Assembly (NCBI RefSeq): GCF_014058705.1
Contig: NZ_CP059692.1
Location: forward strand, 749,001 to 813,000
Length of the DNA stretch: 64,000 nucleotides
DNA from: Aureimonas mangrovi
GTDB taxonomy: Bacteria > Pseudomonadota > Alphaproteobacteria > Rhizobiales > Rhizobiaceae
Direction: 5' to 3'
A model generated the notes under the pieces. It was not told where the DNA came from. It ran no database searches and was given only the letters and a program-made list of their open reading frames with translations. The first letter of the stretch is position 1. Every line of letters starts with the position of its first letter. Below, in pieces: positions 1 through 64,000 of this stretch. The translations under genes were made by a program, and so were the position numbers.

Positions 1-1219
1 GGATCTGCCCCGGGCGGCCGGGCTTGAGATACTTTACCGCGTTCTCGACGAGGTTGGAGAAGATCTGCTCGATGGCCACGCGGTCGGAGACGATCTTCGG
101 CAGGCTGCCCTCCACGGTGATCTCGGCCCCCACCTCGTTCAGCCGATGCTGGAGCGTGTCGGTGATGCCGGCCAGCATCGCGTCCATGTCGAGCGGCTCG
201 GGCGTGATGACGCGCCGTCCCTCGCGCGAAAGCCGCAGGATGGCGTTGATCAGCCGGTCCATCTTCTGGGTGGAGGAGCGGATGAAGCCGATCGCCTCCG
301 GCAGGTCCTCCTTCGCCGCGTAGCGTGCCTCGGGCGTCACGAGGTCCGGCGCTTCGGTCTCGGCCTTGTCGATCAGCGCCGACAGTTCGCCCGTCGCCGC
401 CTCGAGTTCGGCGGTGAAGCCCATCACGTTGACAAGCGGCGAACGAAGGTCGTGGCTGACGATGTAGGCGAAGCGCTGGATTTCGTCGTTGGCGCGCTGA
501 AGGTCGGCGGTGCGCACGGCGACGGCGCCCTCGAGCATCTCGTTGAGCCCCGCGAGCGTGGTGCGCGAGCGCTCGAGAGCGGCGAGGTTGCGGCGGATGA
601 CGTAGATCGTGCCGGCGGCCATGACCAGAAGCAGGATGCCCGCAACGCCGAGGATGATGTAGGCGAGCGCCAGCGTCCGCTCACGCTCGATCACACGCTC
701 GGCCAGAAGCCCCTGCTCACGCTCGACCATCTCGGAGATCACGCTGCGGATTTCCATGATGATCGCGACGCTGTTGTCCCCGTTAAAGAGGGTGCGCGGA
801 TCGAGTTGTGGGTCGGCGCGCAGCCGCTCCAGCGTCGTGCGGGCATTTGCGTTGTGCGCCTCGTCGAGCGCGCGCAATCGATCCAGAGCTGCTCTTTGCG
901 AGGGATTGTCGGCGGTCAGCGCACCCAGCGCCTCGAGGATGGTCGCCTTGCGCTGGATCAACCTGTCGATGATGCCGGCATAGCTCTCGTCACTCGACAG
1001 GAGAAAGCCGCGCCGCGCCGTCGCCACGCGCTCGGCGGCGGTCTCGAACTCGCCCAGCGCCTTCTCGACCTCGTAGGTGTGGGCAACCAGATTGCCGCGC
1101 TGCTGCGTCTCGAGAAGCGCGACCGCGCCGGCAATCCCCACAACGACGAGAGCGGCGAAGCCGAAGACGATAGCGCCGACGACGGATCGGCCGAACGGCT
1201 TTGCGGAAGGCTTGATCAA
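1..1219 (-). CDS. Membrane sensor histidine kinase, C-terminus cut by window start
   Basis: Read on the minus strand this is an open frame with no stop before the window edge. It has a transmembrane segment near residues 12-34, an extracytoplasmic helical region resembling CHASE3 (about 35-180), a second transmembrane segment near 181-206, a linker, and a HisKA dimerisation box with SHDLRSP (phospho-acceptor His near residue 256). The start of the ATPase domain follows, with an N-box like IFSNLVENAVKY. The rest of the HATPase domain lies beyond position 1. The start is uncertain: I chose a TTG at 1219 because the first helix follows it directly, but an in-frame GTG at 1339 is possible. The ligand and partner regulator are not visible. 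Confidence 0.8.
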   Translation of the reverse strand, partial: MIKPSAKPFGRSVVGAIVFGFAALVVVGIAGAVALLETQQRGNLVAHTYEVEKALGEFETAAERVATARRGFLLSSDESYAGIIDRLIQRKATILEALGALTADNPSQRAALDRLRALDEAHNANARTTLERLRADPQLDPRTLFNGDNSVAIIMEIRSVISEMVEREQGLLAERVIERERTLALAYIILGVAGILLLVMAAGTIYVIRRNLAALERSRTTLAGLNEMLEGAVAVRTADLQRANDEIQRFAYIVSHDLRSPLVNVMGFTAELEAATGELSALIDKAETEAPDLVTPEARYAAKEDLPEAIGFIRSSTQKMDRLINAILRLSREGRRVITPEPLDMDAMLAGITDTLQHRLNEVGAEITVEGSLPKIVSDRVAIEQIFSNLVENAVKYLKPGRPGQI

Positions 1220-1399
1220 GGCTGCGATTGACCCGTTGAACGCGAAACCCTGCCATAGCGGCCGCGCGGTGTGCGCGCCAGCCCTCTCGTCACCTTCGCG
1301 CGAAGTGGAGCACGGGCGGGGCAGGTGACTTGACGGCACCCATGCTTTGCGGGTGAGTGGGCGCCGGGCGGAGCGCCAAGGGAGAGACGACGGAAGACG

Positions 1400-1984
1400 A
1401 TGCTGCAGGGCCTCTACGACTGGACCTTGAAGATGTCCCAGCATCGAAATGCCGAGCGCTCGCTGGCGGCGATGTGCTTTGCGGAAAGCTCCTTCCTGCC
1501 GGCCATGCCGGAGGTGATGCTCCTGCCGATGATCCTGGCGGATCGCACGCGCGCCTGGCGCCTCGCATTCGTCTGCACGCTCTGGTCCGTGCTCGGTGGC
1601 ATCCTCGGCTACTTCATCGGTGTCTTCCTGTTCGAGAGCGTCGGCGAGCCGCTGCTCGCCTTCTACCGGATGACCGGCAGCTTCGAACGCATCGCCGAGG
1701 ACTACAACGATCTCGGCTGGCTCATGGTGCTGATCGGCGGCGGCATCACGCCGGTGCCCTACAAGGTCATCACCATCCTGTCGGGCGTCACGCGGCTCGA
1801 CTTCGCGGTCTTCGTCGGCATGAGCGTCGTCGCGCGATCGATCCGCTTCTACATCCCTTGCGCGCTCCTGTATTATTTCGGCCCGCAGGCGAAGGTCTTC
1901 CTGGAGAAGCGCATGTCGCTCGTCTTCTGGAGCTCGCTGGCGCTGATCGTCGGCGGCACGCTCCTTGCCGGATACATTCTGTAG
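1400..1984 (+). CDS. YqaA/DedA-like (VTT-domain) membrane protein
   Basis: 194 residues with several hydrophobic segments and the central Gly/Pro-rich stretch GGGITPVPYKVITILSG, which matches the re-entrant loop region of the SNARE-associated/VTT (DedA, YqaA) superfamily. The length fits the short YqaA subfamily. These proteins are integral inner-membrane proteins linked to membrane homeostasis or lipid flipping in studied relatives; the exact substrate here is unknown. The gene stands alone, divergent from the upstream histidine kinase and ending just before the TPP riboswitch leader. Confidence 0.8.
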   Translation: MLQGLYDWTLKMSQHRNAERSLAAMCFAESSFLPAMPEVMLLPMILADRTRAWRLAFVCTLWSVLGGILGYFIGVFLFESVGEPLLAFYRMTGSFERIAEDYNDLGWLMVLIGGGITPVPYKVITILSGVTRLDFAVFVGMSVVARSIRFYIPCALLYYFGPQAKVFLEKRMSLVFWSSLALIVGGTLLAGYIL

Positions 1985-1993
1985 AGGCTCCCG

Positions 1994-2022
1994 TTGACAT
2001 GGGCGCGCGCCGCGATCATCTT
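1994..2022 (+). promoter_or_regulatory. Candidate sigma-70 promoter of the thi operon
   Basis: A perfect -35 hexamer TTGACA (1994-1999) is followed after 17 bp by CATCTT (2017-2022), a 3/6 match to the -10 consensus. It lies right upstream of the TPP riboswitch aptamer and downstream of the previous gene's stop, so it is well placed to start the leader RNA. Confidence 0.5.
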
Positions 2023-2030
2023 CCCGCCCA

Positions 2031-2112
2031 TCCGAGGGGTGCGCCCTATACGCGCTGAGATGGCGACATCGCCGAACCCTTGAACCTGATCCGGGTCATG
2101 CCGGCGTAGGGA
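2031..2112 (+). promoter_or_regulatory. TPP (THI-box) riboswitch
   Basis: The segment has the ordered conserved blocks of the thiamin pyrophosphate aptamer: CCGAGGGGTGCGC, CGCTGAGATGG, then ACCCTTGAACCTGATCCGG and GTCATGCCGGCGTAGGGA. It ends about 8 bp before the TTG start of the first thi gene, so control of translation initiation is likely; no poly-T intrinsic terminator is seen after it. High TPP should lower expression of the downstream salvage and transport genes. Confidence 0.95.
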
Positions 2113-2119
2113 CGGGACA

Positions 2120-2941
2120 TTGGTCGAAGTCGCATCTTCAAGCCGGGGCGGCTTTGCGCGCCCCCCATCCGCGAGTTGCCGCAGGAGCGGGGCTGCTCGC
2201 GCCGGGCTGAACTTTCTCGCCGGCTTCGCCACGATCCTCGCCATCTGGCAGTTCAGTATCTGGCTGATCGCGCCGCCGCATTTCATCCTGCCAGCGCCTG
2301 CCGCAGTCATCGAGGTGTTCGCGCAGCGCTCCGACTTCCTCCTGCGGCACGGGCTCGTCACGCTCGCCGAGATCGGCCTCGGCCTCCTCTTCGGCTCGCT
2401 TGCGGGCATCCTCGTCGCGTTGTCGGTCGCCTCGATCCCCGGTGTGCGCCAACTCGTCTGGCCAGCGGTGCTGGTGATCCAGGCGCTGCCGGTCTTCGCA
2501 GTGGCGCCGATCCTCGTCCTGTGGTTCGGCTTCGGCATGGCCTCGAAGGTGGTGATGGCCGCGCTCATCATCTTCTTCCCGGTTGCCTCCGCTTTCGCGG
2601 ACGGCCTGCGCCGCACCGAGAGCGATGTCCTGGAATCGGCCGCGCTGCTCGGCGCCGGTCGCTGGCAGACGCTCGCACTTATCCGCATTCCCCTGGCGCT
2701 GCCGGGCCTCGTCTCGGGCCTTCGCGTCGCTGCCCCTCTTGCCCCGCTCGGCGCCGTGATCGGCGAATGGGTGGGCGCCTCGGCCGGGCTCGGCTTCATC
2801 ATGCTGCAGGCGAATGCCCGCATGCAGACCGACATCCTCTTCGCCGTTCTCGTCATTCTTGCCGCGCTGACGCTGGCGCTGCGCTTTGCCGTGGACGAAC
2901 TCGCCGCGATCCTCGTGCCCTGGGCGCGCGAGGCCGAATGA
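2120..2941 (+). CDS. thiX: ABC transporter permease for thiamine precursor (ThiX-like)
   Basis: 273 residues, multi-spanning permease of the SsuC/TauC/ThiX type, with the EAA-like cytoplasmic loop ESAALLGAGRWQTLALIRIPLALPG near residues 170-195 that docks the ATPase. It is the first gene after the TPP riboswitch and overlaps the binding-protein gene by 4 bp. The start is a TTG at 2120 right behind the aptamer. It probably moves a pyrimidine precursor such as HMP or formyl-aminopyrimidine with the next gene product. No ATPase gene of this system is present in the operon. The assignment rests on family features plus riboswitch context. Confidence 0.82.
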   Translation: MVEVASSSRGGFARPPSASCRRSGAARAGLNFLAGFATILAIWQFSIWLIAPPHFILPAPAAVIEVFAQRSDFLLRHGLVTLAEIGLGLLFGSLAGILVALSVASIPGVRQLVWPAVLVIQALPVFAVAPILVLWFGFGMASKVVMAALIIFFPVASAFADGLRRTESDVLESAALLGAGRWQTLALIRIPLALPGLVSGLRVAAPLAPLGAVIGEWVGASAGLGFIMLQANARMQTDILFAVLVILAALTLALRFAVDELAAILVPWAREAE

Positions 2942-3924
2942 CCGCAAGGACCTCGATCATGTCGCTGAACCGCCTCCTCCTCGTCGCCGGCGCGCTCGCC
3001 GGCCTCGTCGCCGCGCCCGCGCGTGCGCAGGAGCCGGCCGCTCCCGAGCCGGCCTCGCTGACGGTGCTCCTGGAATGGTTCGTGAACCCCGACCACGCGC
3101 CGCTCGTGATCGCCGAGGAACTCGGCTATTTCGAAGAGGCTGGGCTCGACGTCTCGCTGATCGCGCCGTCCGACCCGTCTGCGCCGCCGCGCCTCCTGGC
3201 GGCGGGCCAGGCCGACATGGCGATCCATTACCAGACGACGCTCTATCTCGATCACGCTGCCGGGCTGCCGCTGAAGCGCTTCGGCACGCTGGTGGAGACG
3301 CCGCTCAACATGATCATGGTGCGCGCAGACGGGCCGGTCGAGACGCTGGCGGACCTGCGCGGCAAACGCATCGGCTATTCCGTCTCGGGCTTCGAGGAGG
3401 TGATGGTGAGCACCATGCTCGCCTCGCAGGGGCTGGAGCCCGACGACATCGAGTTCATCAACGTCAATTTCGCGCTCTCGACCTCGCTCCTGTCGGGACA
3501 GGTGGATGCGGTGGCCGGCGCCTACCGCAATTTCGAGATGACGCAGATCCGCCTCGCGGGAGGGGAGGGGCGCGGCTTCTTTCCTGAAGAGAACGGCGTG
3601 CCGCCCTATGACGAACTGATCTACGTGACGCGCGACGACCTCATCAACGATCCCCGCCTGCCGCGCTTCCTCGACGCGGTGGAGAAGGCGACGCTTTATC
3701 TGACCAACCATCCGCAGGAGGCGTGGGAAGCCTACGCTAGCGCCTATCCGGATCTCGACGACGAGCTGAACCGGCAGGCCTTCACCGACACGCTGCCGCG
3801 CCTCGCCAAGCGACCGGGCGCGCTGGACACGCGCCGCTACGAGCGCTTCGGCCAGTTCCTCGAGGACGCGGGGCTTCTCGACACGGCGCCGGCGGTCGGG
3901 GAGATCGCGGTGGAGCTGCGATGA
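2938..3924 (+). CDS. thiY: NMT1/THI5-like substrate-binding protein (ThiY-like)
   Basis: 328 residues from the ATG at 2938, which overlaps the permease stop as ATGA; an alternative ATG at 2959 begins a compact signal peptide (MSLNRLLLVAGALAGLVAAP, then ARA). The mature part opens with LTVLLEWFVNPDHAPLVIAEELGYF, the hallmark start of NMT1/THI5-like periplasmic proteins that bind HMP-type pyrimidines. Later blocks such as LRGKRIGYSVSGFEEVM and a domain-crossing region fit the periplasmic-binding fold. It should deliver precursor to the permease encoded just upstream. The gene overlaps thiM by 4 bp. Confidence 0.85.
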   Translation: MTARTSIMSLNRLLLVAGALAGLVAAPARAQEPAAPEPASLTVLLEWFVNPDHAPLVIAEELGYFEEAGLDVSLIAPSDPSAPPRLLAAGQADMAIHYQTTLYLDHAAGLPLKRFGTLVETPLNMIMVRADGPVETLADLRGKRIGYSVSGFEEVMVSTMLASQGLEPDDIEFINVNFALSTSLLSGQVDAVAGAYRNFEMTQIRLAGGEGRGFFPEENGVPPYDELIYVTRDDLINDPRLPRFLDAVEKATLYLTNHPQEAWEAYASAYPDLDDELNRQAFTDTLPRLAKRPGALDTRRYERFGQFLEDAGLLDTAPAVGEIAVELR

Positions 3925-4649
3925 TCGATCTTCCGATCCGGGCCGGCGCGCTCCTGACGGCCTTGCGCGAGAGACGTCCGCGCGTCCACTGCCTGACGAA
4001 CTCGGTTGTGCAGAAGTTCACGGCCGACGGGCTCTCCGCGCTCGGCGCGGTGCCCTCGATGACGCAGAGCCTCGACGAGGTGGCCGACTTCGCTGTGAGC
4101 GCCGATGCGCTTCTCGTCAATCTCGGCACGCTTGATCCCGCGCGCCGCGACGCGATCGACATCGCGCTCGACGCCTTCGAGGCGACGAGCCGGCCCTGGA
4201 CGCTCGATCCGGTCCATTGCGACCTCTCGCCGCTTCGCCTCTCTTACGCGCAGGCCCTTCTGGCGCGCGGCCCGGCCGTGGTGCGCGGCAATGCCGCCGA
4301 GATGGCGGTGATCGGCACGGCGCCGGCCGGCACGGTGGCGGTGCGCACCGGCGCGATCGACGCGCTGCGCGTCGGCGGGCGCGGCGTCGATGTCGAGAAC
4401 GGTCACGCGATGATGGCGCGCGTCACTGGAACGGGATGCCTCGCCGGCGCGCTCGTCGCGAGCTTTCTCGCCGTCGGACGGGACCGTCTGGAAGCGTCAG
4501 CTTCCGCGCTCCTGTTCCTCGGGGTCTGCGCCGAGGTCGCCGCCGAGGAGACGAAGGGGGCCGGCTCCTTCGCGGCAGCTCTCCTCGACGCCATCCATCT
4601 TGTCGGCCCCGCCGACCTCGAGGAACGGGGGAGGGCACGCGATGCCTGA
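3921..4649 (+). CDS. thiM: Hydroxyethylthiazole kinase
   Basis: 242 residues, somewhat short for ThiM (commonly about 260-270). Family features are the N-terminal VHCLTNSVVQKFTADGLSALGAVPSM, the central LDPV and RGNAAEM blocks, and the C-terminal GTGCLAGALVASF anion-hole/ATP-site motif. It phosphorylates 4-methyl-5-(2-hydroxyethyl)thiazole so that it can be joined to HMP-PP by ThiE. It overlaps the binding-protein gene by 4 bp and thiE by 8 bp, so translation is probably coupled. The missing length appears to be spread around the region after RGNAAEM; all key motifs remain. Confidence 0.93.
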   Translation: MIDLPIRAGALLTALRERRPRVHCLTNSVVQKFTADGLSALGAVPSMTQSLDEVADFAVSADALLVNLGTLDPARRDAIDIALDAFEATSRPWTLDPVHCDLSPLRLSYAQALLARGPAVVRGNAAEMAVIGTAPAGTVAVRTGAIDALRVGGRGVDVENGHAMMARVTGTGCLAGALVASFLAVGRDRLEASASALLFLGVCAEVAAEETKGAGSFAAALLDAIHLVGPADLEERGRARDA

Positions 4650-5307
4650 CGTCGACTATCGGCTGAACGCCATCGTGGATGCCGGCTCGCTGCCGGGCGC
4701 CGATCTCGCCGCGCTGGCGCGGGCGGCGGCCAGGGGCGGGGCAACGCTGATCCAGTATCGAGACAAGGAGGGCTCGACGCGCGCGATGGTGGAGACGGCG
4801 CGCTCGATCCGCGTGGCGCTCGCCGGCACCGGCGTGCCCTTCGTCGTCAACGACCGCGTGGACGTCGCGCTCGCGGCCGGTGCGGACGGGGTGCATCTCG
4901 GCCGCGACGACATGGAGGCGGCGAGCGCGCGCAGCCTCCTCGGGCGTGGCGGGATCATCGGCGCGACGGTGAAGAACGAAGAGGAGGCGCGCGTGGCTTG
5001 CGGCGCGCCGATCGACTACGCGTGCATCGGCGGGGTCTTCCAGACGCTGTCGAAGGACAACCCGGACCCGCCGGTCGGGCTCGACGGGCTCCGTGCGCTG
5101 CGCCGGCTGATCCGCGCGACGCGGCCGATGCTGCCCGTCGGTGCCATCGCGGGCGTCGATCTTTCACGCATCCGCCCCGTGATCGAAGCGGGCGCGGACG
5201 GCGTGGCGGCGATCTCGGCGATCTTCCGCTCCGGCAACCCGGAGGCGGCGGCCGCGGCCTTCCGCGACGCGGTGGACGGTGCCCTGAAATCGAGGTCGAA
5301 CACATGA
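4642..5307 (+). CDS. thiE: Thiamine-phosphate synthase
   Basis: 221 residues from ATG 4642. TIM-barrel ThiE features are IQYRDKE (usual QLRxK), PFVVNDRVDVALAAGADGVHLGRDD, and the phosphate-site region YACIGGVFQTLSKDN followed by VGAIAGVDLSRIRPVIEAGADGVAAISAI. It condenses HMP-PP with thiazole phosphate to thiamine phosphate. An in-frame ATG at 4600 exists but would overlap thiM by 50 bp and adds a non-conserved leader, so it is not preferred. It is coupled by ATGA overlap to thiD. Confidence 0.95.
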   Translation: MPDVDYRLNAIVDAGSLPGADLAALARAAARGGATLIQYRDKEGSTRAMVETARSIRVALAGTGVPFVVNDRVDVALAAGADGVHLGRDDMEAASARSLLGRGGIIGATVKNEEEARVACGAPIDYACIGGVFQTLSKDNPDPPVGLDGLRALRRLIRATRPMLPVGAIAGVDLSRIRPVIEAGADGVAAISAIFRSGNPEAAAAAFRDAVDGALKSRSNT

Positions 5308-6116
5308 CGACCCCCATCGCACTGACCATTGCCGGCTCGGACTCGGGCGGCGGCGCCGGCATCCAGGCCGACATCAAAACCTTCTCGGCCCTTGGCGTCT
5401 TCGGCGCGAGCGTCCTTACGGCCATCACCGCGCAGAACACGCATGGCGTCACCGATGTCGAGGTGCTCTCGCCGAAGATCGTTGGCGCGCAGATCGACGC
5501 CGTGATGAACGATCTTGCGGTCGGCGCTATCAAGATCGGCATGGCGGCGAGCGCGCCGGTGATCGAGACGATTGCTGGGCGTCTCACCTCCGTCCGCCAG
5601 CCGGTCGTCCTCGACCCGGTGATGGTGGCGACGGCCGGTGACCGCCTGCTCGCCGAGGACGCCGTCGCGGCCCTTCGGGAGGGCCTCGTGCCGCTCGCCG
5701 CGCTGGTGACGCCGAACCTGCCCGAGGCGGCGCTCCTCTCCGGCCTGCCGATGGCGCAGGACGAGACGGCGATGGCACGGCAGGCCGAGGCGATGATGAA
5801 GGCCGGAGCGCGTGCCGTCCTCGTCAAGGGCGGGCATCTGACGGGCGCGGAAAGCGTCGACCTCCTGTTCGACGGAGAGACGATGCACAGGCTTTCGGCA
5901 CAGCGCGTCGCCACCCGCCATGACCATGGCACCGGCTGCACGCTTTCGGCCGCCATCGCGGCGCAACTCGCCAAGGGCGATACGCTGCAGGACGCCGTCT
6001 CGGCGGCGAAGGATTATCTCACGCGCGCGCTCGCCCATGCCGACGAACTGACGATCGGCTCCGGGCGCGGCCCGGTCCACCACTTTCACCGCTGGTGGCC
6101 GGTCGGGCAGGGATGA
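5304..6116 (+). CDS. thiD: Hydroxymethylpyrimidine/phosphomethylpyrimidine kinase
   Basis: 270 residues of the ribokinase-like ThiD family: ALTIAGSDSGGGAGIQADIKTF at the N-terminus, TAITAQNTHGV, LDPVMVATAGDRLL, TPNLPEAALL, and the catalytic HDHGTGCTLSAAIAA anion hole. It makes HMP-P and HMP-PP, the pyrimidine partner for ThiE. With thiM and thiE it forms a complete salvage set; thiC and thiG are not in the window. The stop overlaps the start of the TRAP permease gene (ATGA), so that transporter is translated from the same message. Confidence 0.96.
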   Translation: MTTPIALTIAGSDSGGGAGIQADIKTFSALGVFGASVLTAITAQNTHGVTDVEVLSPKIVGAQIDAVMNDLAVGAIKIGMAASAPVIETIAGRLTSVRQPVVLDPVMVATAGDRLLAEDAVAALREGLVPLAALVTPNLPEAALLSGLPMAQDETAMARQAEAMMKAGARAVLVKGGHLTGAESVDLLFDGETMHRLSAQRVATRHDHGTGCTLSAAIAAQLAKGDTLQDAVSAAKDYLTRALAHADELTIGSGRGPVHHFHRWWPVGQG

Positions 6117-7927
6117 GCGAGGCGGTCGCGAAAAGACAGGGAGCGGCGCGGCATTGGGCCGATGCGCTTGAAGCGGCGTTCTCGGTGGCCGCGGGCGTCG
6201 TCCTTGCGCTGCTTCTCGCCGTCGTCGCGGCCGCGACCGGCGCGCGCTATCTCGGCGGCGCCTCGCTCTACGGCGCCGACGAACTGGCGCTCTGGCTGCA
6301 TGTCGCGCTGGTCTTCGGCGCGTTGCCGCTCGTCTCGGCCGGCGCGTTGGCGATGCGCCTCGACCTTCTGCCGTCCGTCGTGGGCGAGAGCGGCCGGCGC
6401 CTTCTCGCGATCGTCTCGGAAGGCATCGTCGTCCAGGCCTGTCTCGTCCTCCTGTTCGGTGCGGTGGGCGTCATGGGGGCGATCGGCGGCGTGTCTCCCG
6501 TCCTCGGCGTGCCGGAAAGCTGGCGGTTCGCGCCCGTCGTCCTCGGGGCGAGCGGAGCGCTGGTCCTGATGCTCCTGCGTTCAGCCGGCGAGGGCCGGCT
6601 GGTGGACGGGCTCGCCGCGCTCGCCATCGGCATCGCGCTCCACGCCTTCGCGAGTTTCGGCGTGGCCGGGATGCTGGCGCATCCGAGCGTCGCGGCGGGC
6701 GGCTTCGCCTTCGCAGCCCTCCTCGCCGGCGCGCCGCTGCCGCATGCCGTCGTCGCCGGTGCCTCGCTTGCGATCCCCTTCGGCGCGATGCTGCCGGAGA
6801 GCGCGATCGTGCAGAACGCCGTCTCGGGCATCGGCCGCTTCCTTCTCCTCGCGATCCCGTTCTTCCTTCTCGCTGGCAGCCTGATGACGGCAGGTGGGCT
6901 CGCAGAACGACTGGTGGCACTGGCGCGCAGCTTCGTCGGCCACTGGCGCGGCGGCATGGCGCAGACCGTCCTCGGCACCAACCTCCTCTTCTCCGGACTG
7001 TCCGGATCGTCGATCGCCGACGCGGCCTTCGGCGCCAAGGTCCTGGCGCCGGGCCTCGTGAAGAGCGGCTATGCGCCGGAGCGCGCCGGGGCGATCGTGG
7101 CCGCGACCGCGATCCTGCCGAACATCGTGCCGCCCTCGATCGCCTTCCTGATCCTGGCCGTGGCGACCAACCTTTCGGTCGGCGCGCTGTTCGCCGGCGG
7201 GCTCGCGGCGGGCCTCTTCCTCGCGATCGTCCTGGGCGTGACGCTGCACCTCGTCTCGCGCGGGGTGCCGGGTCTCGATCGCGCAGGGCCCGGCGCCCGA
7301 CGCGCCGCCTTCATGCGGGCGCTGCCGGTGCTGGGACTGGCGATCGTCATCGTCCTCGGCATCCGCTTCGGCTTCGTGACGACGACGGAGGCCGCTGCTC
7401 TCGCTGCCCTCTACGCGCTCGTCGTCGCCTTCGCGCTGAAGCACGGCGGCGTGCGGGACATTACTGCGACCTTCGCGCAGGCGGGACGGGAGGCGGCGTC
7501 CGTCGGGCTTCTGATCGGGGCGGCCGCGCCGCTGACCTTCCTCCTCGCGGTGGACGACCTGCCGGGGCTCGTCGCCTCCGCGCTCAGCGGGATCGGCGGA
7601 CCGCTCACGGTCCTGCTCGGGGCGAACCTGATGCTCCTCGCCGCCGGGATGGTTCTGGACATCGGCGCCGCGATCCTCCTCATGGCCCCGCTCCTCATGC
7701 CCGTCGCGGTGGCGGCGGGCATCGATCCCGTCGCCTTCGGCGTGATCCTCGTCGTCAATCTGATGATCGGCGGGCTGACGCCGCCCGTCGGCATACTCGT
7801 CTACGTCTCGGCACGGCTTTCGGGCGTCTCGCCGGCGCGCGTCTTCGTCTCCGCACTGCCGCTCATCGCGGCGCTTATCATCGCGCTGGCCGCGCTCTCG
7901 CTGGCGGTGGCCATCGCCGCATCGTGA
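6113..7927 (+). CDS. TRAP transporter fused permease (DctQ-DctM type)
   Basis: 604 residues. The N-terminal about 170 residues form a four-helix small-subunit-like part (LWLHVALVFGALPLVSAGALAMRLD), followed by a large DctM-like permease with LLAIPFFLLAGSLM, FSGLSGSSIADAAFG, LPNIVPPSIAFLILA and GGLTPPVGILVYV, all typical of TRAP large subunits. Fused QM proteins are known. It uses an ion gradient to import a ligand delivered by the periplasmic protein encoded 19 bp downstream. The ATGA overlap with thiD puts it in the TPP-riboswitch operon, which suggests a thiamine-related substrate; this is inference only. Confidence 0.92.
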   Translation: MSEAVAKRQGAARHWADALEAAFSVAAGVVLALLLAVVAAATGARYLGGASLYGADELALWLHVALVFGALPLVSAGALAMRLDLLPSVVGESGRRLLAIVSEGIVVQACLVLLFGAVGVMGAIGGVSPVLGVPESWRFAPVVLGASGALVLMLLRSAGEGRLVDGLAALAIGIALHAFASFGVAGMLAHPSVAAGGFAFAALLAGAPLPHAVVAGASLAIPFGAMLPESAIVQNAVSGIGRFLLLAIPFFLLAGSLMTAGGLAERLVALARSFVGHWRGGMAQTVLGTNLLFSGLSGSSIADAAFGAKVLAPGLVKSGYAPERAGAIVAATAILPNIVPPSIAFLILAVATNLSVGALFAGGLAAGLFLAIVLGVTLHLVSRGVPGLDRAGPGARRAAFMRALPVLGLAIVIVLGIRFGFVTTTEAAALAALYALVVAFALKHGGVRDITATFAQAGREAASVGLLIGAAAPLTFLLAVDDLPGLVASALSGIGGPLTVLLGANLMLLAAGMVLDIGAAILLMAPLLMPVAVAAGIDPVAFGVILVVNLMIGGLTPPVGILVYVSARLSGVSPARVFVSALPLIAALIIALAALSLAVAIAAS

Positions 7928-7946
7928 CAACAAGGGAGAACTCGAC

Positions 7947-8936
7947 ATGACGATCACCCGCAGAACCTTCTCGGCGTTCGCCATCGGTGCGCTCGCCGCA
8001 CCGGCGATCATCCGCCCGGCCCGCGCCGCGCCGCAGCCGGTCACCGTCGCCTCGCTTCTCGGCGAGGACAAGCCGGAGACGCTGATCTGGCGGCGCATCG
8101 GCGAGATCGTCGAGGAACGGCTGCCCGGCCGCTTCGCCTTCCGCGTCGCCGCCAACGCCGTCCTCGGCGGCGAGCGCGAGGTGGCCGAGGGTGTGCGCCT
8201 CGGCTCGGTCCAGGCGAGCCTTTCCACCGTGTCGGCGCTTTCCTCCTGGGTGCCGGAGGCGCAACTCCTCGATTTGCCCTTCCTGTTCGACGGCGCGGAG
8301 CACCTCGCCCGCGTGACGCAAGGCGAGACGGGCACCGAGCTTCGCGAACGCCTCGCCGCACAGGACTTCGTCGCGCCCGCCTTCATTAATTACGGCGCAC
8401 GCCATCTCTTGACGAAGACCCCGGTGACGCGCCCGGAGGAGCTTCGCGGCCTGCGCATCCGCGTCATTCAGAGCCCGCTGCACACGCAGCTCTGGAGCGG
8501 CTACGGCGCGCAGCCGACCGCGATCCCGATCCCGGAGACCTACAACGCGCTCTCGACCGGCGTCGTCGACGCGATGGACCTGACGAAGAGCGCCTATGCC
8601 GGCTTCCGCCTCTACGAGGTGGTGCCCTGCCTGACCGAGACCGCCCACATCTGGGCGTCGGGCGTCGTCTACTATTCCGCGGCCTTCTGGAGCGGCCTGA
8701 CGGCGGAGGAACAGGATGTTCTGGAAGAGGCCTCGGCGGAAGGCGCACGCTTCTTCGACGAGGCGATCGTCGCCGACGAGGCGCGCTCGATGGAACAGGC
8801 CGCCGGCGGCGGCGCACAGGTTTTCGAGCCCGAGGAACGGGACGCCTGGGTCGCGGGGGCGCGACCCGTCTGGGAGGCGCTCGCGGACACGGTCGGAGGC
8901 ATGGAGAGCATCGAGGCGGTGAGGGCGCAGGCGTAA
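7947..8936 (+). CDS. TRAP transporter periplasmic binding protein (DctP family)
   Basis: 329 residues with a Tat-like N-terminus (TRRTFSAFAIGALAAPAIIR, then PARA). DctP features include the LLDLPFLF region, LLTKTPVTRPEELRGLRIRV with the conserved carboxylate-binding Arg near residue 172, and the IPIPETYNALSTGVVDAMD block. The retained Arg suggests an organic acid ligand. It follows the fused permease by 19 bp and completes the transporter at the end of the thi operon. The natural ligand cannot be read from sequence; a carboxylated thiamine precursor or an unrelated acid are both possible. Confidence 0.92.
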   Translation: MTITRRTFSAFAIGALAAPAIIRPARAAPQPVTVASLLGEDKPETLIWRRIGEIVEERLPGRFAFRVAANAVLGGEREVAEGVRLGSVQASLSTVSALSSWVPEAQLLDLPFLFDGAEHLARVTQGETGTELRERLAAQDFVAPAFINYGARHLLTKTPVTRPEELRGLRIRVIQSPLHTQLWSGYGAQPTAIPIPETYNALSTGVVDAMDLTKSAYAGFRLYEVVPCLTETAHIWASGVVYYSAAFWSGLTAEEQDVLEEASAEGARFFDEAIVADEARSMEQAAGGGAQVFEPEERDAWVAGARPVWEALADTVGGMESIEAVRAQA

Positions 8937-9027
8937 GGGCTTCTCTGCGCGAGGGACGCGGGCGCGCATCTTGTGATATGGAGGCGATCCAGCCGCCGCA
9001 GACCGGAGCCCGCACCGTCCCTTGCCG

Positions 9028-9483
9028 ATGACCGAACGACATGAAACCACCCCATCCGGCGCGGCCCTCGTCGATGCGCAGAGCCACGCGGAAGGCTTCC
9101 AGAAGGCGCGCGACGCGCGCCGCACGGAGCTGGTGGAAGACTATCTGGAACTGATCGCCGACATCACCGACACGGACGGCGAGGCCCGGCAGGTCGATAT
9201 CGCGCGCCGTCTCGGCGTCGCTCAGCCGACCGTCGCCAAGATGCTCAAGCGGCTGGCCGAAGAAGGGCTGATCACGCAACGGCCCTATCGCGGCGTGTTC
9301 CTCACCGACGAGGGGCGGGCGCTGGCGGAGGCCGCGCGCCGTCGCCACCAACTCGTGGAGGCCTTCCTGAAGGCGCTCGGCGTCGACGAGGCCGTGGCCC
9401 GTCACGATGCCGAGGGCATCGAGCATCATGTCAGCGACGAGACGCTGGCGGCCTTCGAGCGCTTCCTGACTGACAAGGGCTGA
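9028..9483 (+). CDS. mntR: MntR-type manganese-responsive regulator
   Basis: 151 residues from ATG 9028 (a TTG at 9022 adds two residues). The DtxR/MntR family is shown by the winged helix [28 protein letters not shown] and the metal/dimer helix region [18 protein letters not shown]...[14 protein letters not shown], which holds the conserved Glu and His ligands. The length equals short Gram-negative MntR proteins. A very good MntR box lies in front of the transporter operon 66 bp downstream of its stop, so it most likely represses that operon when Mn(II) is plentiful. Confidence 0.93.
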
Positions 9484-9489
9484 ACCGTC

Positions 9490-9513
9490 CGGCGAGGTTT
9501 TCGCGCCTCGCCG
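9490..9513. terminator. Hairpin after mntR, possible terminator
   Basis: A perfect 8-bp inverted repeat (CGGCGAGG / CCTCGCCG, loop TTTTCGCG) lies 7 bp after the mntR stop. It has no following T-run, so it may only slow read-through into the transporter operon or stabilise the mntR transcript end. Confidence 0.4.
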
Positions 9514-9524
9514 AAGATCCAGGC

Positions 9525-9570
9525 TTGACAGCGAGGGCGTGCGCCGCAAAATATAGCAAAAGCTAATTTT
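9525..9570 (+). promoter_or_regulatory. sit promoter with MntR box
   Basis: A perfect TTGACA (9525-9530) is followed by an A/T-rich region that includes a near-palindrome at 9549-9570: left part AAATATAGCAA, right part AAGCTAATTTT. This closely follows the E. coli MntR box (AAACATAGCAA / AGGCTATGTTT, known from literature). The box covers the likely -10 region, so a bound repressor would block RNA polymerase. It lies between mntR and the binding-protein gene. Confidence 0.8.
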
Positions 9571-9602
9571 ATGAGATCAGCCTCCAACCTAACGGCTCTG
9601 CT

Positions 9603-10589
9603 ATGTCTCGTCTTCGCGCCTGCCTCCTCGCGTCCCTCGTCTTCATCGCCCCATGGAGGGCTGAAGCACAGGAGGCGCCTCTGAACGCGGTGGCGACGGT
9701 CGGCATGGTCGGCGACGTCGTGTGGGCAGTCGGCGGCGATTGCGTCGAAGTCACGACGCTGATGGGGCCGGGCGTCGACCCGCATCTCTATCGCGCCAGC
9801 GCAAGGGATGTCGGCACGCTCGGTGACGCGGACATCGTCTTCTACTCGGGCTATTTCCTCGAAGGGCAGCTTGCCGACGTCCTGGAGCGGCTGGCGAGCG
9901 TGCGCCCGACGCATGCCGTCTCGGAGGAATCGATCCCTCGCGACGAACTGATCACCGAGGATGGGCCCTACGGCGTCGATCCGCACCTCTGGATGGATGC
10001 CGCGCTGTGGTCTCGCCTCGCGCCGACCATCGCCGAGGCGATCGCCGCCGAGCGTCCGGACTGCGCCGATGGCGCACGGGCGGCCGCAGAAGCCTATGTC
10101 GCCGAACTCGAAGCTCTCGACGGATGGGTGCGCGAGGCAATCGCCACCATTCCGGCAGAGCATCGCGTGCTCGTCACCGCGCATGACGCCTTCGGCTATT
10201 ACAGCCGGGCCTACGGCATCGACATCGCCGGCATCCAGGGCATCAGCACGCAGGCCGAGGCGAGTGTCGCCGACATCCGCGCGACGGCCCGGCGCGTCGC
10301 CGAACTCGGGGTGCCCGCCATCTTCGTGGAATCGACCATCAACCCACGCACGGTGCAGGCGGTGGTGGACGCAGCGGCGCAGGCCGGCCAGAGCGTGCGG
10401 ATCGGCGGCGAGCTCTTCTCCGATGCGATGGGGACGGCCGGCACGGCCGACGGCACCTATATCGGCATGATCCACGCCAATACGGTGACGATCGTGGACG
10501 CGCTCGGCGGCACCGTGCCGCCGTTGCCGGAGGGTCTTTCCGGCTGGGCGACGCAGTGGAGCATCGTGGACGGGGAGGCCGCGCGATGA
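9603..10589 (+). CDS. sitA: Manganese/zinc ABC transporter substrate-binding protein (SitA/TroA-like)
   Basis: 328 residues with a signal peptide (to about AEA, residue 22). Cluster A-I metal-binding protein: the expected ligands are His61 (DPHLYR), His128 (DPHLWMD), His194 (VTAHDAFGYY) and Asp274 (LFSDAMG). A His in the third position follows the TroA pattern rather than the Glu of PsaA/MntC, so both Zn and Mn binding are possible in principle. The MntR box upstream argues for manganese as the physiological metal. It starts an operon with sitB-sitD and overlaps sitB by 4 bp. Confidence 0.93.
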   Translation: MSRLRACLLASLVFIAPWRAEAQEAPLNAVATVGMVGDVVWAVGGDCVEVTTLMGPGVDPHLYRASARDVGTLGDADIVFYSGYFLEGQLADVLERLASVRPTHAVSEESIPRDELITEDGPYGVDPHLWMDAALWSRLAPTIAEAIAAERPDCADGARAAAEAYVAELEALDGWVREAIATIPAEHRVLVTAHDAFGYYSRAYGIDIAGIQGISTQAEASVADIRATARRVAELGVPAIFVESTINPRTVQAVVDAAAQAGQSVRIGGELFSDAMGTAGTADGTYIGMIHANTVTIVDALGGTVPPLPEGLSGWATQWSIVDGEAAR

Positions 10590-11365
10590 GCGAGACGCCG
10601 CACCGCCCTGAACTCGCGCTCCACGTCGAGGACCTCACCGTCAGCTACCAGGCGCGCCCGGTTCTGTGGGACATCGACCTCGATGTTCCGCCGGGCGTGA
10701 TGGCGGCGATTGTTGGCCCCAACGGGGCGGGCAAGTCGACGCTCATCAAGTCCGTCCTCGGTCTCGTGACGCCGACCGCCGGACATGTCCGCCTCTACGG
10801 GCGGCCCTACCGCATGCAGCGCAAGCGCGTCGGCTACGTGCCGCAGCGATCGAGCGTCGACTGGGACTTTCCGACCGACGCTCTCGACGTCGTCACGATG
10901 GGTCTTTACGGCCATCTCGGCTGGCTGCTCCGGCCGGGCCGGGCCGAGCGCGAGAAGGCGATGGAGGCGCTGGCTCTCGTCGGCATGCAGGATTTCGCGG
11001 GGCGGCAGATCAGCCAGCTTTCCGGCGGGCAGCAGCAGCGCGTCTTTCTCGCGCGCGCGCTGGTTCAGGATGCCGACGTCTATTTCCTCGACGAACCGAT
11101 GGCCGGCGTCGATGCGACCACCGAGCGCGCCATCGTCGATATCCTCCACAAGCTGCGGGACGCGGGCAAGACGCTGATCGTGGTCCATCACGACCTGCAG
11201 ACCGTGCGTTCCTATTTCGACTGGCTGGTGCTCCTGAACGTGCGGGTGATCGCGCAGGGGCCGGTGCGTGAGGTCTACACGGCGGACAATCTTCGCAGGG
11301 CGTATGGCGGGCAAATCGCTCTGCTGGAAGCGCCGACCGGTGAAGGCATCGCCCCCGATGCTTGA
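10586..11365 (+). CDS. sitB: Manganese/zinc ABC transporter ATP-binding protein (SitB)
   Basis: 259 residues from ATG 10586 (ATGA overlap with sitA). Walker A GPNGAGKST, the metal-type VGYVPQRSSVDWDFPTDALDVV block, signature [15 protein letters not shown], Walker B VYFLDEPMAGVD and H-loop VVHHDLQT are intact. It energises import of divalent metal by the two permeases encoded downstream. It overlaps the first permease gene by 8 bp. Confidence 0.95.
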   Translation: MSETPHRPELALHVEDLTVSYQARPVLWDIDLDVPPGVMAAIVGPNGAGKSTLIKSVLGLVTPTAGHVRLYGRPYRMQRKRVGYVPQRSSVDWDFPTDALDVVTMGLYGHLGWLLRPGRAEREKAMEALALVGMQDFAGRQISQLSGGQQQRVFLARALVQDADVYFLDEPMAGVDATTERAIVDILHKLRDAGKTLIVVHHDLQTVRSYFDWLVLLNVRVIAQGPVREVYTADNLRRAYGGQIALLEAPTGEGIAPDA

Positions 11366-12488
11366 GCTCCTGAGCGACTACACGGTGCGCAACGTCGCGC
11401 TGGGCGCGGCGTTTCTCGGCACGATCAGCGGAGTGCTCGGAACCTTCGCGGTGCTGCGTCGCCAGAGCCTTCTGGGAGACGCACTTTCGCACGCGGCGCT
11501 TCCCGGCATCTGCATCGGCTTCATCCTGGCGGGCGGGCGCTCCTTTGGCGCGACGCTTCTCGGCGCGCTCGCGAGCGGCGCCTTGGCCGCGCTCGCGGTC
11601 CTCGTCCTGACGCGCGGTTCGCGCCTGAAGACCGACGCGGCGCTCGGCATCACGCTCAGCGTCTTCTTCGCGGCCGGCGTCGTGCTGCTCACCCATATCC
11701 AAGCCGGCGGAAATGCCTCGCAAGGGGGGCTGGAATCCTTCCTCTTCGGGCAGGCCGCCGCGATCCTGCGCTCGGACCTTTGGATCATGGGCGGCGTGAC
11801 GCTCGGCGCGCTCGCGCTCGTCGCCGCGCTCTGGAAGGAATTCAAGCTCGTCACCTTCGATCCGGTCTTCGCGGCGACGCTCGGCCTGCCGGTGGTGGCG
11901 CTGGAGGTCGCGCTGACGGTGATGATCGCGCTCGCCGTCGTCGTCGGGCTCCAGATGGTGGGCGTCATCCTGATGGCGGCGATGGTGATCGCGCCGGCCG
12001 CCGCCGCCCGGCAATGGAGCCGCTCGCTCGGCGGGATGGTGATTTCGGCGGCGCTGGTCGGCATTGCGTCGGGCGTCTTCGGCGCCGTCCTCAGCGCCAC
12101 CGGACGCGGCCTTGCGACGGGCCCGCTGATCGTTCTCGCGGCCTCGACCATCGTCCTCGCCGCCATCATGCTCGCGCCCGGTCGAGGCATCGTCTGGAGC
12201 TTCCTGCGCCAGCGCGCCCAGAGCCGGCAACTGCGCGGGCGGCAGGTCCTGACGACGCTGTATCGCCTTGCCGCCAGCCATGACGACCCCGCCTATCCGG
12301 CTGAGGAGGGGACGGTGAATTCCTATCACGGGCTGGCGACGCGGCGCGTTCTCTCCGGACTTGCGCGGCGCGGGCTCGTCAGGGCCGTCGTCCATGCCCC
12401 GGAGGTGACACCGCACTGGGAGCTGACGCCGGCGGGCCTTGCCGAGGCGCGGCGCGCCATCGCCGAATTCGAGGGGGATCGCGCGTGA
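11358..12488 (+). CDS. sitC: Manganese/zinc ABC permease with C-terminal winged-helix-like tail (SitC)
   Basis: 376 residues. Residues 1 to about 285 form the ABC-3 metal permease (VLRRQSLLGDALSHAALPGI near the N-terminus; LQMVGVILMAAMVIAPAAAA). The tail, about 80 residues, is soluble and charged: RQVLTTLYRLAASHD, then ATRRVLSGLARRGLVRAVV and WELTPAGLAEARRAIAEFE. This reads like a winged helix of the DtxR/MarR kind, with recognition-helix-like ATRRVLSGLARRGLV and a wing ending LTPAGLAEAR. ABC-3 permeases usually lack this; a permease fused to a DtxR-like repressor is known in Chlamydia (YtgCR). It overlaps sitD by 4 bp. Confidence 0.92.
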   Translation: MLELLSDYTVRNVALGAAFLGTISGVLGTFAVLRRQSLLGDALSHAALPGICIGFILAGGRSFGATLLGALASGALAALAVLVLTRGSRLKTDAALGITLSVFFAAGVVLLTHIQAGGNASQGGLESFLFGQAAAILRSDLWIMGGVTLGALALVAALWKEFKLVTFDPVFAATLGLPVVALEVALTVMIALAVVVGLQMVGVILMAAMVIAPAAAARQWSRSLGGMVISAALVGIASGVFGAVLSATGRGLATGPLIVLAASTIVLAAIMLAPGRGIVWSFLRQRAQSRQLRGRQVLTTLYRLAASHDDPAYPAEEGTVNSYHGLATRRVLSGLARRGLVRAVVHAPEVTPHWELTPAGLAEARRAIAEFEGDRA

Positions 12489-13627
12489 TGGGCACCGGCT
12501 TACTCGACGACCCGACCTTCGCCATCGTCGCCACGGGCGCGCTCGTCGGCATCGCCGCCTCCATGCTCGGGACGTTCCTCGTGCTGCGCGGCAATTCCAT
12601 GCTCTCGGACGCGATCAGCCATTCGATCGTCTTCGGCATCGTCGTCGTCTGGCTGCTGACCGGCGCTCAGGCCGGTCCCGTGCAGATCGTCGGCGCGGCG
12701 GCGACGGGCCTCCTGACGGTGTTCCTGACCGAGGCCCTGGCCCGCACGCAGCGCGTGAAGGACGACGCGGCGATCGGCCTCGTGTTTCCGGTGCTGTTCT
12801 CGATCGGCGTCATCCTGATCGCGATCTACGCGCGCAACATTCACATCGACGAGCACACCGTGCTGCTCGGTGAGATCGGCTTCGTCTGGCTCGATACGGT
12901 GGAGCTTTTCGGGGCGCGGGTGCCGCAGGCTCTCCTGACCATCGGGGCGATGGCGGCGATCAACGTCCTCTTCGTGACGCTCCTCTACAAGGAGCTGAAG
13001 CTCTCGACCTTCGATCCCGCGCTTGCCAAGGCGCTCGGGCTGATGCCGGGGCTCCTGTCCTACGCGCTGCTCGGCCTGACGAGCGCGACGGCGGTTGCCG
13101 CCTTCGATGCGGTGGGTGCCGTCCTCTTCATCGCCTTCGTGATCGTGCCGCCGTCCGCCGCTTACCTGTTGACCGACCGGCTCTGGCTGATGCTCGTCAT
13201 CGGCTCCGCCATCTCCGTCGCGTCGAGCGTTTCGGGCTACGTCCTCGCGCTATGGCTGGATGTCTCGATCGGCGGAATGATGGCGCTGATGACCGGCGCG
13301 TTCCTTGTCGCGGCCTTCCTGTTCGGGCCGCGCTACGGGGTCTTCGCACGGCGTGCCGCACGGCACGAGCGGCGGCTGGCGAACGAGGCGCAGGCGCTGG
13401 CCGTCCATCTCTTCAACCACGAAGGTGGCCCGCGGGAGCGGCAGGAGAACGCGGTCGGGGCGCTTGGCGCTCACCTGCACTGGGACGGCGCTAAGGCCGA
13501 GCGCGTGCTCCTGCGCGGGCTCGACCGGGGGCTCGTGGTCCGCGACGGCGAACTTCTCCGCCTGACCGAAAAGGGCCGGGCCGTCGCCCGCGAGGTCCTC
13601 GAGCCCTGGCATCGCCCGGCGCTCTAG
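12485..13627 (+). CDS. sitD: Second manganese/zinc ABC permease with C-terminal winged-helix-like tail (SitD)
   Basis: 380 residues from GTG 12485 (GTGA overlap; ATG 12488 is one codon later). ABC-3 permease features are VLRGNSMLSDAISHSIVFGI, LLYKELKLSTFDPALAKALGL and VGAVLFIAFVIVPPSAAYLL. After the last membrane helix (about residue 285) a cytoplasmic tail of about 95 residues contains ALAVHLFNHEG, AVGALGAHLHWDGAKAERVLLRGLDRGLV and LRLTEKGRAVAREVLEPW, again winged-helix-like. It pairs with SitC in the membrane. The gene ends 4 bp into the convergent M20 peptidase gene. Confidence 0.92.
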   Translation: MMGTGLLDDPTFAIVATGALVGIAASMLGTFLVLRGNSMLSDAISHSIVFGIVVVWLLTGAQAGPVQIVGAAATGLLTVFLTEALARTQRVKDDAAIGLVFPVLFSIGVILIAIYARNIHIDEHTVLLGEIGFVWLDTVELFGARVPQALLTIGAMAAINVLFVTLLYKELKLSTFDPALAKALGLMPGLLSYALLGLTSATAVAAFDAVGAVLFIAFVIVPPSAAYLLTDRLWLMLVIGSAISVASSVSGYVLALWLDVSIGGMMALMTGAFLVAAFLFGPRYGVFARRAARHERRLANEAQALAVHLFNHEGGPRERQENAVGALGAHLHWDGAKAERVLLRGLDRGLVVRDGELLRLTEKGRAVAREVLEPWHRPAL

Positions 13628-14772
13628 CGGGCGGCGAGACGCTCGATGGTGCGCGCCTCGATCAGCGCGCGCTCCAGAAGGCTGTCCACTTCGATATACT
13701 CCTCGACCGTGTGGGCCTTGCCGCCGACCGGGCCGACGCCGCACACGACCGGCGCGCCTGCCGCCGAGATGAAGCCTGAATCGGCGCAGCCGCCGGTGAA
13801 CTCGGCCTCGATCGACAGGCCGGTATCGCGTGCCGTCTCCAGATAGGCGGCGACGAGCGCCCGGCTTCCCGCCGAATCCTGCAGCGGCAGGAATTCGCTT
13901 TTGAGCTCGTAGGTCGCGCGCGTGCCGGGCAGATGGGGGCGGCGCATGATGTCCTCGATGGCGGCGAGGATCGTCCCGCGCTGCTCGACCGTGACGTAGC
14001 GCGTGTCGATGTCGCCGCTCGCGCGGGGCGCGACCGTGTTGGCCGACTGGCCGCCCGAGACGAGGCCGACATTGACGGTGATGCCTTCGTCCGGCCGGCT
14101 GAGCGCATGAAGGTCGAGGACGATGCGGGCCAGAGCCTCGATCGCGCTCGCGCCGTCCGTGATGTTCGCGCCCGAATGCGCGGCCTTGCCGAACGTGTCG
14201 AAGCGGAAGAACAGACCACCCTTGCGCTGGCCGACGATGTTGCCGCTGGCCCGGCCGGGCTCTGCGTTGAAGACGGCGCGTGCCTTGCGGGCGGCCGCCT
14301 CGATATGCGGGCGCGAGAATCGCGAGCCGACCTCCTCGTCGCCCGTGAACAGCGCGGCGACGGGCAGTTCGGGCCGCAGGCGCGCGAAGGCGGCGAGGAC
14401 GAAGGCGTGCATGACGAGCCCCGCCTTCATGTCGGCGACGCCCGGCCCGTAGGCCCGCGTGCCGTCGATTCTGAAGGGGCGCCTTGCCGCTTCTCCCGCC
14501 GGGAACACCGTGTCGCGGTGGCCCGTGAGGAGGAAGACGCCGTCTCCCTGGCTGCCGATATGCTGGATGTCGCCGGCCTCCGGCGCGCGCGTATAGGAGA
14601 CGGGGATGCCGTGCCCGGCGAAGAAGGCCGCGAAGCGGGCCCCCACCGCATCCACGCCGCTTTTGTCGTGCGAGCCGGAATCGATGTTCACGAGATCGGC
14701 GAGGAGGGTCTTCATCTCGCCCTGCCGGCTCTCCAGCCAGGACGTCACCGATCCGTTTTCCATCGCCGTCAT
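13624..14772 (-). CDS. M20 family metallopeptidase, glutamate-carboxypeptidase-like
   Basis: 382 residues. The di-zinc M20 motifs are present: GHRDTVF (His85, Asp87), the bridging Asp114 in GPGVADMKAG, catalytic Glu in FTGDEEVGS (146-147), and a C-terminal GKAHTVEEYIEVDS His. The pattern resembles carboxypeptidase G2, which removes C-terminal glutamate, but other amidohydrolase substrates cannot be excluded. No clear signal peptide is seen, so a cytoplasmic location is likely. It is divergent from a gamma-glutamyltransferase gene (208 bp gap), suggesting a shared role with glutamyl conjugates. Confidence 0.87.
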   Translation of the reverse strand: MTAMENGSVTSWLESRQGEMKTLLADLVNIDSGSHDKSGVDAVGARFAAFFAGHGIPVSYTRAPEAGDIQHIGSQGDGVFLLTGHRDTVFPAGEAARRPFRIDGTRAYGPGVADMKAGLVMHAFVLAAFARLRPELPVAALFTGDEEVGSRFSRPHIEAAARKARAVFNAEPGRASGNIVGQRKGGLFFRFDTFGKAAHSGANITDGASAIEALARIVLDLHALSRPDEGITVNVGLVSGGQSANTVAPRASGDIDTRYVTVEQRGTILAAIEDIMRRPHLPGTRATYELKSEFLPLQDSAGSRALVAAYLETARDTGLSIEAEFTGGCADSGFISAAGAPVVCGVGPVGGKAHTVEEYIEVDSLLERALIEARTIERLAAR

Positions 14773-14928
14773 CGTGTTTCCTTCCAGCTATCGTTTTCCC
14801 CTTGTCCCCCAAGGCTGGGCAAAAGGGCAACGGATTTCGCGGTCCGGGCTTTGAAACCGGCGCGCAGGGCTTATGGTGACGCGCGCCGCCTCGCGGCCGC
14901 TGGATTTTGATTTTCGCATCCGCCTTTG

Positions 14929-14950
14929 CGAAGACAGTCGCCTGTCTTCG
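14929..14950 (+). repeat. Perfect inverted repeat upstream of ggt
   Basis: Arms CGAAGACAG and CTGTCTTCG (9 bp each) around a TCGC tetraloop, 30 bp before the ggt start. It can be an mRNA leader hairpin or a repressor site. It lies in the 208-bp region between the divergent M20 and ggt genes, where I see no other clear element. Confidence 0.5.
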
Positions 14951-14980
14951 GGCCGATGCCGTAGGGAGCCTCCACCGCCC

Positions 14981-16573
14981 ATGCACGACTTCTTCCAGCC
15001 CGGCCGCGCGCCCGTCCTCGCTCCCGAGGCGATGGTGGCGACCTCGCATCCGCTGGCGAGCGCTGCGGGTCTTTCGATCCTGCGGGGCGGCGGCAACGCG
15101 GTGGACGCGGCGATCGGCGCCTGCGCCACGCTTTGCGTCGTCGAGGCGCATATGACGGGGATCGGCGGCGACTGCTTCGCCCTCTACGCGCCGGCGGGCG
15201 GTGAGATCATCGCGCTCAACGGCAGCGGGCGAGCGCCGGCGGCCGCGAGCATCGATGCGCTCTACGGCGCTGGGCTCGGCGAGACGATCCCGCGCGCCAG
15301 CCCTCACGCCGTCACCGTGCCGGGCGCGATCGCGGCCTGGGCGAAGCTCCACCGCGATCACGGCAAGCTGCCCTTCGAGCGCCTGTTCCGCGATGCGATC
15401 TCCTACGCCGAGAACGGCTATCCGGTGGCCGCGCGCGTCGCGCAGGACTGGGCAGCCGAGCGCGACGCGGTTTCGGCTTCGCCGGCGGCTGCAGCCGTGT
15501 TCCTCAAAAGCGACGGGACGATGCCGGCCTTCGGCGAGCGCCATCGCCAGCCGCTGCTGGGCGCGCGCCTGCGCGAGATCGCGCGCGAGGGAGCGGGCGC
15601 CTTCTATACCGGCCAGACGGCCGAGCGCATGGTCGCGTTCCTGCGCAGCCTCGGCGGCCTCCACACGCTCGACGATTTCGCCGATGCGGTGGACGGCGCG
15701 ACCTACGAGACGCCGATCCGGCTCGCCTATCGCGGCTACGACGTCTACGAGTGTCCGCCGAACGGCCAGGGCGTCGCGGCACTGATGATCCTCAACACGC
15801 TCTCGGCTTTCGATCTCGGCCCTGACACCTGTCCAGCCGACCGCGCGCATCTGCACGCCGAGGCGACCAAGCTGGCCTACCATCACCGCGACGTCCTGAT
15901 CGGCGATCCGCGCTTCACCGCGGACGAAGTGGAACGGCTTCTGTCCGATGAAGCGCGCCATACGCTCGCTGCGCGCGTCGACATGCTCCGCGCGGCGAAG
16001 CCGCGACTGTGGACCGAGCCCGAGCACAAGGACACGATCTATCTCTGTGTCGTGGACGGCGAGGGCAACGCCATCTCCTTCATCAACTCGATCTTCAACC
16101 CGTTCGGGTCGACGCTGATGGCGCCGGACACCGGCATCCTGCTGCACAATCGCGGCGCCTCGTTCCGGCTGGCCGAAGGGCACCCCAACGCCATCGCTGG
16201 CGGCAAGCGGCCGATGCACACGATCATTCCCGGCATGCTGGCCAAGGACGGGCAGACGATCTCGCCCTTCGGCGTGATGGGCGGCCACTATCAGGCGGCG
16301 GGCCATGCGGCGTTCCTCTCCGGCGTCATCGATCGCGGGCAGGACGTGCAAGGCGCGCTCGACGCGCCGCGCTCCTTCGCCTTCGGCGGCGTCCTCGAGG
16401 TGGAGCCGACGCTCGGCGAGGTGACGATCGCAGACCTTGCGGCGCGCGGTCACAAGATCGCACCCCGGCCCTCGCCGCTCGGCGGCGGCCAGGCCATCTG
16501 GATCGACCGCGAGAACGGCGTTCTGGCCGGCGGCTCTGACCAGCGCAAGGACGGCTGCGCGATCGGCTTCTAG
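14981..16573 (+). CDS. ggt: Gamma-glutamyltransferase family protein
   Basis: 530 residues from ATG 14981; an upstream in-frame start at 14873 would cover the leader hairpin and adds non-family sequence. Ntn-hydrolase GGT features are AMVATSHPLASAAGLSILRG, GNAVDAAIGA, MTGIGGDCFAL, PNGQGVAALMILN, and the processing site HKDTIYLCVVD with nucleophile Thr352, followed by SFINSIFNPFGS and the C-terminal GVMGGHYQAAGHA block. It cleaves gamma-glutamyl bonds after self-cleavage into two subunits. No signal peptide is evident at this start. LacI-type and amino-acid transporter genes follow on the same strand. Confidence 0.92.
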   Translation: MHDFFQPGRAPVLAPEAMVATSHPLASAAGLSILRGGGNAVDAAIGACATLCVVEAHMTGIGGDCFALYAPAGGEIIALNGSGRAPAAASIDALYGAGLGETIPRASPHAVTVPGAIAAWAKLHRDHGKLPFERLFRDAISYAENGYPVAARVAQDWAAERDAVSASPAAAAVFLKSDGTMPAFGERHRQPLLGARLREIAREGAGAFYTGQTAERMVAFLRSLGGLHTLDDFADAVDGATYETPIRLAYRGYDVYECPPNGQGVAALMILNTLSAFDLGPDTCPADRAHLHAEATKLAYHHRDVLIGDPRFTADEVERLLSDEARHTLAARVDMLRAAKPRLWTEPEHKDTIYLCVVDGEGNAISFINSIFNPFGSTLMAPDTGILLHNRGASFRLAEGHPNAIAGGKRPMHTIIPGMLAKDGQTISPFGVMGGHYQAAGHAAFLSGVIDRGQDVQGALDAPRSFAFGGVLEVEPTLGEVTIADLAARGHKIAPRPSPLGGGQAIWIDRENGVLAGGSDQRKDGCAIGF

Positions 16574-16618
16574 GCGATTTGCCGCGCGGTGCGAATGTCG
16601 GGAGAGGGGCAGGCTCAC

Positions 16619-17656
16619 GTGACGGACGATCCGGTTCTGGCCCGCAAGGTGCCAACTCTTCTCGATGTTGCGCGCCACGCCGGCGTCTCGCGGGCGACGG
16701 CGTCTCTCGTCCTGCGCGGCAGCGGCGCGATCTCGGCCGGCACGCGCGAGCGGGTCGAGGCCTCGATGGCCGCGCTCGGCTACGTCTACAACCGCGGGGC
16801 GGCGCGGCTTCGCGCCTCGCGCAGCCACACGATCGGCGTGCTTCTACCGAACCTCACCAACCCGTTCTTCGCCACGCTGCTGGCGGGGGTGGAGGACCGG
16901 GTGGAGTCGGCGCATCTGTCGGTCTTCCTCGCCAACTGCAACGAGGATGTGAGCCGTCAGGCGCTCTTCGTCACGCGGATGCGCGAACATGGCGTCGACG
17001 GGCTCATTGTGTGCCCGGCGGCCGGCACCGCGCCGGGGCTGGTCGAGGATCTGGAACGCCAGGGCATGCCGCTGGTGCAGCTCCTGCGCGAGGTGCCCGG
17101 CACGCGGAGCGACTATGCCGGTGTCGATTTCGCGGCTCTCGCGCGTGACGCGACGCGCCTGCTCGCCGCGCTCGGCCACCGTCGCATCGCCTTCGTGTCC
17201 GGCATTCTCGACCATTCCGCTCATGCGGACCGTCTGGCTGGATTTCGGGCAGCCATGGCAGAGGCCGACCTTGAAGACGATCTGATTCTGCATCTGCCGC
17301 TCTCGCATGCCGATGGGCGCTCGCTGGCCCCCGTTCTGATGCGCCGTGAGAACCCGCCGAGCGCCATCCTGTGCTTCAACGACGTCGTCGCGCTCGGCCT
17401 GCACCGCGGTCTCGTCGACCTTGGCGTGCGGATCGGGGTCGACGTCTCGCTGGTGGGTATCGACAACACCGCCGAATGCGATCTCGTCGTGCCGGGTCTT
17501 GCTTCGCACGCGACCCAGCCCTTCCGCGTCGGAGGGCACGCCGCGGAGCTTCTCCTGCGCCGCCTACACGATCCCCGCGCGGCGATCGAAAGGCGTATCG
17601 AGCCGAGCTACTTCGTCGCGCGCCCGTCCTGCGGACCGGCACCCGACGTGGCTTGA
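16619..17656 (+). CDS. LacI family transcriptional regulator
   Basis: 345 residues from GTG 16619, chosen because GGAGAGGGG (16601-16609) sits at ribosome-binding distance; an ATG at 16595 is in frame. The N-terminal HTH is TLLDVARHAGVSRATASLVLRGSGAISAGTRERV, followed by the periplasmic-binding-like effector domain (SHTIGVLLPNLTNPFF; ILCFNDVVALGLHRGL; VSLVGIDNTAE). It lies between ggt and a polar amino-acid ABC operon, and a CG-centred palindrome typical of LacI operators overlaps the promoter of that operon. It most likely controls the transporter in response to a related small molecule. Confidence 0.92.
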   Translation: MTDDPVLARKVPTLLDVARHAGVSRATASLVLRGSGAISAGTRERVEASMAALGYVYNRGAARLRASRSHTIGVLLPNLTNPFFATLLAGVEDRVESAHLSVFLANCNEDVSRQALFVTRMREHGVDGLIVCPAAGTAPGLVEDLERQGMPLVQLLREVPGTRSDYAGVDFAALARDATRLLAALGHRRIAFVSGILDHSAHADRLAGFRAAMAEADLEDDLILHLPLSHADGRSLAPVLMRRENPPSAILCFNDVVALGLHRGLVDLGVRIGVDVSLVGIDNTAECDLVVPGLASHATQPFRVGGHAAELLLRRLHDPRAAIERRIEPSYFVARPSCGPAPDVA

Positions 17657-17688
17657 CGTCAGGAAGAACATCGCGGTAGATCGATCTA
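17653..17688 (+). promoter_or_regulatory. Promoter with LacI-type operator for the amino-acid ABC operon
   Basis: TTGACG (17653-17658) is followed after 18 bp by TAGATC (17677-17682), a plausible -35/-10 pair. A perfect 12-bp palindrome TAGATCGATCTA (17677-17688) with a central CG covers the -10. LacI-family operators usually have this central CG step. The -35 begins inside the end of the regulator gene. Confidence 0.65.
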
Positions 17689-17773
17689 ACAGTCTCTTTC
17701 GGAGGTTGGCGGCCTGGAGGGGCGGCGTTCGACGGGGCATAGTGCCGGCCCGACGTCGGAGGAGGAGGAAGGC

Positions 17774-18442
17774 GTGTACCAGTTTAATTTCGCGCCGGTC
17801 TTCGCGAATTTCGACCACCTTCTTCAGGGCGCGTGGGTGACGGTGCAGCTCTCGTTCGGCGCGATGCTGCTCGGGCTCGTCGTCGCTGTCCTGTGCGCGG
17901 CTGGCAAGACGGCCGGTCCGGCGCCGCTGCGCTGGTTGATCGACGCCTATGTCGAGTTGATCCGAAACACGCCCTTTCTCATCCAGATCTTCTTCATCTA
18001 CTTCGCGCTGCCCGTCTTTGGCCTGCGAATGACGCCGAACGTCGCCGCCCTCGTCGCGCTCGTCGTCAATGTCGGGGCCTATGCCACGGAGATCATCCGC
18101 GCGGGCATCGAATCCATCGCAAAGGGGCAGGTGGAGGCGGGTTTCGCGCTCGGCCTCAAGCGTCACCAGATCTTCCGCTACATCATCATGAAGCCGGCGC
18201 TGCGCACCGTCTATCCGGCGCTGACGAGCCAGTTCATCTTCCTGATGCTGACATCGAGCGTCGTCTCGGCGATCTCGGCCAACGATCTGGCGGCGGCGGG
18301 CAACGACATCCAGTCGCGCACCTTCGCGGCCTTCGAGGTCTATCTCGTCATTACCGCGATGTATCTCCTCTTGTCGCTCGGCTTCTCGGCGCTGTTCAGC
18401 CTGATCCAGCGCCTCGCTTTCAACTACCCGCTGAGCCGATAG
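17774..18442 (+). CDS. Polar amino-acid ABC transporter permease
   Basis: 222 residues, starting at a GTG preceded by a strong GGAGGAGGAGG ribosome-binding site. HisM/GlnP-type features are GAWVTVQLSFGAMLLGLVVA, YVELIRNTPFLIQIFFIYF and the loop EAGFALGLKRHQIFRYIIMKPALR that docks the ATPase. It forms a heterodimer with the permease encoded 10 bp downstream. The substrate is probably an amino acid or a gamma-glutamyl or opine-like derivative, given ggt and the M20 enzyme nearby; this is inference. Confidence 0.93.
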   Translation: MYQFNFAPVFANFDHLLQGAWVTVQLSFGAMLLGLVVAVLCAAGKTAGPAPLRWLIDAYVELIRNTPFLIQIFFIYFALPVFGLRMTPNVAALVALVVNVGAYATEIIRAGIESIAKGQVEAGFALGLKRHQIFRYIIMKPALRTVYPALTSQFIFLMLTSSVVSAISANDLAAAGNDIQSRTFAAFEVYLVITAMYLLLSLGFSALFSLIQRLAFNYPLSR

Positions 18443-18452
18443 GAGCGCTGCC

Positions 18453-19109
18453 ATGATCCGCCCCTTCGGCCCCAACGAGGTCCTGTTCATCCTCACCGCC
18501 ATCCAGTGGACACTGGCGCTCTCGGCGATCGCCTTCGCGGGCGGCGCGGTGGGCGGGCTCCTGACGGCGCTCGCGCGCGTTTCGGCGAACCGCATCCTGT
18601 CGGGTCTCGCGCTCGGCTTCATCCGGGTGTTCCAGGGCACGCCGCTCCTGATGCAGCTCTTCCTCGTGTTCTTCGGGCTGAACATCTTCGGCTATGGCGT
18701 GAACCCGTGGGTGGCGGCGTCGCTGGCGCTGACGCTGCATGCCTCGGCCTTCCTCGGCGAAATCTGGCGCGGCTGCATCCAGGCGGTGCCGCAAGGCCAG
18801 TCGGAAGCCGCGCACGCGCTCGGTCTGTCCTATTTCGACCGGATGAAGTCGATCGTCCTGCCGCAGGCGGCCCGCATCGCCGTCGCGCCCACCGTCGGCT
18901 TCCTGGTGCAGCTCATCAAGGGCACCTCGCTCGCGTCGATCATCGGCTTCGTGGAACTGACGCGCGCCGGGCAGATCGTGAACAACGCCACTTTCGATCC
19001 GTTCAAGGTGTTCGGGCTGGTGGCGCTTCTCTACTTCGTCCTGTGCTGGCCGCTCTCGATCCTGGCCGGCCGCATGGAACGACGCTTCGCCGCCGCCTCG
19101 CAACGCTGA
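18453..19109 (+). CDS. Polar amino-acid ABC transporter permease, second subunit
   Basis: 218 residues of the same HisMQ family as the gene just upstream: [43 protein letters not shown] and the EAA loop [30 protein letters not shown]. Two different permease subunits are usual in this transporter class. It lies 10 bp after the first permease and 41 bp before the binding-protein gene. Confidence 0.93.
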
Positions 19110-19150
19110 ACGCCCGGCCGCACCGGCCAACAACCCCCGGGAGGAATTGC

Positions 19151-19951
19151 ATGACCGTTCTTTCGAAGACATTCGGCTTCGTCGCCGGCGCCGCGATGAT
19201 CGTGGCCGCCATGACGCCGGCAAGCGCGCAGACGGTGGAGGAGATCCAGTCGCGCGGCACCATCAATGTCGGCATGCTCGTCGACTTCCCGCCCTTCGGC
19301 ATCCTCGACCTCAACGGCCAGCCGGACGGCTACGACGCCGACGTCGCGAAGCTTCTCGCCGAAGACCTCGGCGTCGAGCTGAACATCGTTCCCGTGACCG
19401 GCCCGAACCGCATCCCCTATCTCCAGTCCGGCCAGGTCGACGTTCTCGTCGCCTCGCTCGGGATCACGCCCGAGCGCGCCGAGCAGGTCGATTTCTCGCA
19501 GCCTTATGCCGGCATCGAGATCTTCGTCTACGGCGACCAGAGCCTCGCGATCACCGACGCCGCCGGACTTGCGGGCCAGAGCATCGGCGTGGCGCGCGCG
19601 TCCACCCAGGACGGCGCGATCACCGCTGTGGCCCCTGCCGACGCCAACATCCAGCGCTTCGACGACGATGCGAGCGCGGTGCAGGCGCTGCTCTCCGGCC
19701 AAGTGCCGCTGATGGGCGCCTCCAACGTCGTCATCGCCCAGATCGAGGGAGCCGCGCCCGGCCGCTTCGACACCAAGTTCGCGCTCAGCCAGCAGAGCCA
19801 GGGCATCGCGGTGCGCAAGGGCTCCGACGCCTTCCTCGCCGAGATCAACGACTTCCTGAACCGCGTGAAGGAAGACGGACAGCTCAACGAGATCCACGAG
19901 AAGTGGCTGCAGTCGCCGCTGCCGGACTTCCTGGCCGAGACGCAGCAGTAA
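19151..19951 (+). CDS. Polar amino-acid ABC transporter substrate-binding protein
   Basis: 266 residues with signal peptide cleaved after TPASA (about residue 25). SBP family 3 features: [39 protein letters not shown], the ligand region [22 protein letters not shown] with the Arg that contacts the alpha-carboxylate, and the terminal ING-like segment [24 protein letters not shown] ribosome-binding site precedes the ATG. The ligand is not determined by sequence. Confidence 0.93.
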
Positions 19952-19977
19952 GACGACGAGAAGGGGGAGCCCGACCC

Positions 19978-20742
19978 ATGAGCGATCCGAAGCAGGCCGC
20001 GATGTCGGACTCCCCGGCCGTCCTGATGGAAGGCGTCGACAAGTATTACGGCGACTTCCATGCCCTGAAATCCATCGACCTGACGGTGCGCCGGGGCGAG
20101 AAGATCGTCCTGTGCGGGCCGTCCGGTTCCGGTAAGTCGACGCTGATCCGCTGCATCAACCAGCTGGAGCCCGTGCAGAAGGGCAGGATCGTGGTCGACG
20201 GCATCGAGCTGACGGCGGGACCGAAAGAGGTCGACGCCGTGCGGCGCGACGTCGGCATGGTGTTCCAGCAGTTCAACCTCTTCCCGCACATGACAGTGCT
20301 GGAGAACTGCACGCTGGCGCCGATGAAGGTGCGCGGGGTCTCGAAGGCGCAGGCGCAGGAAACCGCGCGCAAATATCTTGCCCGCGTTCGCATTCCCGAG
20401 CAGGCCGACAAGTATCCCGCCCAGCTTTCCGGCGGTCAGCAGCAGCGCGTCGCGATCGCCCGCGCTCTGTGCATGAACCCCAAGATCATGCTCTTCGACG
20501 AGCCGACCTCGGCGCTCGACCCCGAGATGGTCAAGGAGGTTCTCGACACCATGATCGACCTCGCCAACGAGGGCATGACCATGATGTGCGTGACCCACGA
20601 GATGGGCTTCGCGCGCAAGGTCGCCGACCGTGTGATCTTCATGGACAAGGGTGAGATCGTCGAGGTGAACGATCCGGTGAACTTCTTCGACAATCCGCGC
20701 GAGGAGCGCACGCGCGCTTTCCTCGGGCAGATCACCCACTGA
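19978..20742 (+). CDS. Polar amino-acid ABC transporter ATP-binding protein
   Basis: 254 residues. Walker [11 protein letters not shown]-loop [16 protein letters not shown], signature [15 protein letters not shown], Walker [16 protein letters not shown] and H-loop CVTHEMGFA are complete and match HisP/GlnQ ATPases. AGGGGGAG precedes the start. It drives import by the two upstream permeases and closes the four-gene transporter operon; a small orphan gene follows after 35 bp. Confidence 0.95.
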
Positions 20743-20777
20743 CGCTGGGCTCGCCCGCAAGACATCGAGATACGACA

Positions 20778-21095
20778 ATGATCGTTCGGCAGGCCTTTTT
20801 CCGGGGCCGCATCCATGCCGGCCGCGAGGCCGACTTCCGCCGCTTCGTCGAGGAGCGGCTGACGCCGCTCTGGTGCGAATTCCCCAATGTGCGCGACGTG
20901 CGCGTGCAGTTCGAGCTCGAGCGCGATGCGGGCGTCGACCCCGTGCCGCTCAGCCTCTCGATGGTGTTCGACGACCGTGCGGCGGTGGACGTCGCGCTCG
21001 CGGCACCGGTGCGTTTCGAGAGCCGAGCCGTGACGGGCGAGCTTCTGACGATGTTCGACGGGCGCGTGGAGCACCACGTCTTCGAACTTCTCTAG
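20778..21095 (+). CDS. Small hypothetical protein, possible dimeric alpha/beta-barrel fold
   Basis: 105 residues, not firmly recognised. MIVRQAFFRGRIHAGREADFRRFVEERLTPLWCEFP begins like ferredoxin-fold Dabb/EthD-type proteins (beta strand, helix, strand), and a second half VPLSLSMVFDDRAAVDVALAAPVRFES could be the repeat of that motif. It is 35 bp after the amino-acid transporter ATPase and may share its message, hinting at a role in metabolism of the imported compound. It ends overlapping the convergent TauE-like gene by 4 bp. Confidence 0.7.
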   Translation: MIVRQAFFRGRIHAGREADFRRFVEERLTPLWCEFPNVRDVRVQFELERDAGVDPVPLSLSMVFDDRAAVDVALAAPVRFESRAVTGELLTMFDGRVEHHVFELL

Positions 21096-21850
21096 ACCAG
21101 CTTCACGAGCGCCGGCAGGGCCAGCGACAGCCCGGAGAGCGCCAGCAGCAGGAAGACGAGACGGCGCATGGTGCGCGGCGACAGCGAAGGCGGCCACCGC
21201 CTCGCGAACCATGTCGCCCCCGCGACCGAGGGCAGGGCGAGCGCCGCCAGCCAGAGCACGCTCGAGGACAGATTGCCCGATGTCGTGACGACGCCGACGC
21301 GGAACACCGAGTTGACGGCGAAGATGGCGACCAGCGTCTCGCGGATGCGCTGGATGGGAAAGGGCTGGCGGTACATGTGATAGACGAGCGGCGGCCCGGA
21401 CGTCGCGAAGAGGCCGCTCAGGATACCGCCGGCCACGCCCGCCAGCACGAAAGACCCGTCGCCGGAGCGCTGCGCCAGAGCCGCTCCGGGCAGGACGAGC
21501 TGAACGGCGGCGAAGAGGATGACCGCGCCGAGCGCGATGCGCAGGAGATCGAGGTTGTCCGCCGCGAGCCATTCGAGAAGGGCGTAGCTCGCGATCAGCG
21601 TCGGCAGCGAGGAGGCCAGAACCAGCCACAGCTCGCGATTGAAGGCGGAACGCCAGTTGCGCCACAGGATCTGCGCCGCGTTCACGAGGACGAGGAGCGA
21701 GACGACGACGGCCGCGTCCGGCAGCGGCACCGCGCCGCTGAGGCCGACGCCGCCCATCACAATCAGCCCGAAGGCGAAGCCCGTGACGGTCTGCACATAG
21801 GCGCCGAAGGCGATCAACCCTAGAAAAGCGAGGAGAAGGGGCAGGCTCAT
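21092..21850 (-). CDS. TauE/SafE family membrane transporter
   Basis: 252 residues, about eight hydrophobic helices. The two homologous family motifs are visible: FGAYVQTVTGFAFGLIVMGG near the N-terminus and GVAGGILSGLFATSGPPLVYHMY in the middle. Members export sulfite, sulfoacetate or related organosulfur anions, but substrates vary and cannot be assigned here. The gene is convergent with the small orphan gene and divergent from the PQQ dehydrogenase gene; the 231-bp region between shows no clear regulatory element. Confidence 0.9.
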   Translation of the reverse strand: MSLPLLLAFLGLIAFGAYVQTVTGFAFGLIVMGGVGLSGAVPLPDAAVVVSLLVLVNAAQILWRNWRSAFNRELWLVLASSLPTLIASYALLEWLAADNLDLLRIALGAVILFAAVQLVLPGAALAQRSGDGSFVLAGVAGGILSGLFATSGPPLVYHMYRQPFPIQRIRETLVAIFAVNSVFRVGVVTTSGNLSSSVLWLAALALPSVAGATWFARRWPPSLSPRTMRRLVFLLLALSGLSLALPALVKLV

Positions 21851-22081
21851 GAAGCGGGCTCGTCGGAGCGATCTGGCGGGGTGGCCCGCCTCCTACCGCG
21901 ACGGTGACCTTCCGCCGCGAGTGCCACTGCGAAGGGTGAGGCGCAAGCGGCGTTGGGCATGATGCGATGCGAAAAAGCTTGGAATGCCCGCCGCGCGGCC
22001 TTGATGAGGGGTGGGCGAAGGATATTTCCTGCGCTGACGAGCATGTGGGCGATTGGAGCGGGGCGTATGCACGCACACGGT

Positions 22082-24877
22082 ATGAGCAAGACGACGGCGG
22101 TCGTCGGGGTGATCTTCGCGATCCTCGGCCTTCTGATCGGTGGCGGCGGCATCTGGCTGACGAGCGTCGGTGGCTCCCCTTACTACATCGTGGCCGGCAT
22201 CGCCTTCATCGGCACGGGCGCGCTGCTCATCCAGCGCCGCCCGGCAGCGCTCGCCCTTTACGCTCTCTTCGTCGTCGGGACGCTCATCTGGGCGCTGTGG
22301 GAAGTGGGCTTCGACTGGTGGCCCCTCGCCGCGCGTGGCGGTCTGATCATCGTTCTCGGCGCGCTTCTGCTTCTGCCATTCATCACCCGCCGGCTCGGCG
22401 TCGCCTCGGTCGCGGATGCGATGGACCATCGCCGCGTCCACCCGACCGCGACGAGCGGGACAGGCCTTGCTCTGACCGTCTCACTGCTTCTGGCCGTAGC
22501 CGTCGCGGCGGTGAGCTGGTTCACCGATCTTCACCGCATCGAGGGCGAGGTGCGTAGCGCCGGCGGCGCCGCGCCGAACGAGCGCGGCGTGCCGGAGGGC
22601 GAGTGGCACGCCTATGGCCGCACCTCGGACGCGCAGCGCTATGCGCCGCTGACGCAGATCACGCCCGACAACGTCTCCGGTCTCGAAGTCGCCTGGGAGT
22701 ACAACACCGGCGACATCTCGCGCCCCGGCGACCCGGAGGAGACGACCTTCCAGGCGACGCCCCTCAAGATCGGCGACCGTCTGTATCTCTGCACGCCGCA
22801 CCAGAGCGTCATCGCGCTCGATGCGGTGAGCGGCAAGGAGATCTGGCGCTATGATCCGCAGATCCGCGGCGAGCTGGCATTGCAGCACCTGACCTGCCGC
22901 GGCCTCTCCTACCAGGCGCCGGGCATCGAGCGCACGACGCAGCCCGTTGCGCTGGCGGATGCTGCGGCCGCCGCCGCCCCGGCTGAGGCTCCGGCCGCGC
23001 CGCCCGCACCGGCTGCCACGCCTGAAGGACAGCCTGCGGCTGCCCCAACTACGCCGGCTCCCGAAGCTGCGCCGGCACCGGCTGCCGAGGCCGAGCCCAC
23101 CACCGTCCAGCCTGCCGGCTCGATGATGACGCAGGGTATGGCGGAAGCGAGCGGTGAGGGAGCCACACCCTCTACCTTCTCGGAGGAAGAGACGGCAGAG
23201 GGGACCCAGCCCCCACAAGAAGGCATCGTGCAGGCCGGCCGTGATCAGAGCGCTTCCTTCACCGCGCTCTCGGCTGCCGATCAGGCCACCGGCACGCCGG
23301 AGCAGCCGGTCGCGAACCTGCCGCAGGCCGCGCAGAGCGCCCAGCGCACGACGCCGAGCTGCACCAACGGCAAGCTCTTCATGCCGACGGCCGACGGCCG
23401 GCTGATCGCGCTCAACCCGGATGACGGTTCGGTCTGCGCCGATTTCGGCGGTGGCGACGGGCAGATCGACCTCTGGGCCAACATGCCCTACGTCAACGTG
23501 GGCTCCTACTACTCGACCTCGCCCGTGGTGGTAACGGCAAATCTCGTGATCGTCGGCGGTACGGTTCTCGACAATGTATCGACGACGGAGCCTTCGGGCG
23601 TTATCCGAGCCTTCGACGTCGACACCGGCGCGCTTGTATGGAACTGGGATTCGGGTAACCCGGACGATACGGCGCCGCTTGCTCCGGGGCAGACCTACAC
23701 GCCGAACTCGCCCAACTCCTGGTCGATCTCTTCCGCGGACGAGGACCTCGGTCTTGTCTATGTGCCTCTCGGCAACCAGCCGCCGGACCAGTGGGGCGGC
23801 AATCGCTCGGAGAATGTGGAGCGTTTCTCCTCTTCGGTCGTGGCTCTGAACCTTGCCGACGGCACGGTCAACTGGAACTTCCAGACCGTTCATCATGACC
23901 TCTGGGACTACGACGTCCCTTCGCAGCCGACGCTGGTGGACCTTACGATTGGGGGCGAAAGTGTTCCAGCGCTGGTCCAGCCGACCAAGCAGGGCGAAAT
24001 CTACGTCCTCGACCGTCGTACCGGGGAGCCGATCCTCCCGGTCACGGAAACACCAGCGCCGCAGGGCGCCGCACGCGGCGACTTTACCGCGCCGACGCAG
24101 CCGGTTTCGGCGCTCTCCTTCGACCCGCCCGCCCTTCGCGAGAAGGACATGTGGGGCGCGACGCTGATCGATCAGCTCGCCTGCCGCATCGCCTTCCATT
24201 CCTACTATTATGAGGGTCGCTTCACGCCGCCTTCCGAGATGGGCTCTCTCATCTATCCGGGCAATTTCGGCGTCTTCAACTGGGGCTCGGTGGCCGTCGA
24301 TCCGGTGCGTCAGATCGCCTTCACGACGCCGGCGTATCTTGCCTTCACGTCGAAGCTCATCCCGCGCGACAACGAGACCGACCTCGTCGTCAACGACCAG
24401 CCGCCGCAGGGCGCGCTGCCGGCCCTGAACGAGAATTTCGGTGCGCCCTACGCTGCGGAGATGGGTCCCTTCACGTCCGTCCTGGGCCTGCCTTGCCAGT
24501 CGCCGCCCTGGGGCTATGTCGCGGCGGCCGACCTGACGACGGGCGAGATCGTGTGGATGCACAAGAACGGCACGGTGCGCGATGCCTCGCCTCTGCCTCT
24601 GCCCTTCCGAATGGGGGTGCCGAGCCTTGGCGGGCCGCTGATGACCGAGAGCGGCGTCGCCTTCCTCTCGGGCACGATCGACTACTACGTGCGCGCCTAC
24701 GACGTGACGACCGGGGAGGAGATCTGGCGCGATCGCCTGCCGGCCGGCGGACAGGCGACGCCAATGAGCTACACCGGTGCTGACGGCCGCCAGTACGTGG
24801 TGGTGGTGGCCGGCGGCCATGGCTCGCTCGGCACCAAGCGTGGCGATTCGGTCATCGCCTACGCCCTGCCACAGTAA
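22082..24877 (+). CDS. gcd: Membrane-bound PQQ-dependent dehydrogenase (glucose/quinate/shikimate family)
   Basis: 931 residues from ATG 22082; in-frame upstream starts reach 21953 but add non-family sequence. About five N-terminal membrane helices (1-150) bind ubiquinone, then a periplasmic propeller begins EWHAYGRTSDAQRYAPLTQITPDNVSGLEVAW and includes TTFQATPLKIGDRLYLCTPH, HHDLWDYDVPSQPTLVDL and a C-terminal MSYTGADGRQYVVVVAGGH. It oxidises a sugar or cyclic polyol in the periplasm with PQQ. Known family members are near 800 residues; the excess here is an Ala/Pro/Glu-rich insertion of about 145 residues (near 281-425) after LTCRGLSY. PQQ synthesis genes are not in the window. Whether glucose or quinate is the substrate is open. 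Confidence 0.92.
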   Translation: MSKTTAVVGVIFAILGLLIGGGGIWLTSVGGSPYYIVAGIAFIGTGALLIQRRPAALALYALFVVGTLIWALWEVGFDWWPLAARGGLIIVLGALLLLPFITRRLGVASVADAMDHRRVHPTATSGTGLALTVSLLLAVAVAAVSWFTDLHRIEGEVRSAGGAAPNERGVPEGEWHAYGRTSDAQRYAPLTQITPDNVSGLEVAWEYNTGDISRPGDPEETTFQATPLKIGDRLYLCTPHQSVIALDAVSGKEIWRYDPQIRGELALQHLTCRGLSYQAPGIERTTQPVALADAAAAAAPAEAPAAPPAPAATPEGQPAAAPTTPAPEAAPAPAAEAEPTTVQPAGSMMTQGMAEASGEGATPSTFSEEETAEGTQPPQEGIVQAGRDQSASFTALSAADQATGTPEQPVANLPQAAQSAQRTTPSCTNGKLFMPTADGRLIALNPDDGSVCADFGGGDGQIDLWANMPYVNVGSYYSTSPVVVTANLVIVGGTVLDNVSTTEPSGVIRAFDVDTGALVWNWDSGNPDDTAPLAPGQTYTPNSPNSWSISSADEDLGLVYVPLGNQPPDQWGGNRSENVERFSSSVVALNLADGTVNWNFQTVHHDLWDYDVPSQPTLVDLTIGGESVPALVQPTKQGEIYVLDRRTGEPILPVTETPAPQGAARGDFTAPTQPVSALSFDPPALREKDMWGATLIDQLACRIAFHSYYYEGRFTPPSEMGSLIYPGNFGVFNWGSVAVDPVRQIAFTTPAYLAFTSKLIPRDNETDLVVNDQPPQGALPALNENFGAPYAAEMGPFTSVLGLPCQSPPWGYVAAADLTTGEIVWMHKNGTVRDASPLPLPFRMGVPSLGGPLMTESGVAFLSGTIDYYVRAYDVTTGEEIWRDRLPAGGQATPMSYTGADGRQYVVVVAGGHGSLGTKRGDSVIAYALPQ

Positions 24878-24905
24878 CGGCGCCTTCGACGATCGAACGA
24901 AAGAG

Positions 24906-24934
24906 CCGGCGGGGCGACCCGCCGGCCTTTTTTG
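24906..24934 (+). terminator. Rho-independent terminator after the PQQ dehydrogenase gene
   Basis: A 9-bp perfect G+C stem GCCGGCGGG / CCCGCCGGC with GCGA loop is followed by C and six T residues (24929-24934), 29 bp after the stop. It also lies 22 bp beyond the 3' end of the converging urtE gene. Confidence 0.92.
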
Positions 24935-24955
24935 TGTGAGCCGAGAGGGTTCTGA

Positions 24956-25651
24956 TCAGACCGTCAGGTGCCGACGCACGTCCTCGCGGTCGAGATCCGC
25001 GCCCACGCCCTCGAAGACGATACGCCCACGGTCCATCACATAGACCCGGTCCGCGAGCTCGCGGCAGAAGTCGAGATACTGCTCGACAAGGAGGATCGCG
25101 AGCCCGGCCTCGTCTCGAAGATAGCGTATGGCGCGGCCGATATCCTTGATGATCGAGGGCTGGATGCCCTCGGTCGGCTCGTCGAGGACGAGGAGTTGCG
25201 GGCGCGTGACGAGGGCGCGGCCGATGGCGAGCTGCTGCTGCTGGCCACCGGACAGATCGCCGCCACGCCGCCCGAGCATGGTCTTGAGCACCGGGAACAG
25301 CTCGAAGACATGGTCCGGCACGGTGCGTTCCGCGCGGCGTACGGGCGCGAACCCCGTCTGCAGGTTTTCCTTCACAGTCAGGAGCGGGAAGATTTCGCGG
25401 CCCTGCGGCACGAAACCGATGCCGGCGCGCGCGCGCCGGTAGGGCGCGGCGCCCTTGAGGTCGACGCCGTCTAGACTGATGGTGCCGCCGCGCACCGCCT
25501 GTTGTCCGACGATGGCGCGCATCAGCGAGGTCTTGCCGACGCCGTTGCGACCGAGGACACAGGTTATCTCCCCTTTCGCCGCGCCGATGGAGATGCCGCG
25601 CAGGGCCTGCGCGGCGCCGTAATAGAGATCGACGTCCTTGACGGTCAGCAT
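24956..25651 (-). CDS. urtE: Urea ABC transporter ATP-binding protein UrtE
   Basis: 231 residues. Walker A GRNGVGKTS, FVPQGREIFPLLTVKENL, signature LSGGQQQQLAIGRAL, Walker B LLVLDEPTEGIQPSII and H-loop LVEQYLDF define a LivF-like ATPase, and GVGKTS with TEGIQPSIIKDI is typical of UrtE. It is the last gene of urtABCDE and starts 3 bp after urtD. With UrtD it powers high-affinity urea import. No urease genes are in the window. Confidence 0.96.
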   Translation of the reverse strand: MLTVKDVDLYYGAAQALRGISIGAAKGEITCVLGRNGVGKTSLMRAIVGQQAVRGGTISLDGVDLKGAAPYRRARAGIGFVPQGREIFPLLTVKENLQTGFAPVRRAERTVPDHVFELFPVLKTMLGRRGGDLSGGQQQQLAIGRALVTRPQLLVLDEPTEGIQPSIIKDIGRAIRYLRDEAGLAILLVEQYLDFCRELADRVYVMDRGRIVFEGVGADLDREDVRRHLTV

Positions 25652-25654
25652 GGT

Positions 25655-26497
25655 TCAGCGTCCCAGATAGACTTCGATGACGCGCGGGTTCGCGGAGACC
25701 TGATCGAGCGGGCCCTCGGCGAGGACATGGCCCTCGTGCAGGCACGTGACCTTCACGCCCAGTTCGCGCACGAAGTGCATATCGTGCTCGACGACGATGA
25801 CCGAATGGTCGCGCGCGATGTCCTTCAGGAGCCGCGCTGTTTCCTCCGTCTCGGCGTCCGTCATACCCGCCACCGGCTCGTCCACGAGCAGGAGTTCGGG
25901 GTCCTGTGCCAGCAGCATGCCGATCTCCAGCCACTGCTTCTGGCCGTGCGAGAGCCCGGCGGCCGGCGCGTCGCGGCGATCGGCAAGGCGGGTCAGTTCG
26001 AGAATGTCGCCGATGCGGGCGCGTTCTTCGGCACGTCCCTTGTGGAAGAGCGCCGGGAAAACGCCGCGCGATCCGGCGAGCGCGAGCTTCAGATTGTCGC
26101 GCACGGTGTGGTTCTCGAAGACGGTCGGCTTCTGGAACTTGCGACCGATGCCCATCGTGGCGATCTCGGCCTCGTCGTGGCGCGTCAGGTCGATGTCTCC
26201 CCGGAAGAACACCTCGCCCGCGTCGGGCCGAGTCTTGCCGGTGACAATGTCCATCATCGTTGTCTTGCCGGCGCCGTTCGGGCCGATGATCGCGCGCATC
26301 TCACCCCTGGCGACGACGAGCGATAGATCGTTGATCGCCTTGAAACCGTCGAAGGCCTTCGAGACGCCGTTCAGATAGAGCAGCGTATCGCCGCGCCGGC
26401 CGCTGCTGCCGGCGGAGACTTCGCTCTCGCGCTTCTGCGCCATCTGCGCGGCGTAGGGGGCAGGCGAGACGGGCGGTTCGGTGCTGGTGGTATCCAT
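25655..26497 (-). CDS. urtD: Urea ABC transporter ATP-binding protein UrtD
   Basis: 280 residues from ATG 26497; an upstream GTG at 26506 overlaps the urtC stop as GTGA and would add three residues, so either may be used. LivG-like features: GPNGAGKTTMMDIVTGKTRPD, RKFQKPTVFENHTVRDNLKLAL, signature LSHGQKQWLEIGMLL (SHGQ variant normal for UrtD), Walker B LLLVDEPVAGMTD and VVEHDMHFVREL. An N-terminal extension of about 35 polar residues is poorly conserved. Confidence 0.96.
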   Translation of the reverse strand: MDTTSTEPPVSPAPYAAQMAQKRESEVSAGSSGRRGDTLLYLNGVSKAFDGFKAINDLSLVVARGEMRAIIGPNGAGKTTMMDIVTGKTRPDAGEVFFRGDIDLTRHDEAEIATMGIGRKFQKPTVFENHTVRDNLKLALAGSRGVFPALFHKGRAEERARIGDILELTRLADRRDAPAAGLSHGQKQWLEIGMLLAQDPELLLVDEPVAGMTDAETEETARLLKDIARDHSVIVVEHDMHFVRELGVKVTCLHEGHVLAEGPLDQVSANPRVIEVYLGR

Positions 26498-26502
26498 GAT
26501 GC

Positions 26503-27657
26503 TCACTCCGCCGGCTTCGATGCGAGGTCTTCGCCCGCACCCTTCTCGTCCCGCGCGGTCCTGCGCCGTTCGGTGAGGGCCGACCAGCCATGCTCGACGG
26601 TGCCGACGAGGCCGCGCGGCAGGAACAGCGTGACGGCGACGAAGAGGCCGCCGAGCGCGAAGAGCCAGAGGCCGGGCGCAAAGCCGGTGAGCCAGGATTT
26701 CGCGGCGTTGACGAGGACGGCGCCGACGGCCGCACCCCAGAGCGTGCCGCGCCCCCCAACGGCGACCCAGATCACCGCCTCGATGGAATTGGCGGGGGCG
26801 AACTCGCCGGGGTTGATGATACCGGTCTGCGGCACGTAGAGCGCGCCCGCGACCCCCGCCATCATGGCCGACAGCGTGAAGACGAAGAGCTTGAAGCGCT
26901 CGACCCTGTAGCCGAGGAAGCGTGCGCGGCTCTCGGCGTCTCGGATCGCGACGAGGACGAGGCCGAGCTTGGACGTGACGACCGCGCGGGCGACGAGATA
27001 GCCGGTCGCCAGCGCCAGCGCGGTGATCGAGAAGAGCGCGACGCGCGTCTCGCGGGCCCTGAGGTCGAAGCCGAGGACATCGCGGAAGTCGGTCAGGCCG
27101 TTGTTGCCGCCGAAGCCCATCTCGTTGCGGAAGAAGGCGAGCATCAGCGCGAAGGTCATCGCCTGCGTGATGATCGACAGGTACACGCCGGTCACGCGCG
27201 AGCGGAACGCGAACCAGCCGAAGACGAAGGCGAGCGCGCCGGGCACCAGCATGGTCATCAGCGCGGCGAACCAAAAGTTCCCGAAGCCCCACCAGTACCA
27301 GGGCAGTTCCGACCAGTTCAGGAAGACCATGAAGTCCGGCAGGTTCGGATTGCCGTAGACGCCGCGCGGCCCGATCTCGCGCATCATGTGCATGCCGATG
27401 GCGTAGCCGCCGAGCGCGAAGAACGCCCCGTGGCCGAGCGAGAGGATGCCGCAATATCCCCAGACGAGATCGAGCGCGAGCGCCAGCAGCGCGAAGGCGA
27501 GCCACCGGCCTAGAAGCACGACCCAGGTCGTGGGCACGTAGAGGGCGTCGCCGGGCGAGAGGAATGCGTTCGACAGCGGCATGAAGATCGCTGCCAGAAC
27601 CAGGATCGCGACGAAGGCGCGGCCGCCCCAGTTGCCGAGAAGACGGGTCGTGATCAT
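26503..27657 (-). CDS. urtC: Urea ABC transporter permease UrtC
   Basis: 384 residues, LivM-like permease with about ten membrane segments. Family blocks: LDLVWGYCGILSLGHGAFFALGGYAIGMHMMREIG, SRVTGVYLSIITQAMTFALMLAFFRNEMGFGGNNGLTDF, and the cytoplasmic loop AIRDAESRARFLGYRVERFKLFVF. GGNNGLTDF is typical of the urea rather than branched-chain amino-acid subfamily. It overlaps urtB by 4 bp. Confidence 0.96.
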   Translation of the reverse strand: MITTRLLGNWGGRAFVAILVLAAIFMPLSNAFLSPGDALYVPTTWVVLLGRWLAFALLALALDLVWGYCGILSLGHGAFFALGGYAIGMHMMREIGPRGVYGNPNLPDFMVFLNWSELPWYWWGFGNFWFAALMTMLVPGALAFVFGWFAFRSRVTGVYLSIITQAMTFALMLAFFRNEMGFGGNNGLTDFRDVLGFDLRARETRVALFSITALALATGYLVARAVVTSKLGLVLVAIRDAESRARFLGYRVERFKLFVFTLSAMMAGVAGALYVPQTGIINPGEFAPANSIEAVIWVAVGGRGTLWGAAVGAVLVNAAKSWLTGFAPGLWLFALGGLFVAVTLFLPRGLVGTVEHGWSALTERRRTARDEKGAGEDLASKPAE

Positions 27658-29255
27658 GCCTCCACCGCGCGTCCCTTCTGCGCGAACAGGCCGCGTGGCC
27701 GCTTCTGGATGAACAGGATAACAAGGACGAGGACGAGGATCTTCGCCAGCACCGCACCCGCATAGGGCTCGAGGAACTTGTTGACGACGCCAAGGCTCAT
27801 CGCGGCCGTCAGCGTGCCCCAGAGCGAGCCGACGCCGCCGAAGACGACCACGAGGAAACTGTCGATGATGTAGCTCTGGCCGAGATTGGGCGAGACGTTG
27901 TCGATCTGTGAGAGCGCGACGCCGGCAAGGCCCGCGATGCCCGAACCGAGGCCGAAGGTCATGGCGTCCACCCACGGTGTGCGGATGCCCATCGCCGCGG
28001 CCATTCGGCGGTTCTGCGTCGCAGCGCGCATCTGCAGCCCGAAGGACGTCCAGCGCATCACGGCCATCAGGCCGAGGAGGACGGCGAGCGAGAAGAAGAT
28101 GATGACGAGGCGGTTGAGCGTGAGTTGCGCGCCGAGGACGTCGATCGTGCCGGACATCCAGGACGGCGAGGAAACCTCGCGGTTGGAGGCGCCGAACCAG
28201 GAGCGCGTCGCCTGCTGCAGGATCAGCGAGACGCCCCAGGTGGCGAGCAGCGTCTCCAACGGGCGGCCGTAGAGCCAGCGGATGATGCCGCGCTCGATGG
28301 CGACGCCGATGGCGCCGGCGACGAGGAAGGCGGCGGGCAGGGCGAAGAGCAGCGAGTAGTCGAAGAGACCGGGGGCGTGGGCGCGCATGAGCCCCTGCAC
28401 GACGAAGGTCGTGTAGGCGCCGATCATCACCATCTCGCCATGCGCCATGTTGATGACGCCCATGACGCCGAAGGTCACGGCGAGGCCGATGGCAGCCAGA
28501 AGCAACACCGAGCCGAGCGACAGGCCGTAGAAGACGTTCTGCGCCCAGTCGATCAGGGTGAGGCGGCTCTGGATGGCGCTGACGCCGGCGCTCGCCGCCT
28601 CGGCGAGTTCGCCTTCGCCCTCGGCATAGGGGGCGAGCAGGACCAGCGCATCGCGGTCGCCGCGCGCGGCCACGATCCGTGCCGCTTCGACCTTTTCCGC
28701 CTCTGGACGGTCGGAGTTCAGTACAGCGGCGGCTCGGGCCTGCCGCATCAGATTGGCCACGGAGAGCACGGTCTCGGCTTCGATCGCGGCGTCCAGCGCC
28801 TCGATGGCCTCGGCATCACGGGCCGAGAAGATGGCCTGTGCCGCGTTCATGCGCTGGCGGATGCTCGGGCTCTGGAGGGTGAGCGAGCCCATCGCGGCGG
28901 TGACGGCGCGGCGCAGGCGGTTGTTGACGCGGATGGCGTCGACGTCGCCGCGCGCAGCTTCGCCCGCGTCCTCGCCGGTGAGGGCGTCGGTCAGCGCGTA
29001 GGTCCGCCCGTCGCGTTCGCCGACGAAGACGCGGCCGTCGGATGTGCGCGTGACGAGATCGCCGTCGGCAAGCGCGCGCAGGACGGGCGCGGCGGCCGGG
29101 TCGCCCGTCGCCGCGAGTGCCTGCACGGCGCGCTCCGTCGCGTCGAAGCCGCTGCCCGCGCCGAGCGCGTCGATGAGCGGGCGCAGGTCGCTCTGCGCGG
29201 CGGCAGGCCCGGCCAGCATCAGGAGGAGGACCATGCCTCTAAGGAAAGCGATCAT
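27654..29255 (-). CDS. urtB: Urea ABC transporter permease UrtB with N-terminal periplasmic domain
   Basis: 533 residues from the ATG at 29255; the frame continues upstream but without family sequence. A signal peptide (to AAAQ, residue 21) leads an N-terminal domain of about 210 residues with SPSIRQRMNAAQAIFSARD, normal for UrtB. The LivH-like permease follows: NVFYGLSLGSVLLLAAIGLAVTFGVMGVINMAHGEMVMIGAYTTF and QATRSWFGASNREVSSPSWM. It forms the channel with UrtC. It is separated from urtA by 196 bp holding a strong palindrome. Confidence 0.96.
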   Translation of the reverse strand: MIAFLRGMVLLLMLAGPAAAQSDLRPLIDALGAGSGFDATERAVQALAATGDPAAAPVLRALADGDLVTRTSDGRVFVGERDGRTYALTDALTGEDAGEAARGDVDAIRVNNRLRRAVTAAMGSLTLQSPSIRQRMNAAQAIFSARDAEAIEALDAAIEAETVLSVANLMRQARAAAVLNSDRPEAEKVEAARIVAARGDRDALVLLAPYAEGEGELAEAASAGVSAIQSRLTLIDWAQNVFYGLSLGSVLLLAAIGLAVTFGVMGVINMAHGEMVMIGAYTTFVVQGLMRAHAPGLFDYSLLFALPAAFLVAGAIGVAIERGIIRWLYGRPLETLLATWGVSLILQQATRSWFGASNREVSSPSWMSGTIDVLGAQLTLNRLVIIFFSLAVLLGLMAVMRWTSFGLQMRAATQNRRMAAAMGIRTPWVDAMTFGLGSGIAGLAGVALSQIDNVSPNLGQSYIIDSFLVVVFGGVGSLWGTLTAAMSLGVVNKFLEPYAGAVLAKILVLVLVILFIQKRPRGLFAQKGRAVEA

Positions 29256-29372
29256 CGAAGGACCCCGGATCGGGCGGTGTGCGAGGTGGCGCGATGCGCC
29301 GTCTCGGTTTTCGTCTCGTTTGGCGCCGGCATCCCGGGCACGCTCGGGTGCCGCGAGCGCTCGACCTCTCCA

Positions 29373-29404
29373 CGTCATCCCCGGCCTTGCGGCCGAGGAT
29401 GACG
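29373..29404. repeat. REP-like palindrome between urtA and urtB
   Basis: Fourteen-bp arms (CGTCATCCCCGGCC and GGCCGAGGATGACG) with one G-T mismatch surround a TTGC loop. The outer CGTCATCC/GGATGACG pattern resembles dispersed intergenic palindromes common in Alphaproteobacteria. In the urt transcript it forms a hairpin about 50 nt after the urtA stop and could protect the urtA message or reduce read-through. Confidence 0.7.
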
Positions 29405-29451
29405 CTGAGAGTTGACTGGAAGCGGGGGACTCGAGCGCCCGCTAACCCGCC

Positions 29452-30795
29452 TCAGTTGGCGGCTTCCTCGGCAGGAGCCTCTTCGGCCGCCTCGGCGCCC
29501 TGGCCGCCGCATTGGCCGGTGACGACGTTGAAGTTGCCGCAGGAGAGAGGTGCGCGCCAATCCGCGATCAGGTCACGCGAGCCTTCGAGGTAGGGCGACC
29601 ACTCCTGAGCGACGACCGTGCCGGGCGTCTCCCAGACCGTCTCGAACTGGCCGTCGTCCTGGATCTCGCCGATCAGCACGGGCTTGGTGATGTGGTGGTT
29701 CGGCATCATCGCCGAGAAGCCACCGGTCAGGTTCGGCACGGAGACGCCGATCATCGCGTCGATCACCGCATCGGTGTCGGTGGTGCCGGCCTTCTCGACT
29801 GCCTTAACCCACATGTTGAAGCCGATGTAGTGGGCCTCCATCGGGTCGTTGGTCACGCGATCCTCGTCACCGATGAAGGCATGCCACTTGTCGATGAAGT
29901 CGAGGTTCTCGTCGGTGTCGACGCTCATGAAGTAGTTCCAGGCGGCGAGGTGCCCGACCAGAGGGCCCGTGTCGATGCCGGCCAGTTCCTCCTCGCCGAC
30001 CGAGAAGGCGATGACCGGGATGTCCTCGGCGGAGACCCCCTGGTTGGCGAGTTCGCGGTAGAAGGGCACGTTGGCGTCGCCGTTGATCGTGGAGACCACG
30101 GCCGTGCGCTTGCCGGACGAGCCGAAGGTCTGGATCTCAGAGACGATCGACTGCCAGTCGGAATGGCCGAACGGCGTGTAGTTGATGAGGATGTCCTCTT
30201 CCGCGACGCCGAGCTCTTCCTTGAGGTAGGTCTCGAGGATGCGGTTGGTGGTGCGCGGGTAGACGTAGTCGGTGCCGGCCAGAACCCAGCGCTCGACGCC
30301 TTCTTCCTCGGCGAGATAGTCCACCGCCGGGATCGCCTGCTGGTTGGGAGCGGCGCCGGTGTAGAAGATGTTGCGCGAGGATTCCTCGCCCTCGTACTGC
30401 ACGGGGTAGAAGAGGATGCCGTTCAGCTCCTCGAAGACCGGCAGAACGGACTTGCGCGACACGCTCGTCCAGGCGCCGAAGACGGCGTCCACCTGATCCT
30501 CGGCCAGAAGCTGGCGCGCCTGCTCGGCAAAGCGCGGCCAGTCGGAAGCCGGATCGACGACGACGGCCTCGAGAGGCCGGCCGAGGAGGCCGCCCTTCTC
30601 GTTCTGGTCGGCGATGAGCATCTCCATGACGTCCTTCAGCGTCGTCTCGGAGATCGCCATCGTGCCCGAGAGCGAATGGAGGATGCCGACCTTGATCGGC
30701 TCGCCGGAGGGCGCGTCCTGCGCGAGCGCCGCGCCCGACAGCATCGTGGCGGCGAAGAGCCCGCCGACGAGGCCCGCTGTGGTGAAGAGTTTCAT
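29452..30795 (-). CDS. urtA: Urea ABC transporter substrate-binding protein UrtA
   Basis: 447 residues. Signal peptide MKLFTTAGLVGGLFAATM, then LSGAALA, is followed by IKVGILHSLSGTMAISETTLKDVMEMLIADQN, FGAWTSVSRKSVLPVFEELNGILFYPVQYEGEESS and YVYPRTTNRILETYLKEELG, all diagnostic of UrtA/FmdD proteins. A C-terminal tail EAAEEAPAEEAAN is acidic and probably disordered. The open frame extends far upstream, but that part overlaps the divergent kinase gene and is not coding. First gene of urtABCDE. Confidence 0.97.
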   Translation of the reverse strand: MKLFTTAGLVGGLFAATMLSGAALAQDAPSGEPIKVGILHSLSGTMAISETTLKDVMEMLIADQNEKGGLLGRPLEAVVVDPASDWPRFAEQARQLLAEDQVDAVFGAWTSVSRKSVLPVFEELNGILFYPVQYEGEESSRNIFYTGAAPNQQAIPAVDYLAEEEGVERWVLAGTDYVYPRTTNRILETYLKEELGVAEEDILINYTPFGHSDWQSIVSEIQTFGSSGKRTAVVSTINGDANVPFYRELANQGVSAEDIPVIAFSVGEEELAGIDTGPLVGHLAAWNYFMSVDTDENLDFIDKWHAFIGDEDRVTNDPMEAHYIGFNMWVKAVEKAGTTDTDAVIDAMIGVSVPNLTGGFSAMMPNHHITKPVLIGEIQDDGQFETVWETPGTVVAQEWSPYLEGSRDLIADWRAPLSCGNFNVVTGQCGGQGAEAAEEAPAEEAAN

Positions 30796-30869
30796 GTGCC
30801 TGTTCCCCTGCGTTCGAAAAACCTCGCGCCGGCGTTCCCCGCGTCGCGTAAGGTCAATCTCGACGCTGC

Positions 30870-30899
30870 GGTGCGTAATGCACATACGTCGAATGACGT
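30870..30899. promoter_or_regulatory. Two inverted repeats between urtA and the NCS1-kinase gene
   Basis: GTGC-GTAAT-GCAC (30870-30882) and TACGTC-GAAT-GACGTA (30884-30899) lie side by side in the 177-bp divergent region. They are candidate binding sites for the LuxR-type regulator encoded behind the kinase, or for another regulator of the urt operon. The remaining parts of this region (30796-30869, 30900-30960) show no further clear motif; AAGGGAGA precedes the kinase start. Confidence 0.45.
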
Positions 30900-30972
30900 A
30901 GGCGAGGGTCCTTGCCCGCCGTCGCGCAACGCGCTGCAATCGCGGGACGACCATCGAAAGCCAAGGGAGACC

Positions 30973-33900
30973 ATGTCCGGACGCCAGCGCATCCTGCCCG
31001 TGCGGCGCGACTACAACCGCTGGGTCGCCAACGAGACGCTGGAGGACTACGCACTGCGCTTCACCGCGCGGCGCGCCCGGCGCTGGTCTGCGCAATGGGT
31101 CTCGCAGACAGCGATCGGGGCGATCTCGTTCCTGGCGCTGGAGGCGGTGGGCGGCGCGATCACGCTGATGTTCGGCTTCACCAACGCGGTGGCGGCGATC
31201 CTCGTCGTTTCGGTGGTGCTCTTCCTCACCGGCCTGCCGATCAGCCGCTACGCCGCGCGTTACGGCGTCGACATCGACCTTCTGACGCGCGGCGCAAGCT
31301 TCGGCTATATCGGCTCGACGATCACCTCGCTGATTTATGCGAGCTTCACCTTCATCCTCTTCGCCATCGAGGCGGCGATCATGACGGCCGCGCTGAACCT
31401 TGCCTTCTCGGTGCCGCTCTGGCTCGGCTACGTGATCTCGGCCTTCGCCATCATCCCGCTTGTCACGCACGGGGTAACCTGGATCTCGCGGTTCCAGCTC
31501 GCCACGCAGCCGCTCTGGATCGGGCTCAACGTCCTGCCGCTCGGCTTCATCCTCTGGCACGACCCCGGCTCGGTCGCAGAGTGGACGAGCTTCGCGGGGC
31601 TGGAGAACCCGCAGGCGGCGGGCTTCGACCTCCTGAAGTTCGGCGCCGCCGCCTCCGTCATCCTCGCTTTGATGCCGCAGATCGGCGAGCAGGTGGACAT
31701 CCTGCGCTTCCTGCCGGCGCAGGAGGGCAAGCCGAGCCGCAACTGGCGCCTCGCCATGCTCGCGGCCGGTCCCGGCTGGATCGTTCTCGGCGCGCCGAAG
31801 ATCCTGCTCGGCTCGTTCCTCGCGGTGCTGGCGCTGCGGCACGGCGTGCCGGTGGAAAGCGCGGCGGACCCGGCGCATATGTACGACCTTGCCTTCGGCT
31901 TCGTCTTCTCCTCGCCCGCCGTCGCGACCTATCTGATGGCGCTGTTCGTCGTCGTCAGCCAGCTCAAGATCAACGTGATGAACGCCTATGCGGGGTCGCT
32001 CGCCTGGTCGAACTTCTTCTCGCGGCTGACGCACTCGCATCCCGGCCGCGTCGTCTGGCTGATCTTCAACGTGGCGATCGCGCTTCTCTTGATGGAGCTT
32101 GGCATCTACGGCGCGCTGGAGGCGACCTTCGGCCTCTTCGCCAATTTCGCGGTGGCGTGGCTCGGGGCCATCGTCGCCGATCTCGTCATCAACAAGCGGC
32201 TCGGCCTCTCGCCGCCCGGCATCGAGTTCAAGCGCGCCCATCTCTACGACGTGAACCCGGTCGGCGTCGGCGCGATGGGGCTCGCCAGCCTCCTGTCGCT
32301 GACCGCCTTCGCCGGCGCCTTCGGCCCGGTCGCGCAGGCGCTTTCGCCCTTCGTCGCGCTCGGCACGGCGCTTGTCGTCTCGCCGCTGATCGCCTGGAGA
32401 ACGGGCGGGCGCTACTACCTCGCGCGCAAGCCCCGCGCGCACTGGCACAAGCTCGCCGAAATACGCTGCATCATCTGCGAACTGCCCTTCGAGCCGGAGG
32501 ACATGGCGCACTGCCCGGCCTATTCGGGGCCGATCTGTTCGCTCTGCTGCTCTCTCGACGCGCGCTGCCACGATCTTTGCAAGCCGCATGCGCGATTTTC
32601 CGCGCAGGCAGCGGATGCGATGGAGGCTGTGCTGCCGGCGCGCGTCGCCCGTCACGCCCGCTCGGGCGTCGGCGCCTTTCTCGGCGTCTTCGCGTTGCTG
32701 ACGGGCGTCGTCGCGCTGGTTCTCTCGCTGATCTACTACCGCACGGTGATCGTGAACCCGGAGGCGACGGGGACGGTCGCGACGGCGCTCTGGGCGGCGT
32801 TCTTCATCCTCGTGATCGTCACGGGCATCGCCTCCTGGTTCTTCATCCTCGCTCAGCAGAGCCGGCGCGTCGCGCAGGAGGAGACGCAGCGCCAGACGAC
32901 GATGCTGTTGCGTGAGATCGCCTCGCATCGGCGCACCGACGCCGCGCTCCAGAAGGCCAAGGAGGCCGCGGAAGCCGCGAGCAACGCCAAGAGCCGTTAT
33001 GTCGTCGGCATGAGCCACGAACTTCGCACGCCGCTGAACACCGTGCTCGGCTATGCGCAGCTTCTGGAGCGCGACGAGAGCGTGCCAGCCAACCGGCGCG
33101 GCGGGCTGAAAGTCATCCGCTCCTCCGCCGAACATCTCTCGGGTCTCATCGACGGGCTCCTCGACATCTCCAAGATCGAGACCGGCCGCCTGCAACTCCG
33201 CCGCGCGGTCCTTTCGCTGCCGGACTTCCTCGACAGCCTCGAAGCCATGTTCGCGGTGCAGGCGAGCGCCAAGGGGCTCGAGTTCATCGTCGCGCGCTCG
33301 CCGGCGCTGCCGGCGCTGGTGCGCACCGACGAGAACCGGCTGCGGCAGATCCTCATCAACATCCTGTCGAACGCCATCAAATATACCGAAGCCGGCTCGG
33401 TGCGGCTCGACATCGCCTATCGCAACCAGGTCGCGACCTTCACCGTGACGGACACCGGGCCAGGCATCGCGGAGGGCGAACTCGCGCGCATCTTCGATCC
33501 GTTCGAGCGCGGATCGGCCGCGCTCGGCAAGACGCCGGGGCTCGGCCTCGGCCTGACGATCACGCGGCTTCTGGCCAACCTGATGGGCGGCGATGTGCAC
33601 GCGTCCTCCACGGCGGGCGAGGGATCACGGTTCGACGTGCGGCTGATGCTCTCGAGCGTTTCCCGGCATGAGGCGGCGAAGGAGACTGTGAAACCGGAAG
33701 CGCCGGTATCCGCTCCGAAGGGCTATCACGGGCCGCGCCGCACCGTCCTCATCGTCGACGACGAGGAGGCGCACCGCGACCTGATGCAGGAAATCCTGCG
33801 CCCTCTCGGCTTCATCGTCCTTACCGCGCCGGACGGGGCGACGGCGCTGGAGGTCGTCAGCGAGGTGCGCCCGGACCTCTTCCTCCTCGACGTGCAGATG

Positions 33901-34353
33901 CCGGGCATGGACGGCTGGTCGCTGGCAGCACGCCTGCGCGAACGCGGCCACGCCGGCGCGATTCTCATGCTTTCGGCGACGGTTGCCGAGACGGGCGGCG
34001 CAACCGGCGAGAATGGCGAAGAGATGGTGCAGGGGTCGATCGCCAAGCCCATCCAGATCGCCCAGCTCCTGTCGCGGATCGCGGACCATCTCGGCCTCGA
34101 ATGGACCGAGGAGGCAGAGGCTCCGGTCGAGCCACAGGTGTCGAACGGCCCCATCCTGCCGCCGTCTCCCGGTCACGTCGCCGAGCTTCTGCAATTTGCG
34201 CGGATCGGCTATAGGAAGGGGATCGAGCGCAAGCTCGCCGAACTCGATGCGGAACCCGGCCTTTCGCCCTTCGTGGCGCGGGCGCGCGCCCTTGCCGAAC
34301 GCTTCGACATGCAGGCCTTGAGCGAACTCCTGGAGGCGACCCGACTTGAATGA
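30973..34353 (+). CDS. NCS1-type transporter / histidine kinase / receiver fusion protein
   Basis: 1126 residues from ATG 30973 (AAGGGAGA upstream). Residues about 1-475 match nucleobase:cation symporter-1 proteins, with about 12 helices and SAQWVSQTAIGAISFLALEA and DIDLLTRGASFGYIGSTI. A linker at 497-540 has eight Cys (499, 502, 514, 522, 525, 526, 532, 536). Two more helices follow (about 556-624), then a coiled stretch, HisKA (GMSHELRTPLN, His682), HATPase (ILSNAIKYTE; DTGPGIAEG; GLGLGLTI), and a receiver with Asp973 (LLDVQMPGMDG). The transporter part likely senses, or couples uptake to, a nitrogen compound; divergent urt genes suggest urea or an allantoin/purine relative. Its output probably passes to the downstream LuxR regulator. 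The signal is inferred. Confidence 0.93.
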   Translation: MSGRQRILPVRRDYNRWVANETLEDYALRFTARRARRWSAQWVSQTAIGAISFLALEAVGGAITLMFGFTNAVAAILVVSVVLFLTGLPISRYAARYGVDIDLLTRGASFGYIGSTITSLIYASFTFILFAIEAAIMTAALNLAFSVPLWLGYVISAFAIIPLVTHGVTWISRFQLATQPLWIGLNVLPLGFILWHDPGSVAEWTSFAGLENPQAAGFDLLKFGAAASVILALMPQIGEQVDILRFLPAQEGKPSRNWRLAMLAAGPGWIVLGAPKILLGSFLAVLALRHGVPVESAADPAHMYDLAFGFVFSSPAVATYLMALFVVVSQLKINVMNAYAGSLAWSNFFSRLTHSHPGRVVWLIFNVAIALLLMELGIYGALEATFGLFANFAVAWLGAIVADLVINKRLGLSPPGIEFKRAHLYDVNPVGVGAMGLASLLSLTAFAGAFGPVAQALSPFVALGTALVVSPLIAWRTGGRYYLARKPRAHWHKLAEIRCIICELPFEPEDMAHCPAYSGPICSLCCSLDARCHDLCKPHARFSAQAADAMEAVLPARVARHARSGVGAFLGVFALLTGVVALVLSLIYYRTVIVNPEATGTVATALWAAFFILVIVTGIASWFFILAQQSRRVAQEETQRQTTMLLREIASHRRTDAALQKAKEAAEAASNAKSRYVVGMSHELRTPLNTVLGYAQLLERDESVPANRRGGLKVIRSSAEHLSGLIDGLLDISKIETGRLQLRRAVLSLPDFLDSLEAMFAVQASAKGLEFIVARSPALPALVRTDENRLRQILINILSNAIKYTEAGSVRLDIAYRNQVATFTVTDTGPGIAEGELARIFDPFERGSAALGKTPGLGLGLTITRLLANLMGGDVHASSTAGEGSRFDVRLMLSSVSRHEAAKETVKPEAPVSAPKGYHGPRRTVLIVDDEEAHRDLMQEILRPLGFIVLTAPDGATALEVVSEVRPDLFLLDVQMPGMDGWSLAARLRERGHAGAILMLSATVAETGGATGENGEEMVQGSIAKPIQIAQLLSRIADHLGLEWTEEAEAPVEPQVSNGPILPPSPGHVAELLQFARIGYRKGIERKLAELDAEPGLSPFVARARALAERFDMQALSELLEATRLE

Positions 34354-35281
34354 CCGCGCGACGAGCACAGGCCCTCTCCCGGCGGGGGGCCAGGACATCG
34401 TGCTCGTTGTGGACGATTCGCCGGACGCCTTGCGGATGCTGACCGACGCCATCGAGATGACCGGCGCGACGGTTCTCGTCGCGCTCGGCGGCGCGCAAGC
34501 GCTGGAGATCGCCGGGCGCCTGACGCCCGATATCGTCCTGATGGACGCCGTGATGCCCGGGATGGACGGCTTCGAGGCGACGCGCCGCTTCAAGGCGGAT
34601 CCGGCGCTACGCCACGTCCCCGTGATTTTCATGACGGGTCTCAGCGAGACGGGCCACGTCGTGCAGGGGCTGGAAACCGGCGCCGTCGACTATTTGATGA
34701 AGCCCATCGTGCCGGACGAGCTGATCGCGCGCATCCGCGTCCATCTGGCCAATGCCCGCGAAACCGCGAGCGCGCGCGAGGCGCTGGATACGGCCGGGCG
34801 TTTCCTGTTGGCCGCCGATGGCGACGGCCGCATCCTGTGGGCGACGCCGCAGGCCCGGCGCCTCCTCGCCGCCGTCTTGGGAGACGCCGGAGCCAGCCTT
34901 CCGGGCGACCTGTGCGCGGCGCTCCGCACCGACGCGGCCGGCGGCTTCCGCCCGCTCCCGCCTGCAACCGGCTATGCCGGCCCGCCCGCCCATCTCTCGT
35001 TCCTCGGCACGATGGGTGAGGCAGAGCATCTCTTCCGTGTCAGCCTCGACGAGGCAGTCGACCGGGAGGGGGCGTTGCAGAGGCGCTTCGGCCTCACCCA
35101 GCGCGAAGGCGAGGTCTCGCTGTGGCTGGCGCGCGGCAAGGCCAACCGCGACATCGCCGACATCCTCGATCTGAGCCCGCGCACGGTGAACAAGCATCTG
35201 CAGACGATCTTCGCCAAGCTGGGCGTCGAGAACCGCGCCTCGGCCGCCGTCCTCGTCCTCAAGACGCTGGCTGACGACTGA
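34346..35281 (+). CDS. LuxR-type response regulator
   Basis: 311 residues. Receiver domain at 15-135 with phospho-acceptor Asp67 (IVLMDAVMPGMDG) and conserved Lys in DYLMKPIVP; a middle part (AGRFLLAADGDGRILWATPQARRLLAA) looks PAS-like; the C-terminal GerE/LuxR HTH is FGLTQREGEVSLWLARGKANRDIADILDLSPRTVNKHLQTIFAKLGVENR. It overlaps the NCS1-kinase gene by 8 bp, so the two form a cognate pair. It probably acts on the divergent urt promoter. Confidence 0.93.
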   Translation: MNDRATSTGPLPAGGQDIVLVVDDSPDALRMLTDAIEMTGATVLVALGGAQALEIAGRLTPDIVLMDAVMPGMDGFEATRRFKADPALRHVPVIFMTGLSETGHVVQGLETGAVDYLMKPIVPDELIARIRVHLANARETASAREALDTAGRFLLAADGDGRILWATPQARRLLAAVLGDAGASLPGDLCAALRTDAAGGFRPLPPATGYAGPPAHLSFLGTMGEAEHLFRVSLDEAVDREGALQRRFGLTQREGEVSLWLARGKANRDIADILDLSPRTVNKHLQTIFAKLGVENRASAAVLVLKTLADD

Positions 35282-35298
35282 CACTTAACGACGAAAGC

Positions 35299-36336
35299 AT
35301 GCTCATGACCGATGCCCCCGAAGGCGGACAGCGCCTTTCCTTCGACGATCTCGCAGCACGGCTCGCCGCGATCCTGGAGCGCCACGGCTGCTCGCCGAAG
35401 GTCGCGCGGCTGATCGGCGGGAACTGCGCGGCGGCCGAGCGTGACGGCGCGCATTCGCACGGCCTCTTCCGCATGAAGGGCTATGTGGCAACGCTGAAGG
35501 CTGGTTCGTGGGTCGACGGGAAGGCCGAGCCTGTGGTCGAGGATGCCGGGCCCGCCTTCGTGCGGGTCGACGCGATGAACGGCTTCACCGTGCCGGCGCT
35601 GGCCGCAGCGCGTGAACTGGCGATGGAGAAGGTGCGCGAGAACGGCGTCGCGGTCCTCGCCATCCGCAACTCGCACCATCTGGGCGCGCTCTCGCTCGAC
35701 GTCGAGCCCTTCGCGGAAGAGGGGCTGGTGGCGCTTTCCTTCATCAACTCGATGAAATCCGTCGCGCCCTTCGGCGGGCACAGCGCGGTGTTCGGCACCA
35801 ACCCCATCGCCTTCGCGAGCCCGCGCGCCGGCGGCCTGCCGCTGGTCTTCGACATGGCGACCTCGGTGATGGCGCATGGCGACGTGCAACTCGCCGCACG
35901 CGAGGGCCGCACGCTGCCTGAGGGCGTCGGCGTCGACCGGGACGGGCGCGCGACCACGGATCCGGCCGCGATCGTCGACGGTGGCGCGCTCCTGCCCTTC
36001 GGCGGCCACAAGGGCGCGGCGCTGGCGCTGATGGTCGAGATCCTGTGCGCCGCGCTCGTCGGGGGCAAGCTCTCGGCGGAGGTCGATCTGTCGCAAAGCG
36101 GCGGAGCGACGACGCCCCATACCGGCCAGTCCTTCATCCTGATCGACCCCGATCGCGGACGCGGCACGCTGCCGGGCTTCGCGTCCCGCGTGGAGACCCT
36201 GCTCCAGCTCGTCGCAGAAGCAGGACAGGAGCGCTTGCCGGGAGACCGTCGCCACGCGGCGCGCGAGACAAGCCTGCGCGAGGGCATCTTCGTGCCCGCC
36301 GCGACGCTCAAGCTTCTTGGCGAACTCGCCGCCTGA
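35299..36336 (+). CDS. Ldh2/MDH-family NAD(P)H-dependent oxidoreductase
   Basis: 345 residues from ATG 35299 (ATG 35305 also possible). Family blocks: GNCAAAERDGAHSHGLFRMKGY, AIRNSHHLGALSLDVEPFAEEGLVALSF, FGTNPIAFASPR, DMATSVMAHGDVQLA and PFGGHKGAALALMVEIL. The Ldh2 family includes malate, ureidoglycolate and delta1-piperideine/pyrroline-2-carboxylate enzymes; SHGLFRMKGYV resembles the imine reductase branch, but substrate assignment is tentative. The start is 17 bp after the LuxR regulator stop, so co-transcription is possible, which would fit a nitrogen-compound role. Confidence 0.85.
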   Translation: MLMTDAPEGGQRLSFDDLAARLAAILERHGCSPKVARLIGGNCAAAERDGAHSHGLFRMKGYVATLKAGSWVDGKAEPVVEDAGPAFVRVDAMNGFTVPALAAARELAMEKVRENGVAVLAIRNSHHLGALSLDVEPFAEEGLVALSFINSMKSVAPFGGHSAVFGTNPIAFASPRAGGLPLVFDMATSVMAHGDVQLAAREGRTLPEGVGVDRDGRATTDPAAIVDGGALLPFGGHKGAALALMVEILCAALVGGKLSAEVDLSQSGGATTPHTGQSFILIDPDRGRGTLPGFASRVETLLQLVAEAGQERLPGDRRHAARETSLREGIFVPAATLKLLGELAA

Positions 36337-36352
36337 GGTTCGTCAGGCGGCG
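36327..36352. terminator. Perfect hairpin spanning two converging stop codons
   Basis: CGCCGCCTGA and TCAGGCGGCG form a perfect 10-bp stem with loop GGTTCG. The left arm holds the stop of the Ldh-family gene, the right arm the stop of the MaoC gene on the other strand. A bidirectional terminator role is likely although no long T-run follows. Confidence 0.55.
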
Positions 36353-36798
36353 GGGCGCTTCCTCATCATCGCGGCGCGCTTGCATACCGCCACCACCTCG
36401 TCGTGCTGGTTGAGACAGGTGTGCTCGAACTCGACGATGCCGACGTCAGGACGCGAACGGCTTTCGCGAAGGCCGAGAACGCGCGTCTCGGCCCGCAGCG
36501 TGTCACCGTGGAAGACGGGCTTGGGAAAGCGCACGTCGCTCATGCCGAGATTGCCGACGGTGGTGCCGAGCGTCGTATCCTGAACCGAGAGACCGACCAT
36601 GATCGCCAGCGTCATCATCGAGTTGAAAAGGCGCTGGCCCCATTCCGTGCCCTGCGCGAAATGCGCGTCTATATGGAGCGGCTGCGGGTTCATCGTCATC
36701 AGGCTGAACAGGGTGTTGTCCGCCTCGCTGACCGTGCGCGTCAGCTCGTGCCGGAAATGCCGGCCTAGCGTGAAATCCTCGAAATACAGGCCTGCCAT
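36343..36798 (-). CDS. MaoC-like (hot-dog fold) dehydratase
   Basis: 151 residues. [48 protein letters not shown] carries the MaoC hydratase dyad region (Asn/His near NPQPLHID), followed by [32 protein letters not shown]. Relatives include mesaconyl-CoA hydratase-type and (R)-enoyl-CoA hydratases. The single hot-dog domain fits a small dimeric enzyme. It is convergent with the Ldh-family gene and divergent from opgC; the 208-bp divergent gap holds an 8-bp inverted repeat (AACCGAAG 36888-36895 / CTTCGGTT 36915-36922) and nothing else clear. Confidence 0.87.
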
Positions 36799-37006
36799 CT
36801 CGCTTCTCCTCCCACCGCCGAGGCGGCTTCCTGTGCAAACCGCAGGGTTCTAACTTTGACTTGCCGCACATGTGAACTAGTTGTTCGAACCGAAGGGCGA
36901 GCCTCACGTTCGCACTTCGGTTGAAAGGGTGGCCGGTCCGCAAGATCATCAGATTGCCGCCATTCCTGCGAGTAGAATCGCTCGCCCGAATGAAAGGATC
37001 GCGGCA

Positions 37007-38203
37007 ATGAAGCGTCTGGATGTCTTGGACGGCATGCGAGGATATTTCCTCGTCTTCATGATGCTCAACCATCTGAGCTTCGCAGGCGGATATCTCCTCG
37101 TTAAAATCAACCATGGTGAACTTGGCTATGTCCAGGACGCGCAGGGCTTCGTGTTCCTGTCCGGCCTCCTGATCGGCATGGTCTATGCCGGCCACATGGC
37201 CAAGCGGGGCTACGAGGCGGGCTCGGTGAAGGTGCGCAAGCGCGCGCTCGAACTCTATCGCTGGGCGATGTTCTGTGTTCTGGCCATCATAGCGCTGGGT
37301 TTCGTCCTGCCGCGCTCGGGCGTGTTCTGGGAGCCGTGGCTCTGGCGCCTTGGCGACGACCCGGCCCTCCTGTTCGGCGCGGCGGCAACTCTCCTGTATC
37401 AGCCGACCTACATGGACATCCTGCCGCAGTACATCGTCTATCTCCTCGTTTCGCCGCCGCTCATCTGGCTCTGCGTCACCGGGCGCTGGCGCATGGTGGC
37501 ACTGGGATCGGCGCTTCTGTGGATGGCCGTGCAGTTCGGTCTGCACCTGCCGCTGCGCGACGCCATCCATGCGGGCATGCAAGCGCTTCACCCCGACCTT
37601 GCCCTGCGCGCGCATTTCAATGTCCTCGCTTGGCAGGCCATCTTCATGAGCGGGCTCGTCATCGGCGCGCTGACGGCGACGAAGGAGATCGACTGGGACG
37701 AGGCGATGAGCCCGAAGCGACCGGAATTCGCGGTCGCCGCGCTCGCCATCGTCCTGTTCTTCATGGCTTGGCGCGTCGCCTTCACCTGGGGTCTCGTCCC
37801 AGAGATCATGGCGCAGCGTTTCGGCACGCTCGACATCCGCGGCGAATTCAGCCTCGTCTACCTCCTGAACTTCGCAGCGCTCGGCTATCTCGTCGCGTGG
37901 ACGCTGATCGCCGGGCCGAGGAGCGAGAGCGCGGTTGTGCGGAAGATCGCGGCCGTCCCGCGCGCGATCTTCACGCTGCCCTTCCTGCGCCTCATCGGCC
38001 GGCATTCGCTGCAGGTCTATGTCTGGCACGTCATCGCCATCTACGTCCTGAAGGCGGTGGACTACCATCATGGGCCGTTCAGCGAGACGAACAAGACGCT
38101 CATCGCGCTCGCCGCGATCGCCAGTCTCGCCGTTCCAGCGCTCTGGAGGGAGTGGCGGGCTTCGGTCGCCAAGAAGGATACGGTCGGCGCAAAAGCGGCC
38201 TGA
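37007..38203 (+). CDS. opgC: OpgC-family acyltransferase
   Basis: 398 residues from ATG 37007 (an in-frame start at 36881 precedes a non-family leader). The protein has about ten membrane helices with the OpgC start RLDVLDGMRGYFLVFMMLNHL, EQAxG-like DAQGFVFLSGLLIGMVY, and the C-terminal LRLIGRHSLQVYVWHVIAIY. OpgC proteins add succinyl or similar groups to osmoregulated periplasmic glucans in the inner membrane, though OpgC-domain proteins with other acceptors exist. No opgG/opgH lies nearby. The gene converges on the nitrilase gene with a 4-bp gap. Confidence 0.87.
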   Translation: MKRLDVLDGMRGYFLVFMMLNHLSFAGGYLLVKINHGELGYVQDAQGFVFLSGLLIGMVYAGHMAKRGYEAGSVKVRKRALELYRWAMFCVLAIIALGFVLPRSGVFWEPWLWRLGDDPALLFGAAATLLYQPTYMDILPQYIVYLLVSPPLIWLCVTGRWRMVALGSALLWMAVQFGLHLPLRDAIHAGMQALHPDLALRAHFNVLAWQAIFMSGLVIGALTATKEIDWDEAMSPKRPEFAVAALAIVLFFMAWRVAFTWGLVPEIMAQRFGTLDIRGEFSLVYLLNFAALGYLVAWTLIAGPRSESAVVRKIAAVPRAIFTLPFLRLIGRHSLQVYVWHVIAIYVLKAVDYHHGPFSETNKTLIALAAIASLAVPALWREWRASVAKKDTVGAKAA

Positions 38204-38207
38204 GCGG

Positions 38208-38984
38208 TCAAAGGCCGCGCATGATGTCGAGATAAGGGTTGGCGTGCTGGGTTTCGGCGTGGGCCTGCGGCTCGATCGTCGCCATGAGGAGCGCGGGCTC
38301 GGTTTCGCTGGCCCGCGCGAGTTCGCACCCGTTCGGCGCGGTGATCACCGACAGGCCCTGATAGGCGAACTGCCCGTCCCGCCCGCAATGGTCGGCGTAG
38401 GCCAGGAACACGCCGTTCTCGAAGGCGCGCGTCGGCACCAGCGAACGGGCGATGAATGCAGCGCCCGCGCTTTGCGGAAGGGCAGTCGGGACAAGGACGA
38501 GATCAGCGCCGGCCAACGCCAGTTCGCGCACGAGTTCGGGAAACTCAACGTCGAAGCAGACGAGCAGTCCGAGGGTGACGCCGCGCCACGCGACAGCCGG
38601 AGCGGGGGAGTCGCCGGCTGCGAACAGTCCGTGTTCGTATGCGCCATAGAGGCGCCGCTTGGCGTAGACGAGCGGTGCTTTACCCGGCCGGAAGAGAACC
38701 GCGGCGTTGGTCAAGGAGCCGTTCGCAGCGTGTACCGCCATACCGGCGACGATCGCGACGTCGTGCTTTTCCACAAGGCGCTGGAGGGGCGAGGCGGGAA
38801 GGTCCTCTTGTGCCGGCGCTGCGCACGCGATCGCTTCGGCGGCGCCATAGCCTTCGACGGCAAGCTCGGGGAAGAGCACGAGGTCGGCGCCAGCCTCAGC
38901 GGCTTCGGCGATGCGCCCGGCGATGTCAGCCGCGCGCGCCTCGCCACCGAGCGCGGCGTCCATCTGGACGATGGCGAGCCTCAC
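38208..38984 (-). CDS. Nitrilase-superfamily amidohydrolase
   Basis: 258 residues from GTG 38984, overlapping the permease stop (GTGA). The catalytic triad is present: Glu40 (LVLFPELAVEGY), Lys109 (YAKRRLYGAYEHGLF) and Cys143 (LLVCFDVEFPELVREL), so it is an active-looking C-N hydrolase. Family members include N-carbamoylputrescine amidase and omega-amidases. As the last gene of a cluster with a polyamine-type ABC transporter, an agmatinase-family enzyme and an aminotransferase, it may hydrolyse an amide made in guanidino or polyamine breakdown, such as 4-guanidinobutyramide; this is inference. Confidence 0.9.
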   Translation of the reverse strand: MRLAIVQMDAALGGEARAADIAGRIAEAAEAGADLVLFPELAVEGYGAAEAIACAAPAQEDLPASPLQRLVEKHDVAIVAGMAVHAANGSLTNAAVLFRPGKAPLVYAKRRLYGAYEHGLFAAGDSPAPAVAWRGVTLGLLVCFDVEFPELVRELALAGADLVLVPTALPQSAGAAFIARSLVPTRAFENGVFLAYADHCGRDGQFAYQGLSVITAPNGCELARASETEPALLMATIEPQAHAETQHANPYLDIMRGL

Positions 38985-39787
38985 TTGCGCTCGCCCGCGC
39001 CCCATGCGCCGAGCAGCTTCGGCAGGTCGCCGAGCCAGGCGACGAGCGAGAAGACGAGCGCGGCGACGGCGACGAAGAGGATTGTCACGCTCGCCATGGT
39101 CGGCGTGTAGCCGTAGCGCAGCGAGTTGAAGATCTTGATCGGGATCGTCTCCAGCGTGAAGCCGACCGTCATGTAGGCGACGATGTATTCGTTCAGGGAC
39201 AGGACGAAGGCGAAGGCGAAACCCGAGACCATGTAGGGCAGGATCATCGGCAGCACGATCGTCGTGAAGACCCGTCCTTCGCTCGCGCCCATCGTGCGCG
39301 CGGCCTCCACCATCTCGCGCTCGATCGTGGCGAAACCCAGCACCAGCGTCACGAGCGGCAGCGAGGTGAAGAAGATCGCGTGGGAGATCACCACGGTAAA
39401 ATGCTGGCCGTAGAAGCCGGCGGCCGCCCAGAAGGACAAGGCGCCGAGCGCCGTGATGACGGGCGGCAGCACGAAGGGCGAGACGCCGAGAAGCTGCACC
39501 AACCGTCCGAAGGCCGTCACCCGGCGCCACAGTGCGTAGGCGATGGGCAGCGCGATCATCAGCGAGAGGAGCGCGGCCAGCGCCGCGACGGTGACGGAAG
39601 CCGTCAGCGCCGCCCGCCACGATGCGTCGGTGAAGATCTGCGCGTACCAGTCGAGTGAGAAGCCCTGCGGTGGAAAGGTCAGCGAGCGCTGCTCGTTGAT
39701 AGAGACACCTGCGATGACGACGAGAGGGCCGGCGAGGAAGATCGCGACCAGCGTAAAGAGCAGGCGGTCGAAGAGGCGGCCGGTCAT
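38981..39787 (-). CDS. PotC-type ABC transporter permease
   Basis: 268 residues with about six helices and the binding-protein-dependent loop EMVEAARTMGASEGRVFTTIVLPMILPY. The N-terminal FLAGPLVVIAGVSINEQRSLTFPPQGFSLDWYAQIF matches polyamine/spermidine-type (PotC, YdcV) permeases. It starts at ATG 39787, overlapping the PotB-type gene stop (ATGA), and is itself overlapped by the amidohydrolase gene. Confidence 0.92.
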   Translation of the reverse strand: MTGRLFDRLLFTLVAIFLAGPLVVIAGVSINEQRSLTFPPQGFSLDWYAQIFTDASWRAALTASVTVAALAALLSLMIALPIAYALWRRVTAFGRLVQLLGVSPFVLPPVITALGALSFWAAAGFYGQHFTVVISHAIFFTSLPLVTLVLGFATIEREMVEAARTMGASEGRVFTTIVLPMILPYMVSGFAFAFVLSLNEYIVAYMTVGFTLETIPIKIFNSLRYGYTPTMASVTILFVAVAALVFSLVAWLGDLPKLLGAWGAGERK

Positions 39788-40644
39788 TGCGGCACCCGGT
39801 TGCGACCGATGGCGGCCGTGAGCGTGACGAGGAGGACGCTGGCGATGACAAGGAAAACGGCCATCGCAGCCGCGAACGGCATGTTGGACTGGTAGATCGC
39901 CTGATCCGTGATCAGCACCGACAGCGTCCAGTGCTGTGGGCGGCCGAGGAGTTGCGGCAGGAGATAGGCGCCGAGCGCGAAGACGAAGACCACGATGAAG
40001 GTGGCGACGAGCGCCGGGCGCAGCGCCGGCAGCACCACGCTTAGGAAGGCCTTCCAGGGCGGGGCGCCGAGCGTGCGGCTGGCTTCGGCGAGAGAAGGAT
40101 CGAGACGCGAGAAGGCCGGGTAGAGGACGAGCACTGCATAGGGCAAGGCCTGGTAGACCATGCCGAGGAGGACGGCGGCAAAGCTCGGCGTGAACGACAT
40201 CGGCGCTTCGACGAGGCCGAGCGCGAACAGGATGTTGCCGATGCCGGCGGTGCGCGACAGGAGCGTCGACCACGCGAAGCCGATGATGACCTCCGACAGC
40301 GACAGGACGCACAGGAGCGCGATCAGCCAGGGCACCTGCGCTTTGCGGGACAGGCGCGTCAGCGCGCGCGTGAAGGGCACGCCGACGACGACGCAGATCG
40401 CGGAGACGAGCGCCGAGAGGCCGAGCGAGAAGAGGAGCACCCGGCCGAAGAACAGGCTCCAGAAGCGGGCGTAGTTATCGAGCGTGAACGCAGGCTGGTA
40501 GAAGCCGCCCTGCACCCGCTCGAAGAAGGACACGGCGATCATCGTGCCGAAGGGCACGACGAAGAACGCGAAGAGCATCGCCGCGGGAAACAGGATCGGC
40601 CACTGGCTCGCCCAGAAGCCACGCGAGGGGGCGGCCGCGCTCAC
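39784..40644 (-). CDS. PotB-type ABC transporter permease
   Basis: 286 residues from GTG 40644 (GTGA overlap with the ATPase stop). PotB-like features: LFAFFVVPFGTMIAVSFFERV, TLDNYARFW, LSEVIIGFAWSTLLSRTAGIGNIL and the EAA loop SLAEASRTLGAPPWKAFLSVVLPAL. It pairs with the PotC-type permease. The longer open frame in this phase reaches into the ATPase gene and is not coding there. Confidence 0.92.
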   Translation of the reverse strand: MSAAAPSRGFWASQWPILFPAAMLFAFFVVPFGTMIAVSFFERVQGGFYQPAFTLDNYARFWSLFFGRVLLFSLGLSALVSAICVVVGVPFTRALTRLSRKAQVPWLIALLCVLSLSEVIIGFAWSTLLSRTAGIGNILFALGLVEAPMSFTPSFAAVLLGMVYQALPYAVLVLYPAFSRLDPSLAEASRTLGAPPWKAFLSVVLPALRPALVATFIVVFVFALGAYLLPQLLGRPQHWTLSVLITDQAIYQSNMPFAAAMAVFLVIASVLLVTLTAAIGRNRVPQ

Positions 40645-41648
40645 GCCGCGCCGTCCGCGAAGACGGTGACGGAGGCAGGGTCGACGGCGAGCGAGACGGT
40701 GTCGCCGACGGCGGGGCGCGTGCCGGCCGGGGCGAGCGCGACGATGCGCGTTCCGTCGGCGTCGCAATGGATCTCGACGCTGGAGCCGACATCGCGCACG
40801 AAGGCGACCGTGGCTGCGATCGGCGTCTCTCCGGCCGGACGCACGGTCACGTCCTCCGGCCGCACGGAAGCGCGCGTTCCGGCAACGCCCGGCAGCGCCA
40901 TGCCGAGAAGCGTGCCGTTCTCGACAGGGATGAGGTTCGTCTGGCCGATGAAGTCGGCGACGAAGGCGTTGGCGGGGCGGCGGTAGATTTCCACAGGCGC
41001 TGCGACCTGCTGGATGCGGCCGGCTTTCATGATGACGATGCGGTCTGCCATCGTCATCGCCTCGCGCTGGTCGTGCGTGACGACGACGGTGGTGATGCCG
41101 AGGCGCTGCTGGAGCTGGCGCAGTTCCACCTGCATCGCCTCGCGCAGCTTGGCGTCGAGCGCCGAGAGGGGCTCGTCGAGGAGGAAGAGCTTCGGCGAGA
41201 CGGCGAGGGCGCGGGCGATCGCGACGCGCTGGCGCTGGCCGCCGGAAAGCTGGGTGATCGCGCGCGCGCCGACGCCCGGAAGCTGCACGAGGTCGAGGAG
41301 TTCCTCGACCCGGGCCGCGCGGGCCTTCCTCTCGATGCCGCGAATGGCGAGCGGATAGGCGATGTTGTCGCCGACCGACAGATGCGGGAAGAGCGCGAGC
41401 GACTGGAACACCATGCCGATCTCGCGCCGATGCACGGGCTGGCCCGTGATGTCCGCACCGTCGAAGAGGATGCGCCCCTCGCTTGGCTCGTCGAGCCCCG
41501 CGATCATGCGCAGGAGCGTGGTCTTGCCGCAGCCGGACGGGCCGAGAAGGCAGACGAAGGAGCCCGGCTCGACGTCGAGGTCGACCGCATCGACGGCCGC
41601 GACTTCGCCGAAGCGCTTGGTCAGGGAGGAGAGGGTCAGTCCGCTCAT
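40641..41648 (-). CDS. PotA-type ABC transporter ATP-binding protein
   Basis: 335 residues. Walker A GPSGCGKTT, VFQSLALFPHLSVGDNIAYPL, signature [15 protein letters not shown], Walker B LFLLDEPLSALDAKLRE and H-loop VTHDQREAM, then a C-terminal TOBE-type regulatory domain (ASVRPEDVTVRPAG ... VEIHCDADG). This layout is typical of polyamine/iron/sulfate-type importers. The stop overlaps the PotB start. The binding-protein gene lies 70 bp upstream. Confidence 0.94.
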   Translation of the reverse strand: MSGLTLSSLTKRFGEVAAVDAVDLDVEPGSFVCLLGPSGCGKTTLLRMIAGLDEPSEGRILFDGADITGQPVHRREIGMVFQSLALFPHLSVGDNIAYPLAIRGIERKARAARVEELLDLVQLPGVGARAITQLSGGQRQRVAIARALAVSPKLFLLDEPLSALDAKLREAMQVELRQLQQRLGITTVVVTHDQREAMTMADRIVIMKAGRIQQVAAPVEIYRRPANAFVADFIGQTNLIPVENGTLLGMALPGVAGTRASVRPEDVTVRPAGETPIAATVAFVRDVGSSVEIHCDADGTRIVALAPAGTRPAVGDTVSLAVDPASVTVFADGAA

Positions 41649-41718
41649 CGAGTCTCGTCGGCTTTGGAATGGGGACGGCCCCGCCCGGAGGCGAGGCCGA
41701 CAGAGGATGGTGGGCCTG

Positions 41719-42801
41719 TCAGCCGACGATCAGTTCCGTCCACTTCTGGTTCAGGAAGTCCGCCTTGTCGACGTATAGATCGTAGCGCGGCACCACCGGA
41801 TCGATGTCGGAGGAGACGGCGGCGAATTCCTCGTCGGTCAGGTCGAGCAGCGAGCGCTCGATCGTCGGTGCCGTGCCGATCTGGCGCGACATCAGCGCCT
41901 GGATCTCGGGCTGCGAGGTGAAGTTCATGAACTCGTGCGCCTCGTCGGACTTCTCGGAGGCCCGCGAGATCGCCCAGCAGCCCGAATCCGAGATGCCCCC
42001 CTCCGTCGGGAAGGTGGAGCGCACTGGGAAGCCGTCCGCCGCCGCAAGGCCCGTCACGTCGTGATAGTACTGGCCCATCGGGATCTCGCCCGACTTCAGC
42101 GCCTGCTCGAATTGCGCCTCGTCGCGGTACCAGAGCTGGACGTTCGGCTTCACCTCGGCGAGCTTGTCCATCACCTCGAGGATGCCCTCGTCGGTGTCGA
42201 GCTTGTCGGTGCCGCCGAAGAAGGTCTTGGCCGTGACCTCGAGGAGGAACGAGTTGGAGACGAGGGCGAGGAGCCCCAGTCGGTTGGCGTTCGCCGGGTC
42301 CCACAGCGCCTGCCAGGAGGTCGGCGCGTCGGCATAGGTGTCCGTGTTGGTGACGAGGGTGATGTACCAGGCGACGGCGCCGACGCCCGCCACTCGCTCG
42401 TCCGGATAGCGCACCACGAAGGGGGGCAGGAGGCTGTCGAAGCCCTCGATGCGTGAGGAATCGATCGGTGCCCAGAGCTCGGTGGTCAGGCCCTTGCGCA
42501 TGGCGACCTGGCTCATCATCGACACGTCGGCCGGGGCGACGTTGGCGCGTGCAGCCTGCTCGAGCTGGACGAGCCAGGCCTCACCCGTGGGCTCGGCGAT
42601 GGACTCGACTGAAATGCCCGTCGCTTCGGTAAAGGTAGGGAAGATGTGCTGGTCGAAGCTGTCCTTGAAGTAGCCGCCATAGACGCCGACCTTCAGCGAG
42701 CGATCCTGCGCGCGCAGGATGCCCGGCATGGAAAGCCCGGCCACCGTAGCCGCGGAACCGGCGAGGATCTGCCGGCGATTGAGACGAAACGATCCGGTCA
42801 T
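41719..42801 (-). CDS. PotD-type substrate-binding protein with Tat signal
   Basis: 360 residues. A Tat signal is clear: RLNRRQILAGSAATVAGLSM, ending near LRAQ. The mature part LKVGVYGGYFKDSFDQHIFPTFTEATGISVE and later GVGAVAWYITLVTNTD, APTSWQALWDPANANRLGLL match SBP family 8 (polyamine-type). The ligand is probably a polyamine or guanidino compound, as agmatinase-family and aminotransferase genes lie directly upstream on the same strand. Confidence 0.92.
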   Translation of the reverse strand: MTGSFRLNRRQILAGSAATVAGLSMPGILRAQDRSLKVGVYGGYFKDSFDQHIFPTFTEATGISVESIAEPTGEAWLVQLEQAARANVAPADVSMMSQVAMRKGLTTELWAPIDSSRIEGFDSLLPPFVVRYPDERVAGVGAVAWYITLVTNTDTYADAPTSWQALWDPANANRLGLLALVSNSFLLEVTAKTFFGGTDKLDTDEGILEVMDKLAEVKPNVQLWYRDEAQFEQALKSGEIPMGQYYHDVTGLAAADGFPVRSTFPTEGGISDSGCWAISRASEKSDEAHEFMNFTSQPEIQALMSRQIGTAPTIERSLLDLTDEEFAAVSSDIDPVVPRYDLYVDKADFLNQKWTELIVG

Positions 42802-42824
42802 GAAGTGTCTCCGTTGGTTCCCGG

Positions 42825-43880
42825 TCAGGAGTTTTGCCCGCGTGCGGGGGTGAAGGGAAGAAGGCTGAGGATTTCGAACAGCATCTGCGCGCCGGCCTGA
42901 GCTGTGTTGGTGGTCGCATCGTATTGCGGGGCGACCTCGACGACGTCGCCGCCGACGATGTCGAGGCCCTTCAGACCGCGCACCAGCGCCTGCGCCTCGC
43001 GCGTGGAAAGCCCGCCGATCTCCGGCGTGCCGGTGCCGGGCGCAAAGGCCGGATCGAGACTATCGACGTCGAAGGAGAGGTAGGTGGGCCCGTCGCCGAC
43101 GATCTCGCGCGCCTTCGCGATCACCGCATCGAGCCCCATGCCCTCGATCTCCTCGGCGTGGATGACGGTCATGCCGCTCGCATAGGAGAACTCCCACAGG
43201 AATTCCGAGGCGCCGCGAATGCCGATCTGGATCGTGCGCCTGGGGTCGAGGACGCCTTCCAGAACCGCGTGCCGGAAGGGGCCGCCGTGGTGAAAGCGGC
43301 AATTGTCGAAGGGGCCGGACGTGTCGCAATGGGCATCGATATGGATCATGCCGACGGGGCGCTCGGCGCCCACGGCCCGCAGGATCGGCAGGGTGATCGA
43401 ATGATCGCCGCCAACGGAAAGCGGCGTGACGCCCGCCTTCACGATCTTGGCGAGCGTTGCCTCGATATCGTCATGCGAGGTCTCGAGCTCGAAGCGCGAA
43501 CGGAACGGCACGTCGCCGACGTCGGCGACCTTCAGCTCGCGCCCAGGCATGGTACGCAGGACGTGGTTGTAGGGACCGATGCGCTCGATGGCTCGCAGCG
43601 CGCGCGGCCCGAAGCGGCAGCCGTTGCGATTGGTGATGCCGAGATCCATAGGCACGCCGATCATCGCGACGTCGAGCCCTGAAAGGTCCGGCGCGGACCA
43701 GTCGACCGCGCGATAGGGGGCGTCCAGCAGCGTCGGCAGGCCCGCATAGGGCGCGACGCGCGTGCCCTTCTCGTCGATCGTCATCGCCGCCATCGAGGCG
43801 AAATGTGGATCGTGGATGCGGCCCTCGTTCTCGCCCGTGAAGCGGGCGCGCAGCGCGTCGAGGTCGGTTATGTCGGTCAT
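42825..43880 (-). CDS. Agmatinase/guanidinobutyrase-family ureohydrolase
   Basis: 351 residues. The binuclear Mn ligands of the arginase fold are complete: His160 (GGDHS), Asp182, His184 and Asp186 (IDAHCD), Asp271 and Asp273 (SFDVDSLDP). FDNCRFHHGGPFRHAVLEG near 191-209 is a substrate-loop pattern of agmatinases, guanidinobutyrases and guanidinopropionases. It splits off urea from a guanidino compound. It lies 23 bp before the binding-protein gene and 14 bp after the aminotransferase gene. The exact substrate is undetermined. Confidence 0.93.
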   Translation of the reverse strand: MTDITDLDALRARFTGENEGRIHDPHFASMAAMTIDEKGTRVAPYAGLPTLLDAPYRAVDWSAPDLSGLDVAMIGVPMDLGITNRNGCRFGPRALRAIERIGPYNHVLRTMPGRELKVADVGDVPFRSRFELETSHDDIEATLAKIVKAGVTPLSVGGDHSITLPILRAVGAERPVGMIHIDAHCDTSGPFDNCRFHHGGPFRHAVLEGVLDPRRTIQIGIRGASEFLWEFSYASGMTVIHAEEIEGMGLDAVIAKAREIVGDGPTYLSFDVDSLDPAFAPGTGTPEIGGLSTREAQALVRGLKGLDIVGGDVVEVAPQYDATTNTAQAGAQMLFEILSLLPFTPARGQNS

Positions 43881-43894
43881 GGTCTGTCCGTTGT

Positions 43895-45103
43895 TCAGAA
43901 GAAGTCGTGGCTGAGCGCGAGGCGCTCGGCGAAATAGGCGATGGCGGCCGCATCGACATTGGCGAACGCGATCCGCAGATGCGTCTCCTGGCCCGCGCCG
44001 AAGAAGGAGCCGGGAAGGATGAGGAGACCGAGCCGCGCCGCTAAGGCCTCGGCCACCTTGATCGAGGGGATGCCGGCGAAGGGATGGGCGACATAGGCGA
44101 AATACGCGCCGACGCTGTCGACGCGCCAGTTCGGCAGGGCAGCCATCGCCTCGCAGAAGGTCACGGCGCGGGCCACGATCTCGGCCCGTCGCTCGGCACG
44201 CCAGCCGGCCGTCTCGACGATGGAGGGCGCGAGCGCGGCCTGGCTGGGGCGCGAGGGACAAATCTGCATGCAGTCGAGAATCTTGCCTGCCGCCTCCATC
44301 ACGGAGCGCCCGGCGGCCATGGCGCCGAGCCGGTGGCCCGGAATGGCGTAGGCCTTGGAGAAGGAATAGAGCGCGACGAGGTTCTCGCGCCAGTCGCCGC
44401 GCGAGAACAGCGCATGCGGAACGCTGCGCGCGGGCAGGAAGTCGCGATAGGTTTCGTCGAGGATGAGATGGATGCCGCGCCGCCGGCACAGCGCATGGAA
44501 GGCCCCGATCGTGTCCGGCGGATAGATCGCGCCTGTCGGGTTGTTCGGCGACACAAGGACGATGGCACGCGTGCGCCCGTCGATCAGCGCCTCAGCCGCC
44601 GATACGTCCGGGACGAACCCGTCCTCGGCGCGCGTGGGCAGCGGGCGGGGCTCGATGCCGAGCATCTCCAGCGTCATCTGATGGTTGAAGTACCAGGGCG
44701 TGGGAAGGAGCACCGAGGTGCCGGGAGCGGCGACGGCCATGGCGGCGACGAAGAAGGCCTGGTTGCAGCCGGCGGTGATGGCGGTGTCGCCAGGCGCGAC
44801 ATGCGCGCCGTAGAGCGCGGAGACATGCGTGGCGTAGGCCGCCCGCAGCGCCTCGTCGCCATAGATGTCGCCATAGCGACTGGCGGCGGGCATCACGCCT
44901 GCCTCGGCGAAGCGCTTCAGGAAGGTCTCCGGTGGCTGGTGGCCAGGCACGGCCTGACTCATGTCCACCGCCGGCCCGTGGCGTCCATCATAGGCGCGCA
45001 ACCACCCTTGCGCCTGCGGGATGGGCGGCACGGAAACACGCCCGACGAGCGGATTGACGCCCGTTCCAGTGCCGGAAAAAGGAAGTGCCGTCTTGTTCAC
45101 CAT
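43895..45103 (-). CDS. Class I/II PLP aminotransferase
   Basis: 402 residues. Fold-type I residues: VSPNNPTGAIYP, Asp216-Glu-Thr-Tyr219 (LILDETYRDFLP), and the PLP Lys250 in LYSFSKAYAIPGHRLGAMA, with a C-terminal HLRIAFANVD holding the carboxylate-binding Arg. It is the first gene of the minus-strand cluster with agmatinase-like, PotDABC-type transporter and amidase genes. It may deaminate arginine or a guanidino/polyamine-derived amine. A LysR gene is divergent with a 108-bp gap. Confidence 0.9.
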   Translation of the reverse strand: MVNKTALPFSGTGTGVNPLVGRVSVPPIPQAQGWLRAYDGRHGPAVDMSQAVPGHQPPETFLKRFAEAGVMPAASRYGDIYGDEALRAAYATHVSALYGAHVAPGDTAITAGCNQAFFVAAMAVAAPGTSVLLPTPWYFNHQMTLEMLGIEPRPLPTRAEDGFVPDVSAAEALIDGRTRAIVLVSPNNPTGAIYPPDTIGAFHALCRRRGIHLILDETYRDFLPARSVPHALFSRGDWRENLVALYSFSKAYAIPGHRLGAMAAGRSVMEAAGKILDCMQICPSRPSQAALAPSIVETAGWRAERRAEIVARAVTFCEAMAALPNWRVDSVGAYFAYVAHPFAGIPSIKVAEALAARLGLLILPGSFFGAGQETHLRIAFANVDAAAIAYFAERLALSHDFF

Positions 45104-45211
45104 ATGCCTCGGCTGCCGCTCCTGAGGGCAAAATGATGCGGGGTGGACCTGGCGTTGAATAGCGCGGTATCAATCTTCACCTTGAACTTGGTCCAGGTAT
45201 GATGCGGTTCC

Positions 45212-46192
45212 ATGCGTGTTTCGGGAAGTGACCTGCGGCTTTTGAAGGTGTTCGAGAGCGTCGTGCGCAATAACGGCTTCGCCGCCGCCGAACACGAGCT
45301 GAACATCGGCCAGTCGACCATCTCGAACCACATGACGGCACTGGAGGAGCGCCTCGGCTTCGTGCTGTGCCAGCGCGGTCGCGGCGGCTTCCGTCTGACG
45401 GAGAAGGGGCGCGCGGTCTATGAGGCTTCGCGCCAGCTCGGCAAGGCGCTGGACGACTTCTCCTCCGATGTCGCCTCCGTGCGCGGCGAGCTGAAGGGCG
45501 AACTGCGCATCGGCATGCTCGACGCAGTCGCCGACGATCCGAACAACCGCCTGTCGGACGCGATCGCCGCCTACGGCCGCATTGCGCCCGAGGTGAAAAT
45601 CGCGCTGATCCAGGAGCGCCCGCTCGACCTGCAGCAGAAGGTGGCGGACGGGCAGTATCACTGCGCCATCGGCTCCTTTCAGAAGCGGATCGACGGCCTC
45701 GATCACGAATGGCTCTACGACGAATGGCACTGCTGCTATTGCGGGCAGGGCCATCCGCTCTTCGACGCGCCAGGGGGCGAGATCACGCTCGAGGCGCTTG
45801 AGGCGGCGGCTTTCGTGCATCGCGGCTACTGGCGTGACGAGGACGCGTTTCGCCATGTCGCCTGGCGTGTGGCCGCCACTGTCTTCCAGATCGAGCCGCA
45901 GCTCCTGCTGATCCGATCGGGCCGCTTTATCGGCTACCTGCCCCGTCATTACGCCGTGCGCGGCGAAGCGGCGGGAGAGTTGCGCGCGCTGATGCCCGAA
46001 CTTCTTTCCCATTCCTGCCCGTTCGATCTCGTCATGCCCACTCGAGGCCGGCGATCCGACATCGCCGTGACCTTCGCGGACTGCGTTCGCGAGGCGTGGC
46101 GAACGCCGACTGGCGCTTCAGCGAGCACGATGACCGCGACCGGGCAGGCACCTGCGCGGGCTTTGGGCAAAGGCGTCGGCGAAGCCGCTTGA
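45212..46192 (+). CDS. LysR family transcriptional regulator
   Basis: 326 residues. The N-terminal HTH is LRLLKVFESVVRNNGFAAAEHELNIGQSTISNHMTALEERLG, followed by a LysR effector domain from about residue 90 (LKGELRIGMLDAVADDPNNRL). The last 30 residues are low-complexity. It is divergent from the aminotransferase cluster, so it probably activates that cluster in response to the imported compound. The 108-bp gap contains two ATGATGCGG copies (near 45129 and 45199). Confidence 0.92.
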   Translation: MRVSGSDLRLLKVFESVVRNNGFAAAEHELNIGQSTISNHMTALEERLGFVLCQRGRGGFRLTEKGRAVYEASRQLGKALDDFSSDVASVRGELKGELRIGMLDAVADDPNNRLSDAIAAYGRIAPEVKIALIQERPLDLQQKVADGQYHCAIGSFQKRIDGLDHEWLYDEWHCCYCGQGHPLFDAPGGEITLEALEAAAFVHRGYWRDEDAFRHVAWRVAATVFQIEPQLLLIRSGRFIGYLPRHYAVRGEAAGELRALMPELLSHSCPFDLVMPTRGRRSDIAVTFADCVREAWRTPTGASASTMTATGQAPARALGKGVGEAA

Positions 46193-46249
46193 CGCCCTCG
46201 TGGCCCTTACGTCACAATTGTTTTGTTTAGACATATACGGGTGACGAGC

Positions 46250-47200
46250 ATGGGTTTCCTTCTGAAAGCAGGCTGCGTGACCGGCCTTCTCCTGGCGGGC
46301 GTGGCCTCCGCCGGGGCGCAGACCACCAGCGTTAATCTCGGCCTGTCGGGCTGGACAGGTTTTGCGCCCCTGACGCTCGCCAAGGAAGCGGGCATCTTCG
46401 AGCGGAACGGCCTCGATGTGACGCTGTCGAAGATCCCGCAGGCGAGCCGCCACCTCGCAATGGCGTCGGGCGACATCCAGTGCGCGGCGACCACCGTCGA
46501 GACCTGGATCGCCTGGAACGCCAACGGCGTGGCGTCCACGCAGATCTTCCAGATGGACAAGAGCTACGGTGCCGACGGCATCGCCGTGCGGGGCGATGTG
46601 AACAGCTTCGAGGATCTGCGCGGCAAGACGATCGCGGCCTCGGCGCCGGGCACGTCACCCTACTTCTTCCTCGCCTGGATGCTGCACGAGAACGGCATGA
46701 CCATGCGCGACGTCTCGGTCGTGAACATGGAGCCCGGCCCCGCCGCGCAGGCCTTCGTTGCCGGGCAGAACGATGCCGCGATGACGTACGAGCCCTATCT
46801 CTCGACGGTGCGCGACGCGCCCGATTCCGGCAAGATCCTCGCCACGACGCTCGATTATCCGGCGGTGATGGACACGGTGGGCTGCACGCCGGCGTTCCTG
46901 GAAGAGAACCCGGACACTGCGCGCGCGCTGGCGACGAGCTATTTCGAAGCGCTGGAGATGATCGAGGCGGAGCCCGAGCGCTCCTACGAGATCATGGGCG
47001 CGGACGTGAACCAGACGGGCGAGCAGTTCGCCGCCTCCGCCTCGCACCTGCGCTGGCAGGACAGGGCCGCGAACGAGACCTTCTTTTCGGGCGAGTGGCG
47101 GGAGTTCTCTGATGCCGCGGCCGACCTCCTTCTCGAGATCGGCGTGATCCGCGAGAAGCCCGAGATCGAAGGCCTCGCCGATCCGAGCTTCATCCAGTAA
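46250..47200 (+). CDS. NitT/TauT-type ABC substrate-binding protein
   Basis: 316 residues from ATG 46250; upstream in-frame TTG 46223 and GTG 46241 are less likely. The signal peptide is MGFLLKAGCVTGLLLAGVAS, ending near AGAQ. The family 9/NMT1-like body begins VNLGLSGWTGFAPLTLAKEAGIFERNGLDVTL and contains LRGKTIAASAPGTSPYFFLAWML. These proteins bind nitrate, sulfonates, pyrimidines and similar ligands; the substrate here is not known. It heads a three-gene transporter operon 57 bp after the LysR gene. Confidence 0.9.
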   Translation: MGFLLKAGCVTGLLLAGVASAGAQTTSVNLGLSGWTGFAPLTLAKEAGIFERNGLDVTLSKIPQASRHLAMASGDIQCAATTVETWIAWNANGVASTQIFQMDKSYGADGIAVRGDVNSFEDLRGKTIAASAPGTSPYFFLAWMLHENGMTMRDVSVVNMEPGPAAQAFVAGQNDAAMTYEPYLSTVRDAPDSGKILATTLDYPAVMDTVGCTPAFLEENPDTARALATSYFEALEMIEAEPERSYEIMGADVNQTGEQFAASASHLRWQDRAANETFFSGEWREFSDAAADLLLEIGVIREKPEIEGLADPSFIQ

Positions 47201-47269
47201 GGACGCCGCGAGAGGCCTCCAACATGGCTCCGGCGTTTCGCCGGGGTCCGCCGACGAGACAAGCAGACG

Positions 47270-48046
47270 ATGATCCGACCATTTCAGCCGGTGGGCGCGG
47301 GCACCCGCGTCCTTCTCGGCATTTCCTTCTTCGTCGCCTTCGTGGCGCTGTGGTCGATCGCCACCTTCGGCGGCTTCGTCTCGCGCACCTTCCTCGCCGA
47401 CCCGCTGACGATGCTCGGCGACGGCTGGTATCTCCTGTCGCAGCGCGGCTTTCTGTACGATATCGGCATGACGGTGTGGCGTGTGGTCGGCGGCTTCGCG
47501 ATCGCCGCGGTGTTCGCGGTGCCGATCGGCATCGCGATGGGCACCTACAAGCCGGTGGAGGCGCTTCTGGAGCCCTTCGTCTCGTTCGCCCGCTACCTGC
47601 CGGCTTCCGCCTTCGTACCGCTCCTCATCCTGTGGGCCGGCATCGGCGAGACGCAGAAGCTCCTCGTCATCTTCATCGGCGCCTTCTTCCAGATCGTGCT
47701 GATGGTGGCGGGGGCGGTGGGCTCGACGCGGCAGGATCTCGTGGAGGCCGCCTACACGCTCGGTGCCCGGGATCGGGGCATTGTCGCGCGCGTCCTGATG
47801 CCTGCCAACGCGCCGGACATCGCCGAAATCCTGCGTCTCGTCCTTGGATGGGCGTGGACCTACGTCATCGTCGCCGAACTCATCGGCGCCTCGTCCGGCA
47901 TCGGCTACATGATCATTAATTCGCAGGCGCTGATGGCGACGGGACAGATCATCTTCGGCATCATCGTGATCGGTCTCATCGGCCTCGTCTCCGATTTCCT
48001 GTTCAAGTCTCTCAACCGCTGGCTCTTCGCCTGGAGGTTTGCATGA
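47270..48046 (+). CDS. NitT/TauT-type ABC transporter permease
   Basis: 258 residues with about six helices and the loop VEAAYTLGARDRGIVARVLMPANAPDIAEIL that couples to the ATPase. DIGMTVWRVVGGFAIAAVFAVPIGIAMG and ARYLPASAFVPLLILWAGIGETQK are typical of TauC/SsuC proteins. It overlaps the ATPase gene by 4 bp (ATGA). Confidence 0.92.
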   Translation: MIRPFQPVGAGTRVLLGISFFVAFVALWSIATFGGFVSRTFLADPLTMLGDGWYLLSQRGFLYDIGMTVWRVVGGFAIAAVFAVPIGIAMGTYKPVEALLEPFVSFARYLPASAFVPLLILWAGIGETQKLLVIFIGAFFQIVLMVAGAVGSTRQDLVEAAYTLGARDRGIVARVLMPANAPDIAEILRLVLGWAWTYVIVAELIGASSGIGYMIINSQALMATGQIIFGIIVIGLIGLVSDFLFKSLNRWLFAWRFA

Positions 48047-48828
48047 GCACGCTCCTCATCGAGGGCGTCGGGCGGATCTTTCCGGGCGTGAAGGGCGGAG
48101 CGCCGGTCACGGCCCTGCAGCCGACGGACCTGACCGTTCCCGAGAATGACTTCGTCACGATCCTCGGTCCCTCAGGCTGCGGAAAGTCGACGCTCTTGCG
48201 CATCATCGCCGGGCTCGACAAGCCGACGAGCGGGCGCGTGACGCTCGACGGGGCCGCAATCGAGGGGCCGGGCCCGGACCGCGGCATGGTCTTCCAGTCC
48301 TACACGCTGTTTCCGTGGCTGACGGTGGAGGACAACATCGCCTTCGGACTGCGCGAGAAGAAGATGGCGGAGGTCGAGAAGCGCGAGATCGTCGCCTTCT
48401 ATGTGGATCAGGTCGGCCTCAAGGGTTTCGAGAAGCACTGGCCCAAGCAGCTTTCCGGGGGCATGCAGCAGCGCACCGCAATCGCCCGTGCGCTCGCCAA
48501 CGACCCGAAGATACTGCTCCTCGACGAGCCCTTCGGCGCGCTCGACAACCAGACGCGCGGGCTGATGCAGGAGCTCCTCCTCGGCATCTGGGAGCGCGAG
48601 CACAAGATGGTGCTGTTCGTCACGCACGACATCGAGGAGGCGATCTTCGTTGGCTCGCGCGTCGTCACGATGTCGGCGCGGCCTGGGCGCATCAAGTCGA
48701 TCCTGCCGGTCGACCTGCCGCATCCGCGAGACTACAAGATGAAGTCGAGCCCCGAGTTCAGCGAAATGCGTGCGCGCCTCACCGAGGAGATCCGAGCCGA
48801 GGCCATCCGCGCCGACCGCGGGCACTGA
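48043..48828 (+). CDS. NitT/TauT-type ABC transporter ATP-binding protein
   Basis: 261 residues. Walker A GPSGCGKST, VFQSYTLFPWLTVEDNIAFGL, signature LSGGMQQRTAIARAL, Walker B ILLLDEPFGALDNQTR and H-loop VTHDIEEAIFVGSRVVTMSARPGRI match TauB/SsuB-type ATPases. It completes the transporter started at 46250 and converges on the RidA-family gene. Confidence 0.94.
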   Translation: MSTLLIEGVGRIFPGVKGGAPVTALQPTDLTVPENDFVTILGPSGCGKSTLLRIIAGLDKPTSGRVTLDGAAIEGPGPDRGMVFQSYTLFPWLTVEDNIAFGLREKKMAEVEKREIVAFYVDQVGLKGFEKHWPKQLSGGMQQRTAIARALANDPKILLLDEPFGALDNQTRGLMQELLLGIWEREHKMVLFVTHDIEEAIFVGSRVVTMSARPGRIKSILPVDLPHPRDYKMKSSPEFSEMRARLTEEIRAEAIRADRGH

Positions 48829-48835
48829 AGTCTCG

Positions 48836-48864
48836 CCGACCGGGGCTCGAAAGCGCCCGGCCGG
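48836..48864. terminator. Imperfect hairpin between converging genes
   Basis: CCGACCGGG and CCCGGCCGG pair with one mismatch, and the loop has an inner GCT/AGC pair. It lies between the ATPase stop and the RidA-family stop. There is no T-run, so terminator function is uncertain. Confidence 0.35.
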
Positions 48865-48871
48865 CAGTTCG

Positions 48872-49273
48872 TCAGGCCGTTTCGCGCAGGCGGGCGACGA
48901 CCTTGATCTCGAAGTCGAAGCCCGACAGCCATGTGGTGCCGATCGCCGTCCAGGCCGGATGCGGAGGTGTCGTGGCCATCACGCGGTCACGCACCTTCAG
49001 CACGGTCTCGAACTGGTTGGGCGCGTCGGTGTGGAAGGTCGTCACGTCGATGATGTCGTCGAAGGTAAGCCCGGCGGCGGCCAGCGTCGCCTTGAGATTG
49101 AGAAGGGCGAGTTCGACCTGCTTCTCGAAATCGGGCTCGGGCGATCCGTCCGGCAGACTGCCGACCTGGCCGGAGACGAAGAGGAAGCCGTTCGAGCGGA
49201 TGGCGGCGGAATAGCCGTGCTCTTCGTAGAGAGCGTGGCGGCCTTCGGGAAAGACTGCATCACGTTGCGTCAT
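48872..49273 (-). CDS. RidA family protein
   Basis: 133 residues from ATG 49273; the frame continues upstream through the operator region but that part is not coding. YjgF/YER057c/UK114 features: SNGFLFVSGQVGSLPDGSPEPDFEKQVELALLNLKATLAAAGLTFDDIIDVTTF and a C-terminal HPAWTAIGTTWLSGFDFEIKVVA. The conserved active-site Arg of true RidA (near the RARSAV-type motif) is not obvious, so it may belong to another subfamily with different imine or ketone chemistry. It is divergent from a TetR gene with three operators between. Confidence 0.9.
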   Translation of the reverse strand: MTQRDAVFPEGRHALYEEHGYSAAIRSNGFLFVSGQVGSLPDGSPEPDFEKQVELALLNLKATLAAAGLTFDDIIDVTTFHTDAPNQFETVLKVRDRVMATTPPHPAWTAIGTTWLSGFDFEIKVVARLRETA

Positions 49274-49309
49274 GGTGATCACTCCTGTTGGAACGGGTGC
49301 GCTATGTTT

Positions 49310-49380
49310 ATATACGCTCCGTATGTCACACCATATCGAAACATACGAGACGTATGTCAATAGGCATACGCCTCGTATTT
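49310..49380. promoter_or_regulatory. Three palindromic operators between RidA and TetR genes
   Basis: Three 17-bp sites share the form (N)CATACG-NNN-CGTATG(T): ATATACGCTCCGTATGT at 49310-49326, ACATACGAGACGTATGT at 49341-49357 (perfect arms), and GCATACGCCTCGTATTT at 49364-49380. Centres are 31 and 23 bp apart. They fill the 128-bp gap between the divergent starts and are probably bound by the TetR protein, which would repress both genes. Confidence 0.8.
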
Positions 49381-49401
49381 GAACGACTGCGAGCGAGAAC
49401 G

Positions 49402-49992
49402 ATGGCCAGACGACGCACGGAGATGGTGGAGGAGACGCGCGCAAAGCTTATTGCGGCGGCGCGCCGCGCCTTCGCGGCGAAGGGCTATGCGGGTGCTTCG
49501 ATGGACGATCTGACAGCCGAGGCCGGTCTGACGCGCGGCGCCCTCTACCACAATTTCGGAGACAAGAAGGGGCTGCTCTGGGCCGTGATCGAGGAGATCG
49601 ACGGCGAGATGGTGGAACGCATGGCCAAGGCGCGCAGCGAGGCGAAGTCGCTTTGGGACGGGCTGATGGACGAGGTGTCGGCCTATGTCGAGATGTCGCT
49701 CGAACCCGAAATCCAACGGATCGTGCATCTCGACGGGCCCGCGGTCCTCGGCGACCCATCGCAATGGCCGACGCAGATGGCGTGCCTGCGCACCACGCAG
49801 GAGACGGTTGAGGCCCTGATCGCGGAAGGCACGGTCGCGCCCGTGGACGCGGAAGCCGTCGCAAGGCTCCTCAACGGCGCGGCGCTGAACGCTGCGCTCT
49901 GGATCGCCGCCTCCGACGATCCGCCGGCCGTGACCGCCCGCGCGAGCGAGGCCGTGCGACGACTGGCAAGCGGCCTTCTGGCGCGTCCCTAG
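49402..49992 (+). CDS. TetR family transcriptional regulator
   Basis: 196 residues from ATG 49402; earlier in-frame starts would run through the operators. HTH: EETRAKLIAAARRAFAAKGYAGASMDDLTAEAGLTRGALYHNFGDKKGLLWAVIEEID, followed by an alpha-helical ligand domain of usual length with VHLDGPAVLGDPSQW and a C-terminal ARLLNGAALNAALWIAAS typical of TetR C-domains. It very likely controls itself and the divergent RidA-family gene through the three sites upstream. The inducer is unknown. Confidence 0.94.
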   Translation: MARRRTEMVEETRAKLIAAARRAFAAKGYAGASMDDLTAEAGLTRGALYHNFGDKKGLLWAVIEEIDGEMVERMAKARSEAKSLWDGLMDEVSAYVEMSLEPEIQRIVHLDGPAVLGDPSQWPTQMACLRTTQETVEALIAEGTVAPVDAEAVARLLNGAALNAALWIAASDDPPAVTARASEAVRRLASGLLARP

Positions 49993-50139
49993 AGCTCGGT
50001 GCGCAGGCGGCGCATCTGCGGATCCACCATGCGCACATAGGTGATCGGCCGGGCGTGCAGCCAGGCTGCCGATGCCGGCTACGAGATCGCGCTCGACTGT
50101 GCCCGCGAGAAGGGGCCGAACCTGCCCGCCATCCTCTAG
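49989..50139. pseudogene. Joined tails of two lost, converging genes
   Basis: On the minus strand, from about 50066 down to a stop at 49989-49991, the frame reads WLHARPITYVRMVDPQMR then RLRTEL and stop. On the plus strand, from about 50067 to a TAG ending at 50139, it reads AADAGYEIALDCAREKGPNL then PAIL and stop. Both look like ordinary C-terminal ends, but their frames hit stops (minus) or have no gene body (plus) right at the junction. I read this as a deletion scar; I do not recognise the parent families. Confidence 0.45.
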
Positions 50140-50185
50140 CCTCGGCGACGCGGCGGGCGTAGAGCGGGGGCGAAGGAGACCATCG

Positions 50186-51601
50186 ATGGACGCCATAGCC
50201 TCTCGCCCGTTGCCCGCCGGTTTCATCGACGGGCTGCTCGACATCGTCGGGCCGGAAGGCCTGCGCCAGGGCGAGGCGGTCGGGCTCCTGCATCCAGGCC
50301 AGCACGCGGGCAACCTCTCGGCAGGTCTCGTCGTCTCGCCAGCCTCCACGGACGAGACCGCGCGGATCGTGCGCCTCTGCCTGGAGCACGGCGTCGCGAT
50401 CGTCTCGCATGGCGGGCGCACCGGGCTCGTCGGCGGTGGCATTTCGGCGGGCGGCCAGATCGTCCTGTCCACACAGCGTATGAACCGCATCCTGCGGCTC
50501 GACCCGGTCGAGCGCGTGGCGGTGGTGGAGGCGGGCATCACGCTTCAGGCTTTGCAGGACGCGGCGGCGGCGCACGGGCTGGAGCCCGGCATCGACATTC
50601 CCGCGCGCGGCTCGGCGACGATCGGCGGCATGATCTCGACCAATGCCGGTGGGCTCATGGCCTTCCGCTACGGGGTGATGCGCCATCAGGTCTTCGGCAT
50701 GGAGGCGGTGATGGCGGACGGCACGGTGCTGTCGGACCTGACGCGCGTGGTGAAGACCTCGGCCGGCTACGACATCAAGCACCTCATGATCGGCGCCGAG
50801 GGCACGCTCGGCGTCGTCACGGCCGCGTCGATCAAGCTCTATCCGAAGCCCAAGGCGAGCGCGACGGCTCTCCTCTCGATGCCGGATGTCGCGACGCTTC
50901 TCGACACGATCCGCCTCGCGCTCACCCCACAGGCGGGCGAGTTGCGCGCCGCCGAGGCGATGTGGAACGCCTATATCCGTTTCACGGCAGCCGAGCATGA
51001 CTGGTCGGACCCGTCGGTGCCGCTCGACGCGCCGCTCTACCTCCTCCTGCAACTCGGCGGGCGTGACGAAGGCGAGTTGACGGGCGCTCTGGAAGCCCTG
51101 TTCGAGGCCGTGGCCGAGCGCCATCCCGAGACGACCGGCCTCATCGCCAGCTCCGGTCGGCAGGAGGCCGAGTTGTGGCGGCTGCGCGAGGACACCGAGA
51201 GCGTCTTCCGCCATTTCCCGGGCTCGCCGGCCTTCGACGTGTCGCTGCCGCAGTCCGAGATCGCGGCCTATGTCGAGCGGGTCGAGGCCGAGCTGAAGGC
51301 GATCGACCCGGCGCTCGTCGCGCTGATCTTCGGGCATCTGGCGGACGGCAACATCCACCTTCTCCTCAATTGCGAGACCGCGCCGGAGCCAGCGCGCATC
51401 GCGCAGATCGAGGACGTCCTGTTCCGCACGCTGAAGGCGTCGGGCGGCTGCTTCTCGGCCGAACACGGCATCGGTTCGAAGCGCATCGATCCGCTCTACT
51501 CGACGGGTGATCCGGGCAAGCTTGCGGTGATGCGCACGATCAAGACGACGCTGGACCCGAAGAACCTCTTCAACCCCGGCAAGGTGCTTCGGCTTTCGTA
51601 G
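50186..51601 (+). CDS. FAD-linked 2-hydroxyacid dehydrogenase (D-lactate/2-hydroxyglutarate type)
   Basis: 471 residues from ATG 50186, after AAGGAGA. FAD_binding_4 domain: VSHGGRTGLVGGGISAGGQIVLSTQRMNRIL and PGIDIPARGSATIGGMISTNAGGLMAFRYG, followed by FAD-oxidase C with FGHLADGNIHLLLNC and GCFSAEHGIGSKRIDPL. This vanillyl-alcohol-oxidase-fold family oxidises D-2-hydroxyacids such as D-lactate, D-2-hydroxyglutarate or glycolate. No membrane segment or Fe-S partner gene is adjacent, so a soluble enzyme passing electrons to an acceptor such as ETF or cytochrome c is likely. It converges on the iron-type permease gene. Confidence 0.92.
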   Translation: MDAIASRPLPAGFIDGLLDIVGPEGLRQGEAVGLLHPGQHAGNLSAGLVVSPASTDETARIVRLCLEHGVAIVSHGGRTGLVGGGISAGGQIVLSTQRMNRILRLDPVERVAVVEAGITLQALQDAAAAHGLEPGIDIPARGSATIGGMISTNAGGLMAFRYGVMRHQVFGMEAVMADGTVLSDLTRVVKTSAGYDIKHLMIGAEGTLGVVTAASIKLYPKPKASATALLSMPDVATLLDTIRLALTPQAGELRAAEAMWNAYIRFTAAEHDWSDPSVPLDAPLYLLLQLGGRDEGELTGALEALFEAVAERHPETTGLIASSGRQEAELWRLREDTESVFRHFPGSPAFDVSLPQSEIAAYVERVEAELKAIDPALVALIFGHLADGNIHLLLNCETAPEPARIAQIEDVLFRTLKASGGCFSAEHGIGSKRIDPLYSTGDPGKLAVMRTIKTTLDPKNLFNPGKVLRLS

Positions 51602-51602
51602 A

Positions 51603-53348
51603 TCAATCGCGCCAGGGCAGGGTGCCCGCCGGCAGGCGCGGGCGCAGGGCGTCAACGAAGAGCGCGAGCACGAGGACGAAGAGGATCGACAGGACGGAGA
51701 GCGCCGCCGCGCCCGTCGAGTTGCCCTCGTATTGCAGCGAGAAGATCATCACGCCCACCGTCTCGACGCCGCTCGACCACAGGAGCGCCGAGACGGTCAG
51801 CTCGTTGAACGCTGTCATAAAGACGAGGAGCCCGCCCGCCACGGCCGCCGGTGCGGCTGCCGGCGCGACGATGAGGGTGAGGCGCCGCCACAGGCCCGCG
51901 CCGAGCATCCGCCCTGCCTCGTCGAGCGCGGGCTCCACCGCTTCCAGCGCCGCGCCCGTGGGGCGCAGAACGATCGGGAGGAAGCGCGCGGCGTAGGCGA
52001 TGAGGAGGATCGTCGCCGTGCCGTAGATCGAGACGCCGACGAGCGGCAGTGGTCGCAGGAAGACGAGGATCATCGCCAGCGCGAAGACCGTGCCCGGCAT
52101 TACGAAGGGCATGTCGGCGATGCCCGAAAGGACTCGGGCAGGCGTGCTCTTCCGCATCGCCGAGAGATAGGCGAAGGGCACGGCGACGAGCGTCGCGATC
52201 CCGGCGGCGGCCAGCGAGAGCCAGAAGGAGTTTCCGAAGGCGCGCCGCACGGTCGCGCTGCCGAAGACGGCGGATGCGTAATTGACAAGCGTCGCGGTCT
52301 CGGCCGAGAGCCGCACGCCGACGGCGGGCGTCAGCGAGGCGGTGACGAGCGCCGCCATCGGCGCGATCGCGATGAGGACGACGCAGATCCACACCAGTGC
52401 CGAGGCGCCGGCGTTCGCCCATCCGGCCTCGGCCATCGGATTCAGCCGCGCACCGGCCGCGACGGGCACGGAGAGCCTTCGCAGGAGCAGCGCGCGCACG
52501 AGAAGGGCGGCGCCCGCGAGCGCCATCAGGATCAGCGCCAGGGCCGCGACCTGGCCCATCATCGAGACGCCGAAACCATTGAGCCGCTGGTAGATCAGCG
52601 TCGTCAGCATCGGGAAGCGGCCGGGAATGCCGAGAAGCGCGGGCACGCCGAAATTGCCGACCGCCGCCGCGAAGGCGAGGATCGAGCCGGCGAGGATCGC
52701 GGGCGCGGCCAGCGGCAGGACGATGCGCGCAAGGATGCGTCCGCGCCGTGCGCCGGCGACGCGCGCCGCCTCGACGAGGTCCTGCGGCAGGAAGGCGAGG
52801 CTGGCGCGAACCGCAAGGAAGACGAAGGGCATGTGCTCTATGCCCATCAGGAGCGCGATGCCCCAGCCCGAATAGAGCGGATTGGGCCCTCGCGCGGGGG
52901 CGAGACCCAGCGACGACAGGAGCGGCGTCACCGCGCCGATCAGTTCGATCCAGGCGAGCGCCATGATCTGCGAGGGAATGAGGAGAGGCGACAGGACGAG
53001 GAAGGTCGCGGCGACGCGCCAGCGCACTCGCGCGAGCGTCAGACACAAGGCGAGCGCCGTGCCGAGCGCGGCCGAGATCGCGACCGAGCCGACCGATGCA
53101 GTGACGGTGTTGGAGAAGGCGCGGCGCACCGCGCGGCTCGACCAGCTCTCGCGCAGGACACCGAGGAAAGCACCGTCTCCGCCGGGCGCAAGGGCCTCCA
53201 CGACGAGGCGCAGGAGCGGCAGTGCCGAGAGAAGACCGACATAGAGGACGAGCAGGACGAGAAGAAGCCGCTCCCCGCGCAGAAGCGGGAAGCGGCGCGT
53301 CGTCGCCGGCACGGCAGTTCGCCGCGCGGCCAGCGTGATGTCAGCCAC
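51603..53348 (-). CDS. Iron(III)-type ABC transporter permease, two fused halves (FbpB-like)
   Basis: 581 residues from GTG 53348, which overlaps the end of the binding-protein gene by 8 bp; an ATG at 53408 would overlap more. Two homologous permease halves are present, each with an EAA loop: DLVEAARVAGARRGRILARIVLPLAAPA and PALDEAGRMLGAGLWRRLTLIVAPAAAP, about 12 helices in all. Fused double permeases are typical of FbpB/SfuB ferric transporters and some aminoethylphosphonate systems. Confidence 0.92.
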   Translation of the reverse strand: MADITLAARRTAVPATTRRFPLLRGERLLLVLLVLYVGLLSALPLLRLVVEALAPGGDGAFLGVLRESWSSRAVRRAFSNTVTASVGSVAISAALGTALALCLTLARVRWRVAATFLVLSPLLIPSQIMALAWIELIGAVTPLLSSLGLAPARGPNPLYSGWGIALLMGIEHMPFVFLAVRASLAFLPQDLVEAARVAGARRGRILARIVLPLAAPAILAGSILAFAAAVGNFGVPALLGIPGRFPMLTTLIYQRLNGFGVSMMGQVAALALILMALAGAALLVRALLLRRLSVPVAAGARLNPMAEAGWANAGASALVWICVVLIAIAPMAALVTASLTPAVGVRLSAETATLVNYASAVFGSATVRRAFGNSFWLSLAAAGIATLVAVPFAYLSAMRKSTPARVLSGIADMPFVMPGTVFALAMILVFLRPLPLVGVSIYGTATILLIAYAARFLPIVLRPTGAALEAVEPALDEAGRMLGAGLWRRLTLIVAPAAAPAAVAGGLLVFMTAFNELTVSALLWSSGVETVGVMIFSLQYEGNSTGAAALSVLSILFVLVLALFVDALRPRLPAGTLPWRD

Positions 53349-54330
53349 CGAAGAGGTCGGAGAACTGCGTCTTGATCTCCTGATCGTCGGCCAGAAGCGC
53401 TTCGGCATCGGTCGGCAGGATGTTCAGGTCGGCGACCGCAGGATAGCCTTCCGGCGGCGAGACGCTGTCGAGCACCGGGAAGTAGCCCTGCTCGACCGAC
53501 TGCTGCTGCGCGGCCTCGCCGAGCTGCCAGTCGACGAAGGCCTTGGCGGCCTCCTCGTTGGCCGAGCCCGCGAGGATCGCGACCGGCTGCGTGACGACCG
53601 AGACGCCCTCGGACGGGAACACGAAGTCGATCGGCGAGCCGGCCTTCCTGGCGTTCAGCGGCATGTACTCGACGATGATGCCGTAGGCCTTCTCGCCGCG
53701 CGCGACCGCTTCCAGCACCGTGCCGTTGCCCTGACCGGCGACGGCGCCGCCATCGGCCAGTTGCTCGTAATAATCCCAGCCGAATTCGGGCTGCTGCGTC
53801 ATGGTGCCGACATGGATGACGGCCGCGCCCGAATAGAGCGGGCTCGGCATGATGGTGCCGGACGCGGCTTCGGGATCCGTGAGGTCCGCCCAGGAGGTCG
53901 GCGGCGTCTGGACGAGATCGGTGTTGTAGGCGATGCCCGTCGTGATCAGCTTGGTGCCGAAGAAGGTGCGGTCCGGATCGACCAGCGCCTCGGGAATGCC
54001 GTCGACCGGCGCGTCCTCGTAGGCGAGGAGGCGGTCCTCGTTCTTGAGCTGCGTCATGGCGACGGTGTCGGCGATGAGCAGCACGTCGGCCTGCGGCGCG
54101 CCAGCGGCGAACTCGGCCTGGAGCTTGGTCATCAACTCGGTCGTGCCCGAGCGGAACACCTCGACGGTGATGTCCGGGTGGTCGCGGTTGAAAGCCTCCA
54201 CGACGGCGGTCATCTGGTCGGTCGGCTGCGAGGTGTAGACGGTGATCGTGCTCGCTTCCTGGGCGCCTGCGATGCCACTGACGGCGGTCGCGGCGAAAAG
54301 GGCGAGGGCAAGCGGGTTGAGGCTGCGCAT
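53341..54330 (-). CDS. Iron(III)-type ABC transporter substrate-binding protein
   Basis: 329 residues with signal peptide MRSLNPLALALFAATAVSGI, ending near AGAQ. The mature protein begins STITVYTSQPTDQMTAVVEAFNRDHPDITVEVFRSGTTELMTKLQAE, a start common to FbpA/AfuA ferric proteins and to aminoethylphosphonate-type relatives. EFGWDYYEQLA holds a Tyr pair but its role as metal ligand is unproven. No phosphonate-degradation gene lies near, so ferric iron is slightly preferred; both remain possible. Confidence 0.87.
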   Translation of the reverse strand: MRSLNPLALALFAATAVSGIAGAQEASTITVYTSQPTDQMTAVVEAFNRDHPDITVEVFRSGTTELMTKLQAEFAAGAPQADVLLIADTVAMTQLKNEDRLLAYEDAPVDGIPEALVDPDRTFFGTKLITTGIAYNTDLVQTPPTSWADLTDPEAASGTIMPSPLYSGAAVIHVGTMTQQPEFGWDYYEQLADGGAVAGQGNGTVLEAVARGEKAYGIIVEYMPLNARKAGSPIDFVFPSEGVSVVTQPVAILAGSANEEAAKAFVDWQLGEAAQQQSVEQGYFPVLDSVSPPEGYPAVADLNILPTDAEALLADDQEIKTQFSDLFGG

Positions 54331-54459
54331 GGAAGGGGCGTGCTCCGGTGGATGGCCTTTCGAGGCGTCGCGAACCTGGCGAGACGAGGGACCGCCACCG
54401 CTTCGGATACGTACGCATCGGGGTGTTCGAGAACCGTTCTCCGGCCTCGCCGCGATGCT

Positions 54460-55557
54460 CTAGGCCGCCTGCGCGACGTTTACATGACGCTGCGTATCCG
54501 CCAGAACCCAGCCGCTCGCAATGGAAATCCACACGCTTTCCCCGGGGCTCGCCGGCTTGGTGCTGCGAACCTTCACCTCGGCCGGCCCGCCGTCGCCGTC
54601 GATCGAGACGGTGAGGAGATGGTCGCCGTTCTCGAAGCGCGCATCGATGACGCGGGCGGGGATCGCCCCCGGTGCGTCGCCTGCGGATACGATCGCAAGA
54701 TCACGGGTTCGCAGGCATAGAAGCGCTGGGCCCACGGGAGCTTCGCCCGGCAGGGTCAGACTGCGGCCGTTCAGATCCAGGCGGCACGAGCCGTCCGCCT
54801 CCCGGCCCGTGACGGTGACGGGAACGGTGCGCCCGCCGGCGATGAACCGGGCGACCATCGCAGAGGCGGGACGGTGGAATAGTGTGCTCGGCGAGGCGAC
54901 CTGCTGTAGCCGGCCTGCGTCCATCACCGCGACGTGGTCGGCGAGCGCCATTGCCTCGCTCTGGTCATGCGTGACGAAGACGAAGGTGGTCTTCGCTTCG
55001 CGGTGGATGCGGCGGAACTCGGCCTGCATCTGTTCGCGCAGATGCGCGTCGAGATTGGCGAGCGGTTCGTCCAGCAGGATCACCGCCGGACCGACCGCGA
55101 GGCTGCGGGCGAGGGCGACGCGCTGGCGCTGGCCGCCGGAGAGCTCATGCGGACGGCGGGCGGCATGGGCGGCGAGGCCGACGAGTTCCAGCGCCTCCAT
55201 CGCGCGGCGACGGCGCTCGGCGCTGGCCATGCGGCGCACCTTCAGGCCGAACTCCACGTTCGAGAGAACGCTCATGTGCGGCCACAGCGCGTAGGACTGG
55301 AAGACCATGCCGACGCCGCGATCCTCCGGCTCGACGAAGAGACCGGGCGCGGCGACACGCGCGCCGCCGATGAATATCTCGCCCGCATCCGGTCGCTCGA
55401 GCCCCGCGATCAGCCGCAGCGCCGTCGTCTTGCCGCAGCCGGACGGGCCGAGGAGCGCGAGGAACGCACCCGAGGGGATCTTGAGCGAAAGATCGTCGAC
55501 CGCTACCGCGCCCGAGCGGAAGCTGCGCGTGACGCCGGAGAGCTCGATGTCGGCCAT
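54460..55557 (-). CDS. Iron(III)-type ABC transporter ATP-binding protein (FbpC-like)
   Basis: 365 residues from ATG 55557. Walker A GPSGCGKTT, VFQSYALWPHMSVLSNVEFGL, signature LSGGQRQRVALARSL, Walker B VILLDEPLANLDAHLRE and H-loop VTHDQSEAMALADHV, then a TOBE-type C-terminal domain. It is first of the three transporter genes; a 129-bp gap without a clear motif separates it from the binding-protein gene. Confidence 0.93.
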   Translation of the reverse strand: MADIELSGVTRSFRSGAVAVDDLSLKIPSGAFLALLGPSGCGKTTALRLIAGLERPDAGEIFIGGARVAAPGLFVEPEDRGVGMVFQSYALWPHMSVLSNVEFGLKVRRMASAERRRRAMEALELVGLAAHAARRPHELSGGQRQRVALARSLAVGPAVILLDEPLANLDAHLREQMQAEFRRIHREAKTTFVFVTHDQSEAMALADHVAVMDAGRLQQVASPSTLFHRPASAMVARFIAGGRTVPVTVTGREADGSCRLDLNGRSLTLPGEAPVGPALLCLRTRDLAIVSAGDAPGAIPARVIDARFENGDHLLTVSIDGDGGPAEVKVRSTKPASPGESVWISIASGWVLADTQRHVNVAQAA

Positions 55558-55602
55558 GACGTGGTCCGGGACGGTTTCGAGGAAGATCAACCGCCTAGAG
55601 CG

Positions 55603-55962
55603 TCATTGTTGCGTTTCGATGACATTTTCCGGGGCCTCACAGACCGTGGAGCGGGTGAGGAAACGGCGTTCGCGCCCATTGTCGAGCGAGAACATGCCGC
55701 CGCGCCCCGGCACGACGTCGAGAATGAGGTCGGTGTGCTTCCAGGCCTCGTATTGCGCACCGCCGATATAGACGGGCGTGCCGTCGGAAAGCGTCCCCAA
55801 CAGCACGTCGCCCTCGCCGATGCGGAACTCGCCGCGCGGGTAGCACATCGGCGAAGAACCGTCGCAGCAGCCGCCCGACTGATGGAACAGGACCGGGCCG
55901 TGGTCGGCCACGATCTCGGCGAGGAACGCCATCGCCTCCGGCGTGGCCGTGACCTTATCCAT
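55603..55962 (-). CDS. DUF779 family protein
   Basis: 119 residues. FHQSGGCCDGSSPMCYPRGEF and VYIGGAQYEAWKHTDLILDVVPGRGGMFSLD are the conserved blocks of DUF779, with a Cys-Cys pair and a third Cys that suggest metal or thiol chemistry. The function is not established. Members are usually encoded next to acetaldehyde-type dehydrogenases, as here (57 bp after the stop of such a gene), so a helper role for that enzyme is plausible. Confidence 0.9.
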   Translation of the reverse strand: MDKVTATPEAMAFLAEIVADHGPVLFHQSGGCCDGSSPMCYPRGEFRIGEGDVLLGTLSDGTPVYIGGAQYEAWKHTDLILDVVPGRGGMFSLDNGRERRFLTRSTVCEAPENVIETQQ

Positions 55963-56019
55963 GACGATGCTCCCAGACGAATGACCAGCGCGGCGGCGAA
56001 CCGCCGCGCCAGCACTGGC

Positions 56020-57540
56020 TCAGAAGAAGCCGAGGGCGTTCGGCGAGTAGCTGACCAGCATGTTCTTGGTCTGCTGGTAATGGTCGAGCATCATCTTGTG
56101 CGTCTCGCGCCCGATGCCGCTCTGCTTGTAGCCGCCAAAGGCCGCATGCGCGGGATAGGCGTGGTAGCAGTTGGTCCAGACGCGCCCGGCCTGGATGGCG
56201 CGTCCGAAGCGGTAGGCGCGGGTGCCGTCCCGCGTCCAGATGCCCGAGCCGAGGCCGTAGAGCGTGTCGTTGGCGATCGACAGCGCATCGGCGTCGTCCT
56301 TGAACGTCGTCACCGAGACGACCGGCCCGAAGATCTCCTCCTGGAAGACGCGCATCTTGTTGTGGCCGGCGAAGATCGTCGGCTCGATGTAGAAGCCGTC
56401 GGCCAGCTCACCGTCGAGCCTGGCGCGCTGGCCGCCGGTCAGCACTTCTGCGCCCTCCTGCCGGCCGATGTCGAGATAGGAGAGGATCTTCTCCATCTGC
56501 TCGGTGGAGGCCTGCGCCCCGATCATCGTCGACGGGTCGAGCGGGTGGCCCTGCTTGATCGCCTTCACACGGGCGACCGCCTTTTCCATGAAGCGGTCGT
56601 AGATCGATTCATGGACCAGCGCCCGGCTCGGGCAGGTGCAGACCTCGCCCTGGTTGAGGGCGAACATCGCAAAGCCTTCGAGAGCCTTGTCGAAGAAGGC
56701 GTCGTCCTCGGCCATCACGTCGGCGAAGAAGATGTTCGGGCTCTTGCCGCCGAGCTCCAGCGTCACCGGGATGAGGTTCTCCGAGGCGTACTGCATGATC
56801 AGCCGCCCGGTCGTCGTCTCGCCGGTGAAGGCGATCTTGGCGATGCGTTTGGACTGGGCGAGCGGCTTGCCGGCCTCGAGGCCGAAGCCCTGCAAGATGT
56901 TCAGAACACCCGGCGGCAGGATGTCGGCGGCGAGCTCCGCGAAGACCATGATCGAGAGCGGCGTCTGTTCGGCGGGCTTGAGCACCACGCAGTTGCCGGC
57001 GGCGAGCGCCGGCGCGAGCTTCCACACCGCCATAAGAAGCGGGAAGTTCCACGGGATGATCTGACCGACGACGCCCAGCGGTTCGTGGAAGTGATAGGCG
57101 ACCGTGTCTTCGTCGATCTGCGAGATCGAGCCTTCCTGCGCGCGCAGGCACCCGGCGAAATAGCGGAAGTGATCGACCGCGAGCGGCAGGTCGGCGTTGG
57201 TCGTCTCGCGGATCGGCTTGCCGTTGTCGAGCGTCTCCACCATCGCCAGGAGATCGAGGTTCTCCTCAATGCAGTCGGCGAGGCGGTTGAGCATCAGAGC
57301 GCGCTCGGCCGGCGCTGTCTTGCCCCACTTTTCACGCGCGGCATGCGCGGCGTCGAGGGCCTTCTCGACGTCCGCCGCCGAAGATCGGGCGACATGGCAA
57401 AGCGTCTTGCCCGTGACCGGGCTCGGATTGTCGAAATAGCGCCCGTCGACCGGGGCGACCCACTGGCCGCCGATGAAATTGTCGTAGCGCTCGCGGATCA
57501 GGACCTTCTCGGAAACCTGGTCGATCGCCTGCTGGTACAT
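56020..57540 (-). CDS. Aldehyde dehydrogenase, acetaldehyde type (ExaC/AldB-like)
   Basis: 506 residues from ATG 57540. ALDH motifs: [38 protein letters not shown], Glu262 in [12 protein letters not shown] and catalytic Cys301 in [17 protein letters not shown]. The CTC context and length match NAD-dependent ExaC/AldB acetaldehyde dehydrogenases. It oxidises an aldehyde to the acid, and is followed by DUF779. A divergent AraC gene lies 178 bp upstream, and further on is a periplasmic aldehyde oxidase set, so this region seems devoted to aldehyde handling. Confidence 0.95.
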
Positions 57541-57718
57541 GATGTTCCTCCCAAACGCGGTTTCGAAAACATTTCCTCCAGCGCCCATCACCCGCGTTAA
57601 TTGCGGCGATCGCGTGGCAAAATTCGGACCTTTTCGCACCTGTGCAGCGCTTGGGGCGTCCTCCTCCCGCTAGGGTCGATCCGGACCGGCGTCGACCGGG
57701 AACAGGAGCCAGGAGGCG

Positions 57719-58705
57719 TTGAGCTTTCAGCGGTGGATGACGAGATTGTTGATTCATTGCGCGAAGACGCAATGCTACGGGGCCGAGCGGTATGAAACCC
57801 GCAATCTGAACGAGGGGGTGGACGTGTACTCGAGCGACCATCTTCCGGGAACCTTGCTGCTGAGCAGCGAGCAGCAGGGATGGCGTTCCCTGTCGCTTCG
57901 ACGATATCGCGAGCCGGCCTCGATCCCCGACCTCGAACTGCCACCGTCCGAAAATGCGGTCATCGTCCTCATCCGCAGTGGCTCCTGCCGGATCGAGAGC
58001 TTTTCAGCAGGGCGATGGCGCCGGGCGACTTATCGGCCGGGCGATATCGGGATGACGCCGCCGGGACAATCCTCCCGACTGCGATGGCAGGCCGATGAGG
58101 GCCACGAGACGCTGCAACTCCAGCTACCGGCGCGCATGATCCAGGCAGCTCTCCAGAGCCGCCATGACGGCCGCCCCGTGGCGTTTCCGAACCGGTTAAT
58201 CGTGGAGGACGACGGTATCGGCGCCGTCATGACGGCTCTGGAGAGCGGGCTCGCGGAAGGCGCAGACGACCTTTACGCCGGATCGGCGGGGCATTGGCTT
58301 ACGTCCCACATCCTTTTCCGGCATGGGGGTGCCTCGCCTCTTTCCGGATCGAGCCGCGAGGGTGAACGCGCCCTGCGCAGTGTCGACGAGTATATGCATG
58401 CTCATCTCGGCGAACCGGTCACGCTGGACGATCTCGCGGCCGTCGCGGGCTGCGGCACGTTCCAGCTCATCCGCATCGCCAAGCGCGTCTGGAACGAGAC
58501 GCCGCTGCGCAGGATGACGCGCCTTCGATTGGAGCATGCTCGAGCCCTGCTCGAGCAGACAGCGTTCTCGATCATCTCCATTGCCCTGGAATGCGGTTAT
58601 TCGAACCCCACGCATTTCACCGTGGCGTTCCGCCGGGCTTACGGAATTTCCCCGACACGCTATCGGCAAGAGCGCAGAGCCGAGCGTCGCGCAATCTCGC
58701 GATGA
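57719..58705 (+). CDS. AraC family transcriptional regulator
   Basis: 328 residues from TTG 57719, with AGGAG at 57704-57708 at suitable distance; ATG 57737 is the next in-frame start. The N-terminal part forms a cupin-like sensor (GHETLQLQLPARMIQAAL), and the C-terminal about 105 residues hold two HTHs: LDDLAAVAGCGTFQLIRIAKRVWNETPLRRMTRLRLEHARALLEQT and ALECGYSNPTHFTVAFRRAYGISPTRYRQ. It lies between the divergent aldehyde dehydrogenase gene and paoABC and could control either; direct repeats at its 3' end point to pao. Confidence 0.92.
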   Translation: MSFQRWMTRLLIHCAKTQCYGAERYETRNLNEGVDVYSSDHLPGTLLLSSEQQGWRSLSLRRYREPASIPDLELPPSENAVIVLIRSGSCRIESFSAGRWRRATYRPGDIGMTPPGQSSRLRWQADEGHETLQLQLPARMIQAALQSRHDGRPVAFPNRLIVEDDGIGAVMTALESGLAEGADDLYAGSAGHWLTSHILFRHGGASPLSGSSREGERALRSVDEYMHAHLGEPVTLDDLAAVAGCGTFQLIRIAKRVWNETPLRRMTRLRLEHARALLEQTAFSIISIALECGYSNPTHFTVAFRRAYGISPTRYRQERRAERRAISR

Positions 58706-58723
58706 TCGGCCGCAATCTCGCGA
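58690..58723 (+). promoter_or_regulatory. Tandem 13-bp direct repeats ahead of paoABC
   Basis: CGCAATCTCGCGA occurs at 58690-58702 and again at 58711-58723, exactly 21 bp apart (two helical turns), the spacing typical of AraC-family half-sites. The pair straddles the araC-type gene stop and lies 77 bp before paoA. A weaker relative, CCGCAATTAACGCG on the minus strand at 57593-57606, lies upstream of the aldehyde dehydrogenase gene. Confidence 0.5.
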
Positions 58724-58799
58724 GCGACGCGCTTCTTTGGATCGCCTCTAATCGGATGAAGGCGTTCAACGCCGCCAGAGGCCGACCAAGGAAGCTCCC

Positions 58800-59432
58800 A
58801 TGGATCGAACGAAGACCTGCGCAGCGCATCCGCCGCGCGCGCTAGAACTCAACCGTCGCGAACTGATGCTCGGCACGGCGTCGGCAGCGGCGGCCGGTAG
58901 CCTGCCGTCGACCGTCCATGCGCAGGGTTCATCGGCGCAGTCCGAGCTCGCCCATTTCACGGCGGACCTGACGACGCGGGTCAACGGGATCAGCCATACG
59001 GTCGAGATCGACACGCGCACCTCGGCCCTTGACCTTCTGCGAGAGGTTTTCGGCCTGACAGGCTCGAAGAAGGGGTGCGACCACGGGCAGTGTGGAGCCT
59101 GCACGATCCATCTCGACGGACGGCGTGTCGCCTCATGCCTCACACCCGCCGTCCAACTGCACCAGCGCTCTGTCACGACGATCGAGGGCATTGCCGAAGA
59201 TGGCGGGCCTCTCCATCCGATGCAGCAGGCTTTCATCGATCATGATGCCCTGCAGTGCGGCTACTGCACACCAGGGCAGATCATGGCCGCGATCGCGTGC
59301 GTGAACGAAGGCAACGCGTCGTCAGCGGAGCGCATCCGCGAATACATGAGCGGCAATATCTGCCGCTGCGGCGCTTATGCCGGCATCGTTGCGGCTATTC
59401 AGCAGGCCGCTCCTGTGATGCAGGAGGGCTGA
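58800..59432 (+). CDS. paoA: Periplasmic aldehyde oxidoreductase, 2Fe-2S subunit PaoA
   Basis: 210 residues with a Tat signal ([20 protein letters not shown], ending VHAQ), which exports the folded complex. The plant-type ferredoxin cluster motif [16 protein letters not shown] and the helical-domain cluster motif [10 protein letters not shown]...ICRCGAY give the two 2Fe-2S centres of xanthine-oxidase-family enzymes. It passes electrons from the molybdenum subunit. It lies 3 bp before paoB. Confidence 0.94.
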
Positions 59433-59435
59433 GGC

Positions 59436-60428
59436 ATGCGGCCCTTCGCCTATTCCCGAGCCTCCTCCAGCGAGGATGCCGTTCGCCGCCTCGCGATGTC
59501 CGACGGCGCGAAGCTGATGGCCGGCGGCACCACGCTCTACGATCTGATGAAGATCGGGGCCGAGGCTCCGTCTTCCGTCATCGACATCAACGCCCTTCAC
59601 GACCTCTCCTTCATCGAGGCGGACCGGGACAAAGGCCTGCGTCTCGGCGCACTCGCACGGATGAGTGACGTCGCCGCCGAGCCGGCGATCGTGGAGGGAT
59701 ATCCCGCCATTTCGCAGTCGCTCTGGCTCGCCGCCTCACAGCAGCTTCGCAACATGGCCAGTCTGGGCGGCAATCTTCTGCAGCGTACGCGCTGCGCCTA
59801 TTTCCGCACCGGCGCACCCTATGCCTGCAACAAGCGCGAACCGGGAACCGGTTGCTCGGCGGTCGGAGGAATCGACCGAGGTCACGCCCTGTTCGGTGCA
59901 AGCCAGAACTGCAGTGCGGTCTATCCCGGCGACTTCGCGATCGCGCTCGTCGCCTTCGATGCTCAGCTCGACGTCCTGGGGCCGAATGGCAATCGCACGC
60001 TCCCCGTCGAGGGACTGTACCGCGACCCTGGCGGGACGCCGGAGCAGGATACAACCATCGCCGCGGACGAGATCATCACCGCTATCCGCGTTCCCGTGAC
60101 GCCGTTCTCCCGGCGCTCGACCTACCTCAAGATCCGCGACCGTGCCTCCTACGCCTTCGCGCTCGTCTCGGCAGCAGTCGCCCTCGACCTGGAGGACGGG
60201 ATCGTGCGTCAGGCGCGGATCGCCCTTGGAGGCGTCGCGACACGTCCCTGGCGCGCCCGCTCGGCGGAGGCCGCCCTGGTCGGCCGCCACCTCGATCGCC
60301 AGACCGCTCTCGATGCGGGTGGAATCGCGTTCGCCGATGCTCGCCCGGGCGAGCACAACGGTTTCAAGATCGAACTGGGGCGCCAGACGGTCGCCGACGC
60401 TCTAATGACTGCCGCCGAGAGGATCTGA
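59436..60428 (+). CDS. paoB: Periplasmic aldehyde oxidoreductase, FAD subunit PaoB
   Basis: 330 residues. FAD-site blocks LMAGGTTLYDLMKIGAEAPSSVIDIN and QLRNMASLGGNLLQRTRCAYFR are present. The insertion CAYFRTGAPYACNKREPGTGC with further Cys is the feature that binds a 4Fe-4S cluster in E. coli PaoB. No export signal is present; it should be co-exported with PaoA. Genes on both sides are 3 bp away, so the three are one operon. Confidence 0.94.
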   Translation: MRPFAYSRASSSEDAVRRLAMSDGAKLMAGGTTLYDLMKIGAEAPSSVIDINALHDLSFIEADRDKGLRLGALARMSDVAAEPAIVEGYPAISQSLWLAASQQLRNMASLGGNLLQRTRCAYFRTGAPYACNKREPGTGCSAVGGIDRGHALFGASQNCSAVYPGDFAIALVAFDAQLDVLGPNGNRTLPVEGLYRDPGGTPEQDTTIAADEIITAIRVPVTPFSRRSTYLKIRDRASYAFALVSAAVALDLEDGIVRQARIALGGVATRPWRARSAEAALVGRHLDRQTALDAGGIAFADARPGEHNGFKIELGRQTVADALMTAAERI

Positions 60429-60431
60429 TCG

Positions 60432-62642
60432 ATGGCCGATACCCGCTTCGCCTCCATCGCCCGCGTGGACTCCGACGAAAAGGTTCGCGGCCGCTCCATT
60501 TACGGCACCGATCGCGTACTGCCTCACATGGTTCATGCCGCGTTGGCGACGGCGCCGATCACCAGGGGAACGATCCGCTCGATCGCTTCCGAGCGAGCCC
60601 TCGCGATGCCCGGCGTGCGGCTCGTGATGACGCACGAGGATATCGACGTCGTCGAGCCGGCCGGCTTCCTCCTTTCTGGCCAGGGATACGCGTTCCAGAG
60701 CGTACAGCCGTTGACCTCGAACGAGGTCGTTCATCGCGGGCAACCGGTCGCGGTCGTCGTCGCCGATACGCTCGAAACGGCGTTGGAGGGCGCCAAGGCG
60801 CTGGAGATCGACTATGAAGAGGCGCCCTTCCAGCCGCTCCTCGGCGCAGCTTCCCCTGACGATATCGTCGCGCAGCAGGGGTCCCCTTTGCCCGAGGCGT
60901 TCGCCGACAAGATCGCCGGCGATGCGGACGCGGCGATCGAAGGTGCGCCGGTGCGCATCGATGCGACCTTCGAATTCCACGCACAGCACCAGAACCCGAT
61001 GGAGCTGATCTCCACAGTGGCGCAGTGGCGCGGCGACCGGCTGATCGTCCACGAAGGCACGCAGAACGCGGGGGCCATCCGCTTCGGCCTGGCGCGGATG
61101 TTCGGCATCGACGCGGATCTGATCGAGATCATCTCGCCTCATGCCGGCGGCGGGTTCGGTCAGAAGAACTCGATGCAGGCTCAGACATTCCTCGCCGCCT
61201 TCGCGGCCCGGCGCCTCGGCCGCCCGGTGAAGCTCGCTCTAACGCGAGAGCAGACCTTCCACACCGCAAGTTTCAGGCCGGCGGCGCACCATCGCGTAGC
61301 GCTCGGCGCGACGCGCGAAGGGCAGATCGTCGGCGCCGTCCACGAGGTCGACCAGCAGACCTCCCGGCACGACTTCTTTCCCAGTTCCTCGACGGAGATC
61401 ACGGCCAGGCTGCACGGCATCGCCAACTTCCGCGGCAGCGAACGCATGGTGCGGACCGACACGCAGACCCCGGGCTACATGCGCGCTCCCTTCGAGCATG
61501 GCGGCACCTTCGCCTTCGAAACCGCGATCGACGAACTGGCCTGCGAACTGGAGATCGACCCCGTCGCCCTGCGGCTCGCCAACGACGCCTCGCAGGATCC
61601 GTTGACCGGCCGCCCGTTCTCCTCGCGCTTCCTCGCCGAATGCCTGACCATCGGCGCAGAGCGTTTCGGCTGGGCCGGGCGTCCGATGAGGGCAGGATCG
61701 ATGACGGCCGAGAATGGCGATCTGATCGGCTGGGGCGTCGCCTGCGGCGCCTACAAAGCCTCGACGGCACCGGCGGCCGCCACGATCGAGGCGCATGCCG
61801 ACGGACGCGTTCGCGTCAACGTCACGGGCCACGAGATGGGTCAGGGCCTTCGCACCGTAATCGCGAACCTCGTCGCCCGGCGCCTGAGGGCCGACGCCTC
61901 GCGCGTCGAACTCGTGCTCGGAAACACGCGGGGCGTTCCTCAGCACCTGACTGCGGGATCATGGGGCACGGCGACGGCAGTTCCGGCGGTCGAGGCCGCC
62001 GCGGACGCCCTTCTGGAGCAGTTGATCGACGCGGTGCCGGATGCCGGGCAATTGCCGATCGACGAAGTGCTGCGGCAGGCGGGGCTTGCAGAACTCTCCT
62101 CGCAGGCAAGGCACAAGGCGCCCGGCCAGCCTGATGCGGTCTATGAGCGCCTCGCGACCGGCCTGCCGGCAGCGATGGGGCCGGCCTATCCGGAATTCGT
62201 CGGCATGAGCTACATCGCGCACTTCGTGGAGGTGCGGATCGAAGGCAGCACGCGAAGGGTGCGGGTCCCGCGCGTTGTCAGCGTTGCAGACTGCGGACGG
62301 GTGGTCAGCCCGGTGACGGCCGCGAGCCAGGTGCGCGGCGGTGTCGTCGGCGGCATCGGCGCAACGCTGATGGAGATCAGCGAGATCGACCCGCGCCACG
62401 GTGGCTTCCTGAACGCCGACCTCGCCGAATACGTCGTTCCAGTGAACGCCGACATCGGTGAGATCGAGGTCCATTTCGTCGACGAACCAGATCCGCTTCT
62501 GAACGCAACGGGAGCGAAGGGGCTCGGGGAGGTGGCCATGACAGGCGTCGGCGCCGCCCTTGCGAACGCCATCCACCACGCGACGGGCCGCCGGCACCGC
62601 AACCTGCCGATTCGCCTCGACCAGATGTGGTCTGCCCCTTGA
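60432..62642 (+). CDS. paoC: Periplasmic aldehyde oxidoreductase, molybdenum subunit PaoC
   Basis: 736 residues of the xanthine-oxidase molybdopterin family: GRSIYGTDRVLPHMVHAALATAPI, GGGFGQKNSMQAQTFLAAFAARRLGRPVKLALTREQTF, TPGYMRAPFEHGGTFAFE, GHEMGQGLRTVIANLVARRL and the C-terminal GAKGLGEVAMTGVGAALANAI with the catalytic Glu. It hydroxylates aldehydes to acids, detoxifying aromatic or other aldehydes in the periplasm. A paoD-type cofactor chaperone gene does not follow within the window. Confidence 0.94.
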   Translation: MADTRFASIARVDSDEKVRGRSIYGTDRVLPHMVHAALATAPITRGTIRSIASERALAMPGVRLVMTHEDIDVVEPAGFLLSGQGYAFQSVQPLTSNEVVHRGQPVAVVVADTLETALEGAKALEIDYEEAPFQPLLGAASPDDIVAQQGSPLPEAFADKIAGDADAAIEGAPVRIDATFEFHAQHQNPMELISTVAQWRGDRLIVHEGTQNAGAIRFGLARMFGIDADLIEIISPHAGGGFGQKNSMQAQTFLAAFAARRLGRPVKLALTREQTFHTASFRPAAHHRVALGATREGQIVGAVHEVDQQTSRHDFFPSSSTEITARLHGIANFRGSERMVRTDTQTPGYMRAPFEHGGTFAFETAIDELACELEIDPVALRLANDASQDPLTGRPFSSRFLAECLTIGAERFGWAGRPMRAGSMTAENGDLIGWGVACGAYKASTAPAAATIEAHADGRVRVNVTGHEMGQGLRTVIANLVARRLRADASRVELVLGNTRGVPQHLTAGSWGTATAVPAVEAAADALLEQLIDAVPDAGQLPIDEVLRQAGLAELSSQARHKAPGQPDAVYERLATGLPAAMGPAYPEFVGMSYIAHFVEVRIEGSTRRVRVPRVVSVADCGRVVSPVTAASQVRGGVVGGIGATLMEISEIDPRHGGFLNADLAEYVVPVNADIGEIEVHFVDEPDPLLNATGAKGLGEVAMTGVGAALANAIHHATGRRHRNLPIRLDQMWSAP

Positions 62643-62778
62643 ACGGCTGGATCCTTCTTCAGGGTAGAACCATAGTTCGGGATGGACACGTTCAATGGGG
62701 GAGGGTCAGCACTCCCTGTCCGCCAAGGTAGGAGACGGGCAGGCGGTCGGTACGTACGCGTTTCCATATCTTCACGTC

Positions 62779-62808
62779 TTGACAGAGCTTCGGCCGCGGA
62801 TGACTTAT
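62779..62808 (+). promoter_or_regulatory. Candidate promoter before the cobalamin riboswitch
   Basis: TTGACA (62779-62784, perfect -35) is followed after 18 bp by ACTTAT (62803-62808, 3/6 match to -10), just ahead of the riboswitch aptamer. The region from 62643 to 62778 shows nothing else I can name. Confidence 0.5.
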
Positions 62809-62814
62809 CCGCCC

Positions 62815-62990
62815 GATCCAGGTGCCGGGGGAGACCTCGGGTAAAAGGGAATCCGGTCAGGGCTCTTGCCTCACTCCGGAACTGCCCCCGCAACTGTAGG
62901 CGGAGAGCCTGCCCGAAACGCCACCGCCTCAGATGAGGTTGGGAAGGCCGGGTGAGGCGACGACCCGCAAGTCAGGAAACCTGCCTGGAT
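62815..62990 (+). promoter_or_regulatory. Cobalamin (B12) riboswitch
   Basis: The leader contains the ordered blocks of the adenosylcobalamin aptamer: CCAGGTGCCGG, then GTAAAAGGGAATCCGGT, CGGAACTGCCCCCGCAACTGT, a variable arm, TTGGGAAGGCCGGG, and the B12-box region CGACCCGCAAGTCAGGAAAC closing with CTGCCTGG. About 137 bp separate it from the ATG at 63128; the gap has a GGTTGGCCC/GGGCCGACC-like pairing (63062-63070 with 63104-63112) that may form the expression platform by hiding the start region. B12 should turn the downstream methyltransferase gene off. Confidence 0.94.
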
Positions 62991-63127
62991 CGATCACCTG
63001 TTCCGGCCGCGGGCGGCGTGTCGGGAGCGGCTCTTCCGCCAGGGTGACATCGCTGCTTCGCGGGTTGGCCCGTGAAGCGATGTTTTGTTGCACGGCCCCC
63101 GAAGGGCCGACCTGAAGGCATGTCACG

Positions 63128-64000
63128 ATGACGACCGAACAGACGCCCCGCCGCCGCGCTCCGCACCGCGCCGACCATGTCGGCTCTCTTCTTCGGCCGA
63201 GCGAAGTGCGCGAACTGCGCGACGCCGGTATCTTCGACGAACGCCTGCGTCAGGCCGAGGATGAAGCGGTCGGCGAACTGGTTCGGTTACAGAAGGATGC
63301 GGGCCTGCGCGTCTTCACCGACGGCGAAGTGCGCCGGCAGTTCTGGCACTACGACTTCATGGGGATGCTCAACGGCCTCGACATGAAAGCCTCGACGCGG
63401 TCGCTGCCGTTCCAGACCGAACACAAGACGCCGCCGGTCGAGGCGCACCTGACCGGACCGCTCGACTTCCCCGCCGACCACCCGATGATCGAGCACTTCA
63501 CCTTCCTGAAGGGTCTGGTCAAGCCGGAAGACGGCATCGCCAAGATTTCGATCCCCGGTCCGTCGGCCTGTCATTTTCGCATGGAAGCCGAGAACATCGA
63601 GTACGCTCCCTATCGCGACGACGAGGTCCTCTTCGCCGACATCGCCGAGACGTACAGGAAGGCGGTTCAGGCCTTCTACGACGCCGGCTGCCGCTACCTG
63701 CAGCTCGACGACATCTTCTTCGCCTATCTCGGCGACGAGAAGCAGCGCGAGCAGCGCCGCGCCCGCGGGCAGGATCCCGACAAGCTGATCGAGCGCTACG
63801 CCTGGATGCTCGAGGAGGCGATCAAGGACCGTCCCGCAGACCTCGTGGTCGGCATGCACATGTGCCGCGGCAACTTCCGCTCCTCGCACGTCGCCGAAGG
63901 CGGCTACGACGCGGCGGCCGATGCGATCTTCAACCACACGTCGGTCGACGTCTACTTCATGGAGTACGACACGGAGCGCGCCGGCGGGCTGGAGCCCCTC
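63128..64000 (+). CDS. MetE-core (cobalamin-independent methionine synthase-like) protein, cut by window end
   Basis: The first 291 codons are visible. PHRADHVGSLLRPSEVREL matches the start of the single-domain MetE C-terminal family (YxjG/MetE-core), and VVGMHMCRGNFRSS carries the zinc-binding His-x-Cys pair; YLQLDDIFFAYL is the usual strand before it. Full MetE has an extra N-terminal barrel that is absent here. The cobalamin riboswitch fits repression of a B12-independent enzyme when B12 is available. The methyl donor for such short forms is not settled and may not be methyl-tetrahydropteroyl-triglutamate. Confidence 0.92.
   Translation, partial: MTTEQTPRRRAPHRADHVGSLLRPSEVRELRDAGIFDERLRQAEDEAVGELVRLQKDAGLRVFTDGEVRRQFWHYDFMGMLNGLDMKASTRSLPFQTEHKTPPVEAHLTGPLDFPADHPMIEHFTFLKGLVKPEDGIAKISIPGPSACHFRMEAENIEYAPYRDDEVLFADIAETYRKAVQAFYDAGCRYLQLDDIFFAYLGDEKQREQRRARGQDPDKLIERYAWMLEEAIKDRPADLVVGMHMCRGNFRSSHVAEGGYDAAADAIFNHTSVDVYFMEYDTERAGGLEPL

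Follow-up and report, generated by a model that had tools for sequence, protein, structure and literature searches.

A hybrid histidine kinase with an NCS1-like permease head, linked to urea and short-amide genes, in Aureimonas mangrovi

The SLC5/STAC kinases CbrA, CrbS and RpuS join a transporter head to HisKA and HATPase domains and work with LuxR- or NtrC-type regulators; as far as these partial accounts go, CrbS also carries a receiver, and CrbR is a LuxR-type regulator with an inverted-repeat operator (PMC13022988, PMC9100948, PMC5715377). The ammonium transporter-histidine kinase Ks-Amt5 is another nutrient permease turned sensor of a nitrogen compound; it has an Amt fold, a single kinase, no internal receiver and no known response regulator (PMC5764959). 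Amide-responsive control of amidases is exerted by AmiC/AmiR through antitermination via a binding protein, not by a membrane kinase. In Bradyrhizobium, an importer-formamidase-amidase cluster was suspected from SIMBAL analysis to move amides, not urea; the part of that account covering blr0968-0973 leaves the divergent kinase and regulator unmentioned (PMC3098086).

The locus described here lies in the window, that is, the whole 64,000-nucleotide stretch of Aureimonas mangrovi DNA that was analysed (Table 1). Its kinase shares the transporter head and HisKA/HATPase with the SLC5/STAC kinases, and the receiver, a LuxR-type regulator and a putative inverted-repeat operator with CrbS. It differs from them in its NCS1-like head, in an eight-Cys module and a helix hairpin that stand in place of STAC and PAS domains (Pfam), and in its partners, which are urea and amide genes where theirs concern histidine, acetate or pyruvate. 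We found no published description of this kinase in the open-access literature searched (PMC).

Table 1. Features of the kinase locus (positions in the window)
Feature	Position	Strand	Basis or remark
urtE	24956..25651	-	TIGR03410 343 bits, cut-off 285.8
urtD (start by eye)	25655..26443	-	TIGR03411 379 bits, cut-off 304.1
urtC (start by eye)	26503..27657	-	TIGR03408 426.5 bits, cut-off 296.2
urtB (start by eye)	27654..29255	-	TIGR03409 426 bits, cut-off 250.3
urtA, urea ABC transporter binding protein	29452..30795	-	TIGR03407 557 bits, cut-off 492.75
Palindrome TACGTCGAATGACGTA, 16 bp, putative response-regulator site	30885..30900	.	89 bp from urtA start
Hybrid sensor kinase, permease-like head	30973..34353	+	1126 aa, ATG start; Pfam
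NCS1-like head, residues 1-486	30973..32430	+	Fold, profile, free-standing relatives
Eight-Cys module, residues 499-536	32467..32580	+	Invariant Cys; small beta/helix fold in model
Extra helix hairpin, ~residues 565-625	32665..32847	+	Predicted model, pTM 0.36
HisKA, residues 673-738	32989..33186	+	Pfam
HATPase_c, residues 785-893	33325..33651	+	Pfam
Receiver domain (Response_reg), residues 925-1036	33745..34080	+	Pfam
Response regulator, receiver + GerE (LuxR-type) HTH, 311 aa	34346..35281	+	Pfam

Architecture of the kinase and fold of its head

The fusion of a permease-like head, a kinase and a receiver, put forward in a preliminary description of the sequence, is confirmed. Indeed, Pfam matched HisKA, HATPase_c and the receiver in the one protein, which is hence a hybrid HisKA histidine kinase. 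Its length is nearly constant, with 1100-1159 residues in 104 of 106 rows (the outliers being a 1059-residue protein and one ended by the contig end), so that the architecture is not a product of chance. The cognate response regulator gene, whose start overlaps the kinase gene end by 8 bp, completes a two-component operon (Pfam) and lies downstream of the kinase in 80/80 named loci of the neighbourhood survey. No SLC5 head, STAC or PAS domain was matched in the kinase by Pfam, and SSS structures rank under NCS1 in Foldseek. The Ldh_2 gene 3′ of the regulator was considered as a part of the system and dropped, having no match near the kinase in the 80 named loci.

The head had been described as a purine/cytosine-type transporter. 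Searched alone, it gave no match in Pfam even at E ≤ 10, the Transp_cyt_pur family (PF02133) included; NCBIfam yielded no NCS1 match for it, a PDB sequence search none at all, and PF02133 has 0 matches in the host's own genome. Yet the fold is NCS1-like: the five best PDB matches of the AlphaFold2 head model (559 aa, pLDDT 78.6, pTM 0.81) are three Mhp1 entries and two CodB chains (Foldseek, E 5.8e-10 to 1.8e-7, TM on target 0.68-0.74), which places the head, on a predicted model, in the NCS1 variant of the LeuT fold. Profile-profile comparison pairs it with four NCS1 proteins of the genus at a probability of 86.8 (E 4.2e-6). Homology to PF02133 is also reached through intermediates, since a free-standing permease of K. 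pneumoniae, 41% identical to the head, scores 37.7 bits against a cut-off of 23.5, and the one at L369 36.4 bits. The TM8 Asn of Mhp1 and CodB is conserved in the heads; unlike these proteins, which have no kinase, the heads have lost the TM3 Trp, carry Glu for the NCS1 Gln and are missed by PF02133. The NCS1-like part of the earlier claim thus stands and ordinary membership does not: the head is a separate clade outside Pfam's NCS1 recognition.

The proposed Cys-rich linker proved to hold eight cysteines (C499, C502, C514, C522, C525, C526, C532 and C536), all invariant in three alignments of 13, 15 and 13 rows. A second structure model gives the module a small beta/helix fold and shows the two extra helices that had been noted, at pLDDT 75.6 but a pTM of only 0.36; in this model the second helix of the hairpin continues towards HisKA. 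We searched a profile of the module against 61 relatives and against 385 genomes drawn from the class; in the latter it found 25, namely the head-bearing ones minus the truncated G386. As the profile finds the head-bearing family only, the idea that the module is common to other transporter-headed kinases was rejected. Its other matches were weak, one being a broken remnant in G006. Free-standing permeases of the head clade carry part of the module as a tail, which implies that it is older than the kinase or independent of it.

Gene neighbourhoods across the family

UrtA to UrtE each exceed their own NCBIfam cut-off, and 177 bp separate the kinase from urtABCDE, in the divergent arrangement first described. 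The urtB product has an N-terminal extension of ~250 aa under the start chosen by eye. A lack of association with urt had been set beforehand as the outcome that would refute the earlier interpretation of a transceptor next to the urea importer that sets urea uptake. Our survey found an urt-type ABC operon adjoining the kinase in 23/25 loci in relatives, 78/80 named best matches and 20/25 loci of the class-wide draw, which supports that interpretation. Furthermore, the linkage survives changes of layout, the genes being divergent or up to 4.8 kb apart: urt lies downstream on the kinase strand in L167, L168, L179 and L352, and urease alone is divergent from the kinase in L350, L362 and L375. 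That the kinase-urtA distance in Rhizobiaceae can reach several kb counts against the interpretation. The urea-type set is also carried by Sinorhizobium meliloti B401, on pSymB.

For the head we used a set of 165 rows, made of 170 loci (four sets) minus L050, L183 and L369-L372, plus the window; three contigs were entered twice in the survey (L034/L051, L043/L067 and L045/L104). Counting true urt and/or urease as urea genes, and amide-type urt and/or formamidase as short-amide genes, we found one or the other near the kinase, in the stretch read, in 157 of the 165 rows, 101 urea-type and 56 amide-type. Formamidase is present in 53/56 amide-type rows and, under the tblastn limits applied, urease alpha in 31/101 urea-type rows; the two never occur together in one stretch. 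Eight rows have neither class of gene nearby (L045, L104, L084, L172-L175 and L388), of which the first two are one contig and the last lies on a 4.8-kb contig. In L084 an aliphatic amidase gene is divergent from the kinase. The blr0968-0973 operon of Bradyrhizobium, amide-type urt and FmdDEF-like, is a partner of the amide-type kinases.

We also read the surroundings of free-standing relatives of the head, at L369 and at 7 loci from the plasmid collection. In 5 of the 7, the permeases are 40-42% identical to the head and have genes for urease, formamidase or amidase beside them: those of K. pneumoniae and two Acinetobacter lie within urease operons, that of Tsukamurella adjoins fmdA, and that of Arthrobacter adjoins an aliphatic amidase gene and acs. 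Members of the head clade thus occur at urease and amidase loci without a kinase. A distant relative (25% identity) accompanies CN_hydrolase, AmiC-like and AmiR-like genes, placing such a permease in an operon of the AmiC/AmiR kind. Some free-standing relatives are annotated as allantoin or cytosine permeases.

Since part of the kinase family goes with an amide-type ABC transporter and formamidase, and part with urease with or without urt, urea or short amides are more likely ligands than allantoin or cytosine.

A palindrome upstream of urtA

The palindrome in the intergenic region was picked out by eye. It recurs, with ≤3 mismatches, 76-121 bp before urtA in 81/81 divergent urea-type loci, at a spacing fixed to urtA and not to the kinase, while shuffling gave such a match in 2/1620 intergenics. 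The exact palindrome occurs once per genome in 14/14 congeners with a urea-type kinase and in none of 7 other congeners, and it is absent before urtA in six of these 7, which lack the kinase. Three further one-mismatch sites in the own genome, unconserved in the genus, were dropped as sites of the system. The ends of the palindrome are exact in 17/21 amide-type loci and it is absent from two, L046 and L049; it also recurs beyond the class. Before the kinase, an exact TACG-N8-CGTA is missing in half of 60 loci, and the urease-only loci L350, L359, L362 and L375 show no clear palindrome there. As a candidate operator, the urtA-linked palindrome fits a kinase that sets urea uptake.

Candidate ligand and signalling route

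We consider it likely, with a probability of about 0.75, that the locus encodes a dedicated urea-sensing two-component system, a transceptor serving one operon, within a family of sensors for urea or short amides. That the head both binds substrate and signals is suggested by the gene linkage. Urea (in relatives, formamide or acetamide) would bind the head, which would represent a branch of permeases specific to urea and short amides, and its movement would pass through the Cys module and the hairpin to the kinase dimerisation helix and set kinase activity. Phosphate would then travel via the internal receiver to the neighbouring LuxR-type regulator, which would bind the palindrome and activate urtABCDE. 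Elsewhere in the family, the system may control an amide importer and formamidase, or urease.

The best-surviving alternative, which we hold to be improbable, makes the head a membrane anchor or a vestigial permease, the true signal being cytoplasmic (metal or redox via the Cys module, or nitrogen status) and the linked genes mere targets. Eight invariant cysteines in a small beta/helix fold could bind metal, and urease requires nickel. In favour of this alternative, a CbrA variant without the transporter part can still signal; against our preferred reading, that work makes the case that the signal read by a kinase with a transporter head may be intracellular (PMC7918813). However, constraint on the sensor is strongest in its head, where the pocket-equivalent N334 and E133 are invariant in the 157 labelled rows; the free-standing permeases with their partial Cys tail accompany urease and amidases with no kinase; and the linkage to formamidase does not suit a nickel signal.

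Sensing of a classical NCS1 ligand (allantoin, uracil, cytosine or hydantoin) as an upstream urea source, so that the system anticipates urea, is distinctly unlikely. The fold of the head model and the annotation of some relatives would agree with it. But the TM3 Trp (Mhp1 Trp117), present in 20/20 canonical NCS1 rows and described for Mhp1, in the part of the source bearing on it, as stacking the hydantoin ring (PMC4195764), is absent from the heads, where position 129 is Leu or Phe in all 157 labelled rows, and no purine route explains formamide and acetamide genes as the other partner. Position 129 is the most discriminating column of the head (L 90 and F 11 in urea-type rows, F in 56/56 amide-type rows). 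As a specificity switch it was demoted to a lead, being confounded by descent, the 11 F exceptions including urease-linked lineages.

It is highly unlikely that the system represses, or acts on targets other than urtA with the palindrome belonging to another regulator. Such a reading could draw on the site having been found by eye and on its one-mismatch copies elsewhere in the genome. Against it, the palindrome tracks the kinase among congeners and recurs in amide-type loci and beyond the class, and the analogous inverted repeat of CrbR sits immediately before the -35 region, with activation depending on it (PMC5715377).

On a head tree of the 73 rows left after thinning at 85% identity, the urea/amide label switches several times, with at least five changes forced by well-supported branches. 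A tentative extension of the urea-sensing reading, to which we give somewhat less than even odds, is that the head clade consists of unrecognised urea/short-amide permeases of NCS1 fold, that the kinase fusions still move their ligand, and that each switch brought in importer or hydrolase genes for the new ligand, with convergent change at the Mhp1 Trp position.

If our preferred reading is true, the kinase would detect urea itself at the membrane, and would be a case of a transporter turned receptor that belongs to neither the SLC5 nor the Amt family. Urea- and amide-linked heads occur as natural pairs on one scaffold, and hence ligand specificity and signal transmission can be tested by head exchange. 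The family also offers a sequence handle for annotation, as TIGR03407 still labels amide-type operons as urea transporters, among them a set carried by Klebsiella plasmids and interpreted in two papers as urea uptake, and the permeases of urease operons now named cytosine or allantoin permeases may be urea permeases.

Architecture, fold and extent of the family

The preliminary description proposed that one protein joins an NCS1 transporter to a histidine kinase and a receiver. Pfam indeed matched HisKA, HATPase_c and a receiver in a single protein (Table), and UrtA to UrtE of the window all exceeded their NCBIfam cut-offs. For the permease head the fold stood but its recognition by Pfam did not. 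The first 486 residues gave no Pfam match, to Transp_cyt_pur or otherwise, even at E<=10, a search of this genome with the NCS1 model (PF02133) was empty, and PF02133 matched in just 3 of 41 relatives, always away from the head, many head-bearing congeners being among those searched. An AlphaFold2 head model built from 15 aligned sequences matched NCS1 permeases best in the PDB, with E values of 5.8e-10 to 1.8e-7 for three Mhp1 entries and a pair of CodB chains; a sialic acid symporter ranked behind these (E 2.6e-6). Comparison of the head profile with four NCS1 proteins gave a probability of 86.8 (E 4.2e-6). By sequence, two free-standing permeases bridge the gap between the head and PF02133 (cut-off 23.5 bits), one from genome G612 (36.4 bits; 25% identical to the head) and one from the urease operon of K. 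pneumoniae (37.7 bits; 41%). Pfam misses three other members of the latter's free-standing clade, and an Arthrobacter permease is likewise below detection. The model matches, the profile comparison and the bridging permeases therefore indicate that the head is an NCS1-fold clade, mostly missed by current models.

Locations of the kinase, its regulator and related proteins
Feature	Location	Strand	Description
Hybrid sensor kinase	window 30973-34353	+	single 1126-residue protein
Regulator	window 34346-35281		receiver-GerE (Pfam); next gene after kinase
Urease-operon free-standing permeases, K. pneumoniae/Acinetobacter	L396:6971-8578; L393:6980-8587; L398:6980-8587		
Third-design family members	L373:7999-10656; L374:8163-10847		

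In the class draw, whose loci were selected without regard to likeness to the window, the head profile was positive in 26/385 genomes (this one counted), with matches either very strong or absent altogether. The eight-cysteine module was found in 25/385, that is, in the head-bearing genomes minus one truncated copy. The phylum draw gave 56/398 positive genomes, with rows outside the class among them and a few weak matches that are free-standing proteins. A scan of named genomes confirmed at least 581 relatives, and the best 80 were kept. Two loci show a third design: the internal receiver is missing, a receiver-kinase gene and a formamidase come next, and an OmpR-type regulator is divergent. 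A frameshifted kinase remnant with a similar Cys module adjoins a dihydroxyacetone-kinase-like gene (G006:C24:222195-222327, L269). No description of this kinase was found in the open-access papers searched.

Urea and amide genes beside the kinase

The suggested association with urt genes was borne out. They are divergent from the kinase in 23/25 loci of relatives (exceptions L045 and L050, contig end); among the best 80 of at least 581 named loci, 78 have a divergent UrtA-type gene and in all 80 the regulator directly follows the kinase. In these 80, the divergent UrtA proteins sort into two kinds, the first sharing about 70-79% identity with the window's UrtA and the second 37-39%. Behind the second kind lies a formamidase (NF045496; 727-763 bits versus 500 in the three tested) and often also an aliphatic amidase; urease alpha occurs in 19/80, always with the first kind. 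The 25 class-draw loci comprise 7 urea-type, 13 amide-type and 5 neither (one a broken copy). In the phylum draw 36/40 stretches carry the kinase head, 13 being urea-type, 22 amide-type and 1 on a 4.8-kb contig. Outside the class, urease is divergent from the kinase in L350, L362 and L375, whose stretches are without urt; in L359 a UrtA-like gene starts at the far edge. All 165 kinase rows divide into 101 urea, 56 amide and 8 neither, and no stretch among them holds formamidase and urease together.

On the head tree (73 rows, thinned at 85% identity) the urea label requires 8 changes, at least 5 of them forced by well-supported branches; shuffled labels required 24.7 on average and were as low as observed in 0/500. 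Amide-linked rows adjoin nearly every urea-linked clade, and the direction of switching is uncertain because the deep backbone is weak.

In the urea-type UrtB of the window (27654-29255) about 250 additional N-terminal residues precede the permease domain; an amide-type UrtB (L046, 308 aa) lacks them. Elsewhere in the window, 21953-24877 reads by eye as a PQQ-dependent dehydrogenase-like ORF containing an insert of about 100 residues rich in Ala and Pro. A K. oxytoca plasmid (L390, CP026716.1 143496-153851) carries an amide-type set, amiF-urtEDCBA, with the kinase and regulator genes in divergent orientation and the palindrome present; its UrtA shares 82% identity with the amide type. The head matched 342 Klebsiella plasmid records. 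Two papers, as far as their accessible parts go, read a homologous plasmid set as urea uptake. An amide nature was suspected for a Bradyrhizobium importer in 2010 (PMC3098086) and again for that of a Pseudomonas cluster (PMC13209695); the accessible parts of both leave the kinase unmentioned.

Predicted ligand pocket and free-standing permeases

According to the accessible part of PMC4195764, Mhp1 stacks the hydantoin ring on Trp117, closes on it with Trp220 and holds its N/O edge by Asn318, helped by Gln121 and Gly219. In an alignment where heads are <20% identical to canonical NCS1, the Asn is retained (N334), the Gln becomes Glu (E133) and the stacking Trp becomes Leu or Phe (position 129). 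Such a pocket, with the amide-reading Asn kept and the ring-stacking Trp lost, would fit a small ligand such as urea; the rival reading is another NCS1 ligand.

Seven loci of kinase-less permeases from a plasmid search were read, and five are linked to urease, formamidase (fmdA) or amidase. The Arthrobacter permease (40% identical to the head over 539 residues) adjoins an aliphatic amidase and acetate-CoA ligase, a Tsukamurella one lies near fmdA, and those of two Acinetobacter and K. pneumoniae, of the head's clade, lie within urease operons. No such link was seen at the Streptomyces and second Arthrobacter loci. At their ends the urease-operon permeases carry a CxxC...CSLC tail that represents part of the Cys module. 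They are candidate urea permeases, annotated as cytosine or allantoin permease, or hypothetical.

Putative operator and proposed mechanism

A 16-bp palindrome is common to 14 intergenic regions of the genus. Best matches to its consensus, TACGTCAAATGACGTA, in 81 urea-type divergent regions had 0, 1, 2 or 3 mismatches in 13, 24, 40 and 4, a test in which the 14 genus regions are not independent because the consensus came from those rows, the other 67 being mostly independent. Shuffling the first 260 nt of each region 20 times gave a match within 3 mismatches in 2/1620. In the 81 regions the palindrome lies 76-121 bp from urtA and 59 to 4777 bp from the kinase. Exact TACG-N8-CGTA occurs in 17/21 amide-type regions, and within 700 bp of the kinase in 30/60 further loci.

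Among 21 genomes of the genus, exact TACGTYRAAYGACGTA occurs once in each of the 14 with a urea-type kinase and never in the other 7. A urtA over the cut-off is present in 20/21, and the upstream 500 nt of six urtA genes from kinase-less genomes hold at best a palindrome with 4-7 mismatches. Presence and absence of the regulator, the kinase and the putative operator thus coincide, and within this genus the palindrome seems to serve a single target. This genome has three further one-mismatch palindromes, for which no confident tie to promoters was found. A second palindrome, TACGTCATCTGACGTA (G000:C1:3115667-3115682, L189), stands about 100 bp ahead of a possible acetyltransferase-like ORF start and is absent in congeners at one mismatch.

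SLC5/STAC kinases and Ks-Amt5, from what is accessible of their literature, are like devices with different heads. In a second predicted model the hairpin's second helix runs unbroken into the helix leading to HisKA, a continuity made weak by the pTM of 0.36; a cytoplasmic signal is a rival to switching by urea. From the CrbR precedent (accessible part of PMC5715377) and the position of the palindrome we infer that regulation is activating, its rival being a repressor mode. With activation, urea binding in the head would switch on the kinase, the regulator would then go to the palindrome, and urt would be expressed.
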